Below, in pieces: positions 1 to 64,000 of a DNA stretch of 64,000 nt. Numbering within the stretch: position 1 is the stretch's first letter; each line of letters opens with the position of its first letter. Origin of the DNA: Isoetes taiwanensis (taxonomy: Eukaryota; Streptophyta; Lycopodiopsida; Isoetales; Isoetaceae); assembly GCA_021234155.1 (NCBI GenBank), contig JAJEKV010000011.1:8479132-8543131 (forward strand). The letters are read 5' to 3'. A program made the position numbers and the translations under genes. The notes under the pieces were generated by a model that had not been told where the DNA came from, did no database searches, and saw only the letters and a list, made by a program, of their open reading frames with translations.

Positions 1-253
1 CTTGGTCTCAAATTTCTGCAATTCTACAAACACTAAGTCAGTAGACCTGTGACAACATCAGTAAACATTAGTTAAGGCACTTACTTGTGTCTATTGGTTC
101 TTGTGGTACCACTCAAACACCAAAAGCCAAAATCCATGTCTCAGTTATAATGTGGGCACAAGCGGGGCTGCGGCGAGTTCTAGAGTGTACGCAAAACAAA
201 TTCAAAATCAATAGAGTCTTTAGACGAGGGTTAGAGATGATAATATTTACCTC

Positions 254-2081
254 AAATGGTGTGATAGACATGGAATGTGATACTGGTGACTGCATTCTGC
301 TATCACAACTGGCAACATTTTACCCTCCCATTTCAGACAACGTCCACCTTCATCACCCTCTTCTTCTGCCTCAGGAAGCATTGGAAGTGCAGGATCTAAA
401 GGTGTCATGACCACTACGCCGAAAAAAATCTCAAATCTTTGCATTTGAGGTAGCAGCTCAGTGATAAGTCTTCACATGCCTTTAGCTCAATTTCAATTTC
501 TGCTAATTCCTTATTTAATTGATTCAGCCGGGCAACTTTGTACCATTTAGCTCTTCGTCCTTTGGTTAAACACAACCCAAACACCCTCTGCTGCTTTCGG
601 TTTTTTGTCATGATTGATTGCCATCTGTGCCAAATCAGCTCTAATTTCTGATGCTTTATGCTCCATCAACTCAATCTTTCTTTTGATATCATTTTTCCTA
701 TCCTCGTTTTTTGCAGTCGTTGCTTGCATCTATCAAACCTAGGCTGATGTTGCAGCCAACCATTCCTTCACAAGTCGCCATAGTGCGCAAAAACAAAACA
801 CTACGTATATGTCAGCCTCCTAACATAGTAAGCCACTGTACTGATGGAAAACCACAATCACACACCACACAACACAAGGTAGTCTCTACACACCACCACA
901 TACCACACACCACACACAACACACTGTTGCCGCAAGTACACACCACACAACAATTTTGTGGTGGTGGTGGTGGTGGTGTGTGTGGTGGTGGTGGGGTGGT
1001 GGGGGTGGGGGTGGTGGGGGTGGTGTGGTGGTGGTGGTGGTGAGGTGTGGTGGTGGGGTGGTGGTGTGGTGGTGGTGGTGGTGGAGTGTGGTGGTGGTGG
1101 ATTGTGGTGTGGGACATGGTGGGGTGGTGTGGTGTGGTGTGGTGTGGTGGTGGTGGAGTGTGGTGGTGGTGGTGGTGTGTGGTGTGGGACATGGTGGAGT
1201 GTGGCGGTGGGAGATGGTAGAGTGTAGTGGTGGGAGATGGTGGGGTGTGGTGTGGGACATAGTGGATGCCAACAACTCACCACCACCACACATACCTCAT
1301 CTATCATTCTGGCATCCATTGCACGAAATGCCCCACAGATGGCATCATAGAGACACAACATGATAATACAGCCAACATGATGCAAAATGGTAGTAGACAT
1401 ACCTGATTCTTGAAGTGGATTTGATGTTACCTTTTCTGTGTTGATAGAAACAATCTAGATCAAGCTTGAGATTTTTTTCTGTTGTAACACAACTAATAAT
1501 TGAACATACCTGCAATGGCATGTTTTGGTCTCAGAACATTGCTCTGCTTTTCTGTTTTGATTGTGAGTTCAGATTGAATGTGTGGTCTAGAGGAACTTGA
1601 TTTGTTTTTTTCCCTATCATCTTCATCATCCCTGTCACTTTTACTATTTTCCTCCTCATCAGGTTGGATTTGCCTATGCTTTCTCTTGGGTCTAGAAGAA
1701 CTGGCCTCTGCTTTCTCATCGGGAGTTTTATAATAATCCGAGAAGCTCTTCCAATTAACAGCCTCCCCCTTTATATGCAGATAATAAGCCATTGCCTAGG
1801 TTCCAGGAGCCATTCCACCCCATGTATGTGGCTTCCCTGTAATTCTTTTGTAAATTTGCATGAACTCTTTGTATTGTTCATTGCTCAGATTCTTCAACCT
1901 GTACAAGAAAACATATGCCTTAATTTTTTAGTTTGAACAAAATATTTGGGGGAAAATACCCGTAGCCAGATTTATTTGGAACTCTGTCACCCCAAAGCTT
2001 CCTTAGATCTTCGTGGGGAACAATCTCTTGTTTGAGGAGAGATTTCATCGTGTAACCAGTGGCGCTCAATTCTGACTCCAT
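254..2081 (-). CDS. Unrecognised multi-exon plant gene, 5' part, probably broken
   Basis: I do not recognise the product. Four exons join in phase: 1960-2081 (ATG at 2079-2081), 1510-1898, 1296-1402, and one starting at 729. A possible further exon lies near 254-430 and ends at an AG|GTAAAT donor. Donors of exons 1-3 are GT and acceptors of exons 2-4 are AG. Exon 1 begins MESELSATGY. Exon 2 is rich in charged residues and serine (PDEEENSKSDRDDEDD). Exon 4 looks coiled-coil (KRKIELMEHKASEIRADL). Exon 2 has an in-frame TAG at 1796-1798, just before AMAYYLHIKG, and the exon 4 reading frame becomes uncertain near 590. The gene may run off the left edge. It is a pseudogene, or the stop is a sequence error; similarity to a known family is undecided. 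Confidence 0.45.
955..1260. repeat. (GGT/GTG)n simple-sequence array
   Basis: About 300 bases consist almost entirely of G and T in GTG/GGT triplets, with short interruptions such as GTGGGACATGGTGG. The array lies in an intron of the minus-strand gene, just beyond the donor at 1295. The long His/Pro-rich and Trp/Val/Gly-rich reading frames here come from the repeat and are not genes. The G-rich strand could form G-quadruplexes. Confidence 0.95.
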
Positions 2082-2214
2082 TAGGGTTCAATCGGCAAGA
2101 AGCGCCAAAAAAACAGAAGAAGAGGTGATTATTTCTTAATTCAAAAAGGTGGACAATGACGTGGCATAAAATTCAAAATAATCGACGCCATTAATTCGCA
2201 GACTCCTTAATCTC

Positions 2215-2400
2215 CGCCGGTATGCACCACCCGATTCTACCACAAAGGTGGTGCCAAAATGTGGCGTCAAAATGCGCGTTTTTGATACACCACAGCGTGC
2301 TTTTACCCAATCCGGATAGTAAGCTTTTGTATTGGGTCCCATAGACCGATTGGTCTCCGTGGATGATAAAAATACCTTCCTTCCTTCCTTCTCCATGTTC
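2215..2400 (+). mobile_element. LINE/SINE-type 3' end with stem-loop and (CCTT)n tail
   Basis: Positions 2330-2375 contain GGGTCCCATAGACCGATTGG followed by TCTCCGTGGA, an A-rich stretch and then CCTT repeats. The same tail ends the two LINE copies at 46.8 and 56.7 kb, where the following microsatellite is TTCTA-like. AGACC-GATT-GGTCT can fold as a short hairpin. The body upstream of the tail does not resemble the LINE reverse transcriptase, so this may be a SINE or a chimera using the same 3' signal. It lies just 5' of the start of the gene at 2081. Confidence 0.55.
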
Positions 2401-3229
2401 CTATTGTTTCTCCTGAGTAATCCTTCTTTAAGCCCATTGCACAACCCATTTCCAACTATGATTATCTCCTTTGCAATTTTAATATATCATATGACTTAAA
2501 GTAACAATTCAACCAAGTCAAATGTTAGCAACAAACAAAGGACGAAATTCCATGCAAAGGAAAACGAAATTACATAACTCAAAGGTGACAAAAGTGACGT
2601 ATCCATATTTCAGCCTCTTCCAGATCTGATTTTAGCCTCAATTCTCAGTCTACTTATGACCCACAGCCAAATCGGCATGTTCCCGCACCAAATCGGCTTG
2701 ATTCCACTGGATTTGAGTATGTTTTCTTGGATTTCCCTGCGGTTGGGTAGCTTCTAAAACTCTTCAAATCTTGCAAGATGTACATTGATTCTCCAATTTG
2801 ATTATGTTCGGTCAAATTACCCTTTCTTAGGCCAAATTGGGCCTTCGGATGGTTCTAGTCTTACCCAACATGACATACATGGATTAATCGAGTCGGCGGA
2901 TCCTTAAATGCCCCAAATCGTATTGAAGGCTCACTTTCAGCCCTTGATTCACTCTAATTTGTCCTTATGCGTACAAATCCGGTTGACAAGAAGCAAATTC
3001 GGCTCCTCTTGCTTAATTACAAGCTTATCCCAATTCCAGTCCTTCTCGGCTTTCACAGGTTCATACCGCCGCTCTTATCCTCCACTTTGATTCCAAAGAC
3101 ATTTTAATTCTAAAATCATCCGAGCTATTGCCTTGAAAAGCTAGCACCCATTTCGGCATGCTATTCGGCTTTGTTTGGATCTCTTCTGTTAGCTTCCCGG
3201 TTATTTGCAAACACGATAAACTCCATACT

Positions 3230-3665
3230 ACTTTCCAATTGTTATCATTTCCAAGGGATCCTCATAAGCTAATCATGGTAGCCTATACAAGCTACCCAAC
3301 CCACGATCAGGAGTTGCTAGCAGTAGTGAGAGCATTGAGAATATGGAGACATTATTTATTGGGAAGGAGGTTCCAATTGGATACGGACCACAGAGGCTAC
3401 AATATGTCTTCACCCAACCACATCTCAACTTGAGGCAAAGGAGATGGATGGAGTTCCCGGAAGAGTAACGACCGTCATCGCCATCGTGTACAAGCCAGGC
3501 AAGCTCAATGTGGTTGCAGACGTGCTCTTAAGGCACCCCTTGATGACAAGAGTCCACAAGAACACCATATCAACACTCACAAGTGAGTTTGACAAGAAGA
3601 CGAAGAGAGCGTTGCCTCTAGATCGAGACTTCACAAAATCCCACGAAAAGAAGAAGATTTGATGC
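3230..3665 (+). pseudogene. Ty3/gypsy RNase H fragment
   Basis: The translation holds the gypsy RNase H core ([20 protein letters not shown], then [14 protein letters not shown]). After a frame change comes the VYKPGKLNVVADVLLRHP block that usually ends this domain as DALSRHP. The reading frame changes near 3395-3445, and no integrase, LTR or other pol part was found nearby. This is a short dead piece of a retrotransposon. Family assignment is firm from the motifs; boundaries are approximate. Confidence 0.8.
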
Positions 3666-4690
3666 GATGCCGTCTCTTCAAGCTCGGCCTCCACGGCTTA
3701 GATGCAATCCTCCTCAGGGTGCCTCCTCTGGCCTCCTCCTCAGCACCACAAAGCTCCTCAAACCCTCTCTTGCAATAAAAATCTCTTTTTGTAAACCCTT
3801 GGTCAAGGAAGCAAACCCTTGCTTATGTGCATGATGCATGTATGCCTCATGTAATGCGTATGCAACTCATGTAATGCATACCATGCACAAATACGCATAT
3901 TAGATTTGTCAAGGGGCCAAAACCGTTACACATCTTCAATAAAGCAGAACTAGCAACATGCACATAATCTCGTTTTCGTGGTAATCATCTACACCGTCTC
4001 AACTGGTAGCTTGTGGGACCACGTCTTTAATTGATGCAATAGCTACAAGCTTTTTCCTAGACAAGGAAGCAACCAAATAAACTTGTGGTCCGGTGCCAAA
4101 GTGGGGTTCATATGATAATATTGTTTTTGATATCTATTTTCGGGTGAAAAACATCTTATGAACATATCGTGTAATGGTTTATTCATTCTATTCCCTCTTC
4201 TTAACTAGAAAAACCATGCCAAAACCCGATCATATGTAGGGCTATATACCAACTTTAGGTACAACTCCACACGGCCAAATAACTCAACTTCCCTATTTCC
4301 TTATCTGCAAAAGACTCATTATGCGAAATGATACTGATGTCTAAAGTCTGTGTTGATTCAATAACATAGTAACCAAATGCATTCAAGAAATTTCCTTGAA
4401 CAAGTAGGTTAAATTATAGTACATCTAGAGACCAATTATGTAAATTATAAATATGCAATCTCTATGCCATAGAATACAGCATGCCAATGTGTAATGGCAT
4501 TGGGTTAATCGCAGTTGTAGTTATTAGTAGTTTGTGTTGGTTAGTGGTTGTGTTCGTACTTTGTGTTGAAGAGAAATATTTCGTGACCAAGGTTTGTATT
4601 GAAGAGGAATGTTGCTTTTTATGATAATTTTTTTGGTATATATAGACATCCTTAGGTATTGTTTGTTGTAGTTTGAATGCATCTTTTACC
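3666..4690. other. No gene recognised
   Basis: AT-rich sequence with no supported coding region. A short direct repeat of ATGCAT/ATGTATGCCTCATG type occurs near 3830-3890. A CTCTAGA-like word at 4423 resembles the end of the repeat found at 5.7 and 61.2 kb, but the match is too short to use. Confidence 0.5.
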
Positions 4691-4692
4691 GC

Positions 4693-4870
4693 GTATGATA
4701 TCGGTACATTCTTATCTGCATGTGTATTATGATCTCTTGATAACCCATACACTATTGCACATGAGACCCTGTATGATATCGGTACATTCTTATCTGCATG
4801 TGTATTATGATCTCTTGATAACCCATACACTATTGCACATGAGACCCTGCATATGTATTATGACGTTTTG
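4693..4870 (+). repeat. 78-bp tandem duplication plus partial third copy
   Basis: The unit starting GTATGATATCGGTACATTC occurs at 4693 and again at 4771 with almost no change. A diverged partial third unit follows from about 4851. The period is divisible by three, which makes open frames on both strands repeat themselves; there is no sign that these are coding. Confidence 0.92.
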
Positions 4871-5333
4871 ATAACCCACACCTTATCGCACATAGAACCA
4901 TCTTACTAATATAAGATCACATTTTGAGTCAATTTTCTCAGATGTGACTATGGTCTGATATGACTTACTCATACCCATCAAACATGTTGTTGCGAGAACC
5001 AGCTATGGATTGTTGTACAAATAATGCAAATTTCTTCAGTCCAAGAACACAACACATTTTCTTTATCTAAAGTCCTCAGATCCATAACCCATACCTTTTT
5101 GAAATTCAATCTAATAAACCCATCACTCCTTTTGAGGAGACACACGCAGGCACAACATCATAGTCAGTCACTCAATAGAGTAGCACTTTATTATATGGTT
5201 GATAATGATAAACATTAGAACGAAAACATTGCTACAAATATATGAAACATTGCAATGGACACCACACATGATATGCTATCTGGTATGCCAGTTAGCTTAT
5301 CGTAAAGCAACACATAGCAGCATGATCACAAAC

Positions 5334-5540
5334 TTATTGACAGTAGTTAGAATATGCGCTACAGTAGCCGCTTAGGCTGCAACAATCCCCCCAGGGGCTC
5401 CCGTCACAAGTTTCACCATTGTACTGCCAACCGTAGCAAGGTCCAGCTGCACAATCGCCATATGCGTTGCCAAGCATTGGCGAATTCACAATAAACATCA
5501 ATGCAAAAAATGTTATCACTGCAACAACCTTGGGCGTCAT
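5334..5540 (-). CDS. Small secreted hevein-like (chitin-binding type) peptide
   Basis: The 68-residue product has a hydrophobic N-terminal signal (VVAVITFFALMFIVNS) and then a short cysteine-rich domain with seven cysteines. The end, CCSLSGYCSAYSNYC, fits the chitin-binding type-1 (hevein) pattern CCSxxGxC-x5-C. Members of that family bind chitin outside the cell and act in defence against fungi. I start at the second methionine (MTPK, 5540) because this puts the signal peptide first; the upstream ATG at 5603 adds 21 polar residues from repeat-derived sequence. Hevein domains normally have eight cysteines; here the count is odd and the first loop is unusual, so the peptide may be diverged or incomplete. 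A TATAAAAATA-like box lies about 90 bases upstream, within a repeat end shared with 60.5 and 61.2 kb. Confidence 0.65.
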   Translation of the reverse strand: MTPKVVAVITFFALMFIVNSPMLGNAYGDCAAGPCYGWQYNGETCDGSPWGDCCSLSGYCSAYSNYCQ

Positions 5541-5579
5541 CTTCCTTCTTCCCACAATTTGTTTGTCCACATCCTTAGC

Positions 5580-5752
5580 CTCTTTATATTCAATATGTAG
5601 CATAATAACAGGGGGTTCCTGTTGTATTTTTATACTCTTTTTTATATGGTTTTGCTATGATTTCATGATGTATTCGTGTGGATGTACTAATGCGTACATC
5701 TAGAGTGTGCATACGCTTTCCTTATTTTTTATGGCACTTAGCCAATGGTTTA
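5580..5752 (+). repeat. End of an inverted-repeat element carrying a TATA-like box
   Basis: This stretch matches two inverted copies at 60429-60575 and 61135-61282. Shared landmarks in order are GCTACATATT, ACCCCC runs, a TATAAAA-like box, GATTTCATGATGTATTC, GTACTAATGCGTACATCTAG and a CCAATGG-like outer end. It directly precedes the hevein-like gene and would supply its promoter region. A matching second end was not found on the other side of the gene. Confidence 0.6.
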
Positions 5753-5915
5753 ACCCATTAAAAATAAGATGAAATCTGATTTGTGGCATGCAAAGCTCGA
5801 GAGCTAATGCTTTAGGGTTCTTATGCTCTTCCATCAAGGGTGTTTTAGGGTGATTTTTTAGCCGGAATAGCCTGATTGGGTCGGATTTGTGTGCAGTGAA
5901 TCGAAATAGCAACAA

Positions 5916-6420
5916 GTGGGTGCCTCTGGCAGATGGACGGAAGCCGGAACAATGGGTTATTTAGATCCAGGTTATGTTACTCCTAGTCATTTGAGCACAA
6001 AAACAGATGTATTTAGTTTTGGAATTCTTCTGCTTGAGATTATGAGTGGAAGAAATGCTATTGACGTACAATATCATCCTCCAAATATTGTAGATTGGGC
6101 TATTCCGTTGGTAAAACAAGGTAAAGCTATGGCGGTCTGTGATCCAAAAGTAAAAAGCCTCGCTGAATATGGATGCTTTTAAATGATATGGCAAGAATTG
6201 CCGCAAGATGTGTAAGGCTTTCAAGTTCAAGGAGACCAACTATGGCGTAAGTGGTAAAAGGATTGAGAGAAATCAGAAAACTTAATTCAATGCCCATTTG
6301 GAATAGTTTGGGCAGATCTCTCGAGACCGATTGGAATTGAAGATCTAAGAAGAAAAGAGAGAGTATGCGATGAAGAAATTGCCGCGGATGAGAAGCAGGA
6401 GCGTGGCTTTGGAAAAATGC
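5916..6420 (+). pseudogene. Receptor-like kinase C-lobe pseudogene
   Basis: The first frame encodes the end of the activation segment and subdomains VIII-IX of a plant receptor-like kinase: GTMGYLDPGYVTPSHLSTKT, DVFSFGILLLEIMSGRNAID and IVDWAIPLVKQGK. A stop at about 6180 is caused by a frame change. The next frame continues with ARIAARCVRLSSSRRPTMA and GLREIRKL, the usual kinase C-terminal region. The N-lobe, the catalytic HRD and DFG motifs and the extracellular part are absent. The motif order resembles CRINKLY4-related soluble or receptor kinases. It is a truncated, frameshifted copy and cannot make an active kinase. Confidence 0.85.
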
Positions 6421-7977
6421 AGAGCAAGAGCTAAATCCCCTGTTCCATGGAGCAACAGGGTTAATAAATCGCCCCTAGAAGTAGGGCATTACGGTGGATA
6501 TGACTGTGGTCTTCCTTTTCTTATACTGACCAGTGCATAGTGCAGTCCATTGCTGAATCGGTGTGAAGGAAAATTCGTAACAGGTATGCTGAAACTAATT
6601 TTATCATTAGACATTGTGAACTGTGAGAGATGCTATGATATGTAGGTGTGGATGGAATAAACTGAACAAGTTAGAAAAGAGATAGGATTCAGAATGCTAG
6701 TGTTATTGGCTTCAGAATGCTAATGTTCTTGTCACAAGGAAAAAGCTCGGCTCACAAGTCTGTAACACAAGCTCTCTCTTCATATATTGCCATATGAAAC
6801 ACTGTGGAACATGTCTATGCTTGGGGAAATAAGCTAGAGAAATGGGAAGCAAATTAAGTTAATTGTGGTAAAAAAATCTCTGTTGTGATATAATGTTTTA
6901 GAAATGAGGATTACATGTTTTCGGGTTTAAGCCTACATTTTGAAGGTGCTCATCTGTATTCAACAACACATTGAGAAATCAATGTCACCATGCTCAGCCA
7001 AAGTAGTCTGCGATTAGTTACATGGTGCTTTTTTTTAGTTGTGCCTATTTGCAAATTGTGATACATGCCACCAAGATTTTTCAATGTGCTTTAATCCATC
7101 ATTATCTACCAAGACATACTTATTCTCGTAAAAAGTTTTTGTGCCACATATCCATATGCAATCAAAGGGCAATGGTAGAGGTTTTCATGATGAGGGATGA
7201 AGCTTCGGCTATGGGAAGCTAGGTTTAGGTAAGCTCTCCTCTTCTGCAACTTACTGAACATTAAATATAATTGTTTTTGTTATTGTTATGTGTAACTTAT
7301 TTTGCTAGGTCAATTTGTTTTTTCCTTCCCTTGTATTCACTTGCTCTACTTACTGAAGCCAAAGAATGATGTCATTTTATGCACTTCTGCTCTATTAACT
7401 CTTACAAGGAAAACCATGAGGTGTATGCATATTCGAGATGATGTATTCAAAAGCTTTATAAATGCACTAATCGGGCTGCCAGATATTGGCAATACATGTA
7501 TCTACAAATTTACATTTCATAACAACATGTTGGCCTATGGTCCTTACTTGTTATACCCTAAATAATGACACATTAGCACATTTCTTTCTTTTCGTTGTTA
7601 TCGATTGTGGTTGCTTAGTTGGTATTGTTGTGACTTGACTTGGTTCAATTTAGTGATTTAAGCAAATGTGAGATTCTTCATGGGTCCATTTCCTAAAAAT
7701 GAGATGTTTAGCATATGATGTTTAGCATATGAAATGCTACTATATAGGACGTTCCAAGTATAAATGCATTTTTCTTGGCATTTTGCATGTAGGTTTCCTT
7801 TGTATTCTAATGTCACCCTCACAATGACTTTAATTTTTTAGTCTACTTGCTTATTGTAAATTTTATCATAGAAATGCCTGTTTAAACATATCTACGACAT
7901 CATTACAATTTGGGCCCAAATATTACACATATGATACGATACGATATAAATGTTTTGTAGTTCGTTCGTCAATTTTT
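6421..7977. other. No gene recognised
   Basis: AT-rich sequence with only short, unsupported reading frames on both strands. No splice-consistent chain of exons, tRNA or transposon motif was found. Confidence 0.5.
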
Positions 7978-8262
7978 AAGGCCCCGAAGGGGCCAAAAAT
8001 TTTTTGGGTTAACACACAAACCATTATATTCAACACCCTAAAATTAAATCCCCCTTGAAACCCCCTTTGGTTTGGGTGCATATTCACACGGGGGTGACGT
8101 AGGGAGGCGTGAGAGCCCTCATAATTGTATTTTGCACGTAAATCAATACCATATAGTATTCCGCTTGAAATCTTATAGTATTTTGCGAATCTTATTATAC
8201 AGTATAGCAAATTTTGTACTTGCATACCCCACAAACGAGGAACTTTATGTGCTATCTTTGTT
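7978..8262 (+). mobile_element. MITE-like element with GC hairpin, copy 1
   Basis: It starts with GGCCCCGAAGGGGCC, a perfect GC hairpin, then AAAAATTTTTT and an AC-rich stretch. The block CCCCCTTTGGTTTGGGTGCA (continuing TATTCACACGG) and an inner region read in reverse (ATACCCCACAAACGAGG) follow. The same modules occur at 57920-58345 and 62124-62520. No coding capacity is present. The far end seems to lack the second inverted block, so this copy is probably truncated or rearranged. Confidence 0.7.
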
Positions 8263-10385
8263 TCTTATTTAAAAAATGAGTATATTGGCCACAAATGCCA
8301 AAAGCACATGGTAAATTAAATAGTTAAATGCTCTCAATGCATCAGCACATGAGGCGTCAACCCTTGTCACATCTTGCGATAATTTGCACATGAGACAATC
8401 ACATCTCTAACACACTTAGTCATGGTCTAATCTAATCTGAATGGGTGAGATTAAAGTTCCTAATGGTTCACAACCATGAAAACTATATGAATTGTACATT
8501 GTCAAGGATACAACTCAAGCATCACAATAAAATCATATTTCGATAATTATTTCACATGGGACTCCCATCCATATTTAGACATCCCACGTGGTACGATGAG
8601 ACTCATGCATTACCAACATGGAAACTGGATCAGTGATTCCGCCTCCGGAATGGAAAGCGGCATGATGATTCCGCTCAGCAGGTAATGAGAAGGTAAATTT
8701 TAAGCTGCGACCCAGTTAACATGTTGTGGCGGCACGAACCGGGTCGTTGATTCGGGACTCGCTCCAGCCTCACGGGTCGCGGGACTCCCCCGAATCCGCT
8801 TCCGCATTCCATATCCATACCGCCATACATAATGATAATAGAGAACAAACGAAATGGAGCAAGCACACAGAAAAAACCCTTTTTATTGCTCAAAGAGGAT
8901 ATAAGTACATGAGATGACGAGAATAGCGATAGACCTCCCTGAATTGGCATATGCCCACGGGCACATGGCTTCCACCGTTAGTTCAGAAATTGTAGGAGCC
9001 CTAATTGCAACCCGACAAAACAACAAAGGTATGTATAATTTGAAGAAATTATTAATTTTAATAATAATTATCAATAATTATCAATTTGAAGAAATTAATC
9101 GCCATGGATATAGTCGGATTTGAAGAAAGCCGTAGTAGTAAGAAATTGCTGCGGGGGCCCGGAAATCATTGTTGTGCAAGTCAGGCCTTCCAAAGGTGTA
9201 GAGCCGATCTTTCTATGCCTAAGGAGCCGATGCTAGGCTGGGCGAATTTCTCCCGAGGTCTACAATTCCGCCTATGGATGCTTTTCTACAAAAGTTAGTT
9301 TTCGGCTAACATCGCTAGCGAGATTGTGAGAGCTCAAAAGGATTCGATCCGCAAAGCTGGATCGAAGTTTAATCATGGTAGGTAAGTGCTATTCCCAATT
9401 TTTTACCCACTTCTGTTCTATGATTTTGTGAAGCAATCTGTTGCTCCTGTTTTTCTAGTCAAGGGTTTGTAGGACGGATTCCAATGTTGGCGATGGTATA
9501 TTTTCGGCTTGACCTCTCAAACATATTCCGCAGTGATCTGGTCGCACAACCTTTAGAAAATTGGGCGTTTTTCCAGCGGGGTTGCTTTTGCCAGACATAA
9601 GGATCATGCATTTATGATAAAATTTATAGGTTACTAATTTAGTTGGTTGAAATGTAACTGTGATCCCATTCTGCCAGATCAAGAGTAAAATGTTGGCAAT
9701 AGTGGTCATGGTGTGTAAGTTTCTTACCCATGGGATTCAATATTGTTTGCAAGTATGGGACATGTGCGTGCAATAAAAGGGTTTTTTTTACCATTTCGTA
9801 TCTGTATACTTACCATTAGGGGTTTTTTTCACTATTATCTGGGGCAAAATACATAGTTTAGAGGTTAAATTAACTTCCAAAGATCAGTATACTATGAATG
9901 TTTTTGGCCACCCTTCGAACACAGATGTCCATACCCCCTTATGACTAAGTGCATCCCCCAGGGTTTCTTACCATTCTCTTATTTCTTTAGATTTACAGTT
10001 CGGGTGTCTGAACCAATCTGATCTACTCATAACAACTCCCGCCAGCTTATTTCTTTTTGAAGCCTAGAATATTCGAGTTTGTGACCTAAACAAGATGGAT
10101 TAGCATGCCTTTAAAAAAAACCGTCGTTGCAACAAACATGAAATACTTAGAAGTTGAAAATTGGTAGGTGCTCTGTTATGTGTGCATCTGCATTGAAAGC
10201 TTGAACTTCATAAAGTTCAGCCATGCTGAATAAATTGGGTTCTAGTTGCTTCCAGAATGGGACGCCTCCTGCATGTGGATAAATTTCATTTGCAAATGGG
10301 ATTCATGGTGGACATAAGAATGCAGCTCTCTATGCGTTTGCACTCTTGTTATTAGTCCAGGAAGCCCGCATATATCAAGCGGGAT
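8263..10385. other. No gene recognised
   Basis: Mixed sequence with several short reading frames (for example 8914-9123 plus and 9455-9709 minus) but no domain I can name and no consistent exon chain. Confidence 0.45.
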
Positions 10386-13045
10386 ATGGTTATTGTGGCC
10401 AAAAAGTCGCGGATCAGCCTGACTCCATCCCCATTCAACCCATCATCCCGCTTTGATCTCCATAGGATCGCCCCTACCATGGCCCATTCATGGGTCAAGG
10501 ATGACAAAGCCCATGCATATGCCATGCTAAATTGTCATGCGTGCCTTGCGTTCATTTATGGGGCTCCCAACCGTAGCTACCGAATTCCCTATCAAGCATT
10601 TCTGTTGTATAGTGCAGCCCATTTTTTGTCCATGGACCCGCACTGGGTTGCTTGCCCACATTAACCAATTAATACATATTGACCGCAAGATAACCAATAT
10701 GGTCACATTAACCACTTGGTGACCACATTAACCACCAACTAACCATAGCCACATTAAGCACGGTCACATTAACCACATTTAGACATTGGCCACACCCACA
10801 AGGATAGTGATTTAATGTAGCCATAGGTTAAGTGGACATGGGTTAATGTGGTCATAGGTTATAGTGGTGAATGTGGCCATAGGTTAATGTGGCCATGGGT
10901 TTTTGTGATTAATGTGGATGTAGGTTAATGTGGTCACAAGTTAGTATGGTTAGTGTGGCCATGAGCTAATGTGGACATGGGTTAATGTGGACATAGGTTA
11001 ATATGGCCATAGGTTAATCTGGCCCTAGGGTTAATGTGGCCATAGGTTATAGTGGTTAGTGTGGCCATAAGTGGATGTTAGCTGTAGGTTAATGTGGCCA
11101 TATGGCCTTAGTATGGCCATGTGGACACAGGCGAATGTGGCCACATTAAGCACGGTCACATTAACCACATTTGGACATTGGATACACTAACCACAAGGGT
11201 AGTGGTTTAATGTGGCCATGGGTTTATGTGGACATGGGTTAATTTGGTCATACGTTTTAGTGGTTAGTGTGGCATGTGGCCATGTGGCTTTACTGTGGCC
11301 ATGTGGACATAGGTGAATGTGGCCACATTAAACATGGTCACATTAACCACATTTGAACATTGGCCACACTAACCACAAGGGTAGTGGTTTAATGTGGCCA
11401 TAGGTTAATGTGGACAACATCAACCTATGGCCATATTAACCTATGGCCACATTTACCATATTAACCCATGTCTACATTAAACCACTTCCCTGGTGGTTAG
11501 TGTGGCCAATGTGACCGTGGACCCAATAATCATCCATATCCACATTAACCTATGGCCACATCCACCTATGGCCACACTAACCACTATAACCTATGGCCAC
11601 ATTAATCCATGTTCACGTTAACCCATGACCACATTAAACTACTTTTTCCGGTGGTTAGTATGGCCAATGTCCATGTGGTTAATGTGACCGTGGACACAAT
11701 AATTACCAATGTCCACATTAACCTATGGCTCTATGGCCACATTAATATATGGCCACATAACCCATGTCCACATTAACCCATGGCCACATTAAACCACTTC
11801 CCTTGTGGTGTGGCCAATGTCCAAATGTGGTTAACGTGACCATGGACACAATAACCCCCTATGGCCACATTAACCTATGGCCCTATGGCCATATTGAACT
11901 TAACGTATGGCGACATTAACCTATGGCCACACTAACCACTATAACCTATTCATACTAACCCTATGGGGACTCTTGGCCACATTAACCTATGGTCACATTA
12001 ACCTATGGTCACATTAACCTATGGCCACACTAACCACTATAACCTATGGCCACATTAACCCATGTCCACATAAACTTGGCTTCATTAAACCATTACCCTT
12101 GTGGTTAGTGTGGCCAATCTCCAAATGTGGTTAGTGTGATCGTGGACTCAATCACCACATTGGCCCACATTCACCTATGGCCACATTAACCACTATAACC
12201 TATCCACACTAACCTTATGGACACATTAACCCCTTTACAACACATTCATGTATGGACATATTGATCACTTTACAATAGCCAGACTAGTAGCCACAATAGA
12301 CATATGGCCACATCCTTCATTCCCGAAGATGCCCATCGCACCACCCCCAAAACACATCTAGACCCAACGGCCGTCTTTCGCTTCTTCCCACACTCCACAA
12401 TGGAACTGGCCTAACCAATGTTTTTCCACTAGAAGTCCTCCACAATGGGTAGCCTAAGTGCAGCAACAGTGTTTAACGTGCAAGTGGTTAGTCTCTCCAA
12501 GTTCAAACTAAGTTCCCATAGTAGGAAATCGGCCTCCAGTGCAATCTACATACTACTAGCTATGGTCTCCATGATGCGGGCCATGGTGGCACGTATGCTA
12601 GCCTCAATTTTTGTAGTGGGGATCTTCCCCTCACCACTAGAACTTATGGCCACATTAACCACTAGTAAGCACCTACGACCAGATTAGGCACTATTTTGTG
12701 GCCAAATTAACCTATGGCGAGATTAACCTTGTGGATGGTCAGATTTACCTTGTGGACAAATTTACCACTGCCATTTATTGGCCATATTAACCACTTGGGC
12801 ACACGAGTTGCATTCACACAACTGCTCCTATAGGGTACAGGACCAGGGACAGAAAGTCTATTGCAACTTGCACTATACAACAGAAATGATTGAAGTGGGC
12901 ATTGGCAGCTACGATTGCAGGCCCCATTAATGAGTGAAGGGCATGCACCAATGTTTTCGCATGGCATATGCATGGGGTTTGATCAAGCGGGATGATGGGT
13001 TTGATGGGGATGGAGCTGGCTGATCACGGCTTTTGGCCACATGAA
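10386..13045. mobile_element. Foldback-like element: long imperfect inverted repeats around a satellite core
   Basis: The left arm (10386-10680) and the reverse complement of the right arm (about 12780-13045) align over about 260 bases with indels. Shared words include ATCCCCAT, CCCATCATCCCGCTT, CCCATGCATATGCCATGC and TTTCTGTTGTATAGTGCA. Between them lies a degenerate satellite (separate entry). Long inverted repeats with internally repetitive arms are typical of foldback transposons, but no transposase or clear target duplication was seen. An alternative is a palindrome formed by local inverted duplication. Confidence 0.65.
10650..12720. repeat. Degenerate satellite based on TTAATGTGGCCATAGG, strand-switching
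   Basis: Dozens of variants of GGCCATAGGTTAATGTGG occur, with spacing varying around 20-30 bases. From about 10800 to 11410 the plus strand mostly carries TTAATGTGGCCATAGG. From about 11415 to 12250 it mostly carries the complement, CCTATGGCCACATTAACC. The array is therefore itself a large imperfect palindrome centred near 11.41 kb. No coding frame is supported. Confidence 0.9.
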
Positions 13046-13611
13046 CCACTAGCTCAAATGAACACACTATTCTGCAACCTGTCTGGAGAACAGGTGCAGG
13101 GAACTGTGGACGAGATTGCCTCGTCCACCTCCTGTTGTGTAACCATTCTTGAAGGTGATGGTCCTCACTGGGATCAGATGAAGAGCTAGCAGCCCGTGGG
13201 CGCTTTGGGGTGTTCGAAGAGGGGCTGAGCCCCAATCGGCCTTGCAGGTTCAATCGAGCGCGACCGCGAGGAGATCGTTCCATTCGATCCATTCTTGACT
13301 TGCTGTAAGCAGAATCAACACTTGGTTAGAAAGGATCCAACACAATCTCGAAAAAACAAAGGAACAATCAGAAATGCCAGAAGAACGAATGCGAATGCTG
13401 GAAAATCGTGGGGTGCAACTTACCTGAAGCAATTTCCAATAGCACTAAGTTGAATGCCTCCTCTGTGCATTGCAATGGATCAATTGCCTCCATTTTATAG
13501 AGGGGAGGATTGAAGATGAAGTGATTGTCCAATCCTTCGAAAGATTTTTTTGAATTTGGCCATTAAATGGTCGGCACCTCAATTCCCAACTCCCCAATGT
13601 ACCTCGATTCT

Positions 13612-13693
13612 TAGGCAACTCCATCAATCTCCAATTTACAGCCCTAATCAACTAGGCAACTCCATCAATCTCCAATTTACAGCCCTAATCAAC
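13612..13693. repeat. 41-bp tandem duplication
   Basis: TAGGCAACTCCATCAATCTC and the following bases up to CCTAATCAAC occur twice in direct succession, starting at 13612 and 13653. The two copies look identical. The block lies downstream of the SEC5 stop codon in otherwise featureless sequence (13046-14387). Confidence 0.9.
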
Positions 13694-14387
13694 TTGTTTT
13701 GAGAAGTTGGCGGGCTAGGTCTAAATTAACCCTCGATTTCATGATGAAAGACGGTCGTGACAAGAAGGCATACCCGTGTGATGCCTGAGTTCTCATGATG
13801 CGTGCGAACATGTCCCCCTTATCAAGGTCTACTCGCACCCACTGACAAGCCCTAAACCTTTGCGACAGTCTATACCTATTGCAATACGTGGGTTTTGCCA
13901 CATATGTGGGAAGATGGCACCTTGCAAGGGGGCTCCTTGATCCCCCTTTGTTTGAGGCCCAAATTGGAGGTCGGAATGAGCCTTTTTTGCAGTAAAAACA
14001 AGCCCACATCATAGGTTATCTTGCCACGAATCAAGAACACACAACATTACCAAAATCCGTGATAAATTTGTGAGTAATTTGTAGTGGCGCCCCTTGGAGT
14101 GCACGAAAGGGGGCAACCATACCCTAGTGTAATAAATAACGATACGATCTAACAGTAGTAAAGACACAAATCTTATGTTCCAATTTTGTGGGCCACTGTT
14201 TAATAAAGTCACAGCAGTGCATTTTTTTGTGAAATTGTAAGATGCCAAAGTTGACTAAATTTAATTTCGTTCTGAATCCAGTAAAGAGCATTTGGAAGGT
14301 TTCAAGCATTATTTAGAGCATACAGGACTACGTTACAATTCCAATAATGTACAGAACAGTACATTGTACAAAAAATGATATGTTTGA

Positions 14388-14750
14388 TCACCGCAGATCA
14401 TCATCAAGTGCATTTTTTGGTCTCCTATAACTACGGCCAGATTGGCCCTTGTGATACGCCTTTGTTCTAGACTCATTCTCATTTCCAAAATCCGAATGGT
14501 ATGGCGATGGAGGAGGTAGACCTATTTTCACTGAGTCGTCTGAAATGCTTGATCCGGCAGATACTCTTCGCTGGTGGCGGGAGGTAGTTTTGCTTGCTAG
14601 GAACACCCCTGCTGAAGAATTTGCCAGAACAGACCCATTCCGAGAATTAAGATCAGAGAATGATTGTTCGTCGATAAAACAGATACTATTCAGCCTTGTC
14701 CGTTTGACCTCAAGCGCCAGAAGTTCAAGGTTTATCTGCCTCGATACTAC
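14388..14750 (-). CDS. SEC5: SEC5 exon 21 (last)
   Basis: Begins after CTGCAG as VVSRQINLELLALEVKRTRL and runs 120 codons to TGA at 14388-14390. The tail is basic and serine-rich, as in the variable end of plant SEC5. It lies 7.5 kb from exon 20 because of the copia insertion and the 342-bp tandem repeat. Confidence 0.88.
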   Translation of the reverse strand, partial: VVSRQINLELLALEVKRTRLNSICFIDEQSFSDLNSRNGSVLANSSAGVFLASKTTSRHQRRVSAGSSISDDSVKIGLPPPSPYHSDFGNENESRTKAYHKGQSGRSYRRPKNALDDDLR

Positions 14751-17700
14751 CTGCAGAATGCCAAAGATCTAAGCACAAGTGCATAGAGAAAAGCTAGACA
14801 AAATCAATCAATGGGCAGGAAAATACAAATGCCTACATACACTTGCTGCCATTGATACAGTAAGTTGCAACAAAGGCATCGGGTAAGGTGGTTCAATTTA
14901 TAGTACTCTATTGAACCTAGGCATGTTAGCTTGGTGTTTGAAAATGAGGGCATCATTTTATATGCCTTTAGTCTTCTGACTTCAATCCCAAGTTTTGACA
15001 GATTGACAGATACTGTTAGATAAAGGATGGCACTTTAAGAATATTCTTGCCACTACTGTGAAACCTGTGGATTAAAATTAGTTTGTTTAATAAGCTAGCT
15101 TGTGCATGTAGTACAGCTGGCTAGAATTTTTATTTGTAGTACTATATTTGTTCCAGAGAAGGGTTTTCCTCGGAAAGTTCTAACTTTGACTGGGCAATTT
15201 GTCAGAACCAGGATCATTGTGGTTTTGTGAATTGAAAAACTTGGAACCTACTGACGGGATACACATAGATGAACGAGACGAGGTGAGGATCTTGTGGCTG
15301 CCAATTTGCAAGAGCTTGATACTAGCGCACTAGGAAGTGTTCGAACGATAGAGGTGCTTATTGGCAAGAGGGGGCTTTGGAAGGTCGCTAAATGCCTTAC
15401 TGATGCATGCATCAGGTACCCTATAGAGGGCTTCAGCCCAAAGTCTCGGATAGAACTTATTATAATCCTCTGGCATTAGCACGATGCAGTCCAGAATAAT
15501 CAAGGAAGATGGCTAGACATTGCTACATAGTTGGGCTTTATAGGAGAAACCATAGAGCATGAGAAGGCTGTGGGACAGAAGGTCGGACGGGCGCCAGAGG
15601 CACACGCAGAAGGGAAGAAAGAAAGAAACATCTAATAGTTGGCAATGGCACTTTGGAATTCTTAGTTCGTGTGCCTAGGCTATACGTATATACAGCCTTC
15701 ACACACAATCAGAGAAGATGAAATAAGAAAGGTGTTGACTCTGGAGCGGACTGAATTAGGGGAGGAGATCTATGACATGTTCTTTTAGTAGCTGCTGGAA
15801 AAGCAAAGCTTGCTTACCTTTAAAATGCATGTAGCATTCTGAAACCCAACATATTGGTTCATTGCTACATAGTTGGGCTTTATAGGAGAAACCATAGAGC
15901 ATGAGAAGGCTGTGGGACAGAAGGTCGGACGGGCGCCAGAGGCACACGCAGAAGGGAAGAAAGAAAGAAACATCTAATAGTTGGCAATGGCACTTTGGAA
16001 TTCTTAGTTCGTGTGCCTAGGCTATACGTATATACAGCCTGTTGAGTGGAGAAGATGATCTGAACAGCAGAACACTATAGAGAGAGGAGGAGACGCAGCA
16101 AATAACAAAGGAGAAGCAAGAAACTTGTGTATTACCCTAACTCATGAGATGTACATATATATATGTGCCACGTCCTCATGTTGGGTGGCAAATAGGGAAA
16201 AAGGTAAAGAATGGGGGGACCCATGGGCTAATATAAAATGTCCCATGGGGTACAACGTTAAGTTACAACGTTAAGTTACATGACTTAACATGTCCAAATA
16301 CATATCACATTATACTATTCTAACACTCCCCCTTAATGTGATATTCCAGACTCCTCACGCCAAGAGCCAACCTGAAATCTTCAAACTTGGCTTTTCCTAA
16401 TGGTTTTGTGAAAATATCTGCAATCTGATCTTCTGACCTGCAGTATTGGATATCAATTTCTCCATTCTCAACTTTTTCTCGTACAAAATGGTAGGTGGTC
16501 TCAATATGCTTGGTTCTGCCATGAAAAACAGGATTGTTTGCAATGCGTATGCTGCTCATATTATCGGTGAAAATGCAAGTGGGTCTGCTGTCATTGATCC
16601 CAATTTCTTCCATGAATTTTTGAATCCAAACGGATTCACATGCTGCAATGCTACAACCTTTATATTCTGCTTCAGCAGTGCTAATTGCAACAGTGCTTTG
16701 TCTCTTACTTTTCCAAGTTACAGCACCATTTCCAATTGAGAATGCATAACCACTCGTGGATCTTCTTGTGTCCACACAACCAGCCATATCGGAGTCTGTG
16801 TATCCAACTACATCAAGCTGACTATTTGATTCATACAAGATACCAAAATCATGTGTTCCCTTGATGTATCTCAGTACTCTCTTAGCAGCAATCCAATGTG
16901 TTTGAGTAGGATTAGCCAAAAATCTACTCAATACTCCTACCGCAAATGATATATCAGGTCTGGTCACAGTGAGATAGTTCAAGCTCCCTACTAATGCCCT
17001 GTAGAGTGTTGCATCAAATGATTTTGCACCTTTCTCATGAGCAGAAAGTTTAATGCCAACCTCCATTGGCGTAGAAGCTGGTTTAGCAGTCTCCATGTGG
17101 AATTTCCTTAGTAGATCTGCTGCATACTTTTTCTGACAAATAAAAATTCCATTGGCAGCCTTCTTCACTTCAATGCCCAAGAAGTAGTGTAACTCTCCAA
17201 GATTTGTCATGTCAAAGAACTCTCCAAATTGTTTTATCTCATGTTGAATCAACTTGAGAGAACTGCCCGTGACAATGAGATCATCGACATATACTACGAT
17301 CAAAGTAATGTCATCACCATCATGCTTAATATAGAGACTAGAATCTGCACTGCTCCTTACAAAGTTTTTGCTCAACAAATAACTATCAAGTTTGGAATAC
17401 CAAGCCCGAGATGACTGTTTTAGCCCATATAATGCTTTATTCAGTTTGCAAACAAGATCATTACCTTCGTGCTTGTATCCGGGTGGTTGCTCCAAATAGA
17501 CCAACTCCTTGAGCTCTCCGTTCAAGAAAGCGCTTTTCACATCAAGTTGATACAACTTCCATCCAAATTGAGCTGCAAGCTTATATGGATAACCTCACTG
17601 TTTCCATTTTGGCTACCGGAGCATAAGTGTCTAAGTAATCTTCCCCTTCTCTTTGAGCAAAACCTTTTGCCACCAGCCTGGTTTTGTGCCTTTGAACAGT

Positions 17701-20700
17701 CCCATCTGCATTATACTTTAGCTTATAGACCCATTTGCATCCAATGACATTTCTATCCTTTGGCCTTGGCACCAATTCCCATGTATTGTTAACTAGTATG
17801 GATTTATACTCCTCATCCATTGCGTCCTTCCATTCCTTAGAATGCCTAGCATCTTCAAATGAAATGGGTTCATAAATATTGACAAAATTGCATTGATGAG
17901 CTGCTGCACTTGCTTCGGACTCAATATTGCCTTGGCTTCTTGTAAATGGTCTTTGCGCCCAAGGTGCCACATGAGTAGTAGGGGCTGATTTTGCATTCAG
18001 CTGAGTTGCATCAGACTTTGTTGTTGGTTTTTCACCAACATCTTCTTTTGCTACTTCCTTACCAGCTCTTCTTTCATAGGTAAGCACTTTATCGGGCCAA
18101 ATCCTTGGTTGACATTGAGGCGTAACAGGCCTGTTTTGATCCGATGCTTCATGTTGCTGCCATTTAAGTGGAAATTCAAATATTTCCTCCTCTTGCTCTT
18201 GGTGATCAGTGACTGATATTGGACCTGCAGCGTTCTCATCAAACGTCACATCACGCGAGACAATTATTTTCTGCTTTGCAGGATCCCATAATCTGTAAGC
18301 CTTAGCCCTCAAACTATAGCCAAGCATTGTACAAACTCTTGCTTTGTCATCGAATTTCTTCCTGCCATCCTCCTTAAAGACATGCGCATAAGCTTTACAT
18401 CCAAATACACGCAAATGATTCACACCTGGCTCACACCTGGCTTTCTTTTGTAATAAACCTCATGTGGAGTCTTCCCATCTAAAATTCTTGTCCCCGCTCT
18501 ATTCAGCAAATACACTGCAGTGAGCACTGCTTCAGCCCAAAAACGATGCGGCATCTTCCATTGAGCCATTAGGCAATTTGCCATTTCGCAAATTGTCCTA
18601 TTGCGCCTTTCTACAACTCCGTTTTGTTGTGGAGAGCGAGGCGTTGTCAATTGCCTTTTGATCCCATTGTCTTCACAAAATTGTTCAAACTTTGTGGACA
18701 AAAATTCTCCTCCATTATCAGTCCTTAACGTGAGTATTTTCTGCCCTGTTTCAGATTCCACTTCTTCCTTGAAGGCTTTGAAATGATAAAAGGCCTCTGA
18801 TTTTGTTTTCAGAAAATAAACCCACATTCTTCTTGAGTAATCATCCACTAACAAGAAGAAATATAAGGATCCACCAATGGATTTTGTTGGCATAAAGCCG
18901 CAAAGGTCAGCATGCACTAATTCCAATGGTTTTTGCGCTCTATATTCAGATTCTTGAGGAAATGAAACCCTATGCTGTTTTCCAAGAACACAAGGCTCAC
19001 AAATCTGTTTTTCATCATGTATTTGAGGTAAACCATGCACATTTTCTTGCTGGGACAGCGTGCGCAAACTTCCATAACTGATATGGCCATACCTTTTATG
19101 CCAAATCTCTGATTGGCTGCTGCTACCTGCTACGATATTGGCCTGATTTTGGGCAGGGACAATCTCCATTTTATATAAATTGCCTTCTCTTCTTGCACGA
19201 GCAATCACCTTCATCTTTCTTATCATCTTCATGAATTCTTCACTTGGCTGAAAAATTATTGCTTCATCTTCATCAAAGAAAACTTTGAAGCCCTTACGAG
19301 TAATGCAAGCAACAGAAAGCAGATTCCTCTTTAAATCTGGTACAAGTTTGACATTTTGAAATGTCACAATAGCGTCTCCTTCTCCTTTCACTCTCACATT
19401 TCCATTCCCTTCTATTGCTAGCGAGGAATCATCTCCCAAAAGGATTTTGTCTCCATCATACTTTGTGAATTTTGAGAAAAGGGATTCATCACCTGTTACA
19501 TGAGTCGAGCAGCCACTATCCAAACAAGCAACGCACCTATCAGACTTGTATCTTACATGATCGACTTCATCTACGAACATTGCAAAATCTTGTGCAGCCG
19601 TAGGGGTTTTCTCCTTTGAGCTTGATGTCGACCCTTCTTCAAGGTAATGCGACTCCTTTTCAAGTTTCATTTTCAATATACTCTTCTTTAGAGGGCAATC
19701 ATTTACCATATGGCCAACTTCATCACAACAATAGCATTTGATATTTTTGTTGGAGTATGAACTCCAACGTTCGCCTCTCCCTCTATTCGTACGGCCTCTT
19801 TCATGGCCTCTTCCTCGTTGAGGTTCTCCTCGTTCTCCTCGTTGAGACTGATGAGATTGAGAATCAGTCTTGGCAGTACCTTCTTCTTGGTGTTGGAAAT
19901 TTCTCCGATTTCCTCGACCCCTACTCCCCCTACTTCTTGATTGTCTGAAATTTCTTCTTGATTGGCTGAAATTAACCTGCTCCGTTTGTTCCAAGATTTG
20001 TGATCTCAAAATTTTCTGCTGTAAGGCTGCTGCAAGCTCTTCGAAGCTAGGCTCACTCTCCCGTGCTTGAAAAGCATCAAGGAAGTGCTCATATTCAGGT
20101 GCTCCTTGATATATAGCATTTAGGAGCTCGGCCTCTTCGACTTCAACTCCAATAGAAGCCAATTGTGCAGCGATCTCTGTGATCTTCGCAATGAAGTCAC
20201 TCACATCTTTACATTCTCTTAGCTTTAGACTGTTAAGCTGATTTCTTAACAGCTGCTTCCTTGTATGATTCTTGGTCTCATAGATTTGCTGAAATCTGCG
20301 CCAAGCTTCACTAGCACTTTTCACTCCAAGTATGTGCCTTTGCATGGAATCATCCACTGCAAGTTTGATGAGCAGCAGGGCCTTTTTGTTCAACTCCTCC
20401 CATTTGTCATCTTCATTTTGGTCTTCACCAGCTACTACATCCCAAACTCCAGCAAGATCAAGTGCCAAAGTCATCTTCTCCTTCCAAATAGAGTAGTTCT
20501 TACCTTTAAGCAAGAACTTTTCATTCATGAACACCTTTTCCAGGCTGTCCATTGTAAAAAAAACACAAGCCTCTTCTAATCAAAGCCACAAATCTGCAAA
20601 CCCCTACTCTATCTTCAACATGCAAGGCAATATGCAAGCTGCTGCAAGAAATCTTTCAGATTTTACACTCAAGGGCTGCTTTTAGCTTGGTTACCGCTGC

Positions 20701-23700
20701 ATGCAACTCTCCATAACAGAAGAATGCTTAAGGATGCTTCTCTCTAGGCTCAAACAGAAGTTAGGGTTAAAATCTGCTCTGTTTTTCACAAGGCAGAAAA
20801 ACCTTCTCAAAGTACTTCCTCTCCTACACAGAATGAAGCTCCCAAGGATGGAACACCGCTCTGATACCAAATGTTGAGTGGAGAAGATGATCTGAACAGC
20901 AGAACACTATAGAGAGAGGAGGAGACGCAGCAAATAACAAAGGAGAAGCAAGAAACTTGTGTATTACCCTAACTCATGAGATGTACATATATATATGTGC
21001 CACGTCCTCATGTTGGGTGGCAAATAGGGAAAAAGGTAAAGAATGGGGGGACCCATGGGCTAATATAAAATGTCCCATGGGGTACAACGTTAAGTTACAA
21101 CGTTAAGTTACATGACTTAACATGTCCAAATACATATCACATTATACTATTCTAACACAGCCTTCACACACAATCAGAGAAGATGAAATAAGAAAGGTGT
21201 TGACTCTGGAGCGGACTGAATTAGGGGAGGAGATCTATGACATGTTCTTTTAGTAGCTGCTGGAAAAGCAAAGCTTGCTTACCTTTAAAATGCATGTAGC
21301 ATTCTGAAACCCAACATATTGGTTCATTGCTACATAGTTGGGCTTTATAGGAGAAACCATAGAGCATGAGAAGGCTGTGGGACAGAAGGTCGGACGGGCG
21401 CCAGAGGCACACGCAGAAGGGAAGAAAGAAAGAAACATCTAATAGTTGGCAATGGCACTTTGGAATTCTTAGTTCGTGTGCCTAGGCTATACGTATATAC
21501 AGCCTTCACACACAATCAGAGAAGATGAAATAAGAAAGGTGTTGACTCTGGAGCGGACTGAATTAGGGGAGGAGATCTATGACATGTTCTTTTAGTAGCT
21601 GCTGGAAAAGCAAAGCTTGCTTACCTTTAAAATGCATGTAGCATTCTGAAACCCAACATATTGGTTTACATTTATTAACAATCTTGTATGAGGAGTTTCT
21701 AAATCAGGCTCTATGAGGGCTTTGTACAAATTGTTCTTTTACTAGCTGCTGGAAAAGCAAAGCTTGCTTACCTTTAAAATGCATGTAGCGTACTGAAACC
21801 CAACAAATTGGTTTACATTTATTAACAATCTTGTATGAGGAGTTTCTAAATCAGGCTCTATGAGGGCTTTGTACATCGCATAAACCTGAAAAACATTTTG
21901 CTTTTCTGGTCATAATAGTTCGTGAGCTGCTTCCAAATTGTTGGACCACACTGATATCTTCCTCTTATGATGTAGTAGGCAGAGGAAAAGATAAAGAGAA
22001 ATCGGCATATTAGTTCTAGTGGTTTCTCAACTCTAACTACATACTCCTGCAGAAATCATTCGCTTTTGTTCAGTTCCCAGGTAAGGTCAATATCATGGAA
22101 CACTAAAATTTCTGCAAGTAAAAAGAAGCACAGTAGAATATACAAGAAAAGGCAGGCAGAAGATAGCATATGTGAAATATTTAAAACCCTAAACCTATTA
22201 AGCCCATACCTCTACATCGTCTGCTGTCATTTGTGCATTATATCTGTCGTCAAAGCCATCCTCACTTCCACGAGTTGGCCGGCGATTATGACCCATGTTC
22301 TCTATCGAATCGCCTAGCGACGCAAGCACTTTTCCAACAGAATTTCTTTTTACAGATTTGTTAGCTTCCTGGACGCCAGGTGTGGAATATACTTGAAGAA
22401 CAGTATTCAAGTATTCCAACTACAGAAACGAACAGGCTTAATTAAGTTCTCTGTATAAACTAATAACGAGATAGATAACAGTAGTAGACATTTTAGGTTG
22501 AACACCCACCTCAAGCATGAGCTGACAGTATCCATTAATATCCAAAGCATTTGTCTTGTGCTCGGTTAGGATTTTGAGCAATGAATCCATCAACCCTTCA
22601 GTCAAAACGCTGAGAACCTTCTGCAAGAATGGCTTGGCCCCTGCATACACCTTCAAAACAGGGAAGTAGATATTCAGTGCAACTGAAACTGCAATCAAGA
22701 AGCATAAAGAGACACATTAAAGGACATCCAGAGTAAAAACATACCTCTGCATGAACTTTCACCATTGGATACATCAACTCGATGACAGCATCACGTATGC
22801 CCTGCAAGCAGCACAAATGCATGTTTATCTGCACATTTCAGGAGCTTTGAAGCACTTATACAAGTCAAATTTTGCATTGCATTGTTTAAATCCTTATAAT
22901 ACTTGCTTGGTGGACCAACAATATGCAGCATCTGCTCAATGGTCCCAATGTCTTCTTCACGGCTCTTAGTGTAGAAGACCACAAGAGAATACCATTATCA
23001 AAATGTGTACATTAATGTTCTTAAGTCCCTCCCTCGTTCCTTTCTTGCTTGCTATACTAAAGCTCTATTTCAAGAAAGGCAAAGGGCAGTGCATAACTTC
23101 AATTTTATTCCCAGAACCTAGCTGTCTAACTCCACTTGGCATCCCTTAGAAAATCAAAGCGGGAAGGGAAAGATCCAAGTAAGAACTACACCTTGACAAT
23201 GAATGGTTGACAGCTCTAAATGGACCCCTAAGAGCAGCCTCAAATTCTCAAACCATCATCCTTCAATGGCGCTAATCAAGCAATGCAATAGAAAACCTTC
23301 AGACTCATGTTCATTACGTCCTTGAAGATGTTCAATCTCATAGGGATGGAGCCTAATTATTCATTAAGCCTAATAAGGGTACGAGCCCAGATATTATTTC
23401 AATAGTTCTCCAACATATTATCTTAGGGGATAGCTATTGCCCAAAATTAAGATGGAAGTTCAAAAATAAGTAAACTTCAGCTTACCTTTACTGGAGGAGC
23501 AGAACCCCACAAGGTGGGATCGTCCAAAATATAGGCAGTAGCAGCAGTTTCTATGACCACCGCCTAGATTTGCAAATAAAAACAGACATTTTGAAACAGA
23601 TGAGCTAGATCCCAATATCATGGGCAGAATCACCTGATCACACCTTTAAATTATTATAATGGTTGAGTGTTGTCAATTCCAAGGCTGATAAGGAACTCTC

Positions 23701-26700
23701 GACCTCTTTTGCCGTCGGAGAAGCAGACTCTTCCCTATGAGCATTTAAAGAGTTAGTAAACCTAGCCATAGAATACAACTTTACCAAAATGTATTGTATT
23801 CTGTAAGAGTATATTTTGTCATTAAGACACATTTATGAGGACAGTAATATAAAATCCGAAGATAAAATTTTCACACAGTATTTTCCACAAAATTACAGCT
23901 CAGAACTGAATTTCATTCCACTAGGCGGGGGACATCTTAACATAAGCTAGTAGTAAAAGCTCCAATATGGCATATTTACTTCCCCACACACATTTTATAC
24001 TCCACCTTAGCTGGCTTGTCGAGGTCAACTAGTTTAATCGTGGTTGCAGATTTGACGAGTTCCTTAGCAAACAGAATTAGTTGGATCTCGAATAGGCATT
24101 CTACATGATCAGAAGATTTATTTTGTTTGCTGAACTGCAGGAATCCCGTAGCTTTTTCAATAGCTTGATGATATTCTGGTTCTTCTCAAATACAAGAGCA
24201 GATTGAGAGGCTCAAATTTCACTATCTGAGCTAAAATTCTTTTGAGTTGTTAGTTTAATGGAAAGTTTTGAACATTACAACGATGGAAGTTCAAACAATA
24301 AAATAATATTGCAGTTCAACATTATGATTTCATCAAAATGCACACTTTCCATCGCCTTAGGTAAGCTTCAGTAAGAAGGGTGTTCCTCAACTTCTTGGTA
24401 ATCTTTCATACCTCTCATGTGGTCAATCCCTCTTGGGTCTTTCTTGCCTCATCAATGAGAATTTACATAACCACAGCCCAACTGTGCAAAATAGGTTATC
24501 TAACAAATGTGGAACATACCTATAGCTCAGTACATGCTCATATTTAGACAACAACTCGGGAAGAAGAACGTCTTTTATGTAACCAGCATTACTAAGGATC
24601 ATCAAAAGCTTCTGATGGGGGTTTGAAACTTCCAAACCCATTTGCAGGCCAACAAATTCACCCGCTCTGAAGTAATTTTTATCATTATCAGATCCACCAC
24701 TTCCATCTTGCAAGTCAGCCTGTGAAATCTCATTCGTTAACTTCTCCATATTATCTGCATTTATAAAATAAAAATATTATGTAAAGGAAAACCAACATCT
24801 ATCATGCAGTTTAAACCTAGGACAGATAGGAAGGAAGGAGGGAGGGAGGGAGGGAGGGAGGGAGGGAGGGAGGAAAGAAGGAGAGATTTATTAACATTAA
24901 GACCCGAATTGTCTATGAGACCATAACACATACAGAATTCAAGACCTCCAGGAGGAAAACCCTCCTGTTATCCAATGCAAACAAAAATATTAAGTTGACA
25001 AAACTTATATAGTGAAAATTTAAGAATCTGCTCAGATCGGGTTTAATGGAGATAGCCCATTCGTTCCTGTGATTGCTGCAAAGTGATTCATAATACCCCT
25101 TCTTGGCTTGCTTTGATGCTTGACACTCGGCCTCTTCTGGAAAGACCTTTTATGTTTCATGGCTGCTGATCGTTTTATGTTCTCAGGCAGTGCCAAAGTC
25201 ACCCCGTTAGGGTCAGGATACTTCCTCTTCTGGATGCCTCCATTATCATCTTATCATCGTTTGACTTAGATGAAAAGAAATTAGTTATTTCTGTTTGCTT
25301 CAGGCCCGTTGGATTCTTTTGTTTGAGAATATTTCTTCTTTCTAGAGATAGTTCATATACAAAGTGAGATACACATTTCTGATCATAATATTCTACCAGC
25401 TGTCATAGAGATGTGGGGTCTCTAAAAAGACAATGATATCTGCCTCTAATGATGTAGTAGGTTAGGCAGGTAAAAAGAAAATGTTCTCCTGACTCAACCA
25501 CGGAAGATTTATTAATATTATATACAGATGATCCACAGGATTCACGAGACCAAGAAAATGCAAAATTTGGATCTGCAAGGAGGGTGAAAGCCTCCAAGAT
25601 ACTAATGAAGTCTTATACCAAAACAACCAATCAGAAACTAACGAAAGAATTAGGAAAGACGGAAAAATTGGGAAACCCTTAAGGTCAATGCGACCAAATA
25701 GATACATCAAAACATCATAATCTAGGAGCATCCCCCTAGGTTGAAAGTGCTAGGTAAAGCGAGTAATTGAAAGAAACAAAGTAAAGCTTATCATAGAATC
25801 TACGTCATGACAGGTTCATCTAATCACCTTTAGGGACTAAAAAAATGCTGAGATGCCTTGTATGCACCTAGTGGCATTTCCTTCTTTTGGAAAGAATTCA
25901 CATGGAGCAATCTAGCATTCGCCATTTTCAGTATGACCCCAACCAACAGTTCTGAGTCCTTCTCCTACTACTGTTTAATGATGCCGAATCATTTGCTCTA
26001 ACTCCAAACTAGTTGATTCACTCCCTTTTTGTTTGACCATTCTTCTCCGGAGTTGGTGACCCCATGTGTATATAAAGCAAGACATTTCTGGTGTGGAAAG
26101 TTCATAGGCTGCCTCGAAGTGATCGGGTCCCTAAAAAGACAATGGTATCTTCCTCTTGCTTCATGGTATGCCAGGGACATGAAGACAAAGCATTCTTGAG
26201 GTTCCACCGCAGTGACCGCAGCCAAGTTGCACTTTAGATAGAGGGAGGGAGGCAGGGAAAAAGGGACACTAAGATTTTGTGACAGGTAGATATCTAAATA
26301 TCCAAGGTGTTATTCAGGAAATACCTTGTAAAATTGTCTTTTACTGGATAACTGCTTCGAGTTGCACCATTTGTTTGCTACGTACATGTGTCCTAATCAT
26401 GCCAAATAATCATCTTGACCTGATGGTGCAGCTTGTCAGCTATCTTTACCCACATTGGCCAATGCTTATAAATGCCAAGCCGGAAAGCTTTTTCATGCCT
26501 TCTTGGGTGTCCACAAAAGACCGTAGTCTATGAAATTAAGAAGCCACGCTGAGAACAGCCTCCAACTTTAGGAGTTTGTTGCAAGTTCTGCCAGCATTAA
26601 CTCGTGTGGAACAGAGGGTTTGCTTATTATCATTCTAGAACTTTCCATTCGTGTCTCTAAGATCTGGATCCCAAAATTGTGCACCATACAAGGCGGATGA

Positions 26701-29700
26701 TTTAACCAAGTTGAACAAACAAAGTTGGTATTCACATCATCGAAATGAATCTGAAGCATTGTCTCTCCATTAGAGCTCATGATGCGTAACCTTTAGTTAA
26801 TCTTGTTTGGCTTTTAAACTGAACTCGAAGGTATGCGTAAGCTGAGACAATTTCCACCCGTTGCAAGGAAAATTCATTGCGGTTCATGACAGGGCCTGAA
26901 GGTTTCTGGATGATTACCTGCAGCTCCCTTTCTTTATCCACAAACAGTTTATTTTCCTTAGCTTTTGCTGACTCCATAACAGCTCCCGGAGTAAAAATAT
27001 GGTCTATTGTCAAAAAAATTTCCTACACCCTGCCTAGCCTCTGGCTCCAAGGCATTCTCTTCTGAATGCACTAACAATCAGTTCCACATATGGCTCGGCC
27101 ATCACATGCCCCACCATTCTGACCGTAAGTCTTCAGTCTTTTTCCATTATTCAATTTCTCAATGGCCTTTTTGATAAGAGGTTTAGAGAAGAAAGATAAG
27201 GAAAAGAAGTAAAGAAAGAAAGATTATATTAAATCTGCAGAAGAAGAGGACCAGATACACACAACATTATACGCCTGGCTAAACACATCTAATCAGAATC
27301 TAACAGAATTTTTCTAGAAAGATGTTCCACAGTTACTCCTAATATCTATATTTAGCCCATTTTCCAAACCTGATGTAAATCTTTGAAGGCTCGCTGATGT
27401 GACTCCCTGTGGAGAATTCCTTCTCTTTAGTGAGCATTATATCATTTCCCTGTTGTGATTTTTCACTGACAGAGAAAAGTGAGGTTTAACTCTGTTTACT
27501 TTGGCCTTCTGGGCTACTGATACTTCTTTTTTCAAGGACAATCCTTTCTTATTTAGCAAGTTCAGGAACAAATAACCCTGCATTTCTATTCATAATATTT
27601 CAAAGGAGTTGTTGCATCTCTAAAGAGGCAATGATACCCTTCTGTATGATGTAGGCAAGGCAGTTAGCTGTATGGGGAAACGTGAGGATAATTCCAACTT
27701 CAAGGGTCGCCTTGTAAGTGATCTGGCCTCAGCAATCAAATCCCTAGATGCATCTGGGATCCTTATACTAGTTACATGTTAACTAACAGGACAGGTGCTG
27801 AGAACGCTCCTCCATTTTGAAGATAGTGCATGGCAATTCTGGTCATAATGCCTCATCAGCTCCTACAAAGACGTTAGATCTCTAAGGAGACAATAGTATG
27901 TTCCTTTTTTGATATAGCGGCATATTTATGATTCAAAAACATTTCAGTTAAATCCTTCCAAGTTTTGCTACAAGACTGGCCAATTAGATGCTTGGCATCC
28001 CTACGCACGCAATGGTAAATAAGTCAAAAGCAAGCCTAGCTATACTGTTGTTACAAGTTGAAACTACACCATAGATTACGCTGAATAAAAATATAAAACC
28101 TGAGAAGTGGGCTTACCAGCAAGATCAAGGAAGCAATGAAAGAAGGTACTTCTCAAAGAGGCTTCAATTTCGAATGCCTGAGCATTAATCTCAGCATTAG
28201 TGGATGCAATATTCTGTATCCTTTCAACCATCCTGAAACAAACAGGAGTAGCATGAAATAATTCCCACTTCCTAGCTTTACCAACAATAACCACATGCAC
28301 AACATTAACATAAAGAACGTCATTCCCCATGTTTTCGCAAATCCATCACGACGCGGAGAAACACACTTACTCCATTATATGTTCTATAGACGACACTAGC
28401 ATATTCTGGAACTTTAGAGGAAGAGAAGAAATGGCAAATGGTAGGCCATTTTGCTCCACGGCTGGTACAGGTACCCAGTCCTCCTCACGGACTAGGTCTA
28501 AAGTAGATGCATGCATAAAGTCGCACAACTTTGAAATAAACAGCCTGGTGACACCGGCATGTAGGGCGAAGAGTGCTTCAACTGCCACAGACCTGCATAG
28601 TTTAGTTATTCTTGCTGCACATTTTAACAGGAAACATGCCATAATGTTATAACCAAGAAACAACCACTTAAATAATATTATCTCTGCAAACGTAAATCCC
28701 TGCAAGCATATCCTCAAGTGCTCAACCACCAGCTAAGTCCGGGAGAAGTCCATATATTGTCATTACTACAGACAGAATGCTACTCTTAGGAGGTGAAGCT
28801 ATCTATCTATTCAAAAGGATGATATGTGTAGGCAATGACATGTTTAGAATTATAGAATATGAAAGTTGACAATTTGCTACTCAACCGAACGCATTCTGTT
28901 ATTTAGTCAGAAGAGCGAAAATGTGAGGAAAAGGCTGCCCGCTTTATCCTCTAGATTTAAGGAACATCAGCACCATGTTGTCTAGACTTGGATCGATGAG
29001 TCATGAGGAGTGTATTGCTAGGTGTGTGCGATTCTTACTGCCTAGATTTCCAAATTCTCTCATGATGAATGTGTTAGATAATGTGAAACATATGGTCTAA
29101 AGTGACACGTGTCATCCTATCAGTGTCACCATGTTGTGCATGGCACATTAGATTAAGCGTGTACTCTTTTGTACTGTAATTCAGTCAGGGCTTTCTTCAA
29201 TAGAGTCGGTTCTCTCCTTGTGTCGTATCTCTCCTTGTGTTCAGATCAATCAACCCTAATATGGTATCAGAGCCAACCCAAGGAGGATCGACCGGGAAGG
29301 AGAAAATTTGAAGGAGAACTCAACGGAATCAAGGAGACTTGAACTCACGGATCAAATTTGGTGAGCCAAAATTGGTTGAAGCCAAAATAGCCATGTTCCA
29401 AGAAAAAAGGCTTTTCAACGTCAACATTTAGACGTACCTTTTTTTGTCCGGAGAGGCACCAACGTAGAGGCAAAATTGAAGGAGAATCCATCCGGAATTG
29501 ATCAAAGGGAATTTGTTTCCGAGAATTGGTCAAGGGAGAGGGAGAACGCCTTTGTATTTGCCTGGTCTGTATGACTTTGATCAAAGCATGAATTGATCAG
29601 AGGGAGAGAATTTGTTTTCTCTGGATGCTCTAAGAACACCTTCAGTAAGCTAGAAATCTCAAAAATTGGTCACAGAGTGCAGGTCTTGCAATTGTTCAAG

Positions 29701-32700
29701 GGTGAAAGAGATTTTTGTGTTGGCTTCTCCTAACAGGTGTCAGAGCATATACTGCACTCATGGATCCTTTCAAGTTCTCCACGAATGCGAAGCTAACTGC
29801 ATCGAATTATAAATCATGGAAAAGTTTCATGACAAACTATTTGATTTATAATAAGATGGGAGAAGTACTGAAGGAAGATTTTCGCAGTACTAAGGATTCA
29901 AACAAGTTTGCAGAGATGAATTCCTCGGCTGTCGCATTAGTGAAAATGTTATGCGATGAAACGGTTGGAGAGCAGTTGGATCAGTTTAAAGAATTTCAGG
30001 ATTTGTGGAAATATCTGGACCAATCTCTTGCCGTCAAGGGGCAAGCTACTCAGATGATGTTAAAAGAGAAAATCCGATCAGCCACCCTTGGTAATTTTTA
30101 AGGGCATGTCTGAATTTTTAAACCAGATGAAGTCCTGGCGGCTCGATTATAATGCTGCTGGTGGAAGTTTATCAGAAAAAGATATTATTCAGGAAATTTT
30201 GATAAACTTGCCTCCACAGTATGATATTATTGCAGGGAAAATCAGATTTGATGAGACAATTGGTTTAAATACTGCCTCTATATTGTTACAGCAGGAAGAA
30301 GTAGTGATCAAACAAAAACAGAAGGCCAAGAACAGTTGAATTACTCCAAGGCCACTCCTCCCAAGTCTGATAAACCATCTACTGGCCAGAGGTCCTCTGT
30401 TCCCAAATCTGAGCAGAAATCAAAATCTGATAAAAGAAATTTTAAATGCTACAATTGTGGAGAAAAGGGACATTTCAAGTATGAGTGTCCTAAACCGAAA
30501 AAGGACAAAGCTGGTGGCAAGTCTAAGACTGCTAAACAGGAAGCGAGTGCAGTTGCTTGTGCACTAGAAGTTTGTCCTGATGAATATTTGAATCTAGTAG
30601 TTCATGAGATTTGTTCTGATGCAATAATTTCTGATGTTACAGCAGATCCAATTTCTGATGTTCCAAGTTTTGATCTCATAGATCCAACTTCTGATATTAC
30701 AGCAGATGAGAGTTTGCATGTCGCAGCTCAAAGTCCTTTCCAACGTGGATGTATTTTGGATTCTGGTGCTACCAAACACATGGTAGGCAGCCAAGATGTT
30801 CTTATCAATGTTGAAACTTGTACGGGAGGCCAAGTTAAGCTTGGTAGTGGTGCAGCATTGCCTATCACAGGTAAGGGAGAGCTTGTTCTCCAAGCCCCTG
30901 ATGCAAGTGTGAAAAGGGTCCGTGATGCCATGCTCGTGCCAGGTCTGCAAACAAATTTGCTGAGTGTATCAGAATTTGATAAGGCAGGCAAGCATTCTTT
31001 CTTTTCTAATGGTCGCGCCTATCTTTTAGGAAAGAATCCATTTGAACATGATGACATCTATAAATATGATGTGCTGGCTGAAGCTGAATTGCAAAATGGC
31101 TTGTACTACCTTGATGGGCAAGTCAAGCATGCTGAATGTGGGATGATCGCTCATACTTTGGAAAATGAGCATCTATGGCATCAACGCTTTGGTCACGTGG
31201 GAGGATCCGCCATTGGCTACCTCTCAAAGTTGAAGATGGTCACAGGCTTGCCAAATCTGAAACCTCAAAAGTTGGACTGCCATGCATGCATTCTTGGAAA
31301 ACAGCCTAATCTGCCATACCCCTCTCATGCGCGTCATAGAGCCACAAGACCGTTGGAGCTGCTGCACACAGATTTGTGCCATATGAAAGTTCCTTCTATA
31401 GGAGGCAAGCGATATTTTTTAACTCTTATAGATGATTACAGCAGGTATACTTGGATCTATACTCTGCATTTGAAGTCAGGAGTCTTGGAAAAATTCAAAG
31501 CTTTTAAAGCTTGGATTGAAAATCAGACTGATTTCAAAATCAAAGCTCTTCACAGCGATAATGGCGGAGAATACATCTCTAATGCATTTGATGAATTCTT
31601 GCTGGAACATGGAATTCATAGGCAGTTCCGTTTGCTCATCAACAGAATGGGGTAGCAGAGAGGCGCAATAGATCCTTGTTGGATCTTGTTCGCGCAATGC
31701 TTGCGCATGCCAAATTACCTAAAAAGTTTTGGGGAGATGCAGTTCACACAGCTTGTTACTTGGCCAATAGAGCACTCACTAAAGCTGTAAATGGAAAGAC
31801 ACCATTTGAGGCATTTTATGGCACTAAACCGGATGTGTCACACTTAAGAGTGTTTGGATGCGTGGCATATGCATCTTTGCCACTTGAGCAGCTAAAAAAA
31901 ATTGGGAAATTGCATGATAGGGCACTAAAAACCATTTTTATTGGGTATCCTTCGGAACAAAAGGGTTAAAAACTCTATGATCCTATCACCAATAAAGTTA
32001 TCATCAGCCGTAGTGTCAAGTTCCTCGAAAATGCAACCTATGATGCATCCATTTGGGCTGATATGCCAGCTGATCAGTTTGATCGAACATTGTTGGTTGA
32101 CGAGCTTGTCGCAGCACCCAAGCCCTTTGAAGAAACAATTCCTGCTCCAGTTTCAGCCCCTCCATCTTCTGCTGCTGATCTTGAAGATGTGGATTTGTAT
32201 CCTGATGCGTATAAAGGTATATCACTACCTACTTTTGAAGTTAATCCGGTTGATTATCATGCTGAAAATAATCAGTCTTTAACCCCAATTTGCTGCTCGC
32301 GAAGAATTTAAATACCAGCATAATTTAGAAGCTCGTGCATCTTCTTCTCCTTTGGAAAGGCAGTGTAATCTTGCTTTGCTTGCTAAAGTTGTGGATCATA
32401 AAGATCCTTCCTCATATCAGGAAGCTATTCAAGAGGAAAAGTGGCAAAAGGCCATGGCTGAAGAATACCATATGCTTCTTGAGCAGAATACATGGGATCT
32501 TGTTGATTTACCTCCTCACAAACGCGCCATTGGAAATAAGTGGGTTTTTCGCACAAAATTCCATGCTGATGGGTCTATCTCCAAGTATAAAGCTCGTTTG
32601 GTCGCCAAAGGTTACTCGCAACAAAAAGGGGTTGATTATGAGGAAGTCTTTGCTCCTGTGTCGCGAAGACGCTACTGTTAGAGCAGTAATAGCATTGGCA

Positions 32701-35700
32701 GCTATGAAAGGATGGTCACTCTTTCAAATGGATTTCAGATCTGCTTTCTTGAACGGTGATTTACAGGAAGAAGTTTATATGCACCAACCTGTGGGTTTTG
32801 AGGTTAAAGGCAAAGAGCATTTGGTTTGCAAGCTCAAGAAGAGCCTTTACGGCTTAAAGCAAGCTCCCAGATGTTGGCATCATAAAGCAAATCAGTTTTT
32901 TTGGCTAATGGTTATCGCCGAAGTAATGCTGATCCTAATCTTTATTTTGCAGTCGCAGGCCAGTCCTTGTCCATTGTGATCCTCTATGTTGATGATTTGA
33001 TCATCACGGGTGATGCAGAACTCCTTATTGAACAGCTCAAGATAAATCCTGTTAAACACTTTCAAATGACTGATTTGGGTCTCATGCACTATTGTTTAGG
33101 CATTGAGATATGGCAGCAGACAGGAGGTATCTTCCTTTCACAGAAAAAGTACATTAAAGACTTATTACAGCAGTTCAACATGCAGAATTGCACGTCAGTG
33201 GCTTCTCCATTTGAGCCGGGCCTCAAACTTGATCTCAATCTTGATGAGATTGAATGCAATGATACGTTGTATCGTAGCCTTGTTGGAGCGCTCATCTATT
33301 TGACAGTGAGCAGGCCAGATATTGCTTTTGCAGCTGCACTTCTTAGTCGCTTTATGGCCACGCCCAGGAAATCTCATTGGCTTGCTGCCAAACGTTTTTG
33401 GCCTACTTAAGAGGTACATTAGATGAAGGTATTTTTATGCTAAATCTTCAGATTCAAGGCTGCAGATTTATACTGATGCCGATTATGCAAACTGTTTAGA
33501 CTCTAGGAAGTCTACTACAGGCATGGTTACTTAAGTTGGCCCAAATGTGATCACCTGGCTTAGCAAAAGCAGTCCACTGTCTCTAAGAGCACAACTGAGG
33601 CAGAAATAAAAGCATTAAGTACAGGAGTACAGGAAATGCTTTGGCTTAACACTCTATTTGCAGATTTGCATGTACCGCTATCACAAGTCACGCTGTATTG
33701 TGACAATCGCAGTGCTATCGAGCTGACCAAAGATTACCGCTTCCACCCTAAGACAAAACACTTGATGTTCTTCTATGTTTTGTTCGAGAACAGGTCCAGC
33801 TCGGTACATGTTCCTTAACTCATTGCTCTTCTGATAACCAGGTTGCCGACGGCTTCACAAAACCACTTGTGGGTCAGAAATTCGTAAGGTTTAAGAAGGC
33901 TTTGGGCATGATGAAGTATCAGCTGAAGGAGAGAATGTCTAACAGAATTTTTCAGCTTTTTTCTTCATCAAGAAAACCAAACCATTCCCTTCCGTTTGTT
34001 TTCTTTTATGTTCTTGTCTTTTATCTCTCATATGTTTCAGAGGGAGTGTTAGATAATGTGAAACATATGGTCTAAAGTGACACGTGTCATCCCATCAGTG
34101 TCACCATGTTGTGCATGGCACATTAGATTAAGCGTGTACTCTTTTGTACTGTAATTCAGTCAGGCTTTCTTCAATAGAGTCGGTTCTTTGTGTCTCCTTG
34201 TGTCGATTCTCCTTGTGTTCAGATCAATCAACCCTAATAGAATGTCTGATCAGGCTAGAGAAGAGTCAAGAGCCCTATGACGGGAAACCACCGCCTAAGA
34301 TCCAAAGAGAGAATTCCATAACAGGCCTGGATCAGCGGATCTCCACCAACCTCAATTCATCATTCTAATAGAAGGTTTTTTCTGTACCAGCCTCTCCCTC
34401 TTACCTGCAGTGATCATAGCCTATCAAGAGGCTTGTTAAAACCAAGTTTCCATTGTTTGTGAAGGGAGCGAAGTGCCCAATTTTGTGCTGGCAAGGGTTA
34501 TCCAAGAGGTGCATCCAAGGACCGGACAGAAATAGAGAGGCTTCAAATATATTTCTCATTAAAAATGATCATAACATCTCTTCTTTGCAGCTAGACGATG
34601 CACTCCAACTTCTGGCCTTTCTGTTCTACAGAAAATGCATCAGTTTGGTATCTTGCAGCAAGGTCAATGTAGACATCCACGGCTTGCTTTTAAATATTAA
34701 TAGGTTGGCTGAGAAGGTGAAAAGGTGCTGGTTTGCAAAGATATCTCCTTATTAAGTGTCTTCAAGTGTTAGTTTCTTTCCTATAACCTTCCCCTGGCCA
34801 TGACTTGGAGAAGTATCTAGATCTTGCCGGATCAATTGGTCCATGCCTTTTTAGAGTCTCTTTTACGCGCCAGGCTTATTGTGATATATGCTGCATCAAC
34901 ATTATGGCAGGTAACTCCTGCAAACCCAATCCCATTGAGGCAGCCCTCCAATTCATGGAGGAAGGAAAATTACAAGGAGCAAGCCAACACTTAGCATTAT
35001 ATCTCATGCAGAAAGAAATTATACAGTTGTAAAATTAGGCCCACGTGCCCCATCAAGAGCCGGCCCTTGTATACAGGTGTTTACAGAGTAACTAATACAA
35101 AAGACGTATTCCATGCTGAGCTTTATCTCTCTTTGTTGGGCAACAGGCATCTAATCTCGCCGCCGTATGGTTGAGGTGGTAGGCAGAGATGTGGAGTTGA
35201 ATCTTTGTGTATCATACAGAAATAATCATAAAGCTGATCCCCTTTTGGTTCAAACGGGCCAGCCTAACATGTCTTCCAAGCTTTGTAGCCTCCTTTAAAC
35301 TCTGTAGCCCCCTTTATTTTGGATCTAAATCTTTCTGGACCATCTCATCCGAGCTCAAAAGGAGTAACCATGGAAGTGTCTAGAGGAAGAAAGTGGACAG
35401 TAAAGGAAAAACATAGGCAGTCCTTAATAGAGAAAACAAGTCTGTCATCACTTTATATTTTGAGCCCGTGGCCAAGAAGACGAAAGGTTCTTGATTTCAT
35501 CGTTTTAGTTTTTCTTTTTTCATTTTTAAGCAATATCTCTAGGAGGCTGCAAATGCGCCGCTAGCTGGACATGATTGGTGTCTATTTGGTCTCATAGACC
35601 CAAGTGATCTCGCGTAGACGTTAATGTAATCTTTCCTTCTTTCTTTCTTTCTTTCTTCAGCAGTTCTCACTTTCTTTTGTATTCTCCATCCTCCATGTCG

Positions 35701-38700
35701 GATGAATTATTCAGCAAATCATTCATCTTTTATCCAGGCTTCAGGGGTCTGAGTATCTTTACATGTCTACCTTCATAGTTGGACAGGGAGCAAATTGTTA
35801 GCCTTGACAATGGTACATTTGACCATTTCTCTAAGCCCAACCTTTCTGCTGCAATCAAGTTTTTGCCTCGTTCCAGGGTGAGTGGGTGGCTTGCATGTGT
35901 CCCTTATGAACAAAAGGTCCACAAATCGGACACATTTCTGAATGCACTTACTTTTGGCCCCTGAGGTAAGGATACAATGGCATTCTTAGCAACATATAGA
36001 GGCTTCTTGCAGCTGGTTCTGAAGTTTTTCTTTGATTTGTTTCATACCCAATAAATGGTGTCTTTCATATTGCTGGTGGATAATGCGATCTTTCTAAACA
36101 AGGGTTATGCACTTACTTTCGGTCGCTGAGATAAGAATACAATAGCATTCTTAGCAACATATGGAAGCTTCTTGCAACTGGTTCTGAAGTTCTTTGATTT
36201 ATTTCATACTCCAAAAAATGGTGTATTTCATATTGCTGGTGGATGCCAATTTCATCAATTCTGCCTTGCGTTCTCCAATGCCAAAGTTAAGTTTCTTAGT
36301 TGTTTGTCCAGAAGATCCAGCCTCCTTGCCAGGCACTTCCTGATCCAAGCCAGTTCCCCTGCTGAGATTTCCAGGACTGTGAGAATCGGCATGAAAATTT
36401 GGTAGATGCAAAATCGACCTTGTGTGGGTAATTCCTGCCATTCCTGTGTGTCTCCACAAGAATTGTTAGTGTAAACAGGCCAGGTTGGCTCACAGATGGC
36501 CGACAAGACATATGGCAATAATTATATTGGTAATATAAGTGGCCAAGATGGAATTAACACATAGTCAATCAAGTTCAAAGCAGCTGCATCATCTGGGGCT
36601 CCTTTCTGTTGCCAGGGTCAGTGTCAAAAAGATCGAAAGTTCAGAATTCGTGCAGTTAAAAGAAAACAGAGAGCATGCCACATGCTAAAATTAGAAAAGC
36701 TTCGAATAATTTGTGCTATGTCTATCCTTTTTATATGCACTTTGTTCATGGCAAACGCATGCATGACAAAAAAAATACCGCCAAACTATAATGAACCAAA
36801 AAAGAGATGCCTACCAGCACTGGGAGGTAAGCAGTCCTTTTCTTCAAGTACAATGCAGACTTTAAAAATCTCACCCAAAGCCTCCCTCATATATGGACGT
36901 GTTGCACTCGCATCCGCAAGTCCTAAACTGGCAGTTTGGACCTGTTTGAAGACAATATATTAGCATAATAAACTAACCTTCAATGTGCTAATGCACGTTT
37001 TATATAATCTGCAGTTTACATCGACCCCCTATTTTGGTGTATAAATGTTAACTGTTCAATCTTGTCTGTTTTGATAGCTAATAGGAATCTACTTTGGTGG
37101 AGTATGGCAGGGTAATTTCGGTATAGAATTGGACAAGAAAAGACAGCAATCCCCTTGTTCTTTCCTTTCTTTCAACCCTGGCTTATGATCCTTGGCACTG
37201 CCTCAAGTGAAAAGAAAAAGCTCAGACATCACTTAATTATATCCCAAAATGTTCCTGGAAAATTGGGGTCTCAAACGTTTACAAAGGCCATTCTCCCGAT
37301 ATACAGAAGAAATTGAATTTGGATGGCAGAAAATTGGCAGCTCCGCTTGATTTGTAGATAATTAAGCAATGGCCAAACAATGGTGTCTATGACAAGTATG
37401 ATTTTATCTACTGTAAGTGCAACCTATGTTATACATACCACCATTTTGCTGAAAACCATGGTATTCAGCAATCTTTCTTTATGCTTAAATGAGAAGAATA
37501 ATTTGCTACTAGTCTGGCCATAACTTGATGCAAGCCCAATGCATTCCTGTTTGAAACCAGCTGCCAAGTTTTCTTAGCGCCAGTTAAGTTCAAAGCATGT
37601 AGCATGGTAGGAGTTGGTCAATGGTGATTGAGCCCTTACAAACTGACATGGACAATAACCAATATAGAGCTGAATTATTATGACCCAGTATGCTCAAATC
37701 TCGAGGCATTGGCATGTTTGCTAAAATGTACAAGGGTTATGTCAGAAAATTGTTTCTAGCATGCTTGTGCACATGTAATTATCCAAATCAAGTGCACTTA
37801 AGGACAAGACATGCAATGAACTTACTTTCGAATCATATAGCAATATGATTCCGTGAACCATTGCAATGACTTCCTCCAAAGAGTGTGCAGTATATGTCAA
37901 ATCTTCAGTTTGATCCTGAGCATAATAATCTTGATTCTCTTTTCCTCTAATGCCAAATGCATCTGTTGCTGATCCTCGAGAAACCTAATAATCCAAAACA
38001 AGTCAAAGATATATATCACCAGTTATACTTTTCCAAATAAACTCACTTACTTTTGCAAACTTGCCATTAAATACAGAGAGTGCTAGCCGCCAAAAATTTG
38101 GGACATATCGCACAATAACAGTTGACAATCTGCGTATCAGCCTTCCCAAAAGAGCATCTGATTCATCGCCAGACAATTCCCTTACATAAGCCTCTCCATA
38201 CTCCTTGTCTTGATCTCCCATGAGGATAGATAGATCGACAGCCTTGAGCAAACAGCCAACAACAAAGCATAATGAACATTGTGTCCAAAACCAAAAACGA
38301 AAAAAAAAATTAAGGATTGACTCCATTGCAGTTGGCATACAGTGCTTTGTGATTCTTTCTGAAGCTGCTTCCATCACAAGCATCAGATTGGACCTTCTCT
38401 CTAACCCGCTATATAAAGCATCCACATGGGTCTCATATTCTATAACACAGCTTTCAATAAGCCCTCTGATTCGACGGTCCTGGAAATTGTATTAGACACT
38501 GATTTACTTTAACTTCCCGTGAATAAAACAAAGTAATTGTCATACATCTGAAAACCTGCAAAAATGCCTCACCTGGATGCTGAGATAATGCCAAATTGGA
38601 TCTGAATCTGGTTCAAGCTCCAAAAGTAATCGTATAGTATTTTCAAGCTAAGAAAGAAAAACAGAAAAATCGTCAACCTACACAATCATGGGAATGTTTC

Positions 38701-40126
38701 ACTTATCTTTATAGAACTAAACATGCTTCCATGGAGGTTATAAGTGCTGACAACACTGCACATCTATCTGATAACATTTCGTCCATATATTATGATGACA
38801 TGTAATTTAAGTCTAGTTAGTCAATCAGATTCCTTTGATGTGGTAAAGGGCTGACATCTGGCCCCTTGTACCAGTTAACTTTTGTCCTTTGAGGGTTACC
38901 ATCCCATTTTTGTTAACATTTACTAGAGTCTACAGACACACAGGTCTATGAGATGAAAATATGCACATGACTTATGATTTAGCTCTCCTGCTATAAGTGT
39001 GCCAAATAGTGTCGCACATCACAAAGCAATAGAGTCAAACCTAAACCCTCCTGTTTGTATAGCTTTTAGCTACCAATCTAGAGATATGTAGATGCAATGC
39101 CATCCAAACGAAATTTTGTCCTGTATACCCATTTTGCTTCTACCACATTGATATATTTTGACCATTGAACAAGTTTCTATACGTTTGCTGTGCTAAACAT
39201 GCAAAATTCTACATCCATCGCCATAAGCCCCAGCTTGTGATTCGCTGCCTGCTCATAATTCTAAAAAGAATACTTGTATAGTTAACCGGAGGAGAGGGTT
39301 GAAGCTTAAATGAAGCTTATAGATCTTCTAAGAATATACCCAATAGAACGAAAGAAACAACCATTTAGATATTGGTGCACTTTGTTATTCCGAGCGCTCT
39401 AAAATACGCCATAAAGCAATAGATCTTTTTTTGTTTTCTTGCAAGCTGCCTCCTTAAATTATTATGTTTTTCCTCGCTGATCACTTTAATTTCTTGAACA
39501 TTGCTAACGTCACTCCCTTGAAATCAGACTCCCGTTCTTTATTGAATCCTCAATTACATTGTCATCCTCATCCTTTAGTGAGAAAAAAAGATCGTATGCC
39601 GCCTTGGGCATGTTTGAGCTACACGTATAACACATCATAACGTGTTGGACCTGTACAGTGGCAATGATATCTTCCCCTTCTATATGCAGGGCAATAAAGA
39701 TGATATGTTTCTTCACTCAGCCATATTTCCTGTCCTCGCGGTTAATATCAATGCCAATCTCCAGCTGCTGAGATGATATCACCTTGTTGAAATTCAATAT
39801 CTAGATCCCCAGGTTTGTCAGCTGAAATGTTCCAGAAGTTCTCCTTATTGAACCTTCTCTTTATGGACATAGGATTTACCCATGTATTTGAGACATAAAG
39901 CTGCTCCAAATCATAATGTGAGTATAATGCCGAACCTTATCCATTGAAAAGGCCATGGAGCTAGATGCGTGCATATGTCGATCACTGAGCAGTATGGCAG
40001 CAACGGATCAAGAACTCAGAACCTATGTACAAAGTGACCAAATAGCATTATGTTTATGTTTTTCTTTCTGAGGAGGATGATGCCCTAACAGGTCTTGTAG
40101 ATGGTCTTTAATAGACATTTATAGAC

Positions 40127-40158
<32 letters not shown>

Positions 40159-43100
40159 AGAGACCTTTTTCCGATCCACAAACATCTTAAATATAAAAAA
40201 CGAAGCTTACTTGAGAAAGTTCCACATGCGGATCCTCCATATATTTGTAAAGGATATCTTTCAATTCCTGGACAACTTTTTCCACTTCTTCAAAAACTTT
40301 TTTTAAAATGCTTATCTGCATGAAAATTAAAAAAGGGTCAAGATGTTAATTAAAGGTAATATCTCGTACAAAACCTATAGTTGCTTTCCATAAACCAATC
40401 TTATCGAACCATGGTTTGAACATCCATTTTCCCATGCAACATATACCCTTTGACCAACACGCAACTCTTTTAACACGTCTTTAATTAGGATAGCATTGTT
40501 ACCACAATTCAACCATACTCCTTTAAAAATGGTCCTACTTGCCTTCAAGCTGATTAATGCATATACCTCTCAAAAAAAGAAAGGGTGTAAACAAACACTC
40601 TATGAGAAATATTGTTAAGGTACACTAAGATGATAAATCAGCAACCGTTTCTGACTCACATGCGATGGCAGAACAATTGACTTTGCTTTCTTATATTCTC
40701 TAACGGCCATATCATACTCTCCTTTTGCAATGTTTGAGCGGATTGTACTTGGAAGATTGAAGAGTGTCCTAAAGCGCTGTAGCATTCCTTGCACGGAACG
40801 TATTCGTTCTGTTTGTGCCTGTGAGCACAAACATAATAGAAGTTCAGGCCATGTTAGACAAATGAAGGAAACAATGCACAGTACATAGCATGACCCACCT
40901 GGCGCTCAAGTAGGGGACCAAAAGCTCGTTTAGCTACTGCATCCACATCTTGGATTGCACTATACAGATTCCTCGTGCCAGAACCATTTGGATCTGATTC
41001 AATTTGCTGCAACTTCAATGTATATCTACAAATTTGCCATGCATGATTATTATTGAGGCGCCGATCCAAAAGCAACATTGCAATCATATACACCTCTGAT
41101 GTTACTAAAATGCAATGTTTTGTTAAGAACTAATCATATTGCCTAGGACTAAGATAAGATTCTCAGTGACAAGATGGCCCTGTAAGAGTATGATATTAAG
41201 AAATAAATTTGAAATTACATTTGTTGAAGTAGATCAATATTGGCTGCTGTATCGGCTTTGCCCTGCTTACTCCTCAAAGACAATTTATCAATACATTGAA
41301 TAATATACTTTCCTCCAGGAGTTCCCAAAATAAATAATAAACTTGAAAATCCAGCTTACTAATTCTATTGCAGATTAGTATCATCAAGGAAACTCTTGTA
41401 GCATACCGTCAATAGTGTTTTTACAGGAAATGAAGCAGTCAAAATTTTCTTTCACGAGCCTTTTGAGTTGTTGCTTCGATTTTGCAAGTCTTCCTTCAAA
41501 GCAGAATCACCAGCTTCTAGTTCAGCAGCAGAAGTGTTTTGATGGATCCGAGCTAAGAAAAACTTTGGATCAAAAGTTTCGAGTAGTAAATGACCTTCTC
41601 TGTTGACAGTATCAAACAGTAATTATCCTTGTGTTCTAGTTATAAGGTGCCTACTTTATGCCCATCAGAAAGGCAGCCTGATATATATGCCTTTTAGAAA
41701 ACTTGTACTTTCATTGCATCTTAAAACTGACACTCAAAAACTTGCCTCTCAAGGCATGATCTCTGACTATTTGTGTACTTTGTTGTGATGGTGACGGTAA
41801 TGCATCATTTCCTCGAGCTCCACCAGCAGTTGGAATCAAAGTGAGAGCTCTAATGTCTATGACACTGTCAACAACTGCGACAAGGTTATTTATGTATTTC
41901 ATTTGATGAAGAGGAGAAACAGCATGTGAATGTATTCCATATGACAGAGGATGGTTACAAATAAAAAATCATTGAGCATTTCAAATTATCACTTCAGTTC
42001 TGAAATCAAGCAGGTGAGTAATGCAAACTCCTGCCCTAGCTCATGATGGTTTGCATGTGAATCTTACTTACCCATCGTATCTGCATGTTATGTATCGTAT
42101 TCTTACTTAAGAGATGGTAGAGATGGAACATAACAAAGGATGGTTTATTTAAGACTTCGTGCATTTATCTATATAGTTTTTGAATGTATCTCCCTTTACT
42201 TCTTTAAGCATGTGAAAAGAAAATCTCCCAAAGTTAGACAACACTGGCTTTGGACACATAACATGAAGTCAAGAAGCCTTACGAGTTCAGATGAATGAAT
42301 GTGTATAAACAAGACAGAGCAGATACTCTCCCTAAATTTAATATATCATGCAGCTACAGACGGAGATTATGTTTAATCTCGGCAAAAGTGCAGACCCCTT
42401 CGCATGCTTCTAGCAAGCTGGCTTTCCAACGGAAAAATGATTGTCTGTTTGCTTACAAATCTCCATGCATGTCCCCTAGAATTTAAACGGCCTCTAGTAG
42501 CAAATGAAATAAATGTTTATTGCTTATCAAGCTGTGGAAATTACTACTTCCACTTGTTCCAAAATGTGAAAGCTTCCATTCTAATTGAGAACATGTATAT
42601 GTCTGAATTATTTGAACCTGGAGAGCCTCTGCAGCACTGTGTTTATCAACAGGCAACAGGAGATTTCGGGATGCAACTGCAAATTGGCATTCTTTCCTTT
42701 ACGTATTTTTTATTTCAATGTTCCGGTAATATTCACCCGGTGAAATTCAATCTCAAGTAGAGCTACTGACCCAAGACCAAGTGGATCAACCAAATCTTCT
42801 CCTCGAGGAAGAGGCTCGGCAATGAGAGTGGTCCCACGCGCCAGATGAACACTTTTTTTCAAACGACCCACATTTGCTATTGGTGCTGCCCTCGTTTCTC
42901 GGATCTCTCGGACTCTTCGAGAGAGCTGCAAAGTTGAGATAGACAACATGGGCACAGATCTCTTTGCATCCCTGCTTTTAAAATCATAAATCCCCACTAG
43001 AAACTCATTACAGATTACATACCTCGTCCTCATCAACCATCTTCCAGTTCTTAGGCTCTCCATCGGCCTCATCCCACTCAAGGTCACTGAAATCATCCAA

Positions 43101-43391
43101 TTCTTCGGAAACTCTAGTCTTGGGCTTTTGGGCAGCTGGAATTGGCCTGGAATCTTCATCAGAAGAAATACTTAGCAATTCTTCTTCCGATTCTTCATCT
43201 GGAGGGGGAGGAGGGGGGGCTGCTTTTGGAGGCGGCCTTGTTGGGGGGCGCCTAGAAGGAGGACCCATGCCAGAAACCAATGGTGGTGGCTGGCTTGGTG
43301 GGCGACTATAATTTGTATCCCTGCGCGCCTGATCAGCTAGAGCCCGTTGTAGAAGCTCCTCCTCCTCCTGATCGTCGTCTTCGCTAGACAT
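14388..43391 (-). CDS. SEC5: Exocyst complex subunit SEC5
   Basis: SEC5 is a subunit of the octameric exocyst, which tethers Golgi-derived vesicles to the plasma membrane. I assembled 21 exons (minus strand, 5' to 3'): 43023-43391, 42771-42925, 41746-41864, 41407-41599, 40899-41025, 40660-40818, 40211-40315, 38573-38647, about 38341-38479, 38051-38242, 37826-37984, 36815-36941, 28371-28581, 28117-28232, 24520-24754, 23644-23734, 23486-23563, 22745-22801, 22510-22650, 22210-22419, 14388-14750. The predicted length of about 1140 residues is near the 1090 of Arabidopsis SEC5A. Diagnostic blocks are RSVQGMLQRFRTLFNLPS, EYKKAKSI, GHNRRPTRGSED and LEVKRTRLNS. The N-terminus is acidic and proline-rich, as in plant SEC5. 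Two copia elements sit in introns 12 and 20. Three one-base losses are inferred in exons 4-5, and the exon 9/10 junction is off phase. Confidence 0.93.
16040..16325 (-). repeat. Copia A 3' LTR
   Basis: 286 bases with TG...CA ends, preceded on the minus strand by a purine-rich tract at 16326-16336. It matches the 5' LTR by eye. Confidence 0.95.
16320..17555 (-). CDS. Copia A reverse transcriptase and RNase H
   Basis: 411 residues from YQLDVKSAFLNGELKE through the catalytic YVDDLIVTG to RNase H (GYTDSDMAGCVDTRRSTSGY, STAEAEY, and DNMSSIRIANNPVFHGRTKH). It is continuous with the previous frame apart from the frame change, so the original single pol is split in three. Confidence 0.93.
   Translation of the reverse strand: MYQLDVKSAFLNGELKELVYLEQPPGYKHEGNDLVCKLNKALYGLKQSSRAWYSKLDSYLLSKNFVRSSADSSLYIKHDGDDITLIVVYVDDLIVTGSSLKLIQHEIKQFGEFFDMTNLGELHYFLGIEVKKAANGIFICQKKYAADLLRKFHMETAKPASTPMEVGIKLSAHEKGAKSFDATLYRALVGSLNYLTVTRPDISFAVGVLSRFLANPTQTHWIAAKRVLRYIKGTHDFGILYESNSQLDVVGYTDSDMAGCVDTRRSTSGYAFSIGNGAVTWKSKRQSTVAISTAEAEYKGCSIAACESVWIQKFMEEIGINDSRPTCIFTDNMSSIRIANNPVFHGRTKHIETTYHFVREKVENGEIDIQYCRSEDQIADIFTKPLGKAKFEDFRLALGVRSLEYHIKGEC
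17581..18423 (-). CDS. Copia A integrase end and reverse transcriptase start
   Basis: Second part of the same polyprotein. It begins NHLRVFGCKAYAHVFKEDGR and reaches KWVYKLKYNADGTVQRHKTR, then LVAKGFAQREGEDYLDTYAP. It stops at METVRLSI because of a second frame change near 17575-17585. Confidence 0.93.
   Translation of the reverse strand: MNHLRVFGCKAYAHVFKEDGRKKFDDKARVCTMLGYSLRAKAYRLWDPAKQKIIVSRDVTFDENAAGPISVTDHQEQEEEIFEFPLKWQQHEASDQNRPVTPQCQPRIWPDKVLTYERRAGKEVAKEDVGEKPTTKSDATQLNAKSAPTTHVAPWAQRPFTRSQGNIESEASAAAHQCNFVNIYEPISFEDARHSKEWKDAMDEEYKSILVNNTWELVPRPKDRNVIGCKWVYKLKYNADGTVQRHKTRLVAKGFAQREGEDYLDTYAPVAKMETVRLSI
18420..20552 (-). CDS. Copia A gag-protease-integrase part of the polyprotein
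   Basis: 710 residues. Gag occupies roughly residues 1-300, with a zinc knuckle CYCCDEVGHMVNDC near 273. The protease active site is LDSGCSTHVTG near 344. The integrase part includes WHKRYGHISYG, LVHADLCG, RTDNGGEF and PQQNGVVERRNRT, giving the DDE set. The frame ends early at an 11-bp tandem duplication (CACACCTGGCT twice, 18421-18442). Removing one unit would connect it to the next frame. Confidence 0.93.
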   Translation of the reverse strand: MDSLEKVFMNEKFLLKGKNYSIWKEKMTLALDLAGVWDVVAGEDQNEDDKWEELNKKALLLIKLAVDDSMQRHILGVKSASEAWRRFQQIYETKNHTRKQLLRNQLNSLKLRECKDVSDFIAKITEIAAQLASIGVEVEEAELLNAIYQGAPEYEHFLDAFQARESEPSFEELAAALQQKILRSQILEQTEQVNFSQSRRNFRQSRSRGSRGRGNRRNFQHQEEGTAKTDSQSHQSQRGERGEPQRGRGHERGRTNRGRGERWSSYSNKNIKCYCCDEVGHMVNDCPLKKSILKMKLEKESHYLEEGSTSSSKEKTPTAAQDFAMFVDEVDHVRYKSDRCVACLDSGCSTHVTGDESLFSKFTKYDGDKILLGDDSSLAIEGNGNVRVKGEGDAIVTFQNVKLVPDLKRNLLSVACITRKGFKVFFDEDEAIIFQPSEEFMKMIRKMKVIARARREGNLYKMEIVPAQNQANIVAGSSSQSEIWHKRYGHISYGSLRTLSQQENVHGLPQIHDEKQICEPCVLGKQHRVSFPQESEYRAQKPLELVHADLCGFMPTKSIGGSLYFFLLVDDYSRRMWVYFLKTKSEAFYHFKAFKEEVESETGQKILTLRTDNGGEFLSTKFEQFCEDNGIKRQLTTPRSPQQNGVVERRNRTICEMANCLMAQWKMPHRFWAEAVLTAVYLLNRAGTRILDGKTPHEVYYKRKPGVSQV
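20872..21157 (-). repeat. Copia A 5' LTR
   Basis: 286 bases, next to the tRNA primer-binding site at about 20859-20870. Followed by the target duplication CAGCC. Confidence 0.95.
22210..22419 (-). CDS. SEC5: SEC5 exon 20
   Basis: 70 codons: LEYLNTVLQVYSTP then ASLGDSIENMGHNRRPTRGS and ADDVE. The GHNRRPTRGSED block is a hallmark of plant SEC5. Confidence 0.95.
22510..22650 (-). CDS. SEC5: SEC5 exon 19
   Basis: 47 codons starting VYAGAKPFLQKVLSVLTEGL and ending NGYCQLMLE, matching FAGAKPLLDKILGILVEGL...NGFCQLMFE. Confidence 0.95.
22745..22801 (-). CDS. SEC5: SEC5 exon 18
   Basis: 19 codons: GIRDAVIELMYPMVKVHAE, matching GIRDAAVELLHTLVAVHAE. Confidence 0.95.
23486..23563 (-). CDS. SEC5: SEC5 exon 17
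   Basis: 26 codons including ETAATAYILDDPTLWGSAPP, matching AATNYLLDSGIQWGSAP. TCTAG acceptor, AAAG|GTAAGC donor. Confidence 0.95.
23644..23734 (-). CDS. SEC5: SEC5 exon 16
   Basis: Encodes REESASPTAKEVESSLSALE then LNHYNNLK. The family block here is LxxLEEKVLEHYTFAKA. In phase with both neighbours. Confidence 0.85.
24520..24754 (-). CDS. SEC5: SEC5 exon 15
   Basis: A polar stretch, then NPHQKLLMILSNAGYIKDVL, matching DPHRRLLMVLSNIGYCKDEL. Begins across the splice as D-N-M-E-K and ends in phase 2 at TATAG|GTATGT. Confidence 0.92.
24836..24888 (+). repeat. (GGGA)n microsatellite
   Basis: About eight direct GGGA/GGAG units in SEC5 intron 14. On the non-template strand for the minus gene it is C-rich; the plus strand could form a G-quadruplex. 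Confidence 0.9.
25395..27910. repeat. Degenerate dispersed repeat in SEC5 introns
   Basis: A block built on TCTCTAAAGAGACAATGATA, TCTTCCTCTTATGATGTAGTA and GGCAGG recurs at about 25415-25480, 26125-26185, 27610-27660 and 27875-27910. Weaker copies lie at about 21940-21980 and 39650-39700. On the minus strand two copies translate as RGRYHCLFRDP, which hints at an ancient coding element. I could not name the family. Confidence 0.6.
28117..28232 (-). CDS. SEC5: SEC5 exon 14
   Basis: Encodes MVERIQNIASTNAEI and LRSTFFHCFLDLAG, matching VRLAFLNCFLDFA of plant SEC5. TTTCAG acceptor, GCTG|GTAAGC donor, phase 1 out. Confidence 0.92.
28371..28581 (-). CDS. SEC5: SEC5 exon 13
   Basis: Acceptor CTGTGGCAG at 28582; using the earlier AG at 28593 would break the frame. 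Encodes VEALFALHAGVTRLFISKLC then DFMHAST, LVREEDWVPV and AISSLPLKFQNM. Confidence 0.9.
29072..34239 (+). mobile_element. Ty1/copia LTR retrotransposon B, decayed, in SEC5 intron 12
   Basis: LTRs 29072-29261 and 34047-34239 (190 and 193 bases) begin TGTTAGATAATG and end CCCTAATA, thus TG...TA. They are flanked by the target duplication GAATG (29067-29071 and 34240-34244). The primer-binding site TGGTATCAGAGCC is at 29262, and the purine tract AGAGGGAG precedes the 3' LTR. The LTRs differ by several substitutions and indels. The coding part is broken by many frame changes. Orientation is opposite to SEC5. Confidence 0.95.
29760..33930 (+). pseudogene. Copia B gag-pol, multiply frameshifted
   Basis: Gag starts MDPFKFSTNAKLTASNYKSW at 29760. 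The zinc knuckle is CYNCGEKGHFKYEC and the protease CILDSGATKHMVG. Integrase landmarks are LWHQRFGHVG, LLHTDLC, HSDNGGEY and RRNRSLLDLV. Reverse transcriptase shows WVFRTKFHADGSISKYKARL and YVDDLIITG; RNase H ends with DNRSAIELTKDYRFHPKTKH. At least six frame changes are visible (near 30090, 30335, 31630, 31970, 32665 and 32900-33410), so no functional polyprotein is possible. Confidence 0.93.
35640..35660 (+). repeat. (CTTT)n microsatellite
   Basis: Several CTTT units in SEC5 intron 12. A similar and longer run lies at about 40128-40160 in intron 7. Confidence 0.85.
35938..36250 (+). repeat. About 165-bp tandem duplication in SEC5 intron 12
   Basis: The sequence TGCACTTACTTTTGGCCCCTG, then CATTCTTAGCAACATAT, CTTCTTGCAGCTGGTTCTGA and TCATATTGCTGGTGGAT appears twice, starting near 35942 and 36107. 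The copies have diverged by substitutions and small indels. Confidence 0.85.
36815..36941 (-). CDS. SEC5: SEC5 exon 12
   Basis: Encodes TRPYMREALGEIFKVC and EEKDCLPPSA, matching RPFMSDAINEVSKAC...SAV. Ends in phase 1 at GCTG|GTAGGC; the next exon lies 8.2 kb away across a copia insertion. Confidence 0.9.
37826..37984 (-). CDS. SEC5: SEC5 exon 11
   Basis: 53 codons: a variable polar part, then YTAHSLEEVIAMVHGII, matching YSTHSLEEVAGMIRKTI. ATTAG acceptor, AAA|GTAAGT donor, phase 0. Confidence 0.9.
38051..38242 (-). CDS. SEC5: SEC5 exon 10
   Basis: 64 codons ending LSTVIVRYVPNFWRLALSVF, then NGKFAK at GCAAAA|GTAAGT. This matches the family block VPVFWKTAISIFSGKFAK. Confidence 0.9.
38341..38479 (-). 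CDS. SEC5: SEC5 exon 9, 3' end uncertain
   Basis: Acceptor TTTCCAG, then DRRIRGLIESCVIEYETHVD. The best donor (CACT|GTATGC) leaves one extra base relative to exon 10. The frame stays open through the next interval, so a shorter exon, intron retention or a one-base error are all possible. Confidence 0.7.
38573..38647 (-). CDS. SEC5: SEC5 exon 8
   Basis: Exactly 25 codons: LENTIRLLLELEPDSDPIWH then YLSIQ, matching the plant SEC5 LENTVRLLLELEPESDP block. TTCTTAG acceptor, CAG|GTGAGG donor. Confidence 0.95.
40211..40315 (-). CDS. SEC5: SEC5 exon 7
   Basis: Encodes ISILKKVFEEVEKVV and LYKYMEDP, matching the family block LKRVLEEVEKVM...LYKSMEDP. Phase 0 at both ends with a GTAAGC donor. Confidence 0.93.
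40660..40818 (-). CDS. SEC5: SEC5 exon 6
   Basis: The most conserved part of the gene: RIRSVQGMLQRFRTLFNLPS, then GEYDMAVREYKKAKSI and LPSH. Phase 0 at both ends; CTCACAG acceptor and CAT|GTGAGT donor. Confidence 0.95.
40899..41025 (-). CDS. SEC5: SEC5 exon 5
   Basis: Encodes LKLQQIESDPNGSG and AKRAFGPLLERQ, the plant SEC5 block normally reading E/D-P-x-GSGT...FxPLxERQ. After the TTTGTAG acceptor the frame is one base short relative to exon 4, so a base seems to be missing at the start. Confidence 0.85.
41407..41599 (-). CDS. SEC5: SEC5 exon 4, two single-base deletions
   Basis: The conserved run EKVIYYS, FDPKFFLARIHQ, SAAELEAG, VKENFDCFISCKNTID is spread over all three frames. One base is missing in the run before ACTTTTGATCC and another in CGAAGCAACAACTC. 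Splice sites are intact (CAACAG acceptor, ACG|GTATGC donor). Confidence 0.85.
41746..41864 (-). CDS. SEC5: SEC5 exon 3, with a GC donor
   Basis: Acceptor TTGACAG, then VIDIRALTLIP. The exon ends VRDHALR at AGAG|GCAAGT, the standard form of a rare GC-AG intron donor. The phase then joins exon 4 as E-K-V. Confidence 0.82.
42771..42925 (-). CDS. SEC5: SEC5 exon 2
   Basis: Acceptor TTTGCAG, then LSRRVREIRETRAAPIA. The exon ends inside DPLGLG at GG|GTCAGT. This donor, and not the later GG|GTGAAT at 42736, keeps the frame with exon 3 and rebuilds the conserved DPLxLG-I/V-ID block. Confidence 0.85.
43023..43391 (-). CDS. SEC5: SEC5 exon 1
   Basis: Starts MSSEDDDQEEEELL, close to the plant SEC5 start, so I prefer this ATG to the one six codons upstream. 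The middle is a proline-rich stretch and then ESEEELLSISSDED. The exon ends in phase 0 at a GAG|GTATGT donor. Confidence 0.9.
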
Positions 43392-44259
43392 GTTTTCGTC
43401 CCTGCGCAATCCGAGATCCGACTAGTAGTATAATAATGGTCCTTCCTTGGTTTAACTTTTTCTCCTTCGAGGAAATGTTTTCCACCGTGTTTTATTTTGA
43501 ACGGTTGTAAAAAGGAATAGTTTGGTGGCTAGCTTGAATGAGATCCTAGAAACTTTTTAGTTCCATCCAACCATGCTCGAGCTAACAATCCATGCTGGTT
43601 AGGTTGATCCTCATCAAGAGTAGAACATATGCCTATACATAAGCAGGAGAACTAAAAGCCCAAATATATAATTGTGAGCAGTCTATTTGCTAAATTATAT
43701 GTGAGTCTACTTGAACATAAGATCCTAAGATGGGAAGAACAAAATGGAACAGGGCAAAAGAGCAAGCAAGCTTTAAGCCAAAAAACCTATGCTAGACCAT
43801 TTGTTAAATTTTAAAGCAAATGTGGATGCCATAAAAAAGACACCAAAATTTCCTCTTTTTGTGGATCGGACTAAGATGTTTGACATGGGGAGGTTGGAAG
43901 AAATTGATATGCTAAGTGAACTGAGAAATGCTATTGCTGCATGCAAGGTGATAACCAAACAACACTTTTAAGGGAGCCACCGAAAAAACATGTATAAACT
44001 TTCAATGAAAATACCGAATAGGTTTGTAGTGCATCCAAGCCTATAAGATTAATAAGCATCAACAATACATCCCTATGCACAAGTATCCCCATAGCTAGTC
44101 AATCGAGGTCCAAAGCAAAAGTTGCACTGCTATGTAGTTGAATGCCCCACTAGTGCATGAATGTTGCAGTTCTACTCCATTCTTCAAAAAACAAATGTTA
44201 TAGTTTCTATATTGGTACAATCTGCCATTTAGATATCTTTCAATATTAATTTCTATGTC

Positions 44260-44526
44260 TTGCAGGCAAGATTCTACACATCAATGTGGACATATGGACA
44301 ACATTTTCGAGTCATGCACACTGACCAGACTAGAGTATCATTTGATAGTGGTATTGTGGCATGCTTTGAGCAGAAATGTCAAGCTTCTGCTAGTGACAAT
44401 CAACCATTGAAAAGCGACCTTACTTATGTTGGTCAAATAACAGATATTGTTGAAGTGGATTTTGTTACGTTCCACATATTTATACGTCTTTTTAAGTATA
44501 AATACATGACACGTCACTATGAATAA
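44260..44526 (+). pseudogene. CACTA (En/Spm) transposase C-terminal remnant
   Basis: The frame after the AG at 44267 contains SFDSGIVACFEQKCQ and LTYVGQITDIVEVDFVTFHI. This resembles the C-terminal region of plant TNP2-like transposases (typically FYGxLxDIxELDY...VVLFKCxW). No upstream transposase domain or CACTA terminus was found. The match is to the style of the domain and is moderate. Confidence 0.5.
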
Positions 44527-44884
44527 TATTCATAAGCTAAGGTTAGCTATGTTAATCATTAATTATTAAGGTGGAAATCTAACCCTAAACCCTAATTCGA
44601 ATTTAGGTCTTAACCTAATATTAAAAGGGCTAAAATATCAACTTAATTAATGATAACCAATCTAGAATTGCCACCTGGCCCAAGTCGATTGGGCAAGGCA
44701 GACCTGCTAACTTGGGACACCCAAATTAGGGTTTTGTCACTAGAGGTGCCATGAACTAAGTTTTTCAGATTGGTCCAAGAAATGAGCTTGGAGGGGGAGC
44801 TTATTCCACCAGCAGGGCATGGAGAACCTGAGAGATGGGAGATCTAGCTCAGATACCAGTTAGTAGGCTTAGTTAGCTTGAGAT

Positions 44885-46022
44885 TCTAGTTAGGAACTAA
44901 CCCTTGTTTGTTAGATGGATGATTACTCTCTCTATTTTATGTTCTAGATGAGATTGTGATGGATGTATCAGATATGAATGTTCTTTTTCTGTTCCTCTTG
45001 TGTTGTAAGGGTAAAAGGGGGCTAGAGACATAAAGGCCATCTAGAAATAGAGATGTTCCTGGTTAGAACCCTTAAAACCCAGTATTTGCAGCCTGTGCAC
45101 AAGAGCCAACCTGGTTGTGGATGCTATGATGTGGTTCTGCACCAAACAACGGACACAATTGGGGAAGTGGGGGCAGAGCCTTTGCGAAGCGGCGGGCTAC
45201 TGGGGCTCCTATAGCATGCTAGACTTATAGCCTGGGTCACCACGCAGGGTGGGTATGGGTATGGGTATGACATCTCCTGGTTCGCAGGATATGGCCATTA
45301 TGGACATCCTCGGCTTTGCGTAGATTTAGGGGGGTAAGTCGGGTACGGATACAGGTGATGCAGGTGTGGCAGGTATCCTCTAGCACACCTATGGAACTGT
45401 TGTGATCCGGGAGGGGAAGCTTCTCTGACCTGCCTCATCGGACCGGGGGGATGTAACCCGGAGTAGTCCCAGAAGGTGATTCCTTGGGATTGCATCTCCG
45501 GAGGGCTACAAGCACATCATAGCATGATTCAGCCTATCTGCAAAGTGTGCACAGGAGGGGCGGATGGAATGGACTACCCTAGCCATTGTCTTATGCCAGC
45601 CAATGCCATGTTATACCTCTGTCTGTTGTTATCTTGTGGCCTTGACCGTCAGTCGACCCCATGGAGTCTGAGCCCAGGGTAGAGCCCTTATTTATGGTGC
45701 ATTTCCTTTGTTATGTTGGTATTCTATTGTTAGTTGTCTTGATGATGATGGGCCACCCTTCGTGGTGGTATATTATTTATTAGTATTGTTGCCAAGTGCT
45801 AACATGTATGTACGCTTCCGCTATATAGGATGCCTATAGAAGGCGTGGGATGAATGGCACCTCCGTATCCTTCACCCGGACATTTGGCCATCACAAGTGG
45901 TCCGAGTCAGACGGAGGGCCTTTCCGTGGTGATGGATTTGCCATGACAGGGGAATTTCCCGTATTTATATGATGGGACCATCGTATGGATTCCGGGAGCG
46001 TCAAAGTGGTATCAGAGCCATG
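44885..46022 (+). mobile_element. LTR end with tRNA-Met primer-binding site (orphan 5' part)
   Basis: TGGTATCAGAGCC at about 46009, preceded by GGGAGCGTCA, has the layout of an LTR end followed by a primer-binding site for initiator Met tRNA. The GC-rich stretch before it looks like an LTR of a gypsy-type plant element. The left LTR boundary could not be set, and no gag or pol follows. Either a solo end or a truncated element. Confidence 0.5.
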
Positions 46023-46502
46023 ATTTTGGAAGACCAGATCATAGCACTGGCCATTTTCTAACTCGTTAGTTCGATAGTTAGTAGAGAACTTTCATCTCGA
46101 ATGAACTATTCCAATTCCATGGCTAGTATGTATGTTGACCTAATTATGGGAGGATTAAGCTAGTTAGGAATTAAGGTGTGAGTCTTTAGAATCAAGTATG
46201 TTAAGTTTTTAGAGAAAAAAAAGGTCCCTTGTTTCCACGGGCCATAACTTTCTCTAGGTAACTCAGATTAAGGCAATTTTTGCGCCAACGCGTCGGGCAT
46301 GCTCAAATTACCCTAGGGGCGTCGACACTTGTCCTTGAAATGACAGCAACATGGCCCAAAACCTTAATCGGGCGCCGCTATACTTTTATCTCCTTAGAAT
46401 TTGAAGATAAAGTCGTATAAATCCAGCGGCGCCTGCGTATAAAAATGTATATTTCTGTCATATAAAGAAATTATCGTAGTTTTTTTATATACATGTTTTA
46501 TT

Positions 46503-46620
46503 GCCCCTCAACTTAGGCTTGAACCCGCGGCCTCCCAACTCCAACCTTAGGCGCTTACCACCACACCAAGCTTCCTTGAAAGTCATATACATGTTTCACA
46601 TATTTCTTATACACATTTAG
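46503..46620 (-). mobile_element. tRNA-derived SINE-like sequence
   Basis: On the minus strand GGTGTGGTGGTAAGCGCC and GGGTTCAAGCC look like polymerase III A and B boxes about 35 bases apart. The neighbouring motif CTAAATGTGTATAAGAAATA is also found next to a similar tRNA-like end at 63883-64000. I infer a SINE; it is not an intact tRNA gene, as no full cloverleaf was evident. Confidence 0.45.
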
Positions 46621-46734
46621 ATGTCGGGCATTAGTCGTGGATGTGTGAAATTGATAGATGTAGTGGAATAAAAAGTTATAAATGTAATCATGTATGTTAC
46701 CCTTAGGCACATGGAATGGTAAAAATTATAGAAT

Positions 46735-47715
46735 GCATAGTGCGGATAAAATGGATAGACATAATAGAACAGAATAGAATAGAATAGAATAGAATACAAT
46801 AAATTTTTTAGCGTCCACGGAGACCGATTGGCCTATGGGACCCAAACAAAAAAGAGAGCAGCAAGCGTATTACTCACAGGATTAAAAACCCCCGCCCCAA
46901 AGGGTTTTCGAGGGAAAAACCTTAGCAGTAATAAGTATGTTGGCACGCTGGACAATTGTATAGGACAGTTCAATACCGTCCCTGAGGACACAACTGAGTC
47001 CGTGCATCCATAACCTCCTGGAGGTATGACCCCAACAAACCCACTGACGCCGTAGTCAATAACTGATGCAACGGCTGGCCAGGCACTAGTAATCGAACAT
47101 ATCGCTCTCAGATATGGGCAAACACTGGGCAGATCTGGAGGGCATGACATTCATCCTCAATGGCGCCCTGGTGGCAACACTGGCAAAGCCTTTGCTCTCG
47201 TGCTTCCTGAGCCCAACGTCATGTTTCAATGTGGAGGCGATGTGCACCCGTGCGAATGGAAGCTATAAGTCTGCGCTTCTTCATGGGCAGCTGGGTGTAC
47301 AAGTACTGGTGTGGGCCTCTCGTGAGCCTAGGATTGACTTGCTGCTGATAGTGTGCCAGCTTAACGTGCGTCAGAGCATCTGCATCCCAGAGCTTGCAAA
47401 GGAAAGTAGCATCTAGGTACAGCTTAAGTGTCTTGTGATCTTTCTTTGTCCTTACATGTACGCATCTGTTTACCTGTACACCCCAGCGTGAGAACCACTA
47501 AGCTTGCTTGTCCTTCCAGCAGGATTTCAGGCGTTGGGGACCCATCGCCATGGCCAAAGCAAGGTTGGGCAAACGTGTATCAGCCATAGCGACCACCTTC
47601 TGGAAGTAAATGATATGGCATTCCAATGCAGCCCGTTGAAGGGGTAGAAAGCATGTCTCCTGGAGTAGGATCTGGTATGGAACTGTGGACTTCACCCCAA
47701 GGGCCCGTGCCAAGA
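46735..47715 (-). mobile_element. LINE, 5'-truncated copy
   Basis: It matches the last 900-odd bases of the LINE at 54080-56750 in reverse, including the 3' end with the AGACCGATTGG stem-loop and TTCTA-type tail at about 46755-46800. The 5' end stops abruptly at 47715, where copia C LTR sequence begins (GGTACCATCAACGG). The truncated RT end is not functional. Confidence 0.85.
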
Positions 47716-48114
47716 GGTACCATCAACGGCAAGCAACAAACCTCTTCTGGAACTCTTCCTTTATCCAATTTCCGGGTTGCACATACAACAACAGTTGATC
47801 CGGATTACACAACCAGCAACAGCTGTTCCGACGTGCACAAGCAACAGCTGCGAAACCTGCAACGGGATCCTCTCCTGCAAGCAAATCGATCAACAAGATC
47901 TTCCATAGAACTCTGTGTTCATATGACTGGAAACTGCCATTTACATCTCGCACTGTTCACGTCCTTGTTCTGCCTTTTTATTCTATCACCCTTCACCGAC
48001 ATGCACAAGCCTGACACGTGTTCTTCCAAAGCAAATTCCAACTTGCATAGGTCACTAGAAAATCATTATATGGCAATACCGTCCTTTCCAACTTACATAG
48101 TCACTAATAAACCA

Positions 48115-48480
48115 TTATATGGCATGATATATTAACACTTCATAATAGCTTACACCAAGTATTTCTTTGAATAGCACAAGCTTCCGTTCTGTCATGGATT
48201 TAGTGAATAAATCTGCCGCTTGATATGAAGTCTCCACATATTGCATGGCAATCTCATTTTTAGTAATAAGATCTCGTATGAAGTGAATATGTAGCTCAAT
48301 ATGCTTGGTTCTCTCGTGATGTACATGGTTTCTTGCTATAGCAATGCAACTTAAGCTATCAGTCAGGAGAATTGTAGGGTCAGTTTGAGATATACCTATT
48401 TCAATCAATAATCTCTTTACCCAAACAATTTCTTTTGCAGCTAGCGAGGATGCGGTATATTCTGCTTCTGCAGATGACAT
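48115..48480 (-). CDS. Copia C RNase H
   Basis: 121 residues: MSSAEAEYTASSLAAKEIVW, then LLTDSLSCIAIARNHVHHER and the KHIELHIHFIRD block typical of copia RNase H. Separated from the RT frame by a frame change near 48480-48590. Confidence 0.88.
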   Translation of the reverse strand: MSSAEAEYTASSLAAKEIVWVKRLLIEIGISQTDPTILLTDSLSCIAIARNHVHHERTKHIELHIHFIRDLITKNEIAMQYVETSYQAADLFTKSMTERKLVLFKEILGVSYYEVLIYHAI

Positions 48481-48585
48481 AGCAACACATGATTGTTTTT
48501 TGCTCCTCCAATTATACCTCCTGCAAGCATTAACGCATAGCCTGAGGTAGACCTTCTCCCATCAAGATCTCACGCTTAATCTGCA

Positions 48586-49779
48586 TCAGACCAGATAAGC
48601 AAAGAACGTCAGATTATCTGAATTGAATGTAATTCCATGGTCTTTCGTACCCTTTAAATATCTTAAGATTCTTTTGGCTGCAACCCAGTGTGCTTTTCCT
48701 GGATTGTTATTATATCTCCTTAACAAATTTACTGCATAAGAAATATCTGGTCGTGTGCAGTTTGCTACATAAAGTAGACACCCAATAAGTTCTCTATATG
48801 GAATATTCTCCATTTCCTTCCTTTCACATTCTGACGACGGACAAAGGTTAGCTGAGATCTTATATCCTGCTACAATAGGCGTACTCACTGGGTTTGCATT
48901 TTCCAGTCCAAACCTTTTTATCATATTCTCTATGTTCCTTCTTTGGCAAAGCGTAAGCATTCTATTTTCCTTATCTCTACTCATTTCAATTCCTATAAAT
49001 TGTTTCAATTCTCCCAGATCAGTCATTTTGAACCTTTTCTTCGGAACTTCCTTGCATTTTTCTAGACACTGTATGCTATTTGCTGCCATTATGCAATCAT
49101 AAACATATAGAGCAATAATGCAAAATTTACCCTTATGTCTCAATATATATATGTTCCCATCATTATTGAGTTTTTCAAACCTTTGCTCTCTCAAATATTT
49201 GTCCATGCATCTGTACCATTCCCTAGGTGCTTGCCTCAATCCATAAACAGCCCGTTTTAGCCTCCAAACCATATTTTTTCCTTCCTCAAAATCTGGAGCT
49301 TGCTTCATGTATATTTCTTCCTGCAGACTAGCATTTAAAAATGCAGTTTTTACATCCATATGGTGCACATCAAGTTTCATAGCATTAGCTAGTGCTAAAA
49401 CAATTCTTATACTTGTTAATTTCACAATTGGAGAGTACGTCTCATCATAGTCTATTCCTTTCTTTTGAGAGAACCCTTGAGCGACTAATCTTGCCTTGAA
49501 CCTTTTTGACCCATCAACATTTGTTTTGATCCTATAAATCCATTTGTTTCCAACCAAATTTTTATTTGCTGGACACTTTACTAGCTCATATGTACCTGTC
49601 TCTTTAAAGGATTCCATCTCTTCTTGCATTGCTTTTAACCATTCAACTGCTTTTTCTGAATTTATAGCATCATGAAAGGATTTAGGCATCTCAGGTTCAA
49701 ACACAGCCATCAAGGAAGGATACCTAACTGGATGTTTTCCTATTCTTCTACTTTTACCAGTACCATATCTTCCATACAT
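48586..49779 (-). CDS. Copia C reverse transcriptase
   Basis: 397 residues from FHDAINSEKAVEWLKAMQEE through GNKWIYRIKTNVDGSKRFKA and MDVKTAFLNASLQEE. The catalytic YVDD is changed to YVYD (ALYVYDCIMA), which removes an aspartate needed for polymerase action. A short frame at 49787-50068 is the linker upstream. Confidence 0.9.
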   Translation of the reverse strand: MYGRYGTGKSRRIGKHPVRYPSLMAVFEPEMPKSFHDAINSEKAVEWLKAMQEEMESFKETGTYELVKCPANKNLVGNKWIYRIKTNVDGSKRFKARLVAQGFSQKKGIDYDETYSPIVKLTSIRIVLALANAMKLDVHHMDVKTAFLNASLQEEIYMKQAPDFEEGKNMVWRLKRAVYGLRQAPREWYRCMDKYLREQRFEKLNNDGNIYILRHKGKFCIIALYVYDCIMAANSIQCLEKCKEVPKKRFKMTDLGELKQFIGIEMSRDKENRMLTLCQRRNIENMIKRFGLENANPVSTPIVAGYKISANLCPSSECERKEMENIPYRELIGCLLYVANCTRPDISYAVNLLRRYNNNPGKAHWVAAKRILRYLKGTKDHGITFNSDNLTFFAYLV

Positions 49780-50137
49780 TTCAGGATTATAATCTATACC
49801 TGTATCTTTCAGTTTTTCTACCTCCGATTTCCTTCCGTTGTGCTATAGGTACATCCTCTGCCTGGGATGGTCCATCGTTATCTCCTTCAATATCCTCATT
49901 GCATGCTTCATCTTCTTGATCTGAATATGTGTCAGCAATGTCAATCCCCTTTGAACCATTGTAAGTACTTGTGTTATCATATTTGCTTTCAACTTTGAGG
50001 TTTGTAACTTCATGTCTATCTTTATAAAACTCGTTCTTGTAAAAAATGACGTCTCGACTAACTATCACTTTTCTTGTTTTAGGTATAAAGATTCTATAAT
50101 CCTTTGATTCTTCATCATAACCGACTAGAAAACCTAT

Positions 50138-51172
50138 TTATGCCCTATCATCCAATTTAAGTCTTAATTCCTCAGGCACGTGAACGTATGCTAGACAACC
50201 ATAAGCTTTGAAGTAATCATATGCATACCCTGACTTACCTTTGGACCAAATTATCTCAGATACGCTACCATTTAGACTGCTTGATGGCAACTTGTTCTGT
50301 ATAAAGAACACTGTTTTAACCGCTTCCTCCCACAAATAGTTAGGTAGCTCTGCAAACTTTATCATTGATCTTACAGCATCCAAAACCGTTCTATTTTTTC
50401 TTTCAGCAATCCCATTCTGTTGGGGTGAATACCTACATGTTAGTTGCCTTCTTATTCCATGTTTAACACAAAATTGTTTGAATCTTTCTGCTAGATATTC
50501 ACCTCCTCTATCAGATCTAATGCATTTAAGCTTACGCCATGTTTGTGTTTCCATTTCATTAATATACTGTGTGAAGGCATCAAGTGCTTTATCTTTGGAA
50601 GAGAGTAAATAGCATTTTCCCATTCTGCTAAAATCATCAATGAAAGAAATGTAATATTTCTTACCCGTTCTTCCTTCTACATTTAAAGGTCCACACAGAT
50701 CGGTATGCACCAGATCAAGAGGTCCTGCAGCTCTTTTCTTTGATCTGTTGAAGGGCAGTCTAGTTAACTTTCCTAACATACATCCTGAGCAAATAAACTT
50801 TTCACCTGTGTCGTCTACTCCATCAATAAACCCTTTCTTTATCATATACTTGATATTGTTTATATGTGTGTGTGCAAGCCTGCTATGCCAAGTTGAAGCT
50901 GAACAAACTGACAACATATTTATACTTTGCAAGACTCTATTTGAGAACTGAAAGAGATTTCCAACACGTTTTGCAAAGAACTTTAGTTCACCATCAAACA
51001 ATACTTTACACCCCTTCTTATGAAATCTCAGCTCATAACCTAAGTCAACTAGTTGACATACAGATATGAGATTTTTATACAATCCTGGAACACATAGAAC
51101 ATTTGAAATATTGACCCTATTTCCTTGTAAGTCAAACAATTTCAACATTCCTTTACCCATTATCTTCTGCAA
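50138..51172 (-). CDS. Copia C protease end and integrase
   Basis: 344 residues. GAG-pre-integrase motif (WHSRLAHTHINNIKYM) and integrase core with LVHTDLCGPL, IRSDRGGEY and YSPQQNGIAERKNRT, giving the DDE triad. The protease active site is just upstream in another frame. It ends before the integrase tail at a stop near 50137. Confidence 0.88.
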   Translation of the reverse strand: MQKIMGKGMLKLFDLQGNRVNISNVLCVPGLYKNLISVCQLVDLGYELRFHKKGCKVLFDGELKFFAKRVGNLFQFSNRVLQSINMLSVCSASTWHSRLAHTHINNIKYMIKKGFIDGVDDTGEKFICSGCMLGKLTRLPFNRSKKRAAGPLDLVHTDLCGPLNVEGRTGKKYYISFIDDFSRMGKCYLLSSKDKALDAFTQYINEMETQTWRKLKCIRSDRGGEYLAERFKQFCVKHGIRRQLTCRYSPQQNGIAERKNRTVLDAVRSMIKFAELPNYLWEEAVKTVFFIQNKLPSSSLNGSVSEIIWSKGKSGYAYDYFKAYGCLAYVHVPEELRLKLDDRA

Positions 51173-51439
51173 ATCTCCATTCCCTAACTGTACATGACTC
51201 AGGTTTTTACTAGCACATATATCTGCTAGAAAATCAGTAGAATTGACTACTGATCATTCAGCTCCACTATCAACTATAAATGTATTAGTTTCACAGTTAG
51301 GAACACATTCATCCATATAAGACGATAAAACAAAAGGCTTTACCTCTTGATCGTCCTGTTCTGGTTTGTCTTTCTCATTTACGACCTCTTGAGTTATATT
51401 GATACCAGCACTCCTTCTTCCTCTTCCCCTTGACGAGCT

Positions 51440-52353
51440 TCCTCTTCCTCTTCCCCTTTCAACATTCCATCTCCTTTATTATAATTCTTAGGACTTGAAC
51501 AAGTTGTGGACATATGACCCATGCCACCACAATTAAAGCAAGAAATTTATTTATTTAGTCTTGGACAGTCAGCCTTTAGATGCCCAACTTCATGACAGTA
51601 ATAACAAGGACTAATGATTTTTTCTACATGCTCTTTTTTCCCTTTTGATTTTCCAACAAACAAGACGTCAGAACTTTCTATTTCACTTACTATCTTCTTT
51701 TGCTCTAGTTCTGTCCGCACTAATCTCTCTGCATCATCACGATTCTTGGTGGTGGTTCTAATCATGACGGACAAGACATCATAGTTTGAAAAAGCACGAG
51801 CTATTGCTAAAACTTGGAATTCATCACTCAACCTAACCCCTGCTGCATCTAAATCAGCAAATATATTATCTATCTTTGAGAAAGACTCAGTAATATTCTC
51901 GTTTTCACCATATTTCAAGAGCCTTAGTTCTCTGTCCAAAACATCCAATTGTGATGATGATTTTCGTTCATATTTGTTTATAAGATATGTCCACATTTAT
52001 TGTGGGTTCAGACCTCTCATTCTTAACAAGATACTAGGACCGACTTTGCAAGCAATAATCCCTCTTGCTTCTCTAACCTTGCTATCTGAATAAACACCTT
52101 CTGACTTACCAGAACCTTTGGTAGATTTACTTCCACCTTCTCCAATCTTCATCTTCCCAAGCTTGGCAAGTATCTCCTTTAAATCTTGACCTTCCGGTGG
52201 CTGAACAATATCCATTAAACCCTCTGCATTTAAGACCTCTTCTATTTTGGTTTTCCAAACTTGAAAACCGGAACCACCAGAGTACACCTCAATAGCGTTA
52301 AGCAATGCAGCTCCAAACCTGGTGGCCATGACTTCTAATGGCTCTGATACCAA
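51440..52353 (-). pseudogene. Copia C gag
   Basis: Gag begins MVSEPLEVMATRFGAALLNA (52353), reaches MRGLNPQ, then meets a single in-frame TAA at about 51997. It resumes MWTYLINKYERKSSSQLDVL. Two zinc knuckles follow: CYYCHEVGHLKADC and, beyond a stop near 51547, CFNCGGMGHMSTTC. Two nonsense changes therefore interrupt gag. Confidence 0.85.
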
Positions 52354-53199
52354 TGAAGAAAGATCAGAAACACTAAGCTCACAAAATCAATAGATCTTTA
52401 CCAGTCAAACTAAAACCGAGCTGCACTTCTTTTGAAATAAGAATAAATCTTGGGTTTCAATACATGAGCTGTGACAAAGTTTTAGAATCGACACTGCTGA
52501 GGTGTGAGCTGCGGCATCAATCAACACCTGCGTTTTCAACAGAAGGTCAAGGTACCATCAACGGCAAGCAACAAACCTCTTCTGGAACTCTTCCTTTATC
52601 CAATTTCCGGGTTGCACAAACAGCAACAGTTGATCCGGATTATACAACCAGCAACAGCTGATCCGAAGTGCACAAGCAATAGCTGCGGAACCTGCAGCGG
52701 GATCCTCTCCTACAAGCAAATCGATCAACAAGATCTTCCACAGAACTCTGTGTTCATCTGACCGGAAACTGCCCTTTACATCTCGCACTGGTCACGTCCT
52801 TGTTCTGCCTTTTTATTCTATCACCCTTCACCGACATGCACAAGCCTGATACCTGTTCTTCCAAAGCAAATTCCAACTTGCATAGGTCACTAGAAAATCA
52901 TTATATGGCAATACCGTCCTTTCCAACTTACATAGTCACTAATAAACCATTATATGGAATGATATATTAACATGGGTATTCATTTGTTTGCGAGCTCACA
53001 TGATCTTAGTCAAGCTTGTTGTAGGGGTATTGACGCAAAAAGGAAAATCCATTGTAAATGGTTCATGAAACATACAATGACCAAGTTTAGGGTCTAGGAC
53101 TTATGCGTTTGTACCGAGTTCAATGGTATGCTAAGACTTATGCATAAGCTCTATCCTTCTAACTTTATGTGTTTAATCAGTTTAAGAGAATAGAATAGA

Positions 53200-53225
53200 A
53201 TAGAATTTTTATCGTCCACCCATAA
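53200..53225 (-). mobile_element. Short LINE 3' tail remnant
   Basis: AGAATAGAATAGAATAG followed by AATTTTTATCGTCCAC is the reverse complement of the LINE end GTGGACGNTAAAAA(TTCTA)n. Only the last tens of bases remain. Confidence 0.6.
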
Positions 53226-53259
53226 AGGATATATTTTCATATTGCATGCACAAATTTAA

Positions 53260-54079
53260 CTTGGCATTAGTTTAGTATTATCGATGCTTAAAAAGGTTGT
53301 CCTTAATAAAAACCCTTTGGAATTGTTTCTACCTTTGGAAGACTACATCTATGAGTTACATGTTACATCCTCGCAATTCTTTTATGTTATGATAAATCCT
53401 TGAACCCTAGCCCTATAAACCCTAATCCTAAAACCGCTTAACCCTTCCAAATACATTTGTATAGTAGGCTAGTGTAATCCCTGCATAGAGTATTGCGTGC
53501 ACAAATTTAACTTGTCATTAGTACGTATAATTGTTGTTCCATCTATGAGTTGCTTGTTACATCCACGTAGTTCTTCAAGCTTCATGTTATGATAAATCCT
53601 TGAACCCTAAACCCCTAAACCCTAACCCCAAAACCACTTAACACTTAACCCTTCCACAGTTACAAAAATTTATACGTCATAAAGGTAGTTGGGTGCAACA
53701 AAAGGACTCCCTCATAGTTTTCAAATACATTTGTAGAGAAGGCTAGTATAATCCTACATAGGGTATTGCTTGCACAAATTTAACTTGGCTTTGGTTTAGT
53801 ATTATCCATACTTAGAAAAGTTATCCTTAATAAAAATCATTTGGAATTGTCTATACTTTGGAAGTTGTAGTGATTTGATAATGCAGTTGATATGTATAAT
53901 TGTCTATTCCATCTATGAGTTGCATGTTACATCCTTTCAGTCGTTTAGGCTTCATGTTATGATAAATCCTTTGGATCCTAAACCTTAACCCCAAAACCCC
54001 TTGACCCTTCCACCCTTACAAAAATTTACTATTAACAAAGGCATCGTAAAGGGTTGTTAGGTGCAACAGAAGGACTCCA
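53260..54079. repeat. Three-unit tandem repeat with telomere-like CCCTAAA motifs
   Basis: Units of about 250-370 bases share CACAAATTTAACTTG, CCATCTATGAGTTGC, TTACATCC, ATGTTATGATAAATCC and AAGGCTAGTGTAATCC. Each contains a short degenerate (CCCTAAA)n stretch, clearest at 53598-53630 (CCCTAAACCCCTAAACCCTA). The third unit is interrupted by the LINE and resumes at about 56751. Confidence 0.8.
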
Positions 54080-56750
54080 CCGGCCCCTGTTCATGCATCT
54101 CCATTGGCAGGCCCAGGTGCATCACGCCTCAACACAGGGTGCCCCATGCGCTGGACTACGACCGATGGGGACCTATGCCCGGACTACTTGAGCATGATCT
54201 GGCGGGACTGGCGCAACTCCCAACACTTCAAAGCAAGCACGCTTTCGGCTAACTCACACGCCCGGCCGGCTGCTGAAGATGCTTTGGGAGAGGCAGCTCG
54301 CAATGAACCTCGGGCACTACCACCTTCCCCCGTGAATGAGATGGTTTGATGATGAGTGTCGGGAGCTCAAATGCACACTCCGGCAAGTCACTGATCCCAC
54401 CTCCCGCCCACAGGCCGTCAGTCAATACCGCTCCTTTCTCAAGAACAAGAAGGCTAGATACCTCGCCGAGCATCAGCAACAGATGTTTCGTCTCCTGGAT
54501 CGGCACCCCAGGACATTCTGGAGAAGGATCTTGAGCAAGCACACTTGCGACCCACGGGGAACATCACCCCCGGAGCAATGGGTGCAGTACTTTTTGCTTG
54601 ACTTTACGACCTGCTCGGGGGCCGGACACCAGTCCCTCCACAGATAGGCGTGGCTCTGCTTATCACAGAGGGGGATGTCATCATGGGCCTGCAACGTCTA
54701 GCTAATGGGAAGGCAGCATATTTAGATGGCATGCATGCAGAACTTCTGAAATGGGCTGGGCCTCCACTGGTACCTGTCCTCACGACATTGTTCAATAAAG
54801 CATTGCGAGAAGGTTTCCCTCCGCAATGGACCACTAGTAGAGTTGTGCCCATATACAAAGGGGACCCTCAATGCCGACCAACTACCGCATACTATTATGG
54901 TCGACTCTCTCTCTTTGCAAAAGCTGTTGGTGGCATCCTTGGCGTGGTGACAATATGGGCGAGGAAAGCGGATATCGCGACTCTTACACAGGCGGGTTTC
55001 CGGCCCGACCACTCCACCATTGATCATATCTTCACTCTGCGCACATACATTGAAGATAGCGAGGAATCGCCCGCCGGGAACACGTATAGTTGTTTCGTGG
55101 ATTTTGCAAAAGCTTTTGACACAGTGCCCCATGACAAGCTATGGGACAGATTGCGGCAGCTGGGGACCCTCATTGACTTGCAGAATGCAGTATATAGGCT
55201 ATATGAGGCATGCTCAGGCCATATCACATCGTCAGCACAGTCGATAATCAGTAGCATTGGCGTGCGTCAGGGTTGCCCCCTCTCCCCCACAGTCTTTGGC
55301 CTATACATTGATCAACTGGAAGATTGGCTCTCTAAGCATGGAGGTGCGGGCGCACATCTTATGCATCACACAATCCAGCAACTCATATATGCTAACGATG
55401 TCAACCTCCTAGCCTATACTCCAGAGGACATGCAACGTCACCTGGTTTGCCAATTCACTGGCATGCGAGTTAACTTGGCCAAAACTAGGGTGCTGCTAGT
55501 TGCATCATCCCGTCAAGCCAAGGCTTCCCTTATTCACTTACCAGGGACAAGAGGTAGAGATAGCTCCGACCTACAAGTACTTGGGGATCGAGTTCTCAAC
55601 TACCACCCATTGGGATGCCGCCAGCAGGTTGCAGGTCACGGCGGGTTGGAAAGCACTATATGCCATGCAGAACAACGACCACAAAAGGGGAGTTGTATGT
55701 CTGGGGCCACCAGTCACACTTGTTTCGGGCCTTGGTCCAGCCTTTTGTATGGGGCAGAAGTGTGGGGTCCAGTGATATCCCTCAACACCTGGAATGACCT
55801 CGAGCAAGTGCAGAAGGCCTTCTTGGCACGGGCCCTGCGGGTGAAGTCCCCAGTTCCATACCAGATCCTACTCCAGGAGACAGGCTTTCTACCCTTCAAC
55901 GGGCTGCATTGGAACGCCATATCGTTTACTTCCAAAAGGTGGTCGCTATGGCTGATACACGCAGCTTGCCCCACCTTGCTTTGGCCCGCGGCGATGGGTC
56001 CCCAGCGCTTGAAATCCCTCTTGGAAGAACAAAGCAAGCTCGGTGTTTCTCCTTATTTGGGGTGTGCAGGCAAACAGATGCATCTAGGTTAGGACAAAGA
56101 AAGATCGCAAGGCACTTAAACTGTACCTAGATGCTACTTTCCTTCGCAAGCTCTGGGATGCAAATGCTCTAATGCACGTTAAGCTGGCACACTATCGGCG
56201 ACAAGTCAATCCTAGGCTCACAAGAGGCCCACACACCGATGCCTTGTACACCCGGTTGCCCATGAAGAAGCCTTGGACTTATAGCTTCCATTCGACGAAA
56301 GTGCACATTGCCTTCGCATTGAAGCAGGCGTTGGGCCGGAAGCACACGAGCAAAGGCTCTGCCAGTGTTGCCACCAGGGCGCCATTGAGGATGAATGTCA
56401 TGCCCTCCAGATCTGTCCAGCATTTGCCCATATCCGAGAGCGATATGTTCGATTACTAGTGCCTGGCCAACCGTTGCATCAGTTATTGACTACGGCGTCA
56501 GTGGGTTTGTTGGGGTCATACCTCCAGGAGCTTATAGATGCACGGACTCATTTGTGTCCTACGGGACGGTATTGAACTGTCCTATACAATTGTGCAGCGT
56601 GCCAGCATACTTATTACTGTTAAGGTTTTTCCCTCAAAAACCCTTCGGGGCGGGGGTTTTTTAATCCTGTCAGTAATACGCTTGCTGCTTGTTTGGGTCC
56701 CATAGGCCAATTGGTCTCTGTGGACGCTAAAAAATCTATTCTATTCTATT
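54080..56750 (+). mobile_element. LINE (non-LTR retrotransposon), inactive
   Basis: The element starts after AAGGACTCC and ends in a TTCTATTCTATTCT tail. The empty second unit of the surrounding repeat (near 53700-53725) defines the insertion point. Coding regions are broken: frames at 54061-54349, 54336-54647, 54650-56092 and a last one to about 56450. The 5' endonuclease part is missing, so it is 5'-truncated. The 3' end has a GGCCAATTGGTCT hairpin-like word. Confidence 0.88.
54650..56092 (+). pseudogene. LINE reverse transcriptase
   Basis: 480 residues. RT blocks in order: NGKAAYLDGMHAELLKW (normally A-G-P-D-G), AGFRPDHSTIDHIFTLR, CFVDFAKAFDTVPHDKLW, SIGVRQGCPLSPTVFGLYI and LIYANDVNLLAY. 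The catalytic YADD has become YAND. A frame change precedes the final part, which ends with a CCxx...H...C zinc-binding-like tail (near 56300-56430, other frame). It is a dead polymerase; the clade was not determined. Confidence 0.88.
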
Positions 56751-56764
56751 CTTCATAATTTCTA

Positions 56765-57919
56765 AATGCATTTGTAGAGAGAGAAGGCTAGTGTAATCTT
56801 GCATAGGGTATATATACAATCTTGTTGTAAAGATGAATCAAGGTGGCAAACACTATCATTACATCAAAAGTCCTGTTTTTAAAATGGCGAAGATGTTAGA
56901 ATGATTCTCTAAAACCCAAAAAGGCATGTGGAGTTGGGCAACATCGTCGTAATGGATAGTCAACTGAATGTCAATCGTTGGATCACTATAAGCTTGAGAG
57001 GCAGTGTGTATAAACTTGAGGGGAGGCACAAATTTATATGCAAAATTGGTATCTAAAAGGTGCTTATGTTGGGCCACATAATAGACTATTTATTTATAAT
57101 GATCGTGAATGTTCATATAACTACTATATACAGTTAACTACTACGGATTGAGTCTCGGGTTTGGGGTGCATGACCTTAAGTCTACAAATTCAAAATGCCA
57201 TTAATGCAGCTCTCACATCAAAAACACTTTTTTTTTATCCAAAATATGTGCTCTTTGGATAGCTTTTGTAATGTCAAAAGCAATCAACTACGAGATTAAA
57301 CATCACTTTGTAAAACAGCTTCATCAAATGTTTGGGCTTCGCACATACAACTTTTTTTTCCACATAGTTTTAGGTTATAAGACAAAGCAAGTACAAAATA
57401 ATTGCATATGGAGCCACATTATAATAGTTGAATACAGAAAAGAGCAAGAGAAAACAAAAACCTGAAAAGCCAGCCTCCTGTGTTTATATAATAGTAAACA
57501 ATCTTGCAACCTAAAATTCTATAATGTAGAGAACTTCGTTATCTTGAAAGTTTATTACAAAATAAAAGCATGAAAAATGATAATCATAAGGAGGCAACTA
57601 ATTTTCATATAAGCATACGAAATGGGGAAATATGAAGTATGAAACCAATTCAAATAGGAATAACTAAATCAAAGTAAAAAAAATAACAAAGCCATCTAGC
57701 TATTCCAGTTTCAAAGTTGTTATTAAATGCCTACATCTTACCAACTTCAAAGTTGTTATTAAATGCCTACATGATATCAACTTCAATCTAAACCTAGCAT
57801 AAGCCCATTTTTCATGTGCAAAATATTATATGCATCAAACGGTAGATATAACAAAGAATTGAAGATTTCAATTGCCAGATTGAATAGCAGCAGCAAAGGA
57901 TCCTGTCCAGGTTTCATGT
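56765..57919. other. No gene recognised
   Basis: AT-rich sequence. A 40-base segment (TTCAAAGTTGTTATTAAATG and following) is duplicated at 57710-57730 and 57752-57770. Nothing else is supported. Confidence 0.5.
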
Positions 57920-58345
57920 AAAATCCCCCTTAAACCCCCTTTGGTTTGGGTGCATATTCACACGGAGGGTTACTCCGGGCAACGAGAGCTGTCGGATGGG
58001 CATATTTGCCCTTTATTCCAAGATCTGGACCGTACATAGCGATCCTCGTTTGTGGGGTATGCATGTACAAGTTTTTGTATACTGTATATTAAAGTTTGCA
58101 AAATACTATAAGATTTGAGAGAATGTACTTAATGGTGTTAATTTTGTACATACATTGTAAATATATTTTTGGGGCTCTCGCTGTCCTACGTAACCCCCCG
58201 TGTGAATATGCACCCAAACCAAAGGGGGTTTAAGGGGGATTTTAATTTAAATGTGTTAAATGTAATAGTTTATATTAATAATGTTAATGATAGTTGTGTG
58301 TTGATTATTATATTAAAAAAAAAATTTGGGCCCTTCGGGCCCTAA
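57920..58345 (-). mobile_element. MITE-like element with GC hairpin, copy 2 (both inverted blocks)
   Basis: Inverted blocks of about 50 bases, AAAATCCCCCTTAAACCCCC to TATTCACACGG and its reverse, bound 57920-58243. An AT-rich arm and the hairpin GGGCCCTTCGGGCCC (58329-58343) follow on the right. The inner region contains CCTCGTTTGTGGGGTATGCA, shared with the copies at 8.0 and 62.1 kb. No coding capacity. Confidence 0.78.
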
Positions 58346-58448
58346 CTAAAGGTGGGTCTAAACATTAATTACAAGCACAATAACATCAAGACAAACAAAT
58401 TATTTCCATTGCATACCAAGAGTCGCCCAAATATACGCAAACACACTG

Positions 58449-58672
58449 TTATAAAATGGGCAAAAACAATAATATCATAAGGTTTACTGAAAGGGGCCAT
58501 GGCGCCCAATATAAAGCACAATTTGGCATTGGCATTCCATTATAAGTCTGAAGCACTTCCTTAATAGTCCTTTCAGGTCTGAACTTAGGGCTACTGGCAG
58601 GCTCCTGTTCAATCTTCTTCAAAACATCCATGCCCTCCACAACTTTTCCAAAAACAACATGCTTCCTGCATA
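58449..58672 (-). pseudogene. Cyclophilin (peptidyl-prolyl isomerase) exon fragment
   Basis: After a TATGCAG acceptor the minus strand encodes KHVVFGKVVEGMDVLKKIEQ, the last helix-strand region of the cyclophilin domain. The usual ending (VKIxDCGE) is replaced by EPASSPKFRPERTIKEVLQT and then a hydrophobic run to a stop at 58449. No other cyclophilin exon (FLMANAG, GSQFF) was found upstream within the window. It could be a stray exon, a captured fragment or the last exon of a gene with long introns. Confidence 0.6.
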
Positions 58673-59196
58673 TTAACCATTAATCATTAGGACTAAGAAA
58701 ATAGAAAATTTTAATAACGAACCACCATCATTGTTAAATACAAAATGGATATCAATGTCAGGCATTTGCACATCCTCTACTGAAGTTAAAGCAAATTAAT
58801 GCCAGTGTTTTAAATGCCAAAGGGATCCAATAATGTGAGCTTTTAAGCAGAAAAGTATATCAAAATAACTCAGGTAAGGACAGAACATTCCAAACATCAA
58901 AACACCGTCACTAAAACAGGGTGTGGTGTGGTAAAAAGAAACAAACAACAGCTTCTTCTACATGAAGTGCCAGTATTGGTAACACCTTATATAACAGAAT
59001 CAAGTGGCTGTACATGGATTCATCACTTAATAACAAGTACTCTAATAAATTCACTCAATAACAGGCCATAGCAAGGTCAACTATGACTAGTAAAAATAAA
59101 TTACTACAGTTACCTTGCAACTATAAGGGGTTTGCTTGTTACATTCTGTAAAAATGACAACAGCAACACTAGGCAGTATCAGAAAATTAAACAGGT

Positions 59197-59505
59197 TTAC
59201 TTATATGACTGTAATGCTCCAGCAGCTGAAACTGCGGAATCAGACGGTCTCAAAGGCTCGAACTCGATCACCAAACCCACATCAATCCGATGCATAATTG
59301 CATAAAAAGGCTTACCCGAACTCTTATAATGAACAGAAATTGGATTTAACATACTCACATCCACTGCCTCTGCAGCCTTCTCCAGAGATGCGGAACAATG
59401 CCCGGGCATCAGTGCCAATTCCTAAAATATCTTGCTGGCCCATACTAGGCATGGCTTGGGGCATCAAATTCAACATTTCAGGGGCATTTTCACTATATGC
59501 TTGCA
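59197..59505 (-). pseudogene. Phytochrome N-terminal PAS fragment
   Basis: The minus strand encodes [20 protein letters not shown], then [16 protein letters not shown]. After a small deletion with frame change comes [36 protein letters not shown] and SDSAVSAAGALQSYK followed by TAA. This is the PAS region just before the chromophore-binding GAF domain of plant phytochromes. The GAF cysteine, the PHY domain and everything else are absent. It is a relic of about 300 bases, lying antisense to the remnant at 59490-60235. Confidence 0.88.
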
Positions 59506-60235
59506 GAGATAATGAAGGTCCATTGATAAATATTGGTGGGAAAGATGAAGGATCAGAATGCGAGCGTTCTATGGTTAGTAAAGAAGCTGAATGTACAATG
59601 ATGAATATTGAAGAGGAATCAGAGTGTGAGGTTGCAGAGGTGTGTTCTTTAGCTGAAATTAATGGGCTCTTGGATACATATGGAGGGCATCTTGAAAGTG
59701 GTGCTGATGGTATAGAACAATATCAACAGGATATTGATAACCTGAGCAGCAAATCTGTGTCCTCTGAGATAGAAGCTACCTGTCACACACCTCGTGCTTG
59801 TTCCATGGCGCCAATTTTGTTGAGTGGACCATCTGACAATGGAAAACTGCTTTGTGGTATCACGAATGGCAACTCGATTACTTTGGTTCTCCTAATTCAG
59901 CAAAGGTGGGCATGGTAAATAGAAATGACGAGTTTGATCAGCGCCCATCTGAAAATCCTACAACATCTACATCCAGAATCGTAAATACATTAAAAGAGCA
60001 TGTTTCAGAAATAGAGCATATAAAGGTCATGGAGCAGTCATCAGTTGTGAAAGTTTCACCGCATGCAAAGCCCTTGTTTGCTCGTGGTTTTCTGGATAAG
60101 TCTTCAAATGGCAAATCACCGACAGTAAACTTGAAAAAGGGATCAAGAGTTCTCCCTATCGCCCATGAATAGTTCTGCAAGGCCAGCAGCATCTTGGATT
60201 AAACCAGGATTTCTAGACGTTCAATGGTTCCCTTA
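59490..60235 (+). pseudogene. Unrecognised coding remnant, plus strand
   Basis: An open stretch with coding character: an acidic, serine-rich part ([32 protein letters not shown]), a frame change near 59905, then SVVKVSPHAKPLFARGFLDK and SRVLPIAHE. After one stop comes SSARPAASWIKPGFLD. The paired motifs ARGFLDKS and KPGFLD are distinctive, but I cannot name the family. Two interruptions argue for a pseudogene or for introns I did not resolve. Confidence 0.4.
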
Positions 60236-60428
60236 AAACTGCCCTCCTCCACAGCCAACATATAGCCGAACGATTGAATCAATCCACCTCGCGGGCATGC
60301 TTTCCAAGTTGGAGCCTTTGCTACATGCCAAATCCGGAACCCTAATATTAACCTATATTTGAAACCTAAACTAAAAAAACACGCAAACAATAAAAGCCCC
60401 ACAACCACACGATTTTGCCTCTTCTTTA

Positions 60429-61282
60429 AAATCAATGGCTAATAAATGGGTGCACTCTAGAAATACCGTTTAGTACGTCCACGTGAATACGCCCGTGAAA
60501 TCATATGAAAACCATGCCAAAAAGCGTATAAAATCACAAAAAAAACCCCCTATTATAATGCTACATATTTTATATCGTACAACATTATAAGATACACCAT
60601 GCTTGATGGCAGTTTCAAATGCAAGTAAATATCGCGTAAACATAAGGGGTTCTACCTCTATCCAAATGAAGATCAGAAGATGATTCCACATCAAAGAAGA
60701 AAGCTATAAATGATAAAGAATATATAAAAAAATATGCCAATGCAGATCTGAGAACAAATCAAAAGGATCAAAATGAAAGAGCAAGTGACCTTTGACCTTT
60801 TAAGCATTGAGAGCAAATCTTTCTTTATAAAACTAAAGCAACCTCCAAATTTGCAAAACAGCAAGTTGACCCTCACCCCTGCAAAGGCACAGTTTAAACT
60901 CATAGTATTGTACAAAACGATACAATATTTACAATATAATGCAATATGCTGGATTAAGTGGATCTCACTTAAAGCATAGTCGAGTCTCTGGTTCATAAAA
61001 ATTAAAGTAACAATCAAATTTTAGTCATCCTCTATCTTTTTTTTTTTGGCTTAAAGCATAGTCAAGTCTCTGATTCACAAAAATTAATGTAAGAATCTAA
61101 GTCTAATCATCCTCTAGGATTTTGGAGCCTATCTAATTGAATATGTAGCATAATAATAGGGGGTTTTCTTTGTGTTTTTGTACGCTTTTTACTAAGGTTT
61201 TCCTATGATTTCGTGATGTATTCAAATGGATGTACTAATGCGTACATCTAGAGTGCACCATTTCTGAGCCATTGATTTTAGC
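60429..61282. mobile_element. Non-autonomous DNA-transposon-like element with long inverted ends
   Basis: The left end (60429-60575) and the reverse complement of the right end (61135-61282) share AAAATCAATGGCT, TGCACTCTAGA, a TTTAGTAC/ATTAGTAC word, GAAATCATA, AAAAGCGTA, AACCCCCTATTAT and GCTACATATT. That is about 150 bases per end at roughly 80% by eye. The inside (about 560 bases) has no supported gene. The same end occurs alone at 5580-5752. No clear target duplication. Confidence 0.7.
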
Positions 61283-61296
61283 CTTTTTTTTTTCAA

Positions 61297-61475
61297 ATGG
61301 TCAACAACCAATGGCTCACAACAAAAGCCCTTTTTTTGTGCGTGTGGTGCATAATGGTCAACAACCAATGGCTCACAACAAAAGTCCTTTTTTTGTGCGT
61401 GTGGTGCATAATGATCAACAACCAATGGCTCACAACAAAAGCCCTCTTTTTTTGTGTGTGGTGCATAATGGGCAC
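61297..61475 (+). repeat. 58-bp tandem repeat, three units
   Basis: GGTCAACAACCAATGGCTCA, then CAACAAAAGCCC, a T run, and GTGCGTGTGGTGCATAAT, repeat three times with period 58. Each unit contains CCAATGGCT, resembling the outer tip of the adjacent inverted-repeat element, so the array may have grown from that tip. Confidence 0.92.
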
Positions 61476-62123
61476 ATGAAGGGCTTGAAGGGCGCATGTA
61501 GTGCAGTTTCCCCGCCGGCAACACATTTCTTATAATAACTTTTGATCCAGAGCTCTGTTTCAGATGATTTTTATTGCGTTGGAAAGCTCTTTCTGAGATC
61601 TTTTTGATAGTGAATGATATGGATATGTTTGGTTAAGTTATCTATGCTAAAACAGCAATTTTTCGGCCGGGTTTGGTAGGCTTTCACATCCTACAAAGGC
61701 GATTAATCTGAGGATTGCGCTATTGGATATTGTTTTATGGCTTTCTCGAATGAAGCTTGCAAAAAATTACCATGCATTTCTAGATTTTGAGGCAATTATT
61801 AAGCAAATTCAAGGCTTCTAGATCCTTGTGCTAACAAGCGAGAAAAGTTTCCTACTTTGGTTTCTCACCACAAGAATCCATGGAGGCCAAATTTCTTTGT
61901 TAAATTCGGTTGAAAAATGTTTGTGTATGGGTGTTGCAAACTTTATCACTTTCAAAATAATGGGATCAATCTGCTCTATCTTTATGGTAACTTTTACTTA
62001 TGTTCTATTTGTTTTATTGTGATGAAATTCAAAAGCTACAGGTGATGAAAGCCTCAAATGAATTCTAGTTTTTTTGGTTTGAACTCTAAAAATTTTTGTC
62101 ACGGGGGGGAGGGGTGGCGTCCC
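61476..62123. other. No gene recognised
   Basis: AT-rich sequence without supported reading frames or RNA genes. A C/G run (GGGGGGGAGGGG) lies just before the next MITE copy. Confidence 0.45.
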
Positions 62124-62520
62124 TAAGGCCCGAAGGGGCCAAAAATTTTTTTTTGCAACACAAACCATTAACATCCAGCATATAAAAATTAAATTCCCCA
62201 ACACATAACAACCATTGACATTAACAACCAACACATAACTACCATTGACATTAATTAACACAACCATTGGGCCCAACACATTTAAATTAAAATCCCCCTT
62301 AAACCCCCTTTGGTTTGGGTGCATATTCACAGGGGGATGGACGTAGAACAGAGAGCTGTTGGATAGGCATATTCACCCCTTATTCCTTAATCTACACCGT
62401 ATGTAAAGTTCCTCGTTTGTGGGGTATGCAAGTACAAAATTTGCTATACTGTATAACAAGATTCGCAAAATACTATAAGATTCCAAGCGGAATACTATAT
62501 GGTGTTGATTTCGTACAAAG
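62124..62520 (+). mobile_element. MITE-like element with GC hairpin, copy 3
   Basis: Begins with AAGGCCCGAAGGGGCC and a run of T. Then comes an ACACAACCATT-rich arm, the block CCCCCTTTGGTTTGGGTGCA at about 62304-62323, and the inner region CCTCGTTTGTGGGGTATGCA to ATACTATATGGTGTTGATTT. It matches copies 1 and 2 module by module. The second inverted block is missing, as in copy 1. Confidence 0.72.
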
Positions 62521-63882
62521 CTGATAGAAGATCAAGCTATATTTCAAAACCACTAAAACTGTAAAAAGAAACTCCCTCCCCTTATTTTCCGGTTCCTGAG
62601 CAAGCTTGAGAATATCATGACCAAATTTCCATGAATTAGATACCAAAATTGCACATTTGCAACCATAGAGATTCATGTATGGATGCAGGATATGCTCATA
62701 TTATTATGTTAAAACATCTAAATTATCTTGCAAAAAAAGACATAATAGCCTTAATAAACAGAGTTGAGAGATTACCTGAGCCCATCTCAGCAAACCCATC
62801 TTCAAAATGGTTGGTATGCCATTCTTCAAACCCTTCCATCACAATAAAGAATGAAGTGATATCAGATAGGTGGTTTCTCACCTTTACATGATAAGATGAA
62901 CAACAGAAGATGAAGCCCACAAACCTTGAGAAGAATAACCACTTACTGGGGTCATTCCAAATCAAATCATCATCAGTTCAAACAAAGAATAAGAGCAAAT
63001 GATAGAAGATGGGTTCACCTTCTTGCACAATGGTGAAGCGACCTGGCATGATGCTTTGGGGTACAGAGCAAGCTCTTCCATTCCAGTGCCAAATCCCTTC
63101 AACGAAAATGGAGCAAGGCCCAAGAGCACCCACAACTTCCTTGGGCTCACCCCGGAGATGTTGTGCAGGAAGAAGGAATTGAAGAAGAGTAAAAAACGTG
63201 TAGGAAGAGTGCATCAAATAAGAGCTGCGCCATACCAAAATAGGAAAAAAGGCATGCAAAAATAAAAACATGCAGAACCAAAAACTTTTGCCAGGTTTTA
63301 TTTCAAATGGTTTACCTATGACCCGAGCTTTTTTCCTTTGTGAACTCTTCTTTTCCATGACACAGAGTTGCAAGGATGAGCTTGTGATGCTGCTCTTGTT
63401 TGCAGGAGACGACCAACGACCCCAAGCTGCTAATGAATGGGTCGTGCAAGTTTGAAAATAGAAAAAGTAAGAGAAGAAAAGGATCATCGGTACAGATTCG
63501 TTTAGAACAAATAACTATGGACATGTAACTTGCAGTGCCATTACTTTCCATCCATTATCTTCAAGGATCGCTCAAGACTTCCCAAAAGTCCTAATGAAGC
63601 AATAACCTGCAATTTTCGTATCAGAAAGAGCGAAAAGCATTTTTCAAAAACTGTAACTTGCAATATCGTTACTCTGCATCCATAACCTTAGAGGGAGAAG
63701 TCGACCGTGAGACAGACAGGAAATGCAACTCCAGGTGCTCTCGGTATTTGAGAGACAGGAAGCAAGGTTTGAAAAAAATTCAAATTTTGCAGGGATAGCG
63801 CAGGCATCCCGCAAGGGGAAAGGGAACGCCGCATGTATGCGGTGTTCCCTTGCACAGTTCCCAACCTCATGTCAAAATTAAA
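62521..63882. other. No gene recognised with confidence
   Basis: Several open frames exist. The plus-strand one at 62999-63265 (HNGEATWHDALGYRASSSIP, then STHNFLGLTPEML) has a coding look, but I cannot assign it, and no consistent exons were found around it. Confidence 0.35.
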
Positions 63883-64000
63883 AAGAAGATGTTTCACATA
63901 TTTCTTATACACATTTAGTACCCTGTTTTCTCTTCATAGCAACTTTTATATAAATGTTTGCTATGGGGACTTAAACCCTTGACCTTCCACCACACACCCA
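63883..64000 (-). mobile_element. SINE-like tRNA-derived sequence, cut by window end
   Basis: The reverse strand reads TGGGTGTGTGGTGG, then GGTTTAAGTCCC (B-box-like). Further on comes CTAAATGTGTATAAGAAATA TGTGAAACAT, the same motif as at 46591-46620. Confidence 0.4.

Follow-up and report, generated by a model that had tools for sequence, protein, structure and literature searches.

The question raised by this locus of Isoetes taiwanensis was whether a palindromic block of about 2.7 kb is a mobile element or a repeat array that became folded in place. The window, i.e. the whole stretch of DNA analyzed, was 64 kb long with 40.7% G+C and no N. By local alignment, the inverted arms of the block were located at 10387-10638 (252 bp, plus strand) and 12840-13048 (209 bp, minus strand), and the ends of the block were refined to 10387 and 13048. 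In total, 169 of 196 aligned columns were identical, and the score was 136 compared to a maximum of 37 after 500 dinucleotide shuffles of one arm, confirming the inverted arms of about 260 bases that an earlier note on this DNA had described. The arm identity of 86% refers to aligned columns with gaps not counted; the one gap, of 46 bp, corresponded to a stretch found in the left arm only (10454-10499, plus strand). The left arm, which forms the outer domain of a long terminal inverted repeat, started with TGGTTATTGTGGCCAAAA, and the outer tip of the right arm was TGGTTCATGTGGCCAAAA on the minus strand. The outer tips of the arms read TGGTTNNTGTGGCCAAAA. When the 64-kb window was compared with itself by blastn (E 1e-5), the block matched only itself over 10387-13048, and no second copy of the arm or of the satellite between the arms was detected in the window.

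The whole block was found to form one imperfect giant palindrome, as had been proposed, with unequal halves of 1028 and 1634 bp. Alignment of the halves in inverted orientation scored 845, compared to 312 for the same-strand control and 208 for the best of 30 other window slices. Cheap gap extension inflated the identities in these alignments (774/879, and 666/801 for the same-strand control), so that only the contrast in score is meaningful. The predicted single-strand fold of the block had an energy of -1263 kcal/mol compared to -805 +/- 16 kcal/mol for 8 shuffles, with a z-score of -28 that is approximate, being based on 8 shuffles only and on RNA rather than DNA energies. The fold energies of ten other window slices ranged from -526 to -886 kcal/mol. 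Among the 931 predicted pairs, 200 spanned more than 1500 nt, 259 spanned 500-1500 nt and 344 spanned less than 200 nt. The helices were nested from the tips inwards, with 58 pairs from 10387:13048, 116 from 10502:12985 and 135 from 10762:12141, followed by inner helices of 54 pairs from 10967:11791, 106 from 11154:11689 and 53 from 11357:11512. The earlier note had held that a lack of inverted symmetry would speak against its reading; symmetry was found in the arm alignment, the alignment of the halves and the folding.

About 2.2 kb inside the arms consisted mostly of a 16-bp unit, GGTTAATGTGGCCATA, mainly on the plus strand before approximately 11.413 kb and mainly on the minus strand after it. 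With at least 13 of 16 positions matching, 63 units were counted within 10380-13060 and none in the rest of the window, in agreement with the satellite of about 2 kb reported between the arms. This count was filter-dependent and fell to 61 when opposite-strand units were barred from overlapping. Looser cut-offs let in chance matches outside the block, giving 75 units inside and 10 outside at 12/16 or better, and 86 inside and 53 outside at 11/16 or better, while none of the 61,180 positions outside the block reached 14/16. Non-overlapping units of at least 11/16 numbered 81 in total. The left satellite array (10640-11413) was mainly plus-strand with minus-strand blocks, and the left half held 21 plus and 12 minus units; the right array (11414-12300) was mainly minus-strand, and 6 plus and 39 minus units were counted in the right half. 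The remaining three were in the arms. The satellite had been said to flip strand near 11.41 kb. The main strand switch was indeed there, but it was not the only one, since 14 switches were found within the arrays and 17 when the three arm units were included.

Unit coverage was 67% of 10640-12300, 4.7% of 12301-12640 and 59% of 12641-12830, the last being an outer satellite remnant on the minus strand. The 340-bp stretch in the right half (12301-12640), almost without units and without a Pfam match above cut-off, is either a remnant of a middle domain or a later insertion. The description of arms enclosing the satellite needs two corrections: this part of the right half was nearly unit-free, and the arm tips were themselves unit copies. 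The positions of the unit had decayed unequally, from 1 mismatch at position 9 (T) to 37 at position 16 (A) over the 81 units, and none of 5000 permutations was as uneven. This pattern hints at a motif that was partly constrained during array growth; it could also reflect the common descent of the copies, or 25-bp variants that had to be fitted to the 16-bp frame.

The anatomy of the block was that of a foldback element, with long inverted arms, short tandem repeats within, unequal halves, unit-like tips, hardly any middle and no recognised protein. The long inverted repeats made up most of the block and contained tandem short repeats, to which the 63 units of at least 13/16 belong; in each repeat, a non-repetitive arm lay on the outside and an array of the 16-bp unit, partly organised in higher-order blocks, on the inside. 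We consider it probable that the block is an old, presumably once mobile copy of a DNA transposon of the foldback type that was non-autonomous. Both outer tips were unit copies matching at 14/16 (10388 on the plus strand and 13032 on the minus strand). The 200-250 bp of arm interior were not unit-built, with one further unit match of 11/16 at 12888 in the right arm. Since the tips reach 14/16 and no position in the rest of the window does, the repeats appear to have arisen from the ends of the element itself. In such a transposon, the unit would serve as the recognition site of a transposase or a companion DNA-binding protein supplied in trans, and its multiplication along both inverted repeats would have improved recognition and pairing of the ends. 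Once the inverted layout existed, the arrays may have grown and shrunk by slippage or unequal exchange, most clearly in the left half. Some sequence might also have been exchanged between the halves, with strand switches arising at short inner palindromes.

Part of the unit, GTGGCCA, overlaps with its own reverse complement. The perfect palindrome TGTGGCCACA sits on two strand switches, at 11136 and 11318. Exact inner hairpins of the form AACCAC-loop-GTGGTT occurred at 11189, 11371 and 11480, and a central hairpin with 57-nt arms, 89% complementary, around a 42-nt loop lay at the main strand flip (11357-11512). Given the self-overlap of GTGGCCA and the positions of TGTGGCCACA, strand switching could be driven by the repeat itself, which is one of the points in favor of a non-mobile origin. 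According to this explanation, a short tandem array was made palindromic by a local inverted duplication and later decayed where it stood; the duplication would have come about at self-complementary motifs, by template switching or by breakage-fusion. Such a duplication by itself does not predict unit copies at both tips, outside a 200-250-bp arm that is not built of units, and we regard it as rather unlikely. The same overlap would allow the orientation to flip at a unit copy, so that the 16-bp unit might be a self-propagating strand-switching motif whose orientation flips at its copies during replication or repair. We put this forward as a speculation that is unlikely to hold. If it were true, the array would build nested palindromes, and a short end of a transposon would have grown into a hairpin of nearly full length.

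A higher-order block of about 95 bp was present in 7 copies; the left half held 3 of them and the right half 4. The left copies were on the plus strand (10748-10842, 11140-11237 and 11322-11419), and the second and third of them held the inner hairpin AACCAC-AAGGGTA-GTGGTT. The right copies were on the minus strand (11450-11535, partly deleted, 11605-11705, 11757-11857 and 12055-12158). Pairwise identities were 0.894-0.915 among the left copies (3 pairs), 0.755-0.848 among the right copies (6 pairs) and 0.727-0.851 between left and right copies (12 pairs). These identities showed that the left copies form a group and that the right copies are no nearer to each other than to the left ones. In a tree without support values, the halves were parted by a branch of 0.099. 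Two stretches of 51-52 nt shared by the two halves were 96% alike, above the identity of the arms; both were chosen among the 25 longest in a set of 245 inverted pairs. Because of these stretches, and because the right copies were no closer together, separate histories of the two halves are not established. The left half was likely amplified recently, judging from its repeat copies, and sequence exchange between the halves may have occurred.

It is by shape that foldback elements are defined, and they have been assigned to more than one transposon superfamily (PMC4079207, PMC3169594). Because this shape arose in different superfamilies, it does not by itself name a superfamily for the block. 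For Mutator-like elements, one survey gives inverted repeats of at least 100 bp with at least 80% similarity and a target-site duplication of 9-11 bp in which no more than 2 positions differ (PMC3310237). The arms of the block, 252 and 209 bp at 86%, exceeded that length and similarity. A duplication of 9-11 bp, even with 2 mismatches allowed, was not detected at their ends. No target-site duplication of the kind expected of a foldback transposon was detected there either, as the best flank match was equalled in 953 of 1000 random placements. No flank match of 8-11 bp with up to 2 mismatches was found near the arm ends, and a wider scan for 8-11-bp matches with at most 2 mismatches gave 1 match (8 bp, 2 mismatches) compared to a null mean of 8.8. 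Two short end matches considered as a target-site duplication were rejected, being pieces of the unit-like tips. The right flank shared only 8 bp with the arms.

A perfect 12-bp direct repeat, ATCAAGCGGGAT, was found at 10374-10385, just outside the left arm, and at 12982-12993, in the right arm beside the 46-bp arm gap. Only 3 of 4000 random window pieces did equally well. This pair came from word searches, and the duplication scans had stopped short of 12982. We rejected it as a duplication flanking 10386-12981, because placing the right end there would cost the right arm its outer 67 bp, which mostly match the left arm. Given an arm word in the left flank, the left end of the block may be rearranged. 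A target-site duplication could have disappeared with the age of the copy or through rearrangement of the left end. A local inverted duplication would also fit the absence of a target-site duplication at the arm ends, the single copy in the 64-kb window and the recurrence of the arm word in the left flank. The foldback transposon of the earlier note was thus borne out in its anatomy, but as a transposon it is plausible and unproven, with no target-site duplication and no second copy in the window.

Seventeen stop-to-stop frames of 50 aa or more overlap the block; none of them reached the Pfam cut-off, and neither a mudrA-like nor any other transposase domain was detected in them. Sixteen of the 17 matched nothing in Pfam at E values of 0.1 or below. 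The exception, a zinc knuckle in frame 12300-12449, had an E value of 0.049 and 13.9 bits against a cut-off of 22, and was taken as a chance match. A captured gene fragment or transposase remnant was rejected, since no Pfam cut-off was reached in these frames.

Transposon ends can bear short repeats in both orientations, as known for En/Spm. The block could accordingly belong to a larger or autonomous transposon, as a fragment such as a repeat-rich CACTA, hAT or Mutator-like end that was folded by rearrangement. The nearly unit-free stretch 12301-12640 in the right half would fit this origin, and plant Mutator-like elements with multiple inverted repeats exist (PMC3310237). However, the block is closed by arms that match each other at its two extremes, none of the 17 overlapping frames carried a transposase domain, and by eye the arm ends are not CACTA. 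We therefore consider a folded piece of a larger transposon very unlikely.

Outside the right arm, on the minus strand of 13060-13510, signals resembling a putative gene start were read by eye, with a TATA-like CTATAAAATGG followed by CAG/GTAAGT and TTACAG splice-like signals. Frame 12930-13325 had no Pfam match. An intron of this putative minus-strand gene might contain the block, and the start of the gene could allow transcription through the block. This would agree with a long-hairpin RNA locus whose main function is to feed 21-24-nt small RNAs that silence related elements, and the predicted fold, at -1263 kcal/mol far below its 8 shuffles, points in the same direction. A precedent is Mu killer of maize, for which a hairpin RNA of about 4 kb made by read-through from a flanking gene was proposed (PMC3440606). 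On the other hand, an Rfam search of the window gave no match at gathering scores, and the arms were just 86% identical in aligned columns. As the main function of the block, a hairpin RNA is thus extremely unlikely. The block is a possible source of small RNAs according to its predicted fold, and a hairpin-RNA role may coexist with a foldback transposon.

Other repeats were observed in the window. Four window frames had copia-type retrotransposon domains (Retrotran_gag_2, RVT_2 and others; Pfam). One copia-type element on the minus strand (15518-21666) had gag, integrase and RVT_2 matches, and its end repeats shared pieces of 287-349 bp at 100% identity and were themselves internally duplicated; from its sequence it looks like a recent insertion. 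An inverted pair (46786-47715 and 55821-56752) aligned over 945 columns at 88.7%, and enclosed a copia-type element with repeats at 47715-48137 and 52550-52972 as well as a frame (54602-56089) with a match to the reverse-transcriptase domain RVT_1 (E 3.3e-20). Three related short repeats were found at 8009-8250, 57919-58310 and 62222-62517, the second with inverted ends (57919-57989 and 58174-58244) of 91.5%; these are perhaps a miniature inverted-repeat family. Two-copy tandem duplications were present at 4693-4849 (78 bp, 100%), 13612-13694 (41 bp, 100%) and 21585-21875 (147 bp, 97%). A Sec5 (exocyst) match was below the Pfam cut-off (E 0.00085, 18.1 compared to 22.7 bits), and so was a protein-kinase fragment. 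Together with the copia-type domains, these matches are consistent with land-plant DNA.

Among the known systems compared, the block appears close in design to Tm1, Tetris and Galileo, with Tm1 the nearest of the three. In Tm1, a Mutator/Foldback element of root-knot nematodes, the inverted repeats likewise consist mostly of 13-15-bp tandem motifs in variable number, and the number of repeats is unequal between the two ends (PMC3169594). Features of Tm1 that were not found in the block are target-site duplications of 9 bp, end motifs of 7 bp that are asymmetric, and a group of copies with a putative transposase (PMC3169594). The sequence of its motif also differs from the unit of the block. 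Tetris of Drosophila virilis resembles the block in its modular inverted repeats of up to 1735 bp without apparent coding capacity, and in the sequence that its inner repeats have in common with the outermost domain (PMC4079207). The inner repeats of Tetris TIR-220 were proposed to derive from the element's own outer domain (PMC4079207). However, the Tetris repeat is about 220 bp, and 8-10-bp target-site duplications and several copies are described (PMC4079207). Galileo, of the P superfamily in Drosophila, also has long, internally repetitive inverted repeats whose repeat number can differ between ends (PMC3573991), and these repeats carry sites for the THAP domain of the transposase (PMC3688188). 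Its repeats are about 210 bp in the F group of D. mojavensis, compared to 16 bp for the unit of the block, and transposase-bearing copies are described.

Among plants, Tnr8 of rice and SoFT of Solanaceae are foldback families with long palindromic or modular ends; like FARE1, they were likened to the block by their general description and not by their repeat unit. FARE1 of Arabidopsis and MuTAnT of Medicago are also plant elements with long palindromic or modular ends (PMC4486113). In contrast to the block, 90% of MuTAnT elements are 200-300 bp long, and their mean inverted repeat is 47 bp (PMC4486113).

Relatives of the block were sought in prokaryote and virus collections, with exact patterns for IMG/VR and GTDB, and the negative results are correspondingly weak. 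A 21-base unit pattern, present twice in the window itself, had no exact match in IMG/VR, and a 25-base unit pattern, present once in the window, had none in GTDB genomes. Neither IMG/VR nor GTDB contained an exact match to an arm pattern, and blastn with the whole block gave nothing in plasmid or phage collections. Four forms of the unit sequence were not found in open-access full text, where sequences are seldom printed as running text. Support for calling the element undescribed, as the earlier note had done, reaches as far as these collections and texts, in which no relative appeared. The kind of element is known, and the family may be unnamed.

The locus keeps the unit, the higher-order block and the unit-like tips within 2.7 kb, and because it unites them it can help to order the steps by which giant inverted repeats form. 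If the unit were a strand-switching motif, the element would document the growth of foldback inverted repeats. If the block is transcribed, the locus would be a strong candidate for a hairpin RNA. If dispersed copies exist in the host, the old foldback transposon that we favor would represent a plant family built on a 16-bp unit, for which we came across no name.
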